In this document: positions 1-36,401 of the stretch, piece after piece
How positions within the stretch are numbered: the stretch's first letter is position 1
How the letters are laid out: each line of letters opens with the position of its first letter
NCBI GenBank assembly: GCA_002368685.1
Contig: DFEN01000062.1
Coordinates: 1 to 36,401, forward strand
Direction: 5' to 3'
Length of the DNA stretch: 36,401 nucleotides
Origin: Lachnospiraceae bacterium UBA3801
Lineage (GTDB): Bacteria > Bacillota > Clostridia > Lachnospirales > Lachnospiraceae
Made by a program: the position numbers and the translations under genes
Notes under the pieces: generated by a model
What the model was told of the DNA's origin: nothing
The model's database searches: none
The model's input: the letters and a program-made list of their open reading frames with translations, nothing else

Positions 1-770
1 TCTCCGTTCAGATCTTCACTGATTATACCGGAGCAAAGGGTATATCCATTAAGTCCTACCATCAGATTCAGTATAGTTGCTCTATCATTAGCCTTAATAA
101 TTCTGGAATAATCATAGGTACTAAACTGTTCCTCTGCCAGGAAAAGCGAACTGTTCATTCCCTGATCAAACGAAAGAACCGGATATTTTTGCAGTTCCTT
201 CATGGATATAACCTTCTTATCTGCCAAAGGATGGTTTGAACTTATATATACATAAGTATCACACGTAAAAAGCTCTTTGAATTCAAGATTATTAACGGAG
301 AATAACTTATTCAGAACCTTCTCGTTAAAATCATTCAGGTATAGAACTCCGAGTTCAGACTTGAAGTTCTTTACATTTTCGATAACCTCCATAGTTTTCG
401 TTTCATGAACTGCAAACTCAAAGCTATCCATTCCGTACTGCTCTACTACTTCAACGAAAGCCTTAACAGCAAAGGAATAATGCTGCATAGAAACGCTGAA
501 CTTATGTCTGTTCTTCTTGCCTATGTAGTGATCTGACAGGATATCAAACTGATCTGAAACCTGTCTGGCATATCCCAGGAATTCTTCTCCATCAGGCGTC
601 ATAAGTATACCTCTGTTGGATCTAAGGAAAATATCAAACCCCAGTTCCGCCTCCAGTTCCTTTACTGCACCTGAGAGACTTGGCTGTGATATAAAAAGCT
701 TCTTAGCCGCCTCATTCATTGAACCAGAATCAGCTATTTCTATAACATATTTAAGCTGTTGAAGTGTCAT
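1..770 (-). CDS. LysR-family transcriptional regulator, C-terminus cut by window edge
   Basis: The reading frame opens at an ATG at 770 and stays open to base 1, giving about 256 residues; a full LysR regulator has about 300, so the last part of the effector domain is missing. The N-terminus (MTLQQLKYVIEIADSGSM, then a segment with AAKKLFISQPSLS) is the standard LysR winged helix-turn-helix. The rest fits a periplasmic-binding-like effector domain. AGGTAG lies 4 bases before the start. The gene follows the DUF4867 gene by only 24 bases and may be co-transcribed with it. LysR proteins usually sense a small metabolite and control a nearby operon; the ligand cannot be told from the sequence. Confidence 0.9.
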   Translation of the reverse strand, partial: MTLQQLKYVIEIADSGSMNEAAKKLFISQPSLSGAVKELEAELGFDIFLRSNRGILMTPDGEEFLGYARQVSDQFDILSDHYIGKKNRHKFSVSMQHYSFAVKAFVEVVEQYGMDSFEFAVHETKTMEVIENVKNFKSELGVLYLNDFNEKVLNKLFSVNNLEFKELFTCDTYVYISSNHPLADKKVISMKELQKYPVLSFDQGMNSSLFLAEEQFSTYDYSRIIKANDRATILNLMVGLNGYTLCSGIISEDLNG

Positions 771-794
771 GGTACTACCTCATTTATTACTAGA

Positions 795-1415
795 TTAAAT
801 GCTTATGTTCTCACCAACGAGACCTACGTAAGCGCCTTGTCCTGCTTCTGAAGCATCTGGATGAGCGATGAGCCACTTATTTCTAGCCCAGAGCATCTTA
901 TCCTCAGGGTCTTTTTCAGCCCTCTTCTCCAGATCAGTATTTGTGTTTCTTGGAAGAACTACAGCTACTCTGAAACCTTCCTCGTTTACTCTACATGGAG
1001 CATAATGAAGGGACGTAGCATATACTTCAACCACAGCACCAGCAGGAGCCTCAAAAGCAACTACATCAGCTGTATCAAGCTTTCCATCAATTATCTTCTC
1101 CTGCTTAGCAAGAAGAAGCACGAAGTCTGTTGCGCCGATATTAATCTCACTGTTTCTGTGATACTCCAAACAGTTAAGGGATCTGTTGTATCCCCAGCAC
1201 ATACCTAGCTCGATTGGCATTCCCCCGAATGCATTCTCGCCCAGCTCTCCAAAGATCTTGCAAGCTTCAAGAGAATCGATCCATGGCTCATAAGCCACGC
1301 CTTCAGATGGCATTTCCACCTTCTTCATCGCTTCTACTAGCTCGCTCGTATCGTATCCTGTGAGAACCTTTCCGTATTCTCTGAATTCAGGATCAAATAC
1401 AGAATAAATTGTCAT
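795..1415 (-). CDS. DUF4867-family, cupin-like protein
   Basis: This 206-residue soluble protein has no signal peptide or membrane segment. I recognise it with moderate confidence as DUF4867 from the central block ELGMCWGYN followed by CLEYHRNSEINIG, an arrangement like the metal-binding stretch of cupins (Glu, His and Glu close together). Near residues 120-150 AFEAPAGAVVEVYATSLHYAP gives a second beta/histidine block, as in a cupin fold. No reaction is established that I know of; a role in small-molecule or sugar metabolism is only a guess from the fold. The start is supported by AGGAGG 8 bases upstream. It has its own extended -10 promoter, after the NhaC gene and before lysR. Confidence 0.65.
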   Translation of the reverse strand: MTIYSVFDPEFREYGKVLTGYDTSELVEAMKKVEMPSEGVAYEPWIDSLEACKIFGELGENAFGGMPIELGMCWGYNRSLNCLEYHRNSEINIGATDFVLLLAKQEKIIDGKLDTADVVAFEAPAGAVVEVYATSLHYAPCRVNEEGFRVAVVLPRNTNTDLEKRAEKDPEDKMLWARNKWLIAHPDASEAGQGAYVGLVGENISI

Positions 1416-1454
1416 TGTTTTTACCTCCTATAAAATACTTTTAACACACGCAAT

Positions 1455-1463
1455 TATAGCACA
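1455..1463 (-). promoter_or_regulatory. Extended -10 promoter for the DUF4867 gene
   Basis: On the minus strand the sequence reads TGCTATAAT, a perfect TATAAT with the TGn extension, 40 bases before the ATG at 1415. The -35 region is weak (TTTTAT 17 bases upstream), which is usual for extended -10 promoters. It lies in the 67-base gap after nhaC, so DUF4867 and lysR can be transcribed independently of the upstream operon. Confidence 0.6.
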
Positions 1464-1482
1464 CTAATTATTCAAATAAAAT

Positions 1483-3138
1483 CTATTCTTTTGCTGTTTC
1501 AGCACCAGTATCTTCTGGCTCTCTACCAACAATATTCTCTATAACAAAAAGTGTTGTTATCATAAGAACTACGCCTACAGCAAGGCAAATAGGGGCATTT
1601 TTAATGAAGCCCGCGGCTATATAAGTAACACACGAGACTCCCGCACACGTCAGTGCATACGGCAGCTGCGTCGATACGTGATTGATGTGGTTACACTCTG
1701 CTCCTGCTGAGGCCATGATAGTAGTATCCGAAATAGGTGAACAGTGGTCCCCACAAACAGCTCCGGCAAGACAAGCCGAGATAGATATATACATCATTTC
1801 TCCGCTTGGGAAAACGCCCATAACTATAGGAATAAGGATTCCGAAGGTTCCCCAAGAAGTACCTGTACTGAAGGCAAGTCCAAGAGCAACCAGGAATATA
1901 ACCGCTGGAAGCATAGACTGCATACTAGCTGCTGATTTTGCAACCTTTGCAGCTACCCAGAACTTAGCTCCGAGGAGATTTGTCATTCCTGAAAGAGTCC
2001 ACGCAAAGGTAAGTATAAGGATTGGAGGTACCATCGACTTGAAGCCTTCCGATACACATTCCATGAATTCGCCAAAGCTTATAACATCACGAAGCATGTA
2101 ATAGAAAAATGTGAATATAACCGCGATGATTCCACCGAATACAAGACCCACAGAAGCATCTGCATCTGCAAAGGCTGTTACGAAGTCAACTCCATCGAAG
2201 AAACCACCTGTATAAACCATTCCCATGATACAAGCAAAGATAAGAACAGCAACTGGAAGTATAAGGTCCAGAACTATGCCCTTCTCACTTACTGGATCCT
2301 GTGGATCTATACCCTTTCCGGCAGAACCAGTTGTGAAAAGATCGCCCTTATAAGCATTTAACTCATGAGTCTTCATTGCTCCGTAATCAAGACGTCTAAA
2401 GATAACGAAGAACATCATTATGATTGTAAGAATCGCGTAATAGTTATAAGGAATAGTCTTGATAAAGGCCTGGAAACCATTTATATCAGCGTCCTCAGGA
2501 ACTGAAGATGTTACTGCTGCTGCCCAGGAACTAATAGGTGCAATGATACAAACAGGTGCTGCTGTCGCATCAATTATATATGCAAGCTTTGCACGTGACA
2601 CCTTATGAGTGTCTGTAACTGGTCTCATAACACTACCTACTGTAAGACAGTTGAAGTAGTCATCTACGAAAATAAGCATTCCAAGTACTACTGTCGCTAC
2701 CTGAGCACCAATACGAGTCTTGATACGTTTCGAAGCCCAAGCTCCGAAAGCTGCAGAACCGCCTGCTCTATTCATCAAAGCAACTAGGATTCCGAGCATT
2801 ACAAGGAATACAAGGATTCCTGCATTAAAGGTATCTGCTATCTTGTATAGCATTCCTCCATCTTCGTTGAAGAACATAGTATTAAGTGCAAGTTCTAGGT
2901 TGAAGTTGGAGTATAGAAGTGCTCCACTCACTATTCCTAGAAAAAGGGAGGAATAAACCTCTTTTGTAATAAGCGCTAGAAGAATAGCAATAATTGGTGG
3001 CATAAGAGCAATTGGTGTCGAATAAAACTTGCTCTCATATCCATCTAGTGCTGCCATGTCTACCGGAAACATCAGTGTATAGACAATGAGTCCGATAAGC
3101 ACCATAAGTATAACGCCAGCAATGATCCTCTTGTTCAT
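1483..3138 (-). CDS. NhaC-family Na+/H+ antiporter-like membrane transporter
   Basis: This 551-residue protein is very hydrophobic, with about a dozen membrane segments from residue 5 to the C-terminus. Family marks of the NhaC/Na_H_antiporter group are FVDDYFNCLTVGSVMRPV, IIAPISSWAAAVTSS and GDHCSPISDTTIMASAGAE near the C-terminal end. Members exchange Na+/H+ or swap organic anions or amino acids against cations, so the substrate is open. The start is fixed by AGGAG about 8 bases upstream. The gene begins 18 bases after the response-regulator stop with no terminator between, so it is probably the last gene of the ABC/two-component operon, an unusual partner for such an operon. Confidence 0.88.
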   Translation of the reverse strand: MNKRIIAGVILMVLIGLIVYTLMFPVDMAALDGYESKFYSTPIALMPPIIAILLALITKEVYSSLFLGIVSGALLYSNFNLELALNTMFFNEDGGMLYKIADTFNAGILVFLVMLGILVALMNRAGGSAAFGAWASKRIKTRIGAQVATVVLGMLIFVDDYFNCLTVGSVMRPVTDTHKVSRAKLAYIIDATAAPVCIIAPISSWAAAVTSSVPEDADINGFQAFIKTIPYNYYAILTIIMMFFVIFRRLDYGAMKTHELNAYKGDLFTTGSAGKGIDPQDPVSEKGIVLDLILPVAVLIFACIMGMVYTGGFFDGVDFVTAFADADASVGLVFGGIIAVIFTFFYYMLRDVISFGEFMECVSEGFKSMVPPILILTFAWTLSGMTNLLGAKFWVAAKVAKSAASMQSMLPAVIFLVALGLAFSTGTSWGTFGILIPIVMGVFPSGEMMYISISACLAGAVCGDHCSPISDTTIMASAGAECNHINHVSTQLPYALTCAGVSCVTYIAAGFIKNAPICLAVGVVLMITTLFVIENIVGREPEDTGAETAKE

Positions 3139-3156
3139 AATAAACTCCTTAATAAT

Positions 3157-3807
3157 TTATTTTTTTCCAGTAAGATAATATACCGCAAGGGCGGTTCTGT
3201 GAGAAAGATTTTCCTTCGATAGAAGGTTTGTAATATAGTTCTTAACCGTCCCCTCTGTCAGGAAGAGCTTTGCAGCTATCTCCTTATTCGACAGTCCTTC
3301 AGCTACAGCTTTGATTATATCAAGTTCTCTTTCTGAATATCCTTCAGGATTAAAGGCCGTAGCATCAGAAGTCTGAGTCTGTCCACTCTGCCCTGAAGTA
3401 GATGTCAGAGTTTCGAGAATGCTCTCCTCCATAACGCCCGTACCATTATATACCGACTTAATCATTTGTTTCAAATGGTCTGGTGTATGATTTTTGATAA
3501 GGTAACCCTTAGCCCCACTGCTCAGAGCCTGCTTAACCAGATCATCATCGTCAAAGGTTGTTAGTATCAGAACTTTTCCCAGGTCATGCTCCACGATATA
3601 TTTCGTAGCTTCTATTCCATCCATTTCTGGCATTTGAATATCCATAAGAAACACATCCGGCCTCTCCTTCTCAGCGATTTCTATCGCCTCGCGGCCATTC
3701 GAGGCGCAGCCCAGTACTTCGAAATCATCATCGACATCCAGGATGATCTTCATACCATCCCTAACAAAATCGCTATCATCTGCAATTATAACTTTAATCT
3801 TTTCCAT
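3157..3807 (-). CDS. NarL/LuxR-type response regulator
   Basis: An N-terminal receiver domain carries acidic residues Asp10-Asp11, phospho-acceptor Asp56 in VFLMDIQMP, Thr83-Thr84 and Lys105. A Q/T/S-rich linker follows, then a LuxR-type helix-turn-helix from about residue 155 (YSERELDIIKAVAEGLSNKE, then LFLTEGTVKNYI). I take the ATG at 3807 (216 residues) and not the upstream one at 3876, because AGGAGAAGG sits just before 3807 and the extension would read through a repeat-like palindrome. It is the partner of the histidine kinase encoded immediately upstream. The likely targets are this ABC operon and possibly nhaC. Confidence 0.93.
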   Translation of the reverse strand: MEKIKVIIADDSDFVRDGMKIILDVDDDFEVLGCASNGREAIEIAEKERPDVFLMDIQMPEMDGIEATKYIVEHDLGKVLILTTFDDDDLVKQALSSGAKGYLIKNHTPDHLKQMIKSVYNGTGVMEESILETLTSTSGQSGQTQTSDATAFNPEGYSERELDIIKAVAEGLSNKEIAAKLFLTEGTVKNYITNLLSKENLSHRTALAVYYLTGKK

Positions 3808-3828
3808 ATCCTTCTCCTGAACTAGAAA

Positions 3829-3871
3829 TGTGCAAATAAGGTGTGCAAATAGGGACGTTTCTGTTTGCACA
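3829..3871. repeat. REP-like palindrome with TAGGGACGTTTCT core
   Basis: TGTGCAAA (3842-3849) is mirrored by TTTGCACA (3864-3871) around a 14-base core containing TAGGGACGTTTCT. A further direct copy of TGTGCAAATA stands at 3829-3838. The element fills the gap between the kinase stop and the response-regulator start. A second element with nearly the same core but a different stem is at 15671-15705. The form resembles short REP-type sequences mobilised by REP-associated tyrosine transposases; no transposase is in the window, so this assignment is inference. Confidence 0.5.
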
Positions 3872-3885
3872 TCCATCTACTTATT

Positions 3886-5049
3886 TCAAAGTGGTAGTAA
3901 CATGTTTACTGTAAAACCAGGGGTTGTGGTGTTCATGCCTGACTCATCCCTGGATTCAAAGCTTATAGTTCCACCGGCGGCTCGGGTTCTCTGACGCATA
4001 CCGGAGATTCCCATGCCATCTTCTATCTTATCACATCCGATACCGTTATCGGATATTATACACTTAACCATCTTATTAAGAACTGTTATCGCGATATTAA
4101 TATTCTTACACTTAGAATATTTCATTGAGTTTGTTACGGCTTCAAAAGCATTATCCAGAATGACCTCCCACACTTCGTCCGTAATCTTGGTAAGGTCGCC
4201 TTCATTTGTAAGCTCTGCTTCTACACCCTTCTTGTTGCAGTCCTCACACAGTTCATATAGCTGAAGGAGCGCCATTTGTTTCTTGTCCGGCCTCTCTTTC
4301 CTAAGGATAGCCCTTATTTCATCCATTCCGGTACGGAGCTGATCTATGACCGCCTGTATCATTCCGCGAGCTTTCTCTGGATCCTTATCCATAACGACCT
4401 TGCTCGCTTCGAGCTGATAAATGGAGCCATTAATATTGTGGCCAAGCTTATCATGCAAGGTCTGTGAGAGCTGCGCCCTCTCCTCCAAAACTCGATTCTC
4501 TGACTCGAGGATATTCTTCTTAAGTTCTACTCTCGTGGCATACTCCCGCTTCTCTATATCCCTCTTCAGTCCCTGCTGAGTCTTTGTTTCTTCCAGCATC
4601 TGATTCTTATAATAAAGGAATATAAACTTGTATTGGATATAACACATACAAAGAATCGTAATAACCAAAAACTGTGTCATAAACCCAACTGGAGTATTAA
4701 TAAAAACAGCAAGATAAGGAATAAGAAACCATATAACCTTCACCTCTATCAGAAGCAGCAGTTCATATATCATGAAATAAACAAGAAGTATATATCCACT
4801 TCCACCTACTCTATAAAGGGCACAAAGAAGCACCGCCGCAACAAAATAAAAGAAGAAGCGCCACTTATTTCCAACGATTTCCTTAACCGCCATAGCCGTT
4901 ATATAAAACGAAACAAGCAGGAGTACCTGTACAGATACTCCTGTCCCTGTTTGATTATCACCCATAAACATAATCCCGTATACAGAAAATGTAATCATCA
5001 GAATCACGCGAACCAGTGTAAAATAATTGTCTTTTAGGAATTCCCCCAT
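3886..5049 (-). CDS. NarL-type (HisKA_3) sensor histidine kinase
   Basis: Counting from the ATG at 5049, residues 10-150 hold about five membrane segments with short loops, so sensing is probably intramembrane. A coiled coil follows (about 150-195). The HisKA_3 phospho-acceptor is His199 in LSQTLHDKLGHNINGSIYQL. The ATPase domain shows an N box (NAFEAVTNSMKYSK) and a G box (DNGIGC, then GMGISGMRQR). I prefer ATG 5049 over 5124 because AGAAGGA precedes it and homologous kinases begin close to the first membrane helix. It overlaps the upstream permease gene by 16 bases. Kinases next to ABC-2 exporters commonly sense membrane or cell-wall damage, or the exporter's own substrate. Confidence 0.92.
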   Translation of the reverse strand: MGEFLKDNYFTLVRVILMITFSVYGIMFMGDNQTGTGVSVQVLLLVSFYITAMAVKEIVGNKWRFFFYFVAAVLLCALYRVGGSGYILLVYFMIYELLLLIEVKVIWFLIPYLAVFINTPVGFMTQFLVITILCMCYIQYKFIFLYYKNQMLEETKTQQGLKRDIEKREYATRVELKKNILESENRVLEERAQLSQTLHDKLGHNINGSIYQLEASKVVMDKDPEKARGMIQAVIDQLRTGMDEIRAILRKERPDKKQMALLQLYELCEDCNKKGVEAELTNEGDLTKITDEVWEVILDNAFEAVTNSMKYSKCKNINIAITVLNKMVKCIISDNGIGCDKIEDGMGISGMRQRTRAAGGTISFESRDESGMNTTTPGFTVNMLLPL

Positions 5050-6284
5050 GAATCCGTCCTTCTCATCTTTAGACCTAAGCTTCCCAAGCTGACACTTACA
5101 GCTATGTAAGCTACCGTTATACATATTAACATAGGAAGGGCCTTATTGTCTCCAACAAATATCATTTCTGTCCCCTCTAAGAACCATTTCTGAGGCATCA
5201 TAAAGGACATAACCTTTAGAGCTGTTGAAGTATAATTGAGTGGGAAGTAAAGTCCACTCAGAAGTGCTGAGAAGCACCATGTACAGAAGGCTGCAACATT
5301 TGCGCTCATTACATCTCCCAGGAGTATTCCTATAAGCATACTTACTGAGCTGAAAATGAGTCCCTGCATAAAAATGATCAGGATATATGTAAGCTTACTC
5401 ATTCCTAGGTCATTTGTATCCAGAACTATCGAACAAAGTGAAACAACAATTGCAATCATAAGTGAAATAATAAATGTAGTCACAAACTTTGAAGCAAAAT
5501 ATTTAAGAGTTGAAGCCTTTGTTAGACTTATTCTTGTATAAACACCATTCTTCTGCTCCTTGATAGCTGAATGAGCTACGAAGATTCCGCAGAATACATA
5601 GCCGAGTGTCATAAAGGCAAATGCATAACCCATCTGAGTTTTCTGATTAGTCTGCTTTATCGTAAGATTTCTACCATTTCCTCCGGCTACTGAGACAAGC
5701 TCCTTCTCTGGAAGTAGATCATCACCCATTTCAAGAGTGTCCATCTTACTACCGGCGCTATTTACTCTAGCCAGCTGGAACTTAAGCTCATTTTCGAGAG
5801 CCTCTGTTCTCTCATCATCAGAAAGAACATATATATTAACCGCCTCCTCTGCCTTACCAGCAGACGCTTTCTCTTCAAAATCTGGCTGAAGGAATAAAGC
5901 CACGCCCATCTTGTCCTCGTATCCATCCTTCTTGATTCTCTTATCTACGTAATCGTCTGTAAGCTCTTTATCAGAAATGTCCGCTCTGCATACAAGAATC
6001 AGTCCACTCTTAGCCAGCTTATTTAGAACATATTCTGATATCTCACTATGGGATGCGTCATAAACCTTCACTACATATTCGCCCTTACCACCATAGTAAG
6101 CAACCTTAGAATCATCGCTTTCAAGTTCTGTTATCTTCTCCTCCATATTATCTAGATATGCAGCAGAACTGTCGAACTTAACCTTAAGTATTAGTGTAGA
6201 TAACATAGGCATAAGAATCAGGAAAAACCAGAATGCCTTTGTTCTAAGTAAAAGTTTCATACTTGTTTTAACTAAATGTATCAT
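5034..6284 (-). CDS. ABC-2 type transporter permease (second of a pair)
   Basis: This 416-residue protein has the layout of ABC2_membrane_3 permeases. One N-terminal membrane helix (FWFFLILMPMLSTLIL) is followed by a large extracytoplasmic domain to about residue 215, rich in Asp/Glu/Lys. Five to six C-terminal helices follow (from MGYAFAFMTLGYVFCGIFV, ending at MLICITVAYIAVSVSLGSL). It would form the membrane channel with the permease encoded just upstream, with which it overlaps by four bases (ATGA). Exported substrates of such pairs include peptides, lipids, sodium and antibiotics; nothing here fixes which. Confidence 0.88.
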   Translation of the reverse strand: MIHLVKTSMKLLLRTKAFWFFLILMPMLSTLILKVKFDSSAAYLDNMEEKITELESDDSKVAYYGGKGEYVVKVYDASHSEISEYVLNKLAKSGLILVCRADISDKELTDDYVDKRIKKDGYEDKMGVALFLQPDFEEKASAGKAEEAVNIYVLSDDERTEALENELKFQLARVNSAGSKMDTLEMGDDLLPEKELVSVAGGNGRNLTIKQTNQKTQMGYAFAFMTLGYVFCGIFVAHSAIKEQKNGVYTRISLTKASTLKYFASKFVTTFIISLMIAIVVSLCSIVLDTNDLGMSKLTYILIIFMQGLIFSSVSMLIGILLGDVMSANVAAFCTWCFSALLSGLYFPLNYTSTALKVMSFMMPQKWFLEGTEMIFVGDNKALPMLICITVAYIAVSVSLGSLGLKMRRTDSWGNS

Positions 6285-7378
6285 GCCTTGCCTCTCTTTC
6301 TAAGTGTTCCAGCTATTACAGCTACGATCGAACAAACTACTATTATCGCTATGCTATAAAAACAAGCGCTGCTTATATAATCACTATGACCCATGCAGGA
6401 AAGCTCTACCAATGATCTGTTTATATGATATATAGGAGACGCAAGCTTCACTTCCATAGGATGAACAGAATACATATAGGTTTCAAAGCTTCCTCCAAAG
6501 AATCCCGCAAACCATACAGCTGCAAAAACAGCAATTATAGTCACAACTATATTATCGAAAATGTTATATACCATTAAGCCAAATGCCGAGGCTGCAGCTA
6601 CGGAGAATAAAATAATCAGTAAAGTATATAGAATATTTCCATAGTGGACTCCGAAAAGAACTACTGAAAGCACTCCAGCTAATCCAATACCTAGAAATAC
6701 AGCTACAACAATCGGAATAAATTTAGCCAGATATAACTGAAACTCATTCAGATTTGAAACCTGATATTTCTTTCTGATACGGTACTTCTTCTCACTCATG
6801 AAGATACCGGCTCCGCATACAATCGCACACCATCCAAAGTAGACGATCTCAATTATTCCGTAGTAATCCGTTGAGTCGATTGACTTCATATAATCTGGAT
6901 GTTCTACCCTAAGATCAATCGAGTCAGCTTCAGCACCACCAGCCATGCCGCCAGACGCCATACTAAGCGCTGTCTCAGCTGTGTTTTCATAGAAAGCATT
7001 TACAAAATATTCCAGTATCTTGCCCTCTTCCTTATAATCAGAGCTCTGATACAGCTTATAGGAGTCCTTTTCAAATATTACAAAGCCGCCTATATCATTA
7101 TCCTTAAGTATATCTTCCGGATCCCCAGTAGCGAACTCCCTAAGAGTGAAGCCATTCTCACTCGCCCCATCCACGAAGGCCTCTATTAATTCATCCGGCA
7201 CATCGCCCTCTACTCTATATCCTGCCACGATATCTGAGCCCTCGTATCTTTCCATCATATCTTTAAAGGCACTCGAGAGAAGTGCGATCAGAATCAGTGG
7301 AGCGATTACTATAATCAATATATTTGTCTTGCTTCTCGCCATCAGCTTTACATTATTTTTAATCAAATATCTAATCAT
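6281..7378 (-). CDS. ABC-2 type transporter permease (first of a pair)
   Basis: This 365-residue protein has the same plan as its neighbour. A helix lies at about residues 15-38 (TNILIIVIAPLILIALLSS), then an extracytoplasmic domain to about 185, including a Gly/Ala/Met-rich stretch (SMASGGMAGGAEAD). Further helices run from about 187 to the C-terminus. A basic cytoplasmic loop (MSEKKYRIRKKYQVSN) follows the second helix, where the ATPase would dock. It starts 21 bases after the ATPase stop and is coupled by ATGA to the next permease. The two permeases are divergent in sequence, so they probably form a heterodimer. Confidence 0.86.
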   Translation of the reverse strand: MIRYLIKNNVKLMARSKTNILIIVIAPLILIALLSSAFKDMMERYEGSDIVAGYRVEGDVPDELIEAFVDGASENGFTLREFATGDPEDILKDNDIGGFVIFEKDSYKLYQSSDYKEEGKILEYFVNAFYENTAETALSMASGGMAGGAEADSIDLRVEHPDYMKSIDSTDYYGIIEIVYFGWCAIVCGAGIFMSEKKYRIRKKYQVSNLNEFQLYLAKFIPIVVAVFLGIGLAGVLSVVLFGVHYGNILYTLLIILFSVAAASAFGLMVYNIFDNIVVTIIAVFAAVWFAGFFGGSFETYMYSVHPMEVKLASPIYHINRSLVELSCMGHSDYISSACFYSIAIIVVCSIVAVIAGTLRKRGKA

Positions 7379-7399
7379 CTCATATCCCTCTTCAGCATC

Positions 7400-8152
7400 T
7401 TAATAATCACGAAGCTTCTTTCCTGTAAGTGTAAGGAATACCTCTTCCAGGGTGATACTAGATGTATCATCAACCACCATTTTCTTTAGTTCCTCACTGG
7501 TTCCAGTAGCAATAACCTTACCATTATCCATTATTGCGATTCTGGTACAGATAGCTTCAACCTCTTCCATGTAATGGCTGGTATAAATTACAGTAGCGCC
7601 ATTCTTGTTAGATTCCTTAATCTTATCAAGGATGAAGTTTCTTGACTGCGGATCGATACCAACTGTTGGCTCATCAAATATAAGAAGCTTTGGATGATGT
7701 CCTATAGCGCAGGCTATATTAAGTCTTCTTTTCATACCACCCGAAAATGTCTTAGCATAATCATTTCTTTTTTCAAGAAGTCCTACATATTCGAGGGCCT
7801 CATCTATTCTACTCTTTAGCTCAGCGCCCTTTATTCCGTATAACGAAGTAAAGAGTTCCACATTCTCCCAAGCCTTAAGGTTTCCATGTATTGCAAGCTC
7901 CTGTGGAATGTATCCAAGCTCTCCTATCAGACTCTTATGATTCTTTCTGAAGTCCTTCTCCATGAACTCAACATTTCCAAGAGTAGGTCTTACTATTCCA
8001 CAGATCATATTCATCGTTGTACTCTTACCAGCTCCGTTTGGTCCGAGTAGTCCGAATATCTCTCCCTCTTCAATCTCTATATTTAGGTTATCTACAACAA
8101 CCTTGCCTGAATACTTCTTTGTCAAATCATTTGTTTTAAGAATTGTTCCCAT
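7400..8152 (-). CDS. ABC transporter ATP-binding protein
   Basis: A standard 250-residue ABC ATPase. Walker A is GPNGAGKST (about residues 39-47), the Q loop is in GYIPQELAIHG, the signature is FSGGMKRRLNIA, Walker B is LLIFDEPTVGIDP and the switch His is in YTSHYMEE. The best start is the ATG at 8152, with GGAG seven bases upstream; a GTG immediately before it (8155) would add one residue. It is the first gene of an ATPase-permease-permease-kinase-regulator cluster, the same order as Bacillus yvfR-yvfS-yvfT-yvfU-like loci. A predicted promoter, hairpin and palindrome lie in the 150 bases upstream. Confidence 0.95.
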   Translation of the reverse strand: MGTILKTNDLTKKYSGKVVVDNLNIEIEEGEIFGLLGPNGAGKSTTMNMICGIVRPTLGNVEFMEKDFRKNHKSLIGELGYIPQELAIHGNLKAWENVELFTSLYGIKGAELKSRIDEALEYVGLLEKRNDYAKTFSGGMKRRLNIACAIGHHPKLLIFDEPTVGIDPQSRNFILDKIKESNKNGATVIYTSHYMEEVEAICTRIAIMDNGKVIATGTSEELKKMVVDDTSSITLEEVFLTLTGKKLRDY

Positions 8153-8190
8153 CACTTATCTCCATTTCCCAAATCGCTTTATTAATTAAC

Positions 8191-8235
8191 TAATGCCATG
8201 TTCAAAAGTATCTGTTACTCTTGATCATGGCATTA
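8191..8235 (-). promoter_or_regulatory. Long imperfect hairpin at the predicted start of the ABC/two-component transcript
   Basis: TAATGCCATG (8191-8200) pairs perfectly with CATGGCATTA (8226-8235). The pairing continues inward after single mismatches with TCAA/TTGA and AGTA/TACT, leaving a five-base loop (8211-8215). In total this is 18 paired bases per 20-base arm. The minus-strand -10 box ends exactly where the hairpin begins, so it covers the transcription start and the first ~40 bases of leader. There is no T-tract on either side, so it is a poor terminator. It could be an operator or an mRNA 5' stem. Confidence 0.6.
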
Positions 8236-8240
8236 TTATA
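8235..8240 (-). promoter_or_regulatory. -10 box of the ABC/two-component operon
   Basis: On the minus strand TATAAT occurs here, 83 bases before the ATPase start. The -35 position, 17 bases further upstream, reads TACAAA, a weak match. A strong -10 with a poor -35 fits a promoter that needs an activator, and a perfect palindrome is centred about 65 bases upstream of the expected start. The promoter call is inference from motif and spacing. Confidence 0.5.
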
Positions 8241-8284
8241 TGGATTCCTATTTTATTTTTGTAGTGAAAAAAGGTATATCTTGT

Positions 8285-8302
8285 ATATGACTAAAGTCAT
8301 AT
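8285..8302. promoter_or_regulatory. Perfect palindrome, candidate response-regulator operator
   Basis: ATATGACT-AA-AGTCATAT has eight-base arms and a two-base spacer. It lies between the HD-GYP stop codon, which it touches, and the ABC operon promoter, centred near -65 relative to the predicted start. GACT-N2-AGTC is a layout reported for NarL-type regulators of the LiaR/VraR/CesR group. The downstream operon encodes a NarL-type regulator, so this is a plausible autoregulatory site. Confidence 0.5.
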
Positions 8303-10041
8303 TATTTAACCTTGTCGAAATCTGCATCATTTTCCTGCAAGGAAGTATAATATTCCTCAAAATGCTCCCTAGCTTTCACATAGTACTCTTCAAGGTCTTT
8401 ATCAAACTGCGTTCCCATTCCCTCCATTATAATTGAGTCGACCTCCTCGAAGGACATACGTCCCTTATAGACTCTCCTGCAGGCAAGGGCGTCATACACA
8501 TCCGCTATAGCTACTATACGAGCTTCAAATGGTATCTCGTCCCCTGTCAGATGGTCAGGGTAGCCCTTACCATCTATTCTCTCATGATGGTAATGTGCGA
8601 CATTTTCGGCTATCTGCTTATAGGACTCGTCATCCGTATCATCAAGGATCTTGTGAAGTATCTTCGCCCCCTCTGCCGCATGAGACTTCATTATGTCATA
8701 CTCCTCATCGTTAAATTTACCTTCTTTTCGAAGTATAGCATCCTCTACAGTTATCTTCCCGATATCATGAAGTGGAGCGGCCTTGATAACATCTCTGAAG
8801 AATTCATCAGATAAACCGAACTTATTATCCTTCTTTATCTCATCAATAAGCATCCTGGTGCAGTCACTTACTCGCTTTACATGACCGCCTGTAGAATTAT
8901 CACGACCTTCAACCATCATAGCCATACTCATAATGAGATTATCATGCATCTCAACTATTCTTTTAGTCTTACGATCAACCTCTTCCTCAAGCTCATTATT
9001 ATACTTATCAAGGAGTTCTATATATTTCTGGTTCTTTGTATCATCACGAAGCAGTAGATCATAGCCCTTTATCTTGGAGCCATGATAGAGATAATTCACA
9101 TCAACAATGTAGGCCCTATTATTTTCTTCATTTTCAGGATCCCTAATGACATATAGATTCTTAGACTCTGATTCATCCTTAAAATGCTTAATCCAGTGAA
9201 GTACATTATGATTCAGGAATTCACACTCGATAAGGTTCTGATCCACGTGAAGATTCCTTAGTCCAGGAATTATTTCCTTTGCAGTTTCATTACTGCCAAG
9301 ATATCTATAGCCTAGATCAAAGGATATAAGTCCCGTCTCACCGGTCTGAACCATCGAATCAATAACAGTTTCGTTGATATTATAAAATGTTATCCTACGG
9401 ATGATCAGCAAATAAACTAACTGAGCAACCACATAAAGAATTGGAAGAATCTCTATTTTTCTAGAAATTAGTCTAGCCCCCCAGAAGCCAAATAGAGATA
9501 GAGCCTCTGGCAAAATCAGAAGTATAAGAACTATTCTGGAAACTTCGGACTTCTTAACAAAAGCATATATTATACCAGTAAGTCCTACAACAAAATAGCA
9601 ACCTATCACAACAAATAGCAAGGTATGCCATATTCCATACTCCTTTTGGTAAACCATTTCATGGCCCACCATTTCGCCCTCAATAGACTTATAAAAATAT
9701 GGGAGTTTTCCAATAGTCAGAACAGATATATACGTTACGAAACTAATAGTAGTCACTATCAGTCTCATCCATCTCTTTACATGAATCTTACACAGTCGAA
9801 GCACGCAGAGATTTATAAATAACGGAAGAAAGCAACCACCAATGTATGTAATCATGGTACCTGCTATAAACTGATTGATATCTTTAGATGCACTTTCAAT
9901 CACATAACCTAGATTGGCTATAGGAATAAGTACGAATATCAGGGTTATATTTACCTCGAAATGCTTATGCCACTTATAAACGTATAAAAGTGATAAAATG
10001 ATTGAAGCAAGCAAACAGGCAAAATAATAGGTATATAACAT
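8302..10041 (-). CDS. 7TM-sensor HD-GYP cyclic-di-GMP phosphodiesterase
   Basis: This 579-residue protein has about seven membrane helices in residues 1-220, like the N-terminal 7TM domain of some histidine kinases. A PAS-like region follows (about 225-335), then a coiled coil (about 338-375) and an HD-GYP domain (about 375-560). All catalytic marks are present: His387 in STGGHVKRVS, HDIGK at 425-429, His454, and HHERIDGKGYP at 485-495. It should hydrolyse cyclic di-GMP (or a related cyclic dinucleotide) in response to a membrane or extracellular signal. It is a single-gene unit with its own promoter. There is no receiver or GGDEF domain. Confidence 0.92.
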   Translation of the reverse strand: MLYTYYFACLLASIILSLLYVYKWHKHFEVNITLIFVLIPIANLGYVIESASKDINQFIAGTMITYIGGCFLPLFINLCVLRLCKIHVKRWMRLIVTTISFVTYISVLTIGKLPYFYKSIEGEMVGHEMVYQKEYGIWHTLLFVVIGCYFVVGLTGIIYAFVKKSEVSRIVLILLILPEALSLFGFWGARLISRKIEILPILYVVAQLVYLLIIRRITFYNINETVIDSMVQTGETGLISFDLGYRYLGSNETAKEIIPGLRNLHVDQNLIECEFLNHNVLHWIKHFKDESESKNLYVIRDPENEENNRAYIVDVNYLYHGSKIKGYDLLLRDDTKNQKYIELLDKYNNELEEEVDRKTKRIVEMHDNLIMSMAMMVEGRDNSTGGHVKRVSDCTRMLIDEIKKDNKFGLSDEFFRDVIKAAPLHDIGKITVEDAILRKEGKFNDEEYDIMKSHAAEGAKILHKILDDTDDESYKQIAENVAHYHHERIDGKGYPDHLTGDEIPFEARIVAIADVYDALACRRVYKGRMSFEEVDSIIMEGMGTQFDKDLEEYYVKAREHFEEYYTSLQENDADFDKVK

Positions 10042-10071
10042 TTCACATGCCTCTCTAACTAAGATAGAATC

Positions 10072-10101
10072 ATTTTATCACTTTTAATTAGTTCTTATCA
10101 A
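10072..10101 (-). promoter_or_regulatory. Promoter of the HD-GYP gene
   Basis: On the minus strand TTGATA (10096-10101) and TAAAAT (10072-10077) are 18 bases apart, about 30 bases before the ATG at 10041. A weak stem (GAGCTTCT/AGAAGTTC, 10106-10126) stands further upstream, after the stop of the permease gene. It lacks a T-tract, so I do not call it a terminator. Confidence 0.5.
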
Positions 10102-10132
10102 CTGTGAACTTCTGCTTTAGAAGCTCTTATAA

Positions 10133-11494
10133 CTATTTATTCATAAGCATTTTAAGCGCTTTTCTGATATTAACGGTGTTCCCCTTGTATAGTGACATCA
10201 TCTTATACAGCTTTCCGGCAAGTATAAGGAAAAGTACGCTGCAAACTATCATGATTGCAAGGCCTGCCAGTCCCAGTCCCAGCGATATCATACCTGAGCA
10301 TATACCCGATGGCAGAACCATTGCTGATGTAAATGGAAGCAGATATATCCATGTTACTATATCGCCACCGGATATTCCCTTGAAAATAACTATGTAGAAG
10401 CATATAACAAGGATCATTATGAATAGTCCCTGATTGCTGGCAGCCTCTTCTCTATTACTTGATATGGCCCCGGCCACTGCAGACATAGAAGCATAGAGAA
10501 CTATACCAACTATCAGCGCCAGTATTCCGATAACAACGTTGAGCGGTCTGAATATACCTAACTCTGAGAAGCTCTTTATAAATGTGATAACAGATCCGCC
10601 TATATTATTAAAGAAGGTATCATATAGCTTAAGTCCGGTTGCCACACCACCAGCTATTGCAGCAAGCCAGATAAGTAGCTGCATTATTCCTGCTGTAAGA
10701 ATAGCTAGCATCTTACCAAATATCATAGACTCTGGTGCAACAGATATAAGCATTGTATCCATCAGCTTGTTACTCTTCTCCAGAACGATATTCTGAAGGA
10801 TGCTATTTCCATAAAGGATGATAACCATATATATAATTAATATTGCTATATATGTAAGTGCAATATTGAAGCCAGGAAGTAGGTCAGCATTCTTCTGCTC
10901 GTCTACCTTCTCCTGATCTGCATAGATATCTGCTCCGTCCTGATATCCTGTTCTATCATATACAGAATATTCTGACTGCATCATAACCTGTGTCATATCA
11001 TTTACTGATACTCCGGAAGCAAGAACTGCGAATACATTTCCAGTTTCATCTATAAAGTCTTCGTAGTTTTCAGCATCTTCTTCTGAGATTTTGGAGGAAT
11101 CAGGAAGAACGATACGACTAGATAACTCGCCATGCTCCTTCTTAACCTGAAGTATAAGACTTGTCTCCTCGCCTCTATCATGTATCTTCTCCAGAGCCTC
11201 CTCTACTGACTCTTCATTTGAATACTTAATATCTGTATAGCCCTCTATTCCGAGCATATTTAATGTATCAAAATTAGCATCCGGCGCCTCTTCGTCAACA
11301 ACATATATTCTGTCAGCACCGCATTCCTTAAGCTCATCCGAGTCTGACTTTGATGCAGCTCCAGCTATCATGAATATAGCAACCGGAATAATAAATAGCA
11401 GAAGTGCTGTAATAATTGTTCCATTTTTATATCCACTGGTAGAGGTCTGATTTTTAAATGTAAATTTAAATACTTTATCAAAATTCTTAAACAT
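10133..11494 (-). CDS. ABC-2 type permease (last gene of the XRE-linked exporter)
   Basis: This 453-residue NatB-like permease has a membrane helix at about residues 27-47 (IITALLLFIIPVAIFMIAG), then an acidic extracytoplasmic domain to about 210. Six or so helices follow (from LTYIAILIIYMVIILYGNS, with VLEKSNKLMDTMLISVAPES as the first cytoplasmic loop). That loop (the EKSNK/M-DT-L-SV block) is typical of ABC-2 permeases related to NatB/YhaP. AGGAGG lies before the ATG. It begins 14 bases after the preceding permease, which has the same plan and the corresponding loop EEKQSKLVENLLVSVRP, so the two are related and probably form a heterodimer. Confidence 0.88.
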   Translation of the reverse strand: MFKNFDKVFKFTFKNQTSTSGYKNGTIITALLLFIIPVAIFMIAGAASKSDSDELKECGADRIYVVDEEAPDANFDTLNMLGIEGYTDIKYSNEESVEEALEKIHDRGEETSLILQVKKEHGELSSRIVLPDSSKISEEDAENYEDFIDETGNVFAVLASGVSVNDMTQVMMQSEYSVYDRTGYQDGADIYADQEKVDEQKNADLLPGFNIALTYIAILIIYMVIILYGNSILQNIVLEKSNKLMDTMLISVAPESMIFGKMLAILTAGIMQLLIWLAAIAGGVATGLKLYDTFFNNIGGSVITFIKSFSELGIFRPLNVVIGILALIVGIVLYASMSAVAGAISSNREEAASNQGLFIMILVICFYIVIFKGISGGDIVTWIYLLPFTSAMVLPSGICSGMISLGLGLAGLAIMIVCSVLFLILAGKLYKMMSLYKGNTVNIRKALKMLMNK

Positions 11495-11508
11495 TTCTCT
11501 AAACCTCC

Positions 11509-12888
11509 TTACATTTTAGCTGACTTAAATATAGTCTTTAACTTCGGTGTCGTTGAATCACTAAGTATCAGATTCCTGTAGCTCTTAGCGGATAGCATAA
11601 CTAGGAAGACGATCAGTGCTATCTGAAGTACAAATGCCAGCAAAAGAAGCGGCAGGCTGATACGTCCTGTTACATATGCAACTGGTGCAGTAAAGAAGGA
11701 TAACGGTGGAACTATAGCTCCTACGAGACTTACGATATTATTATCAATTGCTCCAGATGCTATAGTTGCAAAATAACAAACCATTGATACCGTCATAACA
11801 TTTCCTGTTGCATTCTGTATATCCTCTGTCTTATTACAGGTACTTCCGAACAGACCACTGATAGTACCAAATGCTATAAACGCAAGTACTATTGATACAA
11901 GAAGGATTATTCCACCGGATATACCAAAATCTTTAAATATTGAGAAGTTGAAGCCCTGACCGCCGAACTCCTCATTAGTTATATCAAATACATTTTTCAT
12001 CACATAATTAGATATGTTTGAACCAATAGCTCCGCACACTAGAACCAGTACAACATAACTCATCATACCTAGAACCTTACCCATAAGAAGTGCCATAGGT
12101 CTTACGCTTACCAGAAGATTCTCAACAAGCTTTGACTGCTTCTCCTCTGTTACTGATGTAATGATATAGGAGGAAGACATTGATACTACGATAAAGATAA
12201 TGATTGAGTAACCTAGCATATAGAACATATAGTTCTGTCTGCCAACTGTCTTCTGCTCCTCACTCTTTAAGTCGCTCTCTGATAAAACTCCACCCTTATC
12301 AACCCCGGAGAAGATCATCTTGATATCGTCATCACTGACATCACTATCGCTTAGTCTCTTCTCATCGAAATCATTATTAATGACCTCTGCGATTTTATCT
12401 GCATCATCAAGCTCCACCTTTGATTCATCGGCCATTACACTCTTTATGTGATAGCCCTCCTGATCAAGGCTGATAACAACAGCTACATCCTTTTCCTTTA
12501 GACCATCCAGGAGCTCATCCTCACTTATCTCCCCGACCTGAGCAAGGTTGTAGATTGTGAGCTTGTCCTTATTAATATTTTCTTTCTTTAGTTCGTCTTT
12601 AGTCTTGTATAAGTCTTCAACTGCTTTCTCATCCAGGCTAACCGGTGTCTGATTATAGATGTATACATTATCTACTTCAATCTTGGTAGGTGAATATTCC
12701 AGGCCAGACTCTGCAGCCCCCTGTCCTGCTCTTTGTCCCATATACTGTATAGGTCCCATAAATGTCATAACCAGCACAAATATGATGAAGGAGACCAGAT
12801 ATCCCTTATTCTTGAAGGTCTGTTTTACAGTAAATCCAAAAACCTTTTTGAATCCCTTCATGCTATATATATTTTCTCTTTTATCCAT
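11509..12888 (-). CDS. ABC-2 type permease (first of the XRE-linked exporter pair)
   Basis: This 459-residue protein has one helix near residues 31-48 (VSFIIFVLVMTFMGPIQYMG), an extracytoplasmic domain rich in Asp/Lys/Glu to about 220, and then six helices. The conserved cytoplasmic block TEEKQSKLVENLLVSVRPMA is recognisable and matches the one in the next gene. GGAG precedes the ATG at a normal distance. It lies 26 bases after the ATPase gene in the same operon. The family includes Na+ and peptide or antibiotic exporters (NatB, YhaP); the substrate is unknown here. Confidence 0.88.
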   Translation of the reverse strand: MDKRENIYSMKGFKKVFGFTVKQTFKNKGYLVSFIIFVLVMTFMGPIQYMGQRAGQGAAESGLEYSPTKIEVDNVYIYNQTPVSLDEKAVEDLYKTKDELKKENINKDKLTIYNLAQVGEISEDELLDGLKEKDVAVVISLDQEGYHIKSVMADESKVELDDADKIAEVINNDFDEKRLSDSDVSDDDIKMIFSGVDKGGVLSESDLKSEEQKTVGRQNYMFYMLGYSIIIFIVVSMSSSYIITSVTEEKQSKLVENLLVSVRPMALLMGKVLGMMSYVVLVLVCGAIGSNISNYVMKNVFDITNEEFGGQGFNFSIFKDFGISGGIILLVSIVLAFIAFGTISGLFGSTCNKTEDIQNATGNVMTVSMVCYFATIASGAIDNNIVSLVGAIVPPLSFFTAPVAYVTGRISLPLLLLAFVLQIALIVFLVMLSAKSYRNLILSDSTTPKLKTIFKSAKM

Positions 12889-12914
12889 TTTTATATCTCC
12901 ATCAAATAAGAATA

Positions 12915-13946
12915 TTATTCAACTGTTTCTCCAACTGCATTTACAAATATCTCATGAAGTGACATTTCACTTAAGTCAAACTTAACTATTGGGATACCTG
13001 CAGCTATCAGACTGCTGAGAAGCTTATTTGCCTGCTCATCGCCTGTTACTTTGAGTGTATATTCATATTCCTTCTCGGATACCAGCTGTACTCCGGCATC
13101 CTTGATATAAGAAGATATATCCTGCTCAACCTTGAGGACTAGGTTAACCCTACCTCTTTCCTTCTTGATCTCATTAAGATTTCCAGATACAACTGCCTTG
13201 GATCTATGAAGTATAGTTATGTCTGTACAGAACTCCTCAACAACCTCCATCTGGTGGCTGGACATAATAATGTATTTACCAGCAGCTATCTGTTCACGAA
13301 CAACTTCCTTTAGGATATCAGTATTTACCGGATCAAGACCTGAGAAAGGTTCATCCAGTACCAGAAGCTCTGGCTCTGAGATCATTGCTATAAGGAACTG
13401 TATCTTCTGTTGATTACCCTTTGATAGCTGATCCGGACTCTGAAGCTTAGCCTTCTTCTTTCTGCCACGCTGTGGTTTCTTAGTCTCAGCTTCTTCGATT
13501 ACATTTCCATCCTCATCATATCTTACTCTTCCTTCGTTCTGCTGCTTCTCTATAAGCTCTGCAGCCTTCTCGGGATAGATATATTCTTCAACCTTTAGTC
13601 TCTCAGCCCAGTATTTGATTCTCTCATCTACTGTTTTTCTATCAACACCTCGAAGCTCTCCGAAATATCTTATCTGATCAACAAGAGTATACTTAGGATA
13701 CAGGCCTCTCTCCTCTGCCAGATAACCTATATTACAGGTATCGAAGGTAAGTGGCTTACCATTCCAGGTAACTTCTCCACTATCCTTATCCAGCATTCCG
13801 AGAATCATTCTGATTGATGTTGTCTTACCGGCTCCATTTGTACCCAGTAGCGCGTACACACCAGGCTTAGGCATCTCGAAGCTGATATCATCAACCACAA
13901 CCTTCTCTCCATATTTCTTGCAAAGATTTTTTACAACTAATGACAT
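12915..13946 (-). CDS. ABC transporter ATP-binding protein with charged insertion
   Basis: A 343-residue ABC ATPase of the NatA/YhaQ type. Walker A is GTNGAGKTT (about 35-43), the signature LSKGN (174-178), Walker B ELLVLDEPFSGLDP (193-206) and the switch His is in SSHQMEV. After residue 245 there is a C-terminal domain like DUF4162. Residues about 126-172, just before the signature, form an extra hydrophilic stretch rich in Glu, Lys and Arg (it includes KKPQRGRKKKAK); relatives have a short loop there. The preceding XRE gene ends 16 bases upstream, so regulator and exporter share one transcript. Confidence 0.94.
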   Translation of the reverse strand: MSLVVKNLCKKYGEKVVVDDISFEMPKPGVYALLGTNGAGKTTSIRMILGMLDKDSGEVTWNGKPLTFDTCNIGYLAEERGLYPKYTLVDQIRYFGELRGVDRKTVDERIKYWAERLKVEEYIYPEKAAELIEKQQNEGRVRYDEDGNVIEEAETKKPQRGRKKKAKLQSPDQLSKGNQQKIQFLIAMISEPELLVLDEPFSGLDPVNTDILKEVVREQIAAGKYIIMSSHQMEVVEEFCTDITILHRSKAVVSGNLNEIKKERGRVNLVLKVEQDISSYIKDAGVQLVSEKEYEYTLKVTGDEQANKLLSSLIAAGIPIVKFDLSEMSLHEIFVNAVGETVE

Positions 13947-13961
13947 TTAACCTTCCTCCTT

Positions 13962-14156
13962 TTACTCTTCCCAGAATATTTCGTCTAATGTCTTATTTAA
14001 GGCTTTACATATAGCTAAGCATAGCTTTATAGTCGGGTTATAATCACCCTTTTCTATTGAATTAATTGTTTGTCTCGAAACACCAACTGCTTCAGCAAGC
14101 TCTGCCTGAGACATATCCATACCGGCACGGGCGGCCTTAAGCTTCAAATTCTTCAT
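13962..14156 (-). CDS. XRE-family helix-turn-helix regulator
   Basis: A 64-residue protein that is almost entirely one helix-turn-helix: MSQAELAEAVGVSRQTINSI, then EKGDYNPTIKLCLAICKALN and LDEIFWEE. This is the small Cro/CI-like class often encoded next to a membrane protein or ABC exporter. The start at 14156 is chosen because AGGAGG precedes it by nine bases; an earlier start at 14180 has no ribosome site. It overlaps the upstream membrane-protein gene by 20 bases, so the two are likely translationally coupled. It probably represses its own promoter at 14738-14766. Confidence 0.9.
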   Translation of the reverse strand: MKNLKLKAARAGMDMSQAELAEAVGVSRQTINSIEKGDYNPTIKLCLAICKALNKTLDEIFWEE

Positions 14157-14673
14157 CGTCACCCGCCTCCTTTGCATCAAGTCTGGACTTGATAAATACT
14201 TCTAACATAATGATCATGAATAAGATTCCCATGCTGAGATTGATAACTCCCGTCTTAAGAGAACCTTTTTCTACAAAACCATCTTTACAACTTGCAAACG
14301 CTATTAAGAAATTTGCAATTCCTATACAGATAAACATTGATATCCATCTCTTTGGTTCAGCATTCAATTCCATATATGCATCATTGAATATGCAGTAGGT
14401 TACATGCACCAGTATCCCCGCCAGTAGCGGCATGAAGTAAAGGATATCCCCTAAAAAGACTTTAATTCCTTCAGGTATAAAGCATGGAATTATAGCAGTT
14501 ATAGCCGCAGTATAAAATGCATAAGTGTAACCCTTTCCTCTTGCAACCTGTTGCCTCTCATCATACTTGGCTCTCTGTCCGTCTGTGTGAGACATCTTGA
14601 TAATGACAGATGTGATAATTAACACACACGCTAAACATATAATTACGCCCAAGATAAATCCTATTTTTGTCAT
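14137..14673 (-). CDS. Small integral membrane protein partnered with XRE regulator
   Basis: A 178-residue protein with about five membrane helices: the N-terminal GFILGVIICLACVLIITSVI, then pairs at about 50-95 and 110-160. The loop after the first helix holds HTDGQRAKYDERQQVARGKG. The KYDERQ block recurs in small membrane proteins encoded beside short XRE regulators (DUF2178/DUF3796-like). The C-terminal tail is acidic (GDDEEFEA). The start at 14673 has GGAGG in front; the open frame to 14766 is not used because it would include the promoter. It is the first gene of the five-gene exporter operon. Its function is unknown; sensing for, or blocking of, the regulator is a guess. Confidence 0.8.
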   Translation of the reverse strand: MTKIGFILGVIICLACVLIITSVIIKMSHTDGQRAKYDERQQVARGKGYTYAFYTAAITAIIPCFIPEGIKVFLGDILYFMPLLAGILVHVTYCIFNDAYMELNAEPKRWISMFICIGIANFLIAFASCKDGFVEKGSLKTGVINLSMGILFMIIMLEVFIKSRLDAKEAGDDEEFEA

Positions 14674-14737
14674 TGTCTTACCTCCAAAACATTTTTTTAT
14701 AGCAGCTCTAATCAAGCTCTTTTTTTGTTCTGAACAG

Positions 14738-14766
14738 ATAATAACATTCAGTTTACATCGTGTCAA
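14738..14766 (-). promoter_or_regulatory. Near-consensus promoter of the XRE/ABC exporter operon
   Basis: On the minus strand TTGACA (14761-14766) and TATTAT (14738-14743) are 17 bases apart, about 65 bases before the ATG at 14673. This is one of the best sigma-A promoters in the window. Strong promoters in front of small XRE genes are usually kept down by the XRE protein itself, so an operator probably overlaps it. Confidence 0.75.
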
Positions 14767-14859
14767 GTATATTTTACATTTTGTTATACTTCATATGTCT
14801 TTTTGCATATAACATCTTTGATTTAGCCATTATTCAGGAACAGTATTCAACCCAATGCA

Positions 14860-14896
14860 CATAATCATAATCTCATAATCATAATTTCATAATTAT
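14860..14896. repeat. Short tandem repeat, 14-base unit
   Basis: CATAATCATAATCT (14860-14873) is followed directly by CATAATCATAATTT (14874-14887) and a partial third copy (14888-14896). It lies in the 388-base non-coding gap between the exporter operon and the terminator of the flavin reductase gene. The rest of that gap is AT-rich and shows no open reading frame with a ribosome site. Confidence 0.6.
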
Positions 14897-14920
14897 CAAC
14901 TGAACTGAGTATCATATATA

Positions 14921-14947
14921 TTCAACAAATTGTCTGACTATTTGTTG
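14921..14947. repeat. Short inverted repeat in intergenic gap
   Basis: CAACAAAT (14923-14930) and ATTTGTTG (14940-14947) are perfectly complementary around a nine-base spacer. There is no T-tract. It could be a binding site for a dimeric regulator; no gene start is close enough to decide. Confidence 0.35.
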
Positions 14948-14969
14948 TGAATGGTAATTATTCTGTCGC

Positions 14970-15004
14970 AAAAAAACGCCTATGAGCTTTTTACTCATAG
15001 ACGT
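14970..15004 (-). terminator. Rho-independent terminator after the flavin reductase gene
   Basis: On the minus strand ACGTCTATGAG pairs with CTCATAGGCGT around a seven-base loop (one mismatch in the stem), and the stem is followed by a run of Ts (the A-run at 14970-14976 on the plus strand). It stands about 60 bases after the flavin reductase stop and ends the VanZ-flavin reductase unit. Confidence 0.9.
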
Positions 15005-15061
15005 CTTGAAAGGTACTTAGAAATAATAATTATTCTTTTTGTAATTTTTGCTTTTTTATTC

Positions 15062-15652
15062 TTATTTCTTCTTTTTATGCTTTTTACTATTCTTCTTCTT
15101 GACTGAATATCCAAATTTACCGAGCTTCTTGCCAAGGGAATAGTACTCTCCATGGGAATAGGTTATCAGTCCTGCTGCATGTAGATCGAATCGGCCCTTA
15201 CTGTCCATATATCTGTCATCTACTGTAACTCCCACAACCTCTGCAATAAACATATCGTGAGAGCCAAGCTCTTCTATCTTCTTAACCTTACAGTATATAT
15301 TCACTGGGCTTTCTTCTATAGCAGGCGTTTCTATAAAATCGGAAATGTACTCTGTAAGCTTCATTTCTTTAAACTTATCTACATCTCTTCCGGACTTAAC
15401 TCCACACCAGTCGCAAGCCTTTGTCAGCTCTGTTGTCACGAGATTTACTACAAACTCGCCTGTTTCCTTGATGATGTCATGTGAATATCTACTCTTTCTA
15501 ACTGATATTGACAGCATCGCCGGATCTGAACATATTGTTCCTGCCCATGCTACAGTTATAATATTCGCCTTCTCTCCAGGCTTCTGACAGCTAATCATAA
15601 CTGCAGGCACTGGATATAACATATTACCTGGTTTCCAACTTTCTTTTCCCAT
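15062..15652 (-). CDS. Flavin reductase-like FMN-binding protein
   Basis: A 196-residue soluble protein of the flavin reductase/flavoredoxin family. Typical blocks are NMLYPVPAVMISC, then NIITVAWAGTICSDPAMLSI and SVRKSRYSHDIIKETGEFVV, followed by a region with Cys residues (KACDWCGVKSGRDVDKF) and HDMFIAEVVGV. Such proteins bind FMN and reduce flavins or pass electrons to partner enzymes. The last 12 residues are almost all lysine (NSKKHKKKK), an unusual tail. AAGGAAGA precedes the ATG. It lies downstream of the VanZ-like gene with a REP-like element between them. Confidence 0.9.
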   Translation of the reverse strand: MGKESWKPGNMLYPVPAVMISCQKPGEKANIITVAWAGTICSDPAMLSISVRKSRYSHDIIKETGEFVVNLVTTELTKACDWCGVKSGRDVDKFKEMKLTEYISDFIETPAIEESPVNIYCKVKKIEELGSHDMFIAEVVGVTVDDRYMDSKGRFDLHAAGLITYSHGEYYSLGKKLGKFGYSVKKKNSKKHKKKK

Positions 15653-15670
15653 TTTATCTTCCTTTTCTTA

Positions 15671-15705
15671 AATGAGTATATAGGGACGATTCTCATTTAC
15701 TCATT
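15671..15705. repeat. Second REP-like palindrome with TAGGGACGATTCT core
   Basis: AATGAGTA (15671-15678) pairs with TACTCATT (15698-15705) around a core containing TAGGGACGATTCT (15680-15692). The core matches that of the element at 3842-3871 except for one base, while the stems are unrelated in sequence. The right arm overlaps the VanZ stop codon (15701-15703). It resembles a REP-type insertion in which the stem is matched to the site. Confidence 0.5.
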
Positions 15706-16294
15706 CTTTCTCTTCTAGCTTTTCATCTGTTTTCTCATCTTCTACTTTCAAACATTTCTTAACTATCTTTCTTAGTAAAGGGGTTAAATAGAAATATAGA
15801 AGTGCTCCTATAAGAGCTCCAAATGTATTCAGTATGAGGTCATCTATATCTGTTCCTCTGGCAAAGACAAATAGCTGAGAAAGTTCTATAGACAGCGAAT
15901 ATCCAAAACCTGCCAGAACTACCTTGAATACATTATTTAACTTCTTAAAGCAATAAGGCCAAACCATTCCAACCGGAATAAACATTATGATATTACCATA
16001 CATATTGATGAACCAGCCCTGATACCTATGCTTAAGGTAAATAAATGGTCTTAGATTAAGTCTATTTACCACATACTTACCAGTGTAGAAGTAAACCTTG
16101 TCATCCATAGGTGTTATAACTTCTGGAAAGTATACAAGTCTTGTAACCAACGCAATACTGAGATATACAGTGAGTAATTTTAATTCGTATTTCCAATCAA
16201 CTTTTTTCTTTACAAGTCCTGCAACTACTCGAATAGTGACCCAAATAATTGTTATTACAAGCATAAGCTGTATGTATGTAAAACCGATTGCCAT
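15701..16294 (-). CDS. VanZ-family membrane protein
   Basis: A 197-residue protein with four or five membrane helices: residues 8-25, then about 43-58, 92-115, 125-142 and 150-170. The VanZ signature is clear: NIIMFIPVGMVWPY in the middle, then SIELSQLFVFARGTDIDD and LILNTFGALIGALL. VanZ proteins were named for low-level teicoplanin resistance, but most relatives are of unknown role in envelope biology. The start at 16294 is set by GGAGG five bases upstream. The C-terminal tail is strongly charged (EDEKTDEKLEEKE). Confidence 0.9.
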   Translation of the reverse strand: MAIGFTYIQLMLVITIIWVTIRVVAGLVKKKVDWKYELKLLTVYLSIALVTRLVYFPEVITPMDDKVYFYTGKYVVNRLNLRPFIYLKHRYQGWFINMYGNIIMFIPVGMVWPYCFKKLNNVFKVVLAGFGYSLSIELSQLFVFARGTDIDDLILNTFGALIGALLYFYLTPLLRKIVKKCLKVEDEKTDEKLEEKE

Positions 16295-16323
16295 AAAATC
16301 CTCCAAATAGCTAAAGCAGGAAC

Positions 16324-16352
16324 ATTTTAAAATATATGGGAAGTATTATCAA
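16324..16352 (-). promoter_or_regulatory. Promoter of the VanZ-flavin reductase unit
   Basis: On the minus strand TTGATA (16347-16352) and TAAAAT (16324-16329) are 17 bases apart and 30 bases before the VanZ start. It lies in the 94-base gap after the carbohydrate-binding lipoprotein gene, so VanZ need not depend on the VTC operon. Confidence 0.6.
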
Positions 16353-16354
16353 GC

Positions 16355-16398
16355 ATAAATGCTTATTCTCCGCATTCATTATAAATGCTTACTCTTCG
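16355..16398. repeat. Direct repeat duplicating the end of the lipoprotein gene
   Basis: ATAAATGCTTATTCTCCG (16355-16372) recurs as ATAAATGCTTACTCTTCG (16381-16398), period 26, two mismatches. The second copy contains the stop codon and last codons of the lipoprotein gene. It looks like a small tandem duplication at the gene's 3' end. Confidence 0.55.
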
Positions 16399-17804
16399 AT
16401 CTCAGTGGTATTCTGTCTAGGACCTCGTCCACCTTCAGGAGGTGTGCCACCCTTTCCTCCTCCTGGAAATGTTCCATCCTCTGGAGGTGTCATCATTTCT
16501 CCGTCCTGTGGCATTTCTCCATCTTGTAGCATACCTCCACCTTGGCGCATGCCACCCATACCACCACCCATCATTTGATTGGTTATAGAGTCTGTCTCCT
16601 CACCATTTATAATGAGTGTTCCACCGTTTAGCTCTGCTGTTCCATCATAATCAAATGGAGACTGAGCAGTTATATCTATCGTTCCGCCATTTATAATTAT
16701 ATTTCCATTCGCATCTATCGCATCTGTGTCGCCAGCGCCCATCTGGATAGTAAGGTTGCCATCATTCATCTCGAAGGTTGGGGTATAGCCACTCGACTTA
16801 CTAGCTGCATTCACGCCATCATCAGAGGCTGTTATATCTATGTCTCCTCCATTTATCTGAAGATATGTTCCTTCAATACATTCACCACCATCCAGAGTGA
16901 AGCTTCCATCATCTATCTGAACTATAGTTGTTGCATGTATAGCATCGTCTGTCGCAGTAATATTTACTGTTCCACCGCAAATATATATATATCCAACTGA
17001 ATCGTCGTCGCTGTCCTCAGCGTGCATACCATCATTACACTGTGATACATTCACCGTTCCTTCTGCCATCTCTATAGCCTCGTGAGCTTCCAGCGCACTT
17101 CCACTGCAAGTGATATTCAGTGTGCTTCCCGTAATCTTAAGTGTATCCTTACTGGTTATACCATTGTCACTTGAATTAATACTTAATGTACCAAGACCAT
17201 TTATGGTTAGATCTTCCTTGGAGAATATAACCGCATCCAGATTAGTATCACCATCTGCAACATAAGTACCCGTCACTTCAAGAGAATTCTCTGTATCAGT
17301 TGTTGAAACAAATACCTTATCAGCAGTTTTTACATATATGCATGGAGCATCTTCATTTGAAAGCTTTACCCCATCAAGGACTATCTGTACCTTATCCTCT
17401 TCTCCGGCTTCTACATTTATAGTAACATCCTTAGCATCTCCAGAGATTATGTAAACCCCTTCTGAATCTATGGTTATATCCTCGCCCTCACTAAGGGAAA
17501 GGGTCTCCGCCTCAGTTAAGTCTGCTGTCTGCTCCAGATCCCTATCTGTGAACATATCCGTTGTATCTATCATTCCATCTGTTGACACATTGGCAGTCAC
17601 TATAGCATCACTATCCGTCGAAATACCATCACTCGCAAGTTCTACATCCTCTTCTGCTTCTGCACGAGTTGTCACCTCTGTGGAAACATCAACATTTTCA
17701 GAATCACTAGTAGAATTACTGCTACCACAGGCCGCAAATGATATAGTCATCATGATTGAAACAATGATTGCACTTACTCTTCTTTTCATGCTCTTATTTC
17801 TCAT
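16389..17804 (-). CDS. Carbohydrate-binding (Cthe_2159/DUF4353-like) beta-helix lipoprotein
   Basis: A 471-residue exported protein. A basic start and hydrophobic stretch end in a lipobox-like FAAC with Cys26. A Ser/Thr/Asp/Glu-rich linker follows (about 27-100). Then a repeating beta-solenoid pattern runs from about 100 to 405, with recurring blocks such as VTINVEAGEEDKVQIVLDGV, LTINGLGTLSI, VNITATDDAIHA and DITASDDGVNAAS. This matches the Cthe_2159-type domain, whose founder binds cellulose and polygalacturonate. The last ~60 residues are low-complexity and rich in Gly, Met, Gln and Pro (QDGEMPQDGEM repeats). GGAGGG lies before the ATG. It is the third gene after the VTC and DUF4956 genes, a module usually found with CotH-like kinases. 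Confidence 0.85.
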   Translation of the reverse strand: MRNKSMKRRVSAIIVSIMMTISFAACGSSNSTSDSENVDVSTEVTTRAEAEEDVELASDGISTDSDAIVTANVSTDGMIDTTDMFTDRDLEQTADLTEAETLSLSEGEDITIDSEGVYIISGDAKDVTINVEAGEEDKVQIVLDGVKLSNEDAPCIYVKTADKVFVSTTDTENSLEVTGTYVADGDTNLDAVIFSKEDLTINGLGTLSINSSDNGITSKDTLKITGSTLNITCSGSALEAHEAIEMAEGTVNVSQCNDGMHAEDSDDDSVGYIYICGGTVNITATDDAIHATTIVQIDDGSFTLDGGECIEGTYLQINGGDIDITASDDGVNAASKSSGYTPTFEMNDGNLTIQMGAGDTDAIDANGNIIINGGTIDITAQSPFDYDGTAELNGGTLIINGEETDSITNQMMGGGMGGMRQGGGMLQDGEMPQDGEMMTPPEDGTFPGGGKGGTPPEGGRGPRQNTTEIEE

Positions 17805-17816
17805 AACTTTTCCCTC

Positions 17817-18497
17817 CTATAATGTGTCCATACTATCTATTCGTCTTCCAAGGCTTATATCCAGATTGCCATTTCTTGTTCTTAGCTCATCAAGAAATTC
17901 CTTATTAGAAACATTTGGCTTCATTACTACACTAAATGTTATCTTGTAGAGGCTGCCCATATTGCTGGTCTTTACCTCATCAAATGTATATGTAGAGAGA
18001 TACTTGTTGAAAATATCCTCAAACTTACCTTCATAATCCAGATTCTCCGGCACTGTAATTTTCAGAGTCCTGAAGTTATCCCCTGCCTCACCAAACTTAA
18101 GTACATTCAGAAGTAGATTAATAAGGGAGACAACTACTGAGAAAAGAACTGCAACTCCAACATATCCCATCCCTGTTGCAAGTCCTACTGCCATTGCCAG
18201 AAATATACTCGTTATTTCCTGTCCCTTTCCAGGAGCTGATCTGAATCTTACAAGGCTGAAGGCTCCAGCCACCGCAACTCCTGCTCCTATATTGCCATTT
18301 ACAAGTATTATCACGAGTTCAACTATTGCAGGAAGAAGAACAAGTGTCACTGCAAAGCTTCTTGAACATCTATTTTTCACTGAATAAGTGCCAGCTATTA
18401 TCAGCCCACAGATAAGTGAAGTTACTGTCGCTATTCCCAGCTGCGCCCCCGTAAAGGTTCCATTTGTAATGATAGATGTAAAAATGTTACTAAGCAT
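17817..18497 (-). CDS. DUF4956 membrane protein
   Basis: A 226-residue protein with four membrane helices in residues 18-135 and a soluble C-terminal domain (about 140-226). The hallmark of DUF4956 is AVAGAFSLVRFRSAPGKGQE between helices. The C-terminal half (RTLKITVPENLDYEGKFEDI onward) is ferredoxin-like in pattern. It overlaps the VTC gene by eight bases and is followed 12 bases later by the lipoprotein gene. DUF4956 proteins are regularly encoded beside VTC-type polymerases, so it is probably the membrane partner or channel for that enzyme; this is inference from context. Confidence 0.88.
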   Translation of the reverse strand: MLSNIFTSIITNGTFTGAQLGIATVTSLICGLIIAGTYSVKNRCSRSFAVTLVLLPAIVELVIILVNGNIGAGVAVAGAFSLVRFRSAPGKGQEITSIFLAMAVGLATGMGYVGVAVLFSVVVSLINLLLNVLKFGEAGDNFRTLKITVPENLDYEGKFEDIFNKYLSTYTFDEVKTSNMGSLYKITFSVVMKPNVSNKEFLDELRTRNGNLDISLGRRIDSMDTL

Positions 18498-19266
18498 ATG
18501 CTCGTACCTCCTTCTTGTTTCTTATATCTATATATTCTCTATTTACTGCCTTTACCGCCTCAGCCCCTGCCTTCATTCCAAGCATCTGCAGATATCCTCT
18601 GCCATATTTTGAGAATGAAGTAGGGAAGATCCGAAGTTCACTAAGCTTTCTGGTTAGCTCCAGCGGCATAGCATTTGCCACCTTAATTTCCATCATATAC
18701 TGACCTTCCCCGAGTATCGGAACACCTTCCGCCTCTTCTCTCAGGTCCAGTACATCCTTGTTCCATGTGATGTTAGTATCAAATGTAACTCGGAACTCCG
18801 GATCATTTATACCTACCATTGCCACTCTGTCATAGCTGATTCTCATTGCAGGTCTTAGGCTGTCATACGTATTCAGCACACCTGCTATCTCCCTAGATAT
18901 CTGGGAATCATCCAGTGGCTTTTTATTATTAACCAAATAATCATATGCCGCTTTATATTTTCCGGATATTCGCCGCTTGTATACTATTCCGTCATATTTT
19001 TTCTTGATTTCAATAAAGGAATTCGTGCTATCAAAGGTCGGTCCGTAGGTTCTAAGTCTTAGCTTTTCCTTATATAAAGGCTTATCCAGAGATGTGCGAA
19101 TCATCTGATAATTTGGAGTATCGAAATATATATTATTGATTCGGGTTAATCCGTAATTGTCTACTCTAGCGAATCCTTCAAGGAAAGAAAAGAGCTTCCT
19201 GTACTGGTCACTACTAAGTAGATATTTAATTTCGGTTCTTTTAAAAACTTCTATGTACTTGCTCAT
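18490..19266 (-). CDS. VTC-domain (polyphosphate polymerase-like) protein
   Basis: A 258-residue protein with the triphosphate-tunnel fold of VTC4. Conserved basic and acidic tunnel residues are seen in RTEIKYLLSSDQYRKL, INNIYFDTPNY, YKEKLRLRTYG, FIEIKKKYDGIVYKRR, PAMRISYDRVAM, FRVTFDTNITW and YMMEIKVANAMPLE. The fold binds triphosphate or polyphosphate with metal; family members make polyphosphate from nucleoside triphosphate. I use ATG 19266 with GAGGAAAGAAG upstream; the frame is open to 19332 without a ribosome site. No membrane segment is present, so membrane coupling would come from the DUF4956 neighbour. Confidence 0.88.
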   Translation of the reverse strand: MSKYIEVFKRTEIKYLLSSDQYRKLFSFLEGFARVDNYGLTRINNIYFDTPNYQMIRTSLDKPLYKEKLRLRTYGPTFDSTNSFIEIKKKYDGIVYKRRISGKYKAAYDYLVNNKKPLDDSQISREIAGVLNTYDSLRPAMRISYDRVAMVGINDPEFRVTFDTNITWNKDVLDLREEAEGVPILGEGQYMMEIKVANAMPLELTRKLSELRIFPTSFSKYGRGYLQMLGMKAGAEAVKAVNREYIDIRNKKEVRAYA

Positions 19267-19375
19267 TCTTCTTTCCTCACTTTTTAGATTCTTAGTTGAA
19301 AATAGGGTTTCTTTGTTTTTGTTTGAACCCATGATACGGTGGGAACCTTAAATGAAAATTAAAAAATATAGAAAT

Positions 19376-19404
19376 ATATAAAAAAAGAAAAAATAGAAAT
19401 CAAA
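19376..19404 (-). promoter_or_regulatory. Possible promoter of the VTC operon
   Basis: On the minus strand TTGATT and TATATA are 17 bases apart in a T-rich stretch about 110 bases before the VTC start. The -35 box overlaps the T-run of the trxB terminator. The low complexity of the region makes this call weak. Confidence 0.35.
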
Positions 19405-19434
19405 AAAGGCAAAGTGCAAAAAATGCACCTTGCC
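19402..19434 (-). terminator. Rho-independent terminator of the gpx-ohrR-trxA-trxB operon
   Basis: On the minus strand GGCAAGGTGCA pairs with TGCACTTTGCC (one mismatch) around a short T loop, followed by six Ts. It lies about 65 bases after the trxB stop. Confidence 0.92.
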
Positions 19435-19497
19435 AATTAATTGATAATCTAAGGATAATAATCCAAAGTATTACATATAAGCTATTACTATATCATA

Positions 19498-20403
19498 TTA
19501 TGATATATATGAGCAGGCTGCGAGAGCTGCCACGGCACCGTCTGATGCGGCTGTTGTAAGCTGTCTTACATCCTTTGTTCTGCAATCGCCTGCCACAAAG
19601 ATTCCAGGAGTTTTTGTGAGGCATTTCTCATCAGCAACTATATATCCACCCTTGTCCAGATCTGCCACCGGACTGAAGTCACCATTATCCGGTTCCTGAC
19701 CTATTGCAATAAATAGTCCTGATACAGGTATTTCCTTTTCTTCCAGAGTTTCCTTATTCTTTACTACAACTGCTTCGAGAGCTTTGTCACCCTTTAGCTC
19801 TGATATCGTCGAGTTAAGAACGAACTCAATATTATCCTTCTTCTTAACTGCTTCGAGATTCTGTGGTTCACCACGGAACTCATCTCTTCTATGAATTATG
19901 TAAACCTTGTTACAATAATTAGTAAGGAATAGAGCATCTTCAAGAGCTGTGTTACCACCACCATTTACTGCTACATCCTTGCCCTTAAAGAATGCTCCGT
20001 CACAGGTTGCACAGTAGGATACACCGCGGCCTGTCAGTTCTTCTTCTTTATCCAGTCCCAGGTGTCTATTCTTAGCACCCGTTGCCAAGATTACGGCCTT
20101 AGCCTCATATTCCTTACCTGAATCTGTGGTAACCTTAAAGGTATTATCTTGTCTTTCTATCCCACCAACTCTATCATATATCACCTCTGCTCCAAGTTCT
20201 GTTGCCTGCTCATAGAGTCCCATGGAAAATTCAAATCCACTTATATTCTTGATTCCAGGGTAGTTTGCAATATCCGGAGTATTTACTATCTGCCCACCAA
20301 CTGTGAGTTTCTCGAAGCATACGGCATGCTTTCCGGCTCTCTCTACATAGATGGCAGCTGATAGTCCTGCCGGACCAGCTCCTACTATAATTACATCTAT
20401 CAT
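19498..20403 (-). CDS. trxB: Thioredoxin-disulfide reductase
   Basis: A 301-residue FAD/NADPH flavoprotein of normal length. The FAD-binding N-terminus is IIVGAGPAGLSAAIYVERAG, the redox-active disulfide CATC is at 131-134 (SYCATCDGAFF), the NADPH-binding motif is VAVNGGGNTALEDA, and the C-terminal FAD motif is PGIFVAGDCRTKDVRQL. It reduces the thioredoxin encoded directly upstream. Together with trxA and the glutathione peroxidase-like gene it supplies electrons for peroxide reduction. It is the last gene of the operon. Confidence 0.96.
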   Translation of the reverse strand: MIDVIIVGAGPAGLSAAIYVERAGKHAVCFEKLTVGGQIVNTPDIANYPGIKNISGFEFSMGLYEQATELGAEVIYDRVGGIERQDNTFKVTTDSGKEYEAKAVILATGAKNRHLGLDKEEELTGRGVSYCATCDGAFFKGKDVAVNGGGNTALEDALFLTNYCNKVYIIHRRDEFRGEPQNLEAVKKKDNIEFVLNSTISELKGDKALEAVVVKNKETLEEKEIPVSGLFIAIGQEPDNGDFSPVADLDKGGYIVADEKCLTKTPGIFVAGDCRTKDVRQLTTAASDGAVAALAACSYIS

Positions 20404-20470
20404 ATGATATTCTCCTATATGATTTCTTGCTACGCTCAGAAGGACATTTACTGCTTAGAATGTATATACA

Positions 20471-20782
20471 TTAACCAGATACTACCTGCTCTAACTTCTG
20501 CTTTGGAACAGCACCTACTACTCTGTCAGCCTCTTCTCCATTTTTGAAAAGGATCATGCAAGGAATGCTTGATATTCCGTAAAGTACAGCCAGTCTCTCT
20601 GCATCATCTACATCAATCTTAGCAAAAACCACATCCTGCTTCTCCTCAGACAGTTGTTCAAGGATAGGTGACATCATCTTACATGGACCACACCATGTTG
20701 CATAGAAATCTACAAATACAGGCTTATCGCTCTTAAGTACTACATCATCAAATTCATTTTCTTTAATCTCAACTACTGCCAT
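20471..20782 (-). CDS. trxA: Thioredoxin
   Basis: A 103-residue thioredoxin with the active site WCGPC (Cys31, Cys34) in DFYATWCGPCKMMSPIL and the cis-Pro loop GISSIPCMILFKNGEE. An additional Cys stands right after the cis-proline. It begins two bases after the ohrR stop, so the two are tightly coupled. It should be reduced by the downstream TrxB and in turn reduce the upstream glutathione peroxidase-like enzyme. Confidence 0.96.
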   Translation of the reverse strand: MAVVEIKENEFDDVVLKSDKPVFVDFYATWCGPCKMMSPILEQLSEEKQDVVFAKIDVDDAERLAVLYGISSIPCMILFKNGEEADRVVGAVPKQKLEQVVSG

Positions 20783-20784
20783 TT

Positions 20785-21234
20785 TTACTTACCTCCATCT
20801 AATTCATCAAAATTACCCAGTATCTTGTATAAAGTCTTGTATAGTTCCGCTGCTTCTTTTTCGGAAATGTTGACACATCCCCCCATCATAGAAGGAATCT
20901 TGACTGCCCTGTCTCTTAGCTTATCTCCTTCAGCAGTTATCTCAACTATTACATTTCTCTCGTCGTCCTTAGATCTGTTCTTGGTTATATACCCCTTAGC
21001 CTCCAGCTTCTTAATAACTGGTGTCAGGGTACCTGAATCAAGATATAGGCATTTACCCAGATCGGATACATTTGCCTTCTTCTTCTCCCACAGTACCATC
21101 ATAGTGATGTACTGAGTGTAGGTCAGATCCAGTTCGTCCAGAAATGGCTTATAGTGCTTTGTAATTGCCTTAGAACATGCATAGAGAGGAAAACATAATT
21201 GATTTTCCAGTTTTAAACAGTCATACTTACTCAT
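20785..21234 (-). CDS. ohrR: OhrR-type MarR regulator (organic peroxide sensor)
   Basis: A 149-residue winged-helix protein. The N-terminal block LENQLCFPLYACSKAITKHY is the OhrR hallmark: Cys14 matches the redox-sensing Cys15 of Bacillus OhrR. The tyrosines that contact this Cys in known OhrR (in LTYTQY) are also present. The DNA-binding part follows (DLGKCLYLDSGTLTPVIKKL, then KDERNVIVEIT). Extra cysteines at 6, 20 and elsewhere could resolve the oxidised form. It lies second in the operon it should repress, with OhrR-like boxes over the promoter at 21831-21872. Confidence 0.9.
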   Translation of the reverse strand: MSKYDCLKLENQLCFPLYACSKAITKHYKPFLDELDLTYTQYITMMVLWEKKKANVSDLGKCLYLDSGTLTPVIKKLEAKGYITKNRSKDDERNVIVEITAEGDKLRDRAVKIPSMMGGCVNISEKEAAELYKTLYKILGNFDELDGGK

Positions 21235-21240
21235 CTAAGC

Positions 21241-21795
21241 TTATCCTTCCTCGTTTATAAGTTCTTCAACACATTTTGCAACCTTCTTCATGTCAGCTGT
21301 TGGCTCGAATCTGGCTACAACTTCACCCTTACGGTTAATTATGAATTTAGTAAAGTTCCACTTGATCTCAGGATTATTCTTATAATCCTTGTCAATCTTC
21401 TTCAGCAGTGCTGACATAGCTATTGCCTTAGGTCCGGAACCAAAACCTTCAAATCCTTTCTCGGCCTTCAGGAACTTGAAGAGGTCGATAGCTGTTTCGC
21501 CATTAACATCTGACTTCTTCATCTGAGGGAACTGAGTATTGTACTTCAGCATGCATGTCTGATGTGTTTCCTCATCTGATTCTGGAGACTGTCCAGCAAA
21601 CTGATTACAAGGAACATCTACTATCTCAAGTCCCTTATCATGAAAGTCTTCATACATCTTTTCGAGATCCTTGTAATGTGGAGCAAATCCACAACCAAGT
21701 GCTGTATTTACTACGAGGACAACCTTTCCCTCGAAATCCTTCATTGCTACTTCACTACCATCCGGTGCTGTTACACTAATATCATAAAAATTCAT
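21241..21795 (-). CDS. Glutathione peroxidase-like (thioredoxin-dependent) peroxidase
   Basis: A 184-residue cytosolic peroxidase of the GPx/BsaA family. The catalytic set is visible: Cys35 in VNTALGCGFAPHY, Gln65 in CNQF, and Trp146-Asn147 in IKWNFTKFI. The peroxidatic loop is normally ASKCGFTPQY; here it is ALGCGFAPHY, a small departure. Cys81 (HQTCMLKYNTQFP) is at the usual resolving position, which fits thioredoxin as the electron donor, and the operon carries trxA and trxB. It begins the operon and its ribosome site is AGGAGG. Confidence 0.92.
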   Translation of the reverse strand: MNFYDISVTAPDGSEVAMKDFEGKVVLVVNTALGCGFAPHYKDLEKMYEDFHDKGLEIVDVPCNQFAGQSPESDEETHQTCMLKYNTQFPQMKKSDVNGETAIDLFKFLKAEKGFEGFGSGPKAIAMSALLKKIDKDYKNNPEIKWNFTKFIINRKGEVVARFEPTADMKKVAKCVEELINEEG

Positions 21796-21830
21796 TTGAC
21801 ATACCTCCTAAAAAACTGAATCAAAATTAA

Positions 21831-21872
21831 ACAATTAGGTTGTATACAATTTAATTATACGCAATTTAATTG
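21831..21872. promoter_or_regulatory. OhrR-like operator boxes
   Basis: Three AT-rich dyads stand in a row: ACAATTAGGTTGT (21831-21843, imperfect), TACAATTTAATTATA (21845-21859, nearly perfect) and CAATTTAATTG (21862-21872, perfect). They resemble the TACAATT/AATTGTA dyads bound by OhrR in Bacillus. Boxes 2 and 3 overlie the -10 box and the spacer of the gpx promoter, so bound repressor would block RNA polymerase. Confidence 0.75.
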
Positions 21873-21881
21873 ATATGTCAA
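21854..21881 (-). promoter_or_regulatory. Promoter of the gpx-ohrR-trxA-trxB operon
   Basis: On the minus strand TTGACA (21876-21881) and TATAAT (21854-21859), both consensus, are 16 bases apart, about 60 bases before the gpx start. The operator dyads overlap both boxes. Confidence 0.85.
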
Positions 21882-21942
21882 ATGATTTTTTTATAATATT
21901 TATTTTTTGTAAACTCTTATACTTGAGCTATTAAATATGCTT

Positions 21943-23238
21943 TTATAAAACAACCCTAAATTCTGTACCAGCTTCACCAGAGGATGCCTTTATAGTGCCG
22001 CCATGGTTAGTAACAATTTTCTTAGCTATAGCAAGACCAAGGCCGTATCTATTCTCACTTCTTGTTCGGGACTTATCGGCGCGGTAGAATCTCTCGAATA
22101 TCTTCTCTTCATCTCCCTCCGCTATAGGGTCTCCATGATTGATAACCTTAAGGACTACATTATTCTTACTTCTATAAAGCTTTACTGCTACAGCCGTATC
22201 CTTATAGCTATGCTTAATTGCATTATCTATTAGGGTGGAGGTCAGCTTCTCCATCTCGTCCTTACTACATTTCAGGGTTATACCTTCTTCGATATCTGAC
22301 TCCATAGCTACTCCAGACTCGTAGGCTACACCTTCAAATACTAGACTAGTCTTTTCTACTATCTTAGAGAGATTCTCGTCCTTATATTCCGCCTGTGATA
22401 CACCTTCCTCAAGCTTTGATAGATCTAAGAGTCCTGAGATAAGCTTATTCATTCTGTCAGATTCGTATCTGATATTCTCGATATATTTCTTATTAGATTC
22501 ATCCTCAGTTATCTCATCTGAAGAAGCCATAATTACGGCAAGAGGCGTCTTCAGCTCATGAGAAGCATCCGCTATAAATTCTCTCTGTTTATCAAAGGCT
22601 TCTCTAGCAGGCTTAGTTATCCAGCTAGTAACGAGCTTTGCAACTACAGCAATAATAGCCTCAAGTACTATGAATATAATTATAGTTTCAATAAGGAGCT
22701 TTCTAAGCTTCGAAGCTATACTACTTTGATTTATAATTACTATCTTGTTCCATCTATAATTAAAGGAATAACCGTCTCTATAGAGATTCTCTATTCTGAT
22801 AGTATCATTACTATATTCCGTGAGTATCTCATTTGCCGCTGTTTCAGCATTAAAGTCTGACTCTTCATTTCCGTGACTTATGATTCTGGTGACCGCTCCA
22901 TCTGTGAGTTCAGCAGTATATACCTCATGATCCATGAACATCATATTCTCTATATCCGGAGCCTCATCTGATTCTTTCGAAGCTTCTTCTGAGGCTTCTT
23001 CAGAAAACTCACCTTTCTTAGGCTCCTGGTTACCATTCTGGAAATTCATATCTCCTTCGCTATCAGGAGGTGCCGCTCCACCGAACATACCACGGTCATC
23101 CATTACTCTTAGATTACGAGATATACTCTCATATTCTCTTCTGTAACCTATAATATTCACTATAACAAGGCTTACTATAAGAATAACTGTAAGCATCCCG
23201 AATAGTATCAGGAAAACCTTCTTATTTAGTTCCTTCAT
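21943..23238 (-). CDS. OmpR-partner sensor histidine kinase
   Basis: A 431-residue kinase with membrane helices at about 8-30 and 180-202 that frame an extracytoplasmic domain. That domain contains a Gly/Met/Asn-rich piece (MFGGAAPPDSEG) and an acidic repeat (EEASEEASKES, about 80-91). The dimerisation domain has phospho-acceptor His227 in FIADASHELKTPLAV. The ATPase domain has N box DNAIKHSYKD, a G1/F region (EEKIFERFYRADKSRTRSEN) and G2 GLGLAIAKKIV. The start overlaps the response-regulator stop by 17 bases, so the pair is coupled. No neighbouring gene points to the signal. Confidence 0.93.
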   Translation of the reverse strand: MKELNKKVFLILFGMLTVILIVSLVIVNIIGYRREYESISRNLRVMDDRGMFGGAAPPDSEGDMNFQNGNQEPKKGEFSEEASEEASKESDEAPDIENMMFMDHEVYTAELTDGAVTRIISHGNEESDFNAETAANEILTEYSNDTIRIENLYRDGYSFNYRWNKIVIINQSSIASKLRKLLIETIIIFIVLEAIIAVVAKLVTSWITKPAREAFDKQREFIADASHELKTPLAVIMASSDEITEDESNKKYIENIRYESDRMNKLISGLLDLSKLEEGVSQAEYKDENLSKIVEKTSLVFEGVAYESGVAMESDIEEGITLKCSKDEMEKLTSTLIDNAIKHSYKDTAVAVKLYRSKNNVVLKVINHGDPIAEGDEEKIFERFYRADKSRTRSENRYGLGLAIAKKIVTNHGGTIKASSGEAGTEFRVVL

Positions 23239-23911
23239 TTAACATCTCCATCTTATAACCCATATTTCTGAGTGACTTAATAGTTATATCCGCATCTACT
23301 ATCTTGAGCTTCTTTCTTACAAAGGATAGATACGCCTCTAGGTTATTCGATAGTGTGTCACTATCCATTCCCCATACGCGGTTGAATATCATCTCCTTAG
23401 ATAGCACCTGATTCGGATTCATCATGAAATACTCCAGTAGCTGAAATTCTTTATTATTAATCTTGATGCTTTCCTCCGTATCCTTATTTACTACCGCTGG
23501 CGTATTGTAGTCTAGAACAATATTTCCAAACTGCAGCTCGTCCTTTACAACCGTCTCAACTCTTAGCTGAGCATTGATTCGTGCCACGAGCTCATCTATA
23601 TGAAAAGGCTTCGGAACATAGTCATTAGCTCCCTCGCTGAAGCCCTTCAGTTTATCTTCCAGCTCGCCCTTTGCGGTTAACATAATTACTTTTGAGGTAA
23701 TCCCCTCAGACCTTAGCTCTCTAAGTATTTCGATTCCATCCTTCTTAGGTAGCATGATATCCAGCAGTATCAGGTCATAAATTCCTGTAAGCGCGTCATA
23801 GAGTCCCGACTCTCCATCATTTCTAACATCAACTGTATATCTTTCCTTCTTCAGTCTCTGTGCCACAAGTTCAGCAAGAGATTCTTCATCTTCTACAAGT
23901 AGTATTCTCAT
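23222..23911 (-). CDS. OmpR-family response regulator
   Basis: A 229-residue regulator. The receiver domain has Glu7-Asp8, phospho-acceptor Asp51 in DLILLDIMLPKKDG, Thr80 and Lys102 in DYVPKPF. The C-terminal winged helix (about 128-226) includes NNKEFQLLEYFMMNPNQVLS, then RVWGMDSDTLSNNLEAYLSF and RKKLKIVDADITIKSLRNMG. AGGAGAG precedes the ATG. It forms a two-gene unit with the kinase. Direct targets are unknown. Confidence 0.94.
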   Translation of the reverse strand: MRILLVEDEESLAELVAQRLKKERYTVDVRNDGESGLYDALTGIYDLILLDIMLPKKDGIEILRELRSEGITSKVIMLTAKGELEDKLKGFSEGANDYVPKPFHIDELVARINAQLRVETVVKDELQFGNIVLDYNTPAVVNKDTEESIKINNKEFQLLEYFMMNPNQVLSKEMIFNRVWGMDSDTLSNNLEAYLSFVRKKLKIVDADITIKSLRNMGYKMEMLNEGTK

Positions 23912-23966
23912 ATACTCTCCTGTTTCTTATTTCTTTAACATCTTATACTTTCTTTCTTATCCAAGC

Positions 23967-24461
23967 CTACCATTCCAGTCTGTGCAAATTTCCCTCTGTC
24001 TCAAGTCCTGGATAATCCATCTGTCTTAGCGCCTCATATGTAACTATCGCCACTGAATTAGCAAGATTGAGTGACCGCTCCTCCGGAAGCATTGGTATAC
24101 GTATACAGGTATCCGGATGCTCTACGAGTATCTCTTCAGGTATACCAGCACTCTCCTTTCCGAACATTATATAGTCGCCATCCCTGAACTCCACATCCGA
24201 GTGTCTGTTCTTCCCCTTTGTAGTCGCGTAGAAGACTCTCGCGTCAGGACCTATACTATCGTAGAACTCTTCTACATTTGCATATAAATGCACATCCAGC
24301 CTTGGCCAATAATCCAGTCCTGCACGCTTCAGCTGTTTCTCATTTATCCTGAATCCCAAAGGTTCTATTAAATGAAGAGACGAACCTGTTATTACGCAGG
24401 TTCGCCCAATATTACCAGTATTTGCAGGCATTTCTGGTTCTAACAAAACAATATTTAACAT
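23967..24461 (-). CDS. trmL: tRNA (cytidine(34)-2'-O)-methyltransferase
   Basis: A 164-residue SPOUT-class methyltransferase of normal length. The N-terminus LNIVLLEPEMPANTGNIGRT and the SAM-binding knot (DYIMFGKESAGIPEEIL, then IRIPMLPEERSLNLANSVAI) match TrmL/YibK. It should methylate the ribose of the wobble base in tRNA-Leu species. It follows surE by about 50 bases and is probably in the same transcript, although the two have no known functional link. Confidence 0.95.
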   Translation of the reverse strand: MLNIVLLEPEMPANTGNIGRTCVITGSSLHLIEPLGFRINEKQLKRAGLDYWPRLDVHLYANVEEFYDSIGPDARVFYATTKGKNRHSDVEFRDGDYIMFGKESAGIPEEILVEHPDTCIRIPMLPEERSLNLANSVAIVTYEALRQMDYPGLETEGNLHRLEW

Positions 24462-24513
24462 ATTCTGATTATTCCTTTATATAGTCTTAATATAAATATA
24501 ATCCATTTTGAAG

Positions 24514-25233
24514 CTAAATGCCAACATTATTAACTATTGAAATAGATATGCTGTTATCTATAAGCGCCTGTATATCAGTGCCTTCCTCCGCCTTCTCCTG
24601 ATAACGACCATCTATCATATATCTCGCACCGCCATTATCCAGACAAGCGGTCTGCTGATACCTGTCTACGAAGAACATACTTCTTGATATCTTCCTATCC
24701 CGAAGTATCTCCTGAAAATCTGTGAGATTGCAGTTCGGAAAATTAACATTCCATATCTGACCGAATTCCAGCTTCTTATCAATAAGTTCTATAACTATCT
24801 CTCTCAGATATTTATCCGTCACCTCGTGTACTCCGCCCTGTCCCTCAGATAGAGCAATTCCTATAAAACCCTGGAAAGCCGCTTCGAAGGCAGCTCCACA
24901 TGTACCGGAATACTGAATATCTGTAGCTGTGTTATAACCATTATTTACACCTGACAGTACAACATCAGGCTTATATGGCATAACACTTAAGCTTCCAACT
25001 CTTACACAGTCCCCAGGTGTACCACTACAGGTAAAAGCATTTACACCCTCTATTCCATAATCATAGGGATATATATCTATGGAACCATGAAGAGTTATAG
25101 CATGTGATGATGTACTTCTCTCGCCATCAGGTGCTACTATCCATATCTCACCTAGGCCCCTGACAGCATCAACAAGACGTCTAAGTCCACTAGCTTCGAT
25201 TCCATCATCATTTGTTATTAGTATTTTTCTCAT
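24514..25233 (-). CDS. surE: 5'/3'-nucleotidase SurE
   Basis: A 239-residue metal-dependent nucleotidase. The metal site is formed by Asp9-Asp10 (ILITNDDGIEASGL), Ser40 (APDGERSTSSHAITLH) and Asn97 (LSGVNNGYN), all in place; the loop FTCSGTPGDCVRVG is typical. SurE dephosphorylates nucleoside monophosphates and is tied to stress survival. Its ATG overlaps the stop of the upstream 787-residue gene by one base (TAATG), so its translation is probably coupled to that unknown protein. Confidence 0.95.
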   Translation of the reverse strand: MRKILITNDDGIEASGLRRLVDAVRGLGEIWIVAPDGERSTSSHAITLHGSIDIYPYDYGIEGVNAFTCSGTPGDCVRVGSLSVMPYKPDVVLSGVNNGYNTATDIQYSGTCGAAFEAAFQGFIGIALSEGQGGVHEVTDKYLREIVIELIDKKLEFGQIWNVNFPNCNLTDFQEILRDRKISRSMFFVDRYQQTACLDNGGARYMIDGRYQEKAEEGTDIQALIDNSISISIVNNVGI

Positions 25234-27596
25234 TAAGGTTTCATTGCTCCTTTAGACTTTTCATGTTCCTGCGCCGTCTTCTTAACACTAGGCTGGCCTG
25301 ATACAACTCTGGCTATCTTAAGAATAGTTTCTGGTTGTCTAAGCTCGTGGGCTAGATTCTTTGGATGCTTCAGCTTCTTATCACCGGTTTTTTGGCGCAT
25401 CATCTTCTGGAAAGCTTTATTTTTAGCTAGACTCTTACTTGCATTTTCCAAAGTGATAGGCTGATTAGTCTTAGGATCAATAGGTCTAGTACCTGTCCTC
25501 TTAAACATTTCACCTACCGCAACTATAGCAGCATCTCGCACATAATTATTTATATCTTCTACATTATCGAAATTATCATTTTCGAGATGCTCAAGCTTCG
25601 CCTTTGCGAGTTTCAGAAATTTTTGATTTTCCGCCATAACTATTATTTTTTCCTTTGTCGGAAGATTACTCACCGCATCCTTATTATTAGCGGCTTCAGG
25701 ATGAAACTTTACATTCTTGAAAAGCGAAGTATCAAGTATACAGTCCATTAGTTCAGCAGAACTATATTTCACCTGATAAAAAACATCAGTATAATCATTT
25801 AGTGCAGTATTTATCTTCACATTACGCATTTCGCGGATTTCATTATTCTTCTGAACCGCTAGTTCTGTATATGAAATATCCTTATTCTGATTTTCTAGTA
25901 AAACATCCCTTAAATATTTAATAGCGACACCATGCCTAACCACAGTATCATACATATGTCTATCAGAATCAGGGTCGAGTTTGATCTGAGCTAAAGGTTC
26001 TTGCAATCTAAAAATATCATCGCTAAGTAATGCTATTATACCCTGTCTATGATCTCTGTATGTCATAAAATCTGGGTTTTTCTCACTATCATAGGTCGGA
26101 TCCTCTTTAGCAACACTATTAATTTCTGGAATTACATGACTTATTTCCTGATAAACGTCAAACATAACGCCAGACAGGTTATGCATAATTGCATAGTTTT
26201 GATCACGCAGAAAATCCTTTGTAAAATCAACCTTTTTATATAGAGCGTCCATAGCATTATCAGCACACTTAAAGCCCTCATACATCTGCTTTGCTATCCA
26301 CTTTTTATCCTCTGGTGCATCGCTCTTACAACGTCTTAGGACCTCATCAAAGATTTCCGCCTTCTCATCTTTTAACTTATCTACATCCATAATATCTTTA
26401 ATATCATAGCCTTTATTTAGCAGTACAAAAACAGATATAGAATATCCCGCACTTCTACCTAAGGAGAAGGGGGATCCATCTAACTCTGCTAAACTATGAT
26501 TGCCAAGAAATACATGTCTATGTTGTTGCATAATCACAGCATATTTATCTATGGCATCCATCATATCTCCAAATGCACCTTTATTCAGTTCATCTCTAAC
26601 CGAATCTATTATTGTACCTACTTTACGAATATTAAGAGAAAGGCGTTTCTTTATGCTCTGCACCATCTCAACCCTTTTCTTAGCATATTTTGAATTGATA
26701 TTTGTCTTATTAACGAGATAAATATTAGCCTTATCCAAAACAGATTTAGCTAATTTGGTGTATTCCTGTGTTTCATGGATACTAAGTGGTCTACCAAGCT
26801 TTGCATATTTTTCAGCTAGCTTAACAAGGTTTCTGAATTCTCGCTTAAAAGCTTTAAAATTAGGACTACTAGTCTTATAGTCCACACCTTCTACTTCTTT
26901 AAATAGGTTCTGTAAAAGCATTGCATTCTTCTGAATAGAATCTACATGGAGGTCAGCAAATTCGAGTCCCTCCGTTTCTGTAGACCAAACTTCATCCGCC
27001 ATACGTCTATCAACACTTCTCTGGACACTGAGAATCTGCTCTTCATATTTAGCTCTCGTACCATCATTATATTCCTTAGAAACATCTGGAATACTAACAT
27101 TATTGAAGACTCCTAGTCCATTTTCTGTATTTTCAGCAGCGGCATTTATGGCCGCCTCTAATTCTTCCTGATTTTTAGCGGTCATTATATTTTTATATAC
27201 ATCACTATTTTTTATTTCATCCATATAGAAGTTTTCTAGTATATCTTTACCATTTGGACTGGCAATAAGAACATCTATATTAGTGTAATGATAATCCTTA
27301 TCTATACTGATCAGGTTTTTAACATCCTTCTCATAATGACGAGTATTATAATTAGTAATTGAGGAAGCTTTTAAAAAATGATCAAGAATATCTTTTGCTC
27401 TTTTTTCTCTCGCTTCTTCTATATACTTTGCGGTATTTACGATATAGAGATTAAAAAGCATCACGGAAACTGTTTTTGCCTTATCAGCTTCTTTCATATT
27501 AAAAAATCCAGTCAGAAGTTCTCTATTTAGATCCTCTGCCTGTTTCTTTAGCTTCTTTTGTTCATCTTGGGATTTATTATAGATTCTTGAGGCCAT
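25233..27596 (-). CDS. Large helical protein of unknown family (paralog A)
   Basis: A 787-residue protein with no domain I recognise. It has no signal peptide and no membrane segment. It is lysine/glutamate-rich, predicted almost all alpha-helical, with likely coiled coils at 1-40, 245-320 and 650-700. Blocks shared with the partial protein at 34317-36401 are: NFYMDEI near 122-128, NKTNINSKYAKKRV near 296-309, a core at about 377-458 (FSLGRSAGYSISV, DIMDVDKLKDEKAEIFDEV, APEDKKWIAKQMYEG) and a C-terminal block at about 650-700 (MAENQKFL, DAAIVAVGEMFKRTG). A ribosome site (AAGGAG) lies before the ATG. Its stop overlaps the surE start. Function is unknown; a scaffold or an effector-like role is only speculation. 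Confidence 0.9.
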   Translation of the reverse strand: MASRIYNKSQDEQKKLKKQAEDLNRELLTGFFNMKEADKAKTVSVMLFNLYIVNTAKYIEEAREKRAKDILDHFLKASSITNYNTRHYEKDVKNLISIDKDYHYTNIDVLIASPNGKDILENFYMDEIKNSDVYKNIMTAKNQEELEAAINAAAENTENGLGVFNNVSIPDVSKEYNDGTRAKYEEQILSVQRSVDRRMADEVWSTETEGLEFADLHVDSIQKNAMLLQNLFKEVEGVDYKTSSPNFKAFKREFRNLVKLAEKYAKLGRPLSIHETQEYTKLAKSVLDKANIYLVNKTNINSKYAKKRVEMVQSIKKRLSLNIRKVGTIIDSVRDELNKGAFGDMMDAIDKYAVIMQQHRHVFLGNHSLAELDGSPFSLGRSAGYSISVFVLLNKGYDIKDIMDVDKLKDEKAEIFDEVLRRCKSDAPEDKKWIAKQMYEGFKCADNAMDALYKKVDFTKDFLRDQNYAIMHNLSGVMFDVYQEISHVIPEINSVAKEDPTYDSEKNPDFMTYRDHRQGIIALLSDDIFRLQEPLAQIKLDPDSDRHMYDTVVRHGVAIKYLRDVLLENQNKDISYTELAVQKNNEIREMRNVKINTALNDYTDVFYQVKYSSAELMDCILDTSLFKNVKFHPEAANNKDAVSNLPTKEKIIVMAENQKFLKLAKAKLEHLENDNFDNVEDINNYVRDAAIVAVGEMFKRTGTRPIDPKTNQPITLENASKSLAKNKAFQKMMRQKTGDKKLKHPKNLAHELRQPETILKIARVVSGQPSVKKTAQEHEKSKGAMKP

Positions 27597-27775
27597 AGTA
27601 CTACTCCTTTTTTTTATGTATTATATATAATACTTAACAACAAAAGCGCAACATAGGCAGATTATAACATAACTAAATGATGTTTTTTAGATGGAAATTT
27701 GCTACATCCTTGATGACGATTTGAATCATAATCAATTTGAAATATACGGGTATCCAAATATGGAGGTATCTAAAA
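27597..27775. promoter_or_regulatory. Divergent intergenic region between paralog A and the DUF4173 gene
   Basis: These 179 bases hold the promoters of two divergent genes. On the minus side an A/T palindrome, GTATTATATATAATAC (27618-27633), contains TATAAT on both strands and probably includes the -10 of paralog A. On the plus side TTGAAT (27721) and TATACG are a weak promoter candidate, and TGGAGG (27770 region) is the ribosome site. I see no gene in it. Confidence 0.4.
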
Positions 27776-29443
27776 ATGAATGAAACGAATAACGTAAATA
27801 ACGGTAGTGTCTACAGACCGAATATGTCAGGGCAGAGACCCCAGACAATGTCAGGGTTTACGGCTCCTCCCGAAAATGCTGTCCAGCAGGGATATATGCC
27901 AGGATCTGGAAATGCCCAGATGGGCTACTGGGGCATGGTAGCAAGAGAAACTCCTGAGCAGACTAAAGAAAGAGCCCGTATAGGAAGTAAGCTATTCCGA
28001 CTCACATTGGCATATGCACTGTTCTTTACATTTTGTTTATATAATAATCCTTCAGGTGTGACTATGCCCCTATTTGCGGCTGGTACACTGGTATATATCT
28101 GTTATATACTGAACTTCTATGGAGTAAAGATAAAGAAATCCAGCTATTTCTACGGAGCTGTCATTCTGGGACTCTCCATCTCCAATATGCTGACCGGAAA
28201 TTCATTTTTCATATTCTTTAACTGTATCGGCATACTACTGCTTACATTTGTATTCTTGCTTCATAATGTTTACGACGATTCAAAATGGAATCTTCCGAAA
28301 ACCACCATCGCCATCCTTGAATCCTCCTTTGGTTCTCTTGGATGTCTCGATGATTATATAAAAGATAAACGTGCCATGAAGGAACATGGCCAAACTAATG
28401 CAGGGGGATCCTCTGATAGAAATGGTATTCTGGGATCAGTTATTCTGGGACTTGTTATCGCAGTTCCAGTAGTTGCAATCATCCTCGCTCTCCTGGTAAA
28501 TGCTGATGTTGTATTTAAAACACTGGTTACAGATTACCTTTCTATCAAGGTGGACGGCGTCACAATATTTGGCGTGGTTATGACATTTATCTTCAGCTAC
28601 TTCGCCTCCTTCTGCATAATGAGATTCTTCGCCAAGAAAAGGATCAAGGAAGAGGTTACCAGTCACAATAACTTCGAGCCCGTGGTTGCAATCACGGTTC
28701 TATCCATAATCGGAGTTATCTATATGGCTTTCTCTTTGATTCAGATCATCTTCCTTTTCTGGGGAGGCATGGAGCTGCCGGACGGCTACACCTATGCTGA
28801 GTACGCAAGGGAAGGCTTCTTCCAGTTGCTTACTGTATGTATCATAAATGTAATTATCGTGATATTTGTGAAGGATTATTACAGAGAGCATGTAATACTG
28901 AAGGGGCTGATGACGCTGATATCGCTCTGCACTTATATAATGATTGCATCCAGTGGCCTCAGAATGCTGATGTATATAGATAGTTACAATCTGTCCTTTG
29001 ACAGAATACTGGTTCTCTGGACGCTCGCCGTACTGAGCTTCCTGCTGGTGGGTATAATTGTTTCGATTTATAAGTCAAGCTTCCCGCTATTTAGATATGG
29101 AGTTGTGATTGTCAGCATCTTCTATATGGCACTAAGCTTCTCACATACAGATAATATTATCGCCAGATACAACCTGTCTGTACTTGCTAACAGCGAGGTC
29201 AGCGCTGTAGTTGATGACGAAAAAGATAATGATTTTACATCAAGAAAAGAAGAAGGCTTAATTGACTACTACTATCTGGTTAACAATCTGTCTACAGATG
29301 CAGCACCAGCTATGAAGGAGCTATGTCCAAAGAAGTACAGAGATCAGTACTTTAAAAGAAACGCAAAATATTATAATGATACACAGCTCAGACATTTTAA
29401 TGTGTCAAGATATACAGCCAGAATGTTAGCTGAAAGTAAATAA
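27776..29443 (+). CDS. DUF4173/DUF4153-like multi-pass membrane protein
   Basis: A 555-residue protein. A soluble N-terminus of about 70 residues is rich in Gln, Pro, Gly and Met (SGQRPQTMSGFTAPPEN). About ten membrane helices follow from residue 75 to 450, then a soluble C-terminal tail. The family mark is LPDGYTYAEYAREGFFQLLT between helices, as in DUF4173. The start at 27776 is fixed by GGAGG nine bases upstream; the open frame begins 13 codons earlier without a ribosome site. It stands alone between a divergent promoter region and a bidirectional terminator. Its role is unknown; relatives in Firmicutes are only annotated as membrane proteins. Confidence 0.82.
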   Translation: MNETNNVNNGSVYRPNMSGQRPQTMSGFTAPPENAVQQGYMPGSGNAQMGYWGMVARETPEQTKERARIGSKLFRLTLAYALFFTFCLYNNPSGVTMPLFAAGTLVYICYILNFYGVKIKKSSYFYGAVILGLSISNMLTGNSFFIFFNCIGILLLTFVFLLHNVYDDSKWNLPKTTIAILESSFGSLGCLDDYIKDKRAMKEHGQTNAGGSSDRNGILGSVILGLVIAVPVVAIILALLVNADVVFKTLVTDYLSIKVDGVTIFGVVMTFIFSYFASFCIMRFFAKKRIKEEVTSHNNFEPVVAITVLSIIGVIYMAFSLIQIIFLFWGGMELPDGYTYAEYAREGFFQLLTVCIINVIIVIFVKDYYREHVILKGLMTLISLCTYIMIASSGLRMLMYIDSYNLSFDRILVLWTLAVLSFLLVGIIVSIYKSSFPLFRYGVVIVSIFYMALSFSHTDNIIARYNLSVLANSEVSAVVDDEKDNDFTSRKEEGLIDYYYLVNNLSTDAAPAMKELCPKKYRDQYFKRNAKYYNDTQLRHFNVSRYTARMLAESK

Positions 29444-29456
29444 GTACGACATAATC

Positions 29457-29510
29457 TAAAAGCCCGCAGATCTTAAGAAGTTAAATACTCCCTAAGCTGC
29501 GGGCTCTTTT
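29457..29510. terminator. Bidirectional terminator between DUF4173 gene and lipase gene
   Basis: AGCCCGCAG (29461-29469) pairs perfectly with CTGCGGGCT (29497-29505), followed by CTTTT on the plus strand. On the minus strand the stem is followed by TTTAG. It sits between two convergent stop codons (29443 and 29516), so it can serve both genes. Confidence 0.88.
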
Positions 29511-29515
29511 GTAAA

Positions 29516-30727
29516 TTATAAACCTCTGGCCTTGAGGTCGCTTACAAGGTTTACATAAAATTCTCTAACATCAAAGCCTGATATATTCTCACGATTAAGG
29601 TCAATCATATCTCCATGGGATATACCTCTATTTTTCTTATTCTCTATATAGGTATAGTTCTTACCCCAACGGAAGGAAGGTTCTCCTACCAGTCCGTCAT
29701 TTGGTCCGTCAAATCTACCCACGAAAAGATAACTCATATTTAGTGGAAATGCCCCACTAGTTGCATTTTTCATACAAGAGCCCACACTCTGTGTATATAC
29801 ACCATGGGCGCCGTAATCAAAGGTCGAAAGAGCTCCCCATATCTGCTTACAGCGAACTGCCGTAAGGTCCGTAACTGCTGCTATAAAGTCCGGATTCTTG
29901 TCTCCCATCTTGCGAAGCGCCGCATTATATGCTGCAGCCACTTTTTCCTGCAGTCCCTCTGGAGCTTTTGTAAGTAAGTACTCTGCAAATTCACATCCGA
30001 GATGAGGAGTATTTATTGTTGTTATCGAAGCAACATATTCAGAAACTCCCTGCATGGCTACTGCCGTCTTAACATCCAGACCGCCCTTTGAATGTGCTAT
30101 TATATTCAGCTTGCCGCAGCCTGTAGTCTCAACTATCTCTCTTATTCTAGCCGCCAGTTCCCTGGAGCTATTCTCAACGGATGCAGCCGACTGATGATTT
30201 CCGTAATAGATAGTTGCGCCATTTTTAATCAGTTCCTCTGGAATACGTCCCCAATAATTGAAATATTTATAATCTCTGAAGAATACTCCGTGGACCATAA
30301 GTATTGGATACTTAGTCTTGCAAACCTGCTCCTTTGCTCTACTTAGATCGAGCTTCAGCTTTGCTTTCTCGAAGCTGTATTCATTTGTAGCTATGGTAAT
30401 GATAAGTACGAGAACCACAAGGTTTACTATTGGTATCATCCCACAAATGATTCCGAGGATTCGCATTTTTAATCCCAACTGAGTTGAAGTTATGTAAACC
30501 AAGATAATACCAAGCCAGAAAATAATTGTTTCGTAAATAATTGCCGCCACTACCCATTGCCAATAATCGCGGAATACATCCTTGATTCCGTCCTTAATCA
30601 GCAGGACAATGAGTCCAATCGATAGAGCAAAAACTGAAATCATAAAAATGATCAGAAGTATACTTCCGAGATTCAGGAGATTCAGTCTTGCTTTTGTTAT
30701 TGGTTTTTCTACTCTTCTGTCTGTCAT
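29516..30727 (-). CDS. Membrane-anchored alpha/beta hydrolase (lipase/esterase-like)
   Basis: A 403-residue protein with three N-terminal membrane helices (about 18-44, 58-80 and 88-112) and a lipase-like alpha/beta hydrolase domain from about 138. The oxyanion strand is PILMVHGVFFRDYKYF. The nucleophile elbow AHSKGG has Ser213 (the first Gly of GxSxG is Ala here). The acid is probably Asp340 or Asp344 (VGRFDGPNDGLVG), and the base His371 (GISHGDMIDL). TINTPHLGCEFAEYL is typical of triacylglycerol lipases. The small gene upstream ends in ATGA overlap with this one. The substrate is unknown; a membrane or extracellular lipid ester is likely. Confidence 0.88.
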   Translation of the reverse strand: MTDRRVEKPITKARLNLLNLGSILLIIFMISVFALSIGLIVLLIKDGIKDVFRDYWQWVVAAIIYETIIFWLGIILVYITSTQLGLKMRILGIICGMIPIVNLVVLVLIITIATNEYSFEKAKLKLDLSRAKEQVCKTKYPILMVHGVFFRDYKYFNYWGRIPEELIKNGATIYYGNHQSAASVENSSRELAARIREIVETTGCGKLNIIAHSKGGLDVKTAVAMQGVSEYVASITTINTPHLGCEFAEYLLTKAPEGLQEKVAAAYNAALRKMGDKNPDFIAAVTDLTAVRCKQIWGALSTFDYGAHGVYTQSVGSCMKNATSGAFPLNMSYLFVGRFDGPNDGLVGEPSFRWGKNYTYIENKKNRGISHGDMIDLNRENISGFDVREFYVNLVSDLKARGL

Positions 30728-31143
30728 TCTTCCCCCTCAAGCTCTACTACAACTGTCACTTTCTTGTCATTAACCTCGAGTCCTTTAATGGATATGTTAT
30801 CCCAGTCAAAAGACATCGCTTCTATCTCCGCTGTCTTTACATCTCTGTCTACGAGAATGTATCTATGTCCTTTGGAATTAACACATATAGCAAAGTAAAG
30901 CTTCGGACTTTCTATTTCATATACGTGATTCAGCTTGTACTGCATTTCCTGCTTCTCATCTGTATCGAGATTATGAACTGTGAGTACGGGGCCCGTACCA
31001 TCTGGTGCCTCATTTATCTTCCTCAGCTCCTCAGGGAGCTTATCCTCCGTGAGGTAGCCAAACCTTATGATATCACCGAAGGTCTTCACTTCCTTCTTGT
31101 AGGTGAACTTGTTTATTAATCTTTTAAATGCATATAAAATCAT
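30724..31143 (-). CDS. Small protein of unknown function coupled to the lipase gene
   Basis: A 139-residue protein that I do not recognise. It has a basic N-terminus (MILYAFKRLINKFTYKKEVK), no clear membrane segment, and a mixed alpha/beta middle (FGDIIRFGYLTEDKLPEEL, then YKLNHVYEIESPKLYFAICV). The C-terminus is acidic (VVVELEGEE). The start at 31143 is set by AGGAG five bases upstream; the frame is open to 31170. It overlaps the lipase start by four bases (ATGA), so the two are translated together; a chaperone or regulator of the lipase is possible but not shown. Confidence 0.8.
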   Translation of the reverse strand: MILYAFKRLINKFTYKKEVKTFGDIIRFGYLTEDKLPEELRKINEAPDGTGPVLTVHNLDTDEKQEMQYKLNHVYEIESPKLYFAICVNSKGHRYILVDRDVKTAEIEAMSFDWDNISIKGLEVNDKKVTVVVELEGEE

Positions 31144-31245
31144 TTTGACTCCTGCTACTTTGTAACTCAATTCATACTAAAAAGAAAAAACCGCAGATAA
31201 TATCCTTCATAATATCATATTTTATGGAACAAATGGAGTACAAAA

Positions 31246-31254
31246 TGTTATAAT
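31246..31254 (+). promoter_or_regulatory. Extended -10 promoter of galK-galT
   Basis: TGTTATAAT is a perfect -10 with the TGn extension, 66 bases before the galK ATG. The -35 region (TGGAAC, 18 bases upstream of TATAAT) is weak. The leader that follows contains a small stem, CCCTT with AAGGG around 31265-31288. The ribosome site AAGGGG (31303-31308) is rather far, 11 bases, from the ATG. Confidence 0.6.
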
Positions 31255-31319
31255 ACAAATATCTCCCTTGGGGTACTTTTATAAGGGGAAATACTAGGTG
31301 AGAAGGGGATATAAACTTA

Positions 31320-32606
31320 ATGAAAACTAATGAACTGATTAATTATATCAGAGATGGTAAGCTGGATCAGCGACTCTCTGATATATATCTTGACAATTTG
31401 AAGATGGACTATCAGAGATCCAGATACATTGATGCTATCGCGAAGTATAGTGAAATCTATGGCGAGGACTCCGCAGATGTAGAGATTTACAGTGCTCCCG
31501 GTCGAACCGAGGTAGGCGGAAATCATACTGATCATCAGCATGGACAGGTACTCGCCGCTTCTATAAATGATGATGCGATAGCTATCGTTTCTAAAAATAG
31601 TTCCAACACTGTAAATGTCAAATCCGAAGGCTATGATATGATTACTATTTCACTTGGTGATATAGCTAAGAGAGACGACGAGGAAGGAACTACTCTTGCC
31701 CTGATCAAGGGCGTTCTTGCAAGCTTCAAGGATAGAGGCTACACGATTGGCGGCTTTAATGCTTACATCACCAGCGATGTTCTGGGAGGCTCAGGGCTCT
31801 CTTCCTCTGCTGCCTTTGAGACTATTATCGGAAATGTTATTTCAGGGCTTTATAACGATATGAAGGTGGATGCTGTTGAGATTGCAATTATCGGCCAGTA
31901 TGCTGAGAGCGCATACTTTGGTAAGCCTTGCGGTCTGATGGATCAGATGGCATGCTCCGTTGGAAGCCTGTGTCATATAGATTTTAAAGACCCTAAGAAC
32001 CCTATAATAGAGCCAATTGTGGTGGACCTGGATGAGGTCGGTTATTCTCTATGCATAACAGATACAAAGGGAAGTCACGCTGATCTTACTCCTGACTACG
32101 CTGCTGTACCTGCTGAAATGAAAGCTGTTGCAGCATTCTTTGGTAAGGATGTACTGATAGAGGTTTCCGAGGATGAGGTTGTGGCACATATCCCTGAGCT
32201 TCGGGAAAAGCTGGGGGACAGAGGCGTTCTGAGAGCACTGCATTTCTACGAGGAAAATAAACGTGTGGAAAAGGAAGTAGCCGCATTAAGGTCTAAAGAC
32301 TTCTCTTCTTTCCTTGCAAATGTTAAGGCTTCTGGGGACTCGTCCTTTAAGTTCCTTCAGAATGTTTATACAAGTCACGATGTACAGCATCAGAATGTAT
32401 CAATTGCTCTTTGTGTAAGCGAGAAGGTTCTTGGCACAGACGGAGGCGTTGCCAGAGTTCACGGAGGTGGTTTTGCCGGAACTATACAGGCCTTTGTCAA
32501 GAACGATAAGGTTGCCGAATATAAGGCCGCTCTTGATAAAGTATTCGGAGACGGTGCCTGCAATGTGCTGAAGATAAGGAAGTATGGCGGAATTCAGGTT
32601 GTATGA
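31320..32606 (+). CDS. galK: Galactokinase
   Basis: A 428-residue GHMP kinase that phosphorylates galactose at C1. The galactose-binding signature GRTEVGGNHTDHQ is at 61-73, the phosphate loop is GGSGLSSSAAFE (about 155-166), and the third motif is VHGGGFAGTIQAFV near the C-terminus. The catalytic Asp lies in CGLMDQMACSVGS. It is about 35 residues longer than E. coli GalK, mainly at the N-terminus, as in other Clostridia. It is followed after 70 bases by galT, giving the first two Leloir steps; no epimerase or mutarotase gene is in the window. Confidence 0.95.
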   Translation: MKTNELINYIRDGKLDQRLSDIYLDNLKMDYQRSRYIDAIAKYSEIYGEDSADVEIYSAPGRTEVGGNHTDHQHGQVLAASINDDAIAIVSKNSSNTVNVKSEGYDMITISLGDIAKRDDEEGTTLALIKGVLASFKDRGYTIGGFNAYITSDVLGGSGLSSSAAFETIIGNVISGLYNDMKVDAVEIAIIGQYAESAYFGKPCGLMDQMACSVGSLCHIDFKDPKNPIIEPIVVDLDEVGYSLCITDTKGSHADLTPDYAAVPAEMKAVAAFFGKDVLIEVSEDEVVAHIPELREKLGDRGVLRALHFYEENKRVEKEVAALRSKDFSSFLANVKASGDSSFKFLQNVYTSHDVQHQNVSIALCVSEKVLGTDGGVARVHGGGFAGTIQAFVKNDKVAEYKAALDKVFGDGACNVLKIRKYGGIQVV

Positions 32607-32676
32607 TATTTGCAGTTGATTAATAGCTTAGAAGGATATGGGATTACTATATTTTAAAATACGAGAGGATAAACAT

Positions 32677-34233
32677 ATGTCGAATATAAACCAGCTCATA
32701 AATGAATTAGTAAGTTATGGAATCACAAGCGGCCTTGTCTCTGAAGATGACAAGGTCTATACAATAAATAAATTAATAGAGTTTTTTAAGGTGGAGGAAT
32801 ATTTACTACCAACTGATGAAATGGATGACTCAGATCCCCGAGAGCTACATTCAATTCTTGAGGATATGACTGAATATGCCATCCAAAATGGGCTCCTTGA
32901 AAAGGATACTATCACTTACAGGGACCTCTATGATACAGCAATAATGGGACTTCTTACACCTCCGCCATCGGTGGTAAGAAATAAGTTTAAGGAGCTTTAT
33001 GAAAGTGGTAAAGATGGGGCTAAGAAAGCAACTGACTTCTATTACAACTTCAGTAAAGCAACAAACTATATCCGTACAGACCGTATCGCAAAGGACGAGA
33101 AATGGACCACCTCTACTGAATTTGGAGATATCGATATAACTATCAATCTATCCAAACCTGAGAAGGATCCGCGTGATATCGCTGCAGCCGGTAAAGCAAA
33201 GAAGTCAGGTTATCCAGCTTGTCTTCTATGCAGAGAGAATGAAGGCTATGCGGGACATTTCTCTCATCCTGCCAGGCAGAATCACAGAATAATCCCCATT
33301 ACACTGGATGGTGACCAGTACTATCTGCAGTACAGCCCTTATGTTTATTACAACGAGCACTGCATCATATTCAATGAGAAACATATTCCAATGGCGATCA
33401 ATCGCTCGACTATGAAGAAGCTGCTGAGCTTTGTGGAGTTGTTTCCGCATTATACAGCGGGTTCAAATGCTGACCTGCCGATTGTTGGTGGTTCTATTCT
33501 GTCCCACGACCACTTCCAGGGCGGCGGATATGAATTCCCAATGGTCAGAGCGCCTTTCGAGAAAAGCTTCACAGTTTCCGGTTTTGAGGATATTTACAGT
33601 GGAATAATCAAATGGCCTATGTCGACGATTCGTCTTCAGGGTAAGGATATTGATAGAATCGTAGAGCTGGCGGATAAGATACTTACCAGTTGGAGAGGTT
33701 ATACCGATGAGGGGGCATTTATCTTCGCTGAGACTGATGGAGTGCCTCATAATACTATCACTCCTATCGCGAGAATGAGGAAGGCCAGAGATGCTAATAA
33801 TCAGCTGGATGCAGAGCACGACGTATACGAGCTGGACCTTGTTCTGAGAAACAATATCACTACGGAGGAGCATCCACTGGGGGTTTATCATCCACACGCT
33901 GAATATCATCATATCAAGAAAGAAAATATCGGACTGATAGAAGTAATGGGACTTGCGGTTCTACCCGCTAGACTTAAGAAGGAAATGGCTCTTCTAGAGG
34001 AATCCATTAGAGAAGGCAGGGATTTATATGCCGATGAAGCACTCCAAAGTCATGCCAAGTGGGCAACGGATTTTCTTCCTAAGTATGGAGACAAGGTCGA
34101 GTCTGATTTACATAAAATAATACAGGATGAGATAGGTTTTGTCTTTTCCGGTGTTCTCGAAGATGCCGGTGTCTACAAAAGAAATGACGAAGGAAAAGCG
34201 GCCTTTAATAGATTCCTTGATTCTATCAGGTAA
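32677..34233 (+). CDS. galT: UDP-glucose-hexose-1-phosphate uridylyltransferase (class II)
   Basis: A 518-residue protein of the long Firmicutes GalT type. The catalytic His region is SILSHDHFQGGGYEFPMVRA. Other family blocks are GYPACLLCRENEGYAGHFSH (with two cysteines), NEHCIIFNEKHIPMAI and GVYHPHAEYHHIKKENIGLI. It transfers UMP from UDP-glucose to galactose-1-phosphate. The start at 32677 follows GAGAGGATAAACAT; the frame is open to 32638 without a ribosome site. It is the second gene of the galK operon and ends just before a perfect terminator. Confidence 0.95.
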   Translation: MSNINQLINELVSYGITSGLVSEDDKVYTINKLIEFFKVEEYLLPTDEMDDSDPRELHSILEDMTEYAIQNGLLEKDTITYRDLYDTAIMGLLTPPPSVVRNKFKELYESGKDGAKKATDFYYNFSKATNYIRTDRIAKDEKWTTSTEFGDIDITINLSKPEKDPRDIAAAGKAKKSGYPACLLCRENEGYAGHFSHPARQNHRIIPITLDGDQYYLQYSPYVYYNEHCIIFNEKHIPMAINRSTMKKLLSFVELFPHYTAGSNADLPIVGGSILSHDHFQGGGYEFPMVRAPFEKSFTVSGFEDIYSGIIKWPMSTIRLQGKDIDRIVELADKILTSWRGYTDEGAFIFAETDGVPHNTITPIARMRKARDANNQLDAEHDVYELDLVLRNNITTEEHPLGVYHPHAEYHHIKKENIGLIEVMGLAVLPARLKKEMALLEESIREGRDLYADEALQSHAKWATDFLPKYGDKVESDLHKIIQDEIGFVFSGVLEDAGVYKRNDEGKAAFNRFLDSIR

Positions 34234-34251
34234 TTAAAGATGCTATAACGT

Positions 34252-34290
34252 AAATAAGTCAATGAACCACTGTTCATTGACTTATTTTTT
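34252..34290 (+). terminator. Rho-independent terminator after galT
   Basis: AAATAAGTCAATGAAC (34252-34267) and GTTCATTGACTTATTT (34272-34287) are perfectly complementary over 16 bases with a four-base loop, and run into more Ts. It lies 19 bases after the galT stop. It may also serve the convergent paralog B gene, which stops at 34317, though the minus-strand side lacks a long T-tract. Confidence 0.92.
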
Positions 34291-34316
34291 ATAATTATAT
34301 ATGTCCTACAAACCCT

Positions 34317-36401
34317 TTATTTCTTTATAGTCTCGTTCTTGACTATATTTGTTTTTTTTGCGTTTTTTAGATTCTTTTGATACTGAATCTCAGCATATTT
34401 GTCATTGCTTTCCTTAATGATCTTCTTAAGCTTGTTGGTATCCTTAGCCATTCTTATAATGTCATTGCCAGCCTTATACTTTCCAGGACTCTTCTCAGAT
34501 TTTAACAAATCTTCGAATATAGGATTATTCATCTGCATCTTAACATATTTCTCAAGCGGAACATCCTTTCCTGTTTTAACATCTGCTGGAAGCTTATAAC
34601 CAGCCGCTCTATACATCTGGCCGAAGAGTACAATTGCACAGTCCTTCTTATAATCATCAAACTCTTTATACTTCTTTTTTGACAGACGCTCAGCCGCTTC
34701 GTTTATCTTCTTTAAGAACTTACCATTTTCAGCTACAGCCTTCATCTTCTTCTCATCAGGCATATTGTTCACTGACTGTTTCAGAGTGTTCATATCAGTC
34801 GTTAATGTAGTATCTTTAAATGAGCCTCCTTCGATAAGCTCTTCTGCAAGATTTTCTGCAAGCTTTGTATCCTTCTTAAGATATGAAAGCTTAGGCTGGA
34901 TTGCCAGGTAGCCATCTCCAGTACCAAGAGAAGCGAACTCATTTCTTTCCACAGGACTAAACCAATCCTTAAAATGCGTATCCTTCATAGTCTTCTGCTT
35001 CTCAGCCATAGCTTTAAGCGTAGTATTTAACTCTATGGTCTTGGTCATAAGTTGTGCAGCATGCTTGTCCAGACCAGTCTTCTCTGTAACCAGGCGAACC
35101 GCAATCTCTTTCTGCTCTTCCATGGTTTTACTTACCATCTGAAGCGGTGACCATACCGGGAGGATATCTTCAAACTTCTTTATTGTTGGATCATCCTTCT
35201 GATACAGTGGAAGAATCTCTTCTTTACAATGCTTCATTTCCTGTTCTGCATCTCCGCAATGATGAAGCATTCTTGTTACCATATTGAACTGCTTATCTCT
35301 AAAGATATTTGGCTTATTAAAATCTATCTTCTTGATCTGCTCATCCAGCATGTTGTAAGCAGCCTTTGTTCCGTTATACATAGTCTCTGCAAGATACTTC
35401 TGATCCTCAGGGGTCTGATTCCTCATTGCAGTAGCAACCTTATCAAAAGCCTCAGCCTTTTCAGCGTGAAGTTTCTCAGGATCCATAATATCCTCAAAGG
35501 AGTACTTTCCTGAAGCAGCAAGCGCCATGACTGCAACAGATACTCCCGCCCCTCTGCTAAGAGAGTATTGTCTAAGACGAGCAGGGATTCCACGGGTCAA
35601 AGGATAAGCATATTTTTTACCATAGAAAGGATTCTCATTATCAGGAACTCCTTTAAGGCTGATGGAATCCTTCATAGAGGTTCTTTCACCGAAGAGTTCC
35701 TCTATCTTTTCCTCTTTCATGTTCTTTATTGCAGGTTCAACAGATGCAATAACTGGCAGCAGGGATCGTCTTAATTCTTTTACTCCATCTACTCTGGCCT
35801 TTGCATAAGGACTATTTATATCGGTTTTATTATCAAGATATTTCTCAGCGAGCTTATCTACTTCTTCAGCAAGATTCAGATATTCCTTCGCTTCTTTCTC
35901 ACTTAGCGTCATACCTGATTTCGCATTCTTTTCCGCAAGATTCTTAAGTTCCTTAAGCTTTGTGAGCATATTCTTATAGTTATTATTCTTAGAGCCGCCC
36001 CAGAAATTATTACCATCAACCATACGATATAATTCATCTATTTGGGCAGAATGTGCCTTTAGATCCTCAGTTGACAGATTATCATATCTGAAATTCTGGC
36101 CATCTTCTTCGAATACACCCTGAGCGCTATATGCTTCTTTTAATGTATCTCTTTGTTTCTTCTTTATCTCAGCGGTAAAGGCTTCTTTATACTTGTCATT
36201 TACTGCCTTTGATTCATTTGGAAGCTTAACTGAGGTAATCGATGTGATTCCCTTACTGGTTACTGCATCTGAAAGAACCAGATTCCTAAGAAAATCTTCT
36301 TTTGTAGGAGATTCAACAAGCCTCTTATAGTTATCGGTCTTCCTTATCTCATCCATATAGAGATTTCTGATTCTTTCTTTACCATCTGGCTGAGACATGA
36401 T
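34317..36401 (-). CDS. Large helical protein of unknown family (paralog B), N-terminus beyond window
   Basis: At least 694 residues are visible. The frame is open at the right edge. The visible start MSQPDGKERIRNLYMDEIRK aligns with residues 111-130 of paralog A (about 110 residues in), so the first ATG here is internal and roughly 110 residues are missing. It is Lys/Glu-rich, without membrane segments, and ends in a basic tail (NLKNAKKTNIVKNETIKK). Shared blocks, numbered from the visible Met, are: LYMDEIRKTDNYK (13-25), NKTDINSPYAKARVDGVK (190-207), YSLSRGAGVSVAV (278-290), EDIMDPEKLHAEKAEAFDKV (302-321), TPEDQKYLAETMYNGTKAAY (329-348), and AVAENGKFLKK near the C-terminus. Function is unknown. 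Confidence 0.9.
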   Translation of the reverse strand: MMSQPDGKERIRNLYMDEIRKTDNYKRLVESPTKEDFLRNLVLSDAVTSKGITSITSVKLPNESKAVNDKYKEAFTAEIKKKQRDTLKEAYSAQGVFEEDGQNFRYDNLSTEDLKAHSAQIDELYRMVDGNNFWGGSKNNNYKNMLTKLKELKNLAEKNAKSGMTLSEKEAKEYLNLAEEVDKLAEKYLDNKTDINSPYAKARVDGVKELRRSLLPVIASVEPAIKNMKEEKIEELFGERTSMKDSISLKGVPDNENPFYGKKYAYPLTRGIPARLRQYSLSRGAGVSVAVMALAASGKYSFEDIMDPEKLHAEKAEAFDKVATAMRNQTPEDQKYLAETMYNGTKAAYNMLDEQIKKIDFNKPNIFRDKQFNMVTRMLHHCGDAEQEMKHCKEEILPLYQKDDPTIKKFEDILPVWSPLQMVSKTMEEQKEIAVRLVTEKTGLDKHAAQLMTKTIELNTTLKAMAEKQKTMKDTHFKDWFSPVERNEFASLGTGDGYLAIQPKLSYLKKDTKLAENLAEELIEGGSFKDTTLTTDMNTLKQSVNNMPDEKKMKAVAENGKFLKKINEAAERLSKKKYKEFDDYKKDCAIVLFGQMYRAAGYKLPADVKTGKDVPLEKYVKMQMNNPIFEDLLKSEKSPGKYKAGNDIIRMAKDTNKLKKIIKESNDKYAEIQYQKNLKNAKKTNIVKNETIKK

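Follow-up and report, generated by a model that had tools for sequence, protein, structure and literature searches.

Gram-negative type IV secretion systems (T4SS) of the VirB/D4 and Dot/Icm types are served by large modular effector repertoires that are encoded beside or scattered around the secretion genes and have charged C-terminal tails, basic tails being typical of VirB/D4 substrates, and some of these effectors carry protease or lipid-kinase-like domains. For Gram-positive bacteria, a review describes the 89K T4SS of Streptococcus suis, which lies on a pathogenicity island and reportedly secretes SspA-1 as the sole substrate named there, and the conjugative T4SS of the MPF-FA and FATA classes, which comprise VirB4, VirD4, a pilin and a large VirB6-like protein (PMC12857230). 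Here, analysis of two paralogous proteins of a Lachnospiraceae bacterium, A and B, led us to the view that they are probably effector-type cargo of a dedicated T4SS in Lachnospiraceae. Both are members of a modular family of giant proteins, soluble and largely helical, which in related bacteria occurs together with a secretion machine; this would mean that a Gram-positive commensal may be able to export proteins to other cells. As in the VirB/D4 and Dot/Icm systems, the repertoire is large and modular, is encoded beside or scattered around a T4SS, has charged tails and includes some members with protease or lipid-kinase-like domains; unlike those systems, the locus is a Gram-positive one of Lachnospiraceae with a putative role in translocation, and neither A nor B matched a known effector by sequence in Pfam, NCBIfam, PHROGs or the PDB sequences. 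The likeness to 89K (PMC12857230) lies in a T4SS of a Gram-positive bacterium for which a protein has been proposed as substrate, whereas many giant genes with the promoter of the machine are found here instead of one named substrate and a location on a pathogenicity island. With the MPF-FA and FATA classes (PMC12857230) the locus shares VirB4, VirD4, a pilin and, as a candidate, a large VirB6-like protein, and it differs from them in that no PF03432 relaxase was found beside it, in the linked arrays of giant genes and in the genes for STAS, SpoIIE, a histidine kinase and a response regulator within its conserved block. Among the papers listed in a literature search, none dealt, by title or abstract opening, with a Lachnospiraceae T4SS for effectors.

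The window, i.e., the whole stretch of 36,401 nucleotides analyzed here, is an entire contig (C132), at the end of which gene B is open. Paralog A (25233..27596, minus strand, as are all features of both genes) is a short form of 787 residues without the N-module, made up of the middle module, a four-helix bundle module (residues about 218-333; 26598..26945; from DSSP on the model, with VIA-align matches at 223-333), the conserved core SLGRSAG ... DIMDVDKL..EKAE.FDEV ... PEDKK..A..MY.G (residues about 376-445; 26262..26471) and the C-terminal module AENQKFLK ... GEMFKRTGTRP (residues about 650-735; 25392..25649), and the last 30 residues form a basic tail with a net charge of +5 (25236..25325). 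Of paralog B, 694 residues are seen (34317..36401) and the 5' part lies off the contig; it carries the bundle module (residues about 116-228; 35718..36056; placed by alignment to A, the relative P0008 showing the bundle), the core YSLSRGAG ... DIMDPEKLHAEKAEAFDKV (residues about 279-348; 35358..35567) and likewise a basic tail of net charge +5 in the last 30 residues (34320..34409). Judged from its close relative P0007, which has 1,542 residues and contains the N-module plus about 520 more N-terminal residues, the part of B off the contig probably adds about 850 residues. Both are the sole family copies at E ≤ 0.001 in their own genome, which is 71% complete.

The original prediction had described A and B as ORFs of 787 residues and of 694 residues cut by the contig end, paralogous with collinear motif blocks, soluble, helical and without a recognized family, and these points were borne out. 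BLASTP aligned 657 residues with 28% identity and 48% positives (E 4e-61), and the motifs listed in the prediction are present in this alignment; the shared blocks are therefore not due to chance. A 19-residue scan detected no hydrophobic segment in either protein (maximum 1.03 for A and 1.17 for B), no signal peptides were seen in the giants, and the models of A and of the B-type relative P0008, from which the helicity of B is read, are nearly all helix. Searches of Pfam, NCBIfam and PHROGs gave nothing or sub-threshold matches only, namely TatD_DNase (16.6 bits), FumaraseC_C (12.2 bits) and weak PHROGs matches; among PDB sequences A had no match at E 1 and B only eight chance-level matches (E 0.033 to 0.65), and neither protein showed an enzyme domain by Pfam or NCBIfam. 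The proposal of an expanding lineage-specific family likewise held; members occur in 28 of the 61 genomes of one Lachnospiraceae genus. By contrast, the suggestion that the core of about 80 residues is the functional site did not gain support: the core belongs to the most conserved stretches and turns up repeatedly as a module, but it has no recognizable catalytic signature, and the known catalytic signatures belong to separate domains of some relatives. The overall picture of an unrecognized, lineage-centered, expanding and helical family stood, while the modularity, the probable length of B and the link to a T4SS by synteny, co-occurrence and a shared promoter had been missed.

The family is built from N, middle, four-helix-bundle, core and C-terminal modules, and its relatives are encoded in runs of giant genes; on three contigs such an array lies immediately next to genes for type IV secretion. 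On three locus-spanning contigs 9, 17 and 21 giants were counted, 'giant' being a composition class that also takes in a fragment of VirB4 and an ATPase-like protein without relation to the family, and one of the 21 is probably unrelated. A few relatives carry protease-like or PI3/4-kinase-like domains; the papain-like assignment is based on common NGCWS and GHY motifs in the alignment, and a profile of this domain from three relatives found no match at E 1 among PDB sequences. P0006 gave chance matches only against the PDB. Two later protein searches, each scoring about 8,000 candidates, added five proteins to the first set. With iterated single-module profiles, two modules each gained a single protein from outside the family, and the bundle profile one reversed-sequence match, for which reasons homology of the bundle to other neighbors is not claimed, and an N-module profile run on 391 genomes of the class gave a weak match in the own genome only.

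The locus linked to the arrays carries VirB4, VirD4 and a pilin, and synteny with giants was seen on G062:C26, G014:C24 and G367:C30. VirB4 and VirD4 of G062 scored above the Pfam cut-offs (P-loop_TraG 68.1 bits, T4SS-DNA_transf 179.2 bits, and also TraG-D_C), as did a VirB2-type pilin in G027 (T4SS_pilin 47.5 bits, cut-off 26.6), while the VirB6/TrbL candidate stayed under its cut-off (TrbL_4 18.4 bits, cut-off 27) and the general scan gave no profile match for a VirB1-type wall hydrolase or VirB8 among the block proteins. The block, conserved on 12 contigs that were picked for VirB4, also encodes the STAS, SpoIIE, histidine kinase and response regulator proteins.

Presence of the family and of this T4SS coincided within the genus. 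The system's own VirB4 (270 bits or more) and its own VirD4 (450 bits or more) were each found in 28 of 61 genomes, with a union of 29; these thresholds were chosen after seeing a gap, below which all genomes not counted lay at about 100 bits or less, G030 was counted on a 272-bit VirB4 piece, and any match at E 0.001 would give 38 and 41 genomes, respectively. Both family and T4SS occurred in 25 genomes, the family only in 3, the T4SS only in 4 and neither in 29, i.e., the T4SS was present in 25/28 family-positive vs. 4/33 family-negative genomes (Fisher p 6.5e-10, kinship ignored). When the comparison was restricted to the 33 genomes with a listed completeness of 90% or more, the counts were 16, 0, 1 and 16, that is 16/16 vs. 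1/17 (p 1.5e-8, kinship ignored). In the window's own genome G000 (71% complete) no VirB4 of this system and only a generic VirD4 (28%) were found, and the T4SS was not found in G017 (86% complete) or G360 (84%), both of which have family members. Outside the genus the link was weaker. In a set with nearly one genome per genus, the family was present in 5 of 299 genomes and VirD4 in 12, with an overlap of 4 (p 7e-6), two of which are based on weak family matches (G304, 27 bits, a protein missed by the default HMMER run; G274, 19 bits); with strong family matches only, p was 0.004. No giant genes were seen in the stretch read of five other VirD4 genera (G106, G135, G171, G174, G220).

Moreover, giant and machine genes, paralog A included, have a promoter in common that consists of the box TTTGTTGCnnnTTTGTTGC, 11 bp and TATAAT. 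Upstream of A the box reads TATGTTGCGCTTTTGTTGT (27637..27655, minus strand), matches 14 of 16 informative positions and ends 40 bp before the start codon, and the -10 element TATAAT (27620..27625, minus strand) follows after 11 bp, the commonest spacing among the other boxed promoters; A was, however, one of the 72 giants used to find the box. The promoter of B lies off the contig. After removal of genes whose upstream region was shorter than 70 bp and of repeated upstream sequences, at least 13 of 16 positions were matched by 46/77 giants, 21/61 T4SS genes and 15/229 other genes, and by none of 1,835 shuffles, which keep base composition only; under a different assignment to classes, a fraction of 0.001 of the shuffled other genes attained 13. 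In the hold-out genome G062 the box was found in 7/9 giants, 0/4 T4SS genes and 2/9 other genes (shuffles 0/45), and in the hold-out of other genera it was rare (1/5 giants, 1/29 T4SS genes, 3/78 others). The -10 element, not part of the box search, was present at fixed spacing in 50 of 82 sites. With this common promoter sequence the giants, including A, may be co-expressed with the machine. Additionally, the tails of 62 giant groups had a mean charge of +3.4, and 73% of them reached +3 or more vs. 18% of 192 soluble controls (p 4e-16), in a set from which locus-end ORFs, ORFs under 250 residues and duplicates by the last 40 residues were excluded and which still holds some ORFs truncated where a joined stretch ends; with grouping into 16 linked groups, the mean was +2.1 (p 7.5e-4).

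The structural comparison suggested with the original prediction yielded mostly helical models, and Foldseek against the PDB matched A to 22 and P0008 to 54 entries at E up to 10, all of them with E above 0.001. Since VIA-align covered nothing but the four-helix bundle in most rows, the rest of both models was barely compared; possible counterparts of the bundle module, with a putative role in membrane localization, are the four-helix bundle at the N-terminus of large clostridial glucosylating toxins and SidC region 616-741. We propose that the response regulator of the T4SS locus would bind the direct repeat of the box and switch on machine and cargo together, that the VirD4 coupling protein would recognize the basic C-terminal tail of the giants as export signal, and that the giants would then be exported to the medium or to a contacting cell, where the modeled four-helix bundle may position the proteins on membranes. 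A papain-like or PI3/4-kinase-like domain would be the active part of some relatives, while A and B, with helical modules only, would act as binding or scaffold effectors. Export and target cell are inferred; a more specific version, rated at somewhat under even chances, is that rumen-type commensal Lachnospiraceae possess a dedicated protein-injecting T4SS, a co-regulated machine with a set of giant modular effectors that number in the tens and reach about 3,700 residues (some papain-like or PI3/4-kinase-like), aimed at eukaryotic cells, most plausibly grazing rumen ciliates, with A and B as helical membrane-binding members.

Co-regulation with the machine, the lack of visible signal peptides, the position of the giant cluster c2, which belongs to the block in 11 of 12 compared contigs with VirB4, and the absence of an enzyme domain from A and B by Pfam or NCBIfam would equally fit giants that stay in the cytoplasm as helpers or scaffolds of the secretion locus, such as an assembly platform, chaperones or regulators. 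We consider this unlikely, as 9, 17 and 21 giants per contig, domain shuffling, the protease or kinase domains of a few members and the patchy distribution are uncommon among components of a secretion machine, and the tails are of the basic kind typical of VirB/D4 substrates. Somewhat less credible still is the reading that the T4SS serves conjugation and stems from a degenerate mobile element, with the giants as accessory genes without a role in secretion. B does seem mobile, being 97.98% identical between G000 and G017 with differing neighbors, and an 83-residue ORF that is 97.5% identical to B over 81 residues adjoins VirD4 in the NE2001-like genome G367. However, boxed giant genes are scattered over many contigs, and PF03432, the sole relaxase family profiled, was not found near the T4SS locus in any of the ten T4SS genomes examined: its 15 matches fell in 7 of 11 genomes, 10 of which have the T4SS, none was on a T4SS contig outside the closed genome G002, where the nearest lies about 350 kb from the T4SS and two of three relaxases are within 5 kb of generic VirD4 genes, and G358, G367 and G372 possess the T4SS with zero matches.

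Least credence of all, and very little, is given to the view that the family is a lineage-specific orphan that acts inside the cell in a role apart from secretion and is linked to the T4SS by common ancestry only. The window's own genome, one of the three family-positive genus genomes in which no such T4SS was found, all less than 90% complete, would agree with it, but the 16/16 co-occurrence in the more complete genomes and the fit of A's promoter to the box and to a -10 element at the common spacing speak against it.

If the proteins are injected as effector-type cargo, commensal gut Firmicutes would have a cell-to-cell effector route absent from the titles and abstract openings searched. 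The finding points to a defined locus, to a promoter signature by which the genes of machine and cargo can be listed, and to NE2001 as a named strain, and the export question is therefore directly testable. Two other delivery routes were rejected: for a T7SS of the LXG type, YukC/EssB was above the cut-off in 0 and below it in 3 of the 61 genus genomes, and for a contractile injection system (eCIS) the sheath PF04984 occurred in 6/61, three of them family-positive, showing no association. The lipase and galactose neighbors of A and B, which the original prediction had called unrelated, are incidental: neither these nor surE lie beside the A-type gene of NE2001, and all three are thus uninformative. 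G367 appears to be the genome of this strain, with an A-type gene at the matching place (98953-101316 vs. 98941-101319). Finally, with starts assigned by a Shine-Dalgarno rule, MKE or MP opens 58 of 75 large soluble K/E/D/N-rich ORFs, unlike the MASR of A, vs. 11 of 183 others, and a recount gave 66 of 147 giants, with a majority in 5 of 16 linked groups; this preference is a lead only, because homologs are not independent and the recount mixed in stop-to-stop sequences.

Paralog A (window 25233-27596, minus strand) and paralog B (34317-36401, minus strand, with its 5' end open at the contig edge) align over 657 aa at 28% identity (E 4e-61), which bears out the original prediction that they are homologous. 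The claim that they represent an unrecognised family was likewise upheld: neither protein has a Pfam match above cut-off or any NCBIfam match, their PHROGs matches are weak and point to families of unknown function, and PDB sequences gave no match to A at E 1 and chance-level matches alone to B. The window makes up the entire contig C132 (36,401 bp) of a draft genome of 1.64 Mb that is 71% complete, and in this genome A and B are the sole copies found at E <= 0.001. A represents a short form, with its relatives P0001-P0005 spanning 787-804 aa. B is probably about 850 residues longer beyond the contig, because the relative P0007, of 1,542 aa, is 98% identical to an entire 1,022-aa ORF of genome G017, part of which is 97.98% identical to B. 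The start of surE overlaps the stop codon of A (TAATG, 25231-25235, minus strand), so the two genes may be co-translated here; no surE, lipase or galactose gene was found beside the A-type gene of Lachnospiraceae bacterium NE2001.

With A as query, at least five proteins were found among approximately 8,000 scored candidates, and two of these matches carry source names, namely P0004 (NE2001) and P0005 (a Lachnospiraceae MAG). The family profile (alignment A1, 12 rows) detected members in 28 of 61 genomes of the window's genus and in 5 of 299 genomes drawn at nearly one per genus of Lachnospiraceae; a profile of the N-module found nothing further in 391 genomes of the class. The predicted lineage specificity thus holds in that the family is centred on one genus, but not as a strict confinement, since members occur across genera and P0010 is assigned by its source to a Ruminococcus sp. 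MAG. The family is real and modular, comprising an N-module (YGP..G.MP ... EYN.I ... P.GLD...VTAI.IG), a middle module, a four-helix bundle, a core and a C-terminal module, whose number and order vary among ORFs of up to 3,094 aa. Relatives are often surrounded by other genes for large soluble proteins rich in K, E, D and N, a composition class including A and B and here termed giants. A Pfam scan of 44 relatives and neighbours placed an enzyme domain above cut-off in three giants: Peptidase_C2 in one (37.1 bits, cut-off 23.8) and PI3_PI4_kinase in two (28.6 bits, cut-off 27.1); all other proteins that exceeded a cut-off were ordinary neighbours. The A-type protein P0006, which is extended at its C-terminus, scored 17.2 bits for PI3_PI4_kinase, below cut-off, and N.DRH.GN and GIDND are common to all three aligned kinase-like regions. 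Moreover, a papain-like segment (NGCWS ... GHY) is present in three ORFs and is fused to family modules in one of them (L082).

One conserved block sits immediately next to the giant array on G062:C26, G014:C24 and G367:C30; G062 belongs to a genus other than the window's, and G367 appears to be the NE2001 genome. By Pfam, the G062 block encodes VirB4 (P-loop_TraG, 68.1 bits), the coupling protein VirD4 (T4SS-DNA_transf, 179.2 bits; TraG-D_C, 110.5 bits), a TrbL-like protein matching below cut-off and a SpoIIE phosphatase, and that of G027 a T4SS pilin (47.5 bits), a histidine kinase, a response regulator and a STAS protein. The presence of STAS and SpoIIE-phosphatase genes inside the block suggests partner-switch control of the machine. 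The same block was seen on 12 contigs, which had been chosen for holding VirB4. All 25 full-length VirD4 copies of the genus share 80-85% identity with the G062 protein, and other VirD4-like matches there reach 22-31% over their main segments. In 11 genomes, 10 of them with the T4SS, the PF03432 relaxase gave 15 matches in seven, none on a T4SS contig outside G002; in the closed G002 genome the nearest lies about 350 kb from the T4SS, and two of its three relaxases lie <5 kb from generic VirD4 genes. The PF03432 search of G358, G367 and G372 gave no match. A further conserved product of the block, about 1,700-2,240 aa long and mostly with signal-peptide-like starts (e.g., L114:1702-7485, minus strand), has a PLAT/LH2 match (28.5 bits) in one case and could form the portion of the machine at the cell surface or in the wall. 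G220, G106, G174 and G171 (L206-L213) have a related T4SS whose VirB4 is shorter (51-53% identity) and which includes two VirB6-like genes; no giant genes lie within the stretch read there, and this T4SS may be ancestral or put to a different use.

Within the genus, the family is tightly associated with this one T4SS type, which lacks a nearby PF03432 relaxase. Scoring the T4SS as present at VirB4 >=270 bits or VirD4 >=450 bits, 25 of the 61 genomes hold both, 3 the family only (G000, the window's own, G017 and G360), 4 the T4SS only (G008, G025, G370 and G376) and 29 neither (p 6.5e-10, kinship ignored). With VirB4 as sole criterion the counts are 24, 4, 4 and 29 (p 4.6e-9, kinship ignored), and the 33 genomes with a listed completeness of 90% or more give 16, 0, 1 and 16 (p 1.5e-8, kinship ignored); all family-only genomes, the window's own included, are therefore less complete ones. 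Across genera, VirD4 occurs in 12 of the 299 genomes and overlaps the family in four (p 7.4e-6, kinship ignored), two of which are weak family matches (G304, 27.4 bits, 7 kb from VirD4; G274, 19 bits). Considering strong family matches only, VirD4 is present in 2 of 3 versus 10 of 296 genomes (p 0.004, kinship ignored). Giants lie beside the T4SS locus in G213, G304 and G180, and none was found in the stretch read of five other VirD4 genera. On re-check the link is stronger at the genus level and weaker across genera than first estimated. An orphan, lineage-specific family with a cell-internal role unrelated to secretion now appears less likely than before, and very improbable, and we favour, as strongly as before, A and B as effector-type cargo of the T4SS.

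Giants and T4SS genes also share a predicted promoter, which A carries. Comparison of the upstream regions of 72 giant genes, A among them, with those of 295 other genes from the genus loci, window included, yielded the direct repeat TTTGTTGCnnnTTTGTTGC. At a threshold of at least 13 of 16 positions, this box lies upstream of 46 of 77 giants, of 21 of 61 T4SS-block genes (chiefly those encoding the large extracellular protein and the pilin) and of 15 of 229 others, some of these last having starts like those of giants; shuffles reached the threshold in 0/385, 0/305 and 0/1,145 cases, respectively. In the hold-out genome G062, the box passed this threshold upstream of 7 of 9 giants, of 2 of 9 other genes (a piece of a family member accounts for one of the two) and of 0 of 4 T4SS genes (one reached 12), with shuffles at 0/45, 0/45 and 0/20. 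In other genera it was found in 1/5 giants, 1/29 T4SS genes and 3/78 others (shuffles of others, 2/390), and in G304 a variant stands on a giant and on the pilin. Additionally, the box is followed after 11 bp by a conserved TATAAT-like element, which played no part in box discovery; 50 of 82 sites have TA..AT at this spacing. The putative promoter of A reads TATGTTGCGCTTTTGTTGT, 11 bp, TATAAT (27655-27620, minus strand), and NE2001's A has a weaker box (13/16); the promoter region of B lies beyond the contig end. Allowing a single mismatch at most, the window contains two copies of GTTGCNNNTTTGTTG against an expectation of 0.08, and 1 of 100 shuffles had two; no -10 element was found at the second copy (9588-9602). 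A weaker match (31209-31244, minus strand; box 12/16, -10 5/6), upstream of a 148-aa ORF preceding the membrane lipase gene, is near chance level, as one in 40 window shuffles held a composite match of that strength.

C-terminal signals of VirB/D4 substrates are often basic. The giants have basic tails as well: over their final 30 residues, 147 giants average a net charge of +4.1 and 524 other proteins one of -0.6, internal 30-mers of giants average -0.4, and A and B both have +5. Grouping the tails by similarity gave 62 groups with a mean of +3.4; 73% of the groups, compared with 18% of the controls (192 soluble proteins that are not giants), reach at least +3 (p 4e-16). We infer that the giants are exported with the tail as secretion signal, that a regulator acts on the shared promoter and that the exported proteins have a target. 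At a guess, the most attractive eukaryotic target would be rumen ciliates, with Butyrivibrio, a genus of Lachnospiraceae, entering the argument. They are favoured because rumen MAG identifications include NE2001 (PMC9469553) and Butyrivibrio is reported to be enriched with ciliates (PMC6079354). For section 22 of a review, dedicated effector T4SSs in Gram-positives are a question of long standing for which there is a single precedent (PMC12857230).

Finally, B probably moved between species recently, because an 83-aa ORF of G367:C30 (L084:6544-6792, minus strand) matches the C-terminus of B at 97.5% identity across 81 aa, yet A and NE2001's A share 54% identity. This ORF, which adjoins VirD4 inside the T4SS locus, suggests that B-type genes were recently transferred or have recently recombined. 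The giant array of the same contig also holds ORFs of 3,668 aa (L125, G367:C30:88164-99167) and of 2,739 aa (L126, G367:C30:99576-107792), the latter with a signal-peptide-like start.
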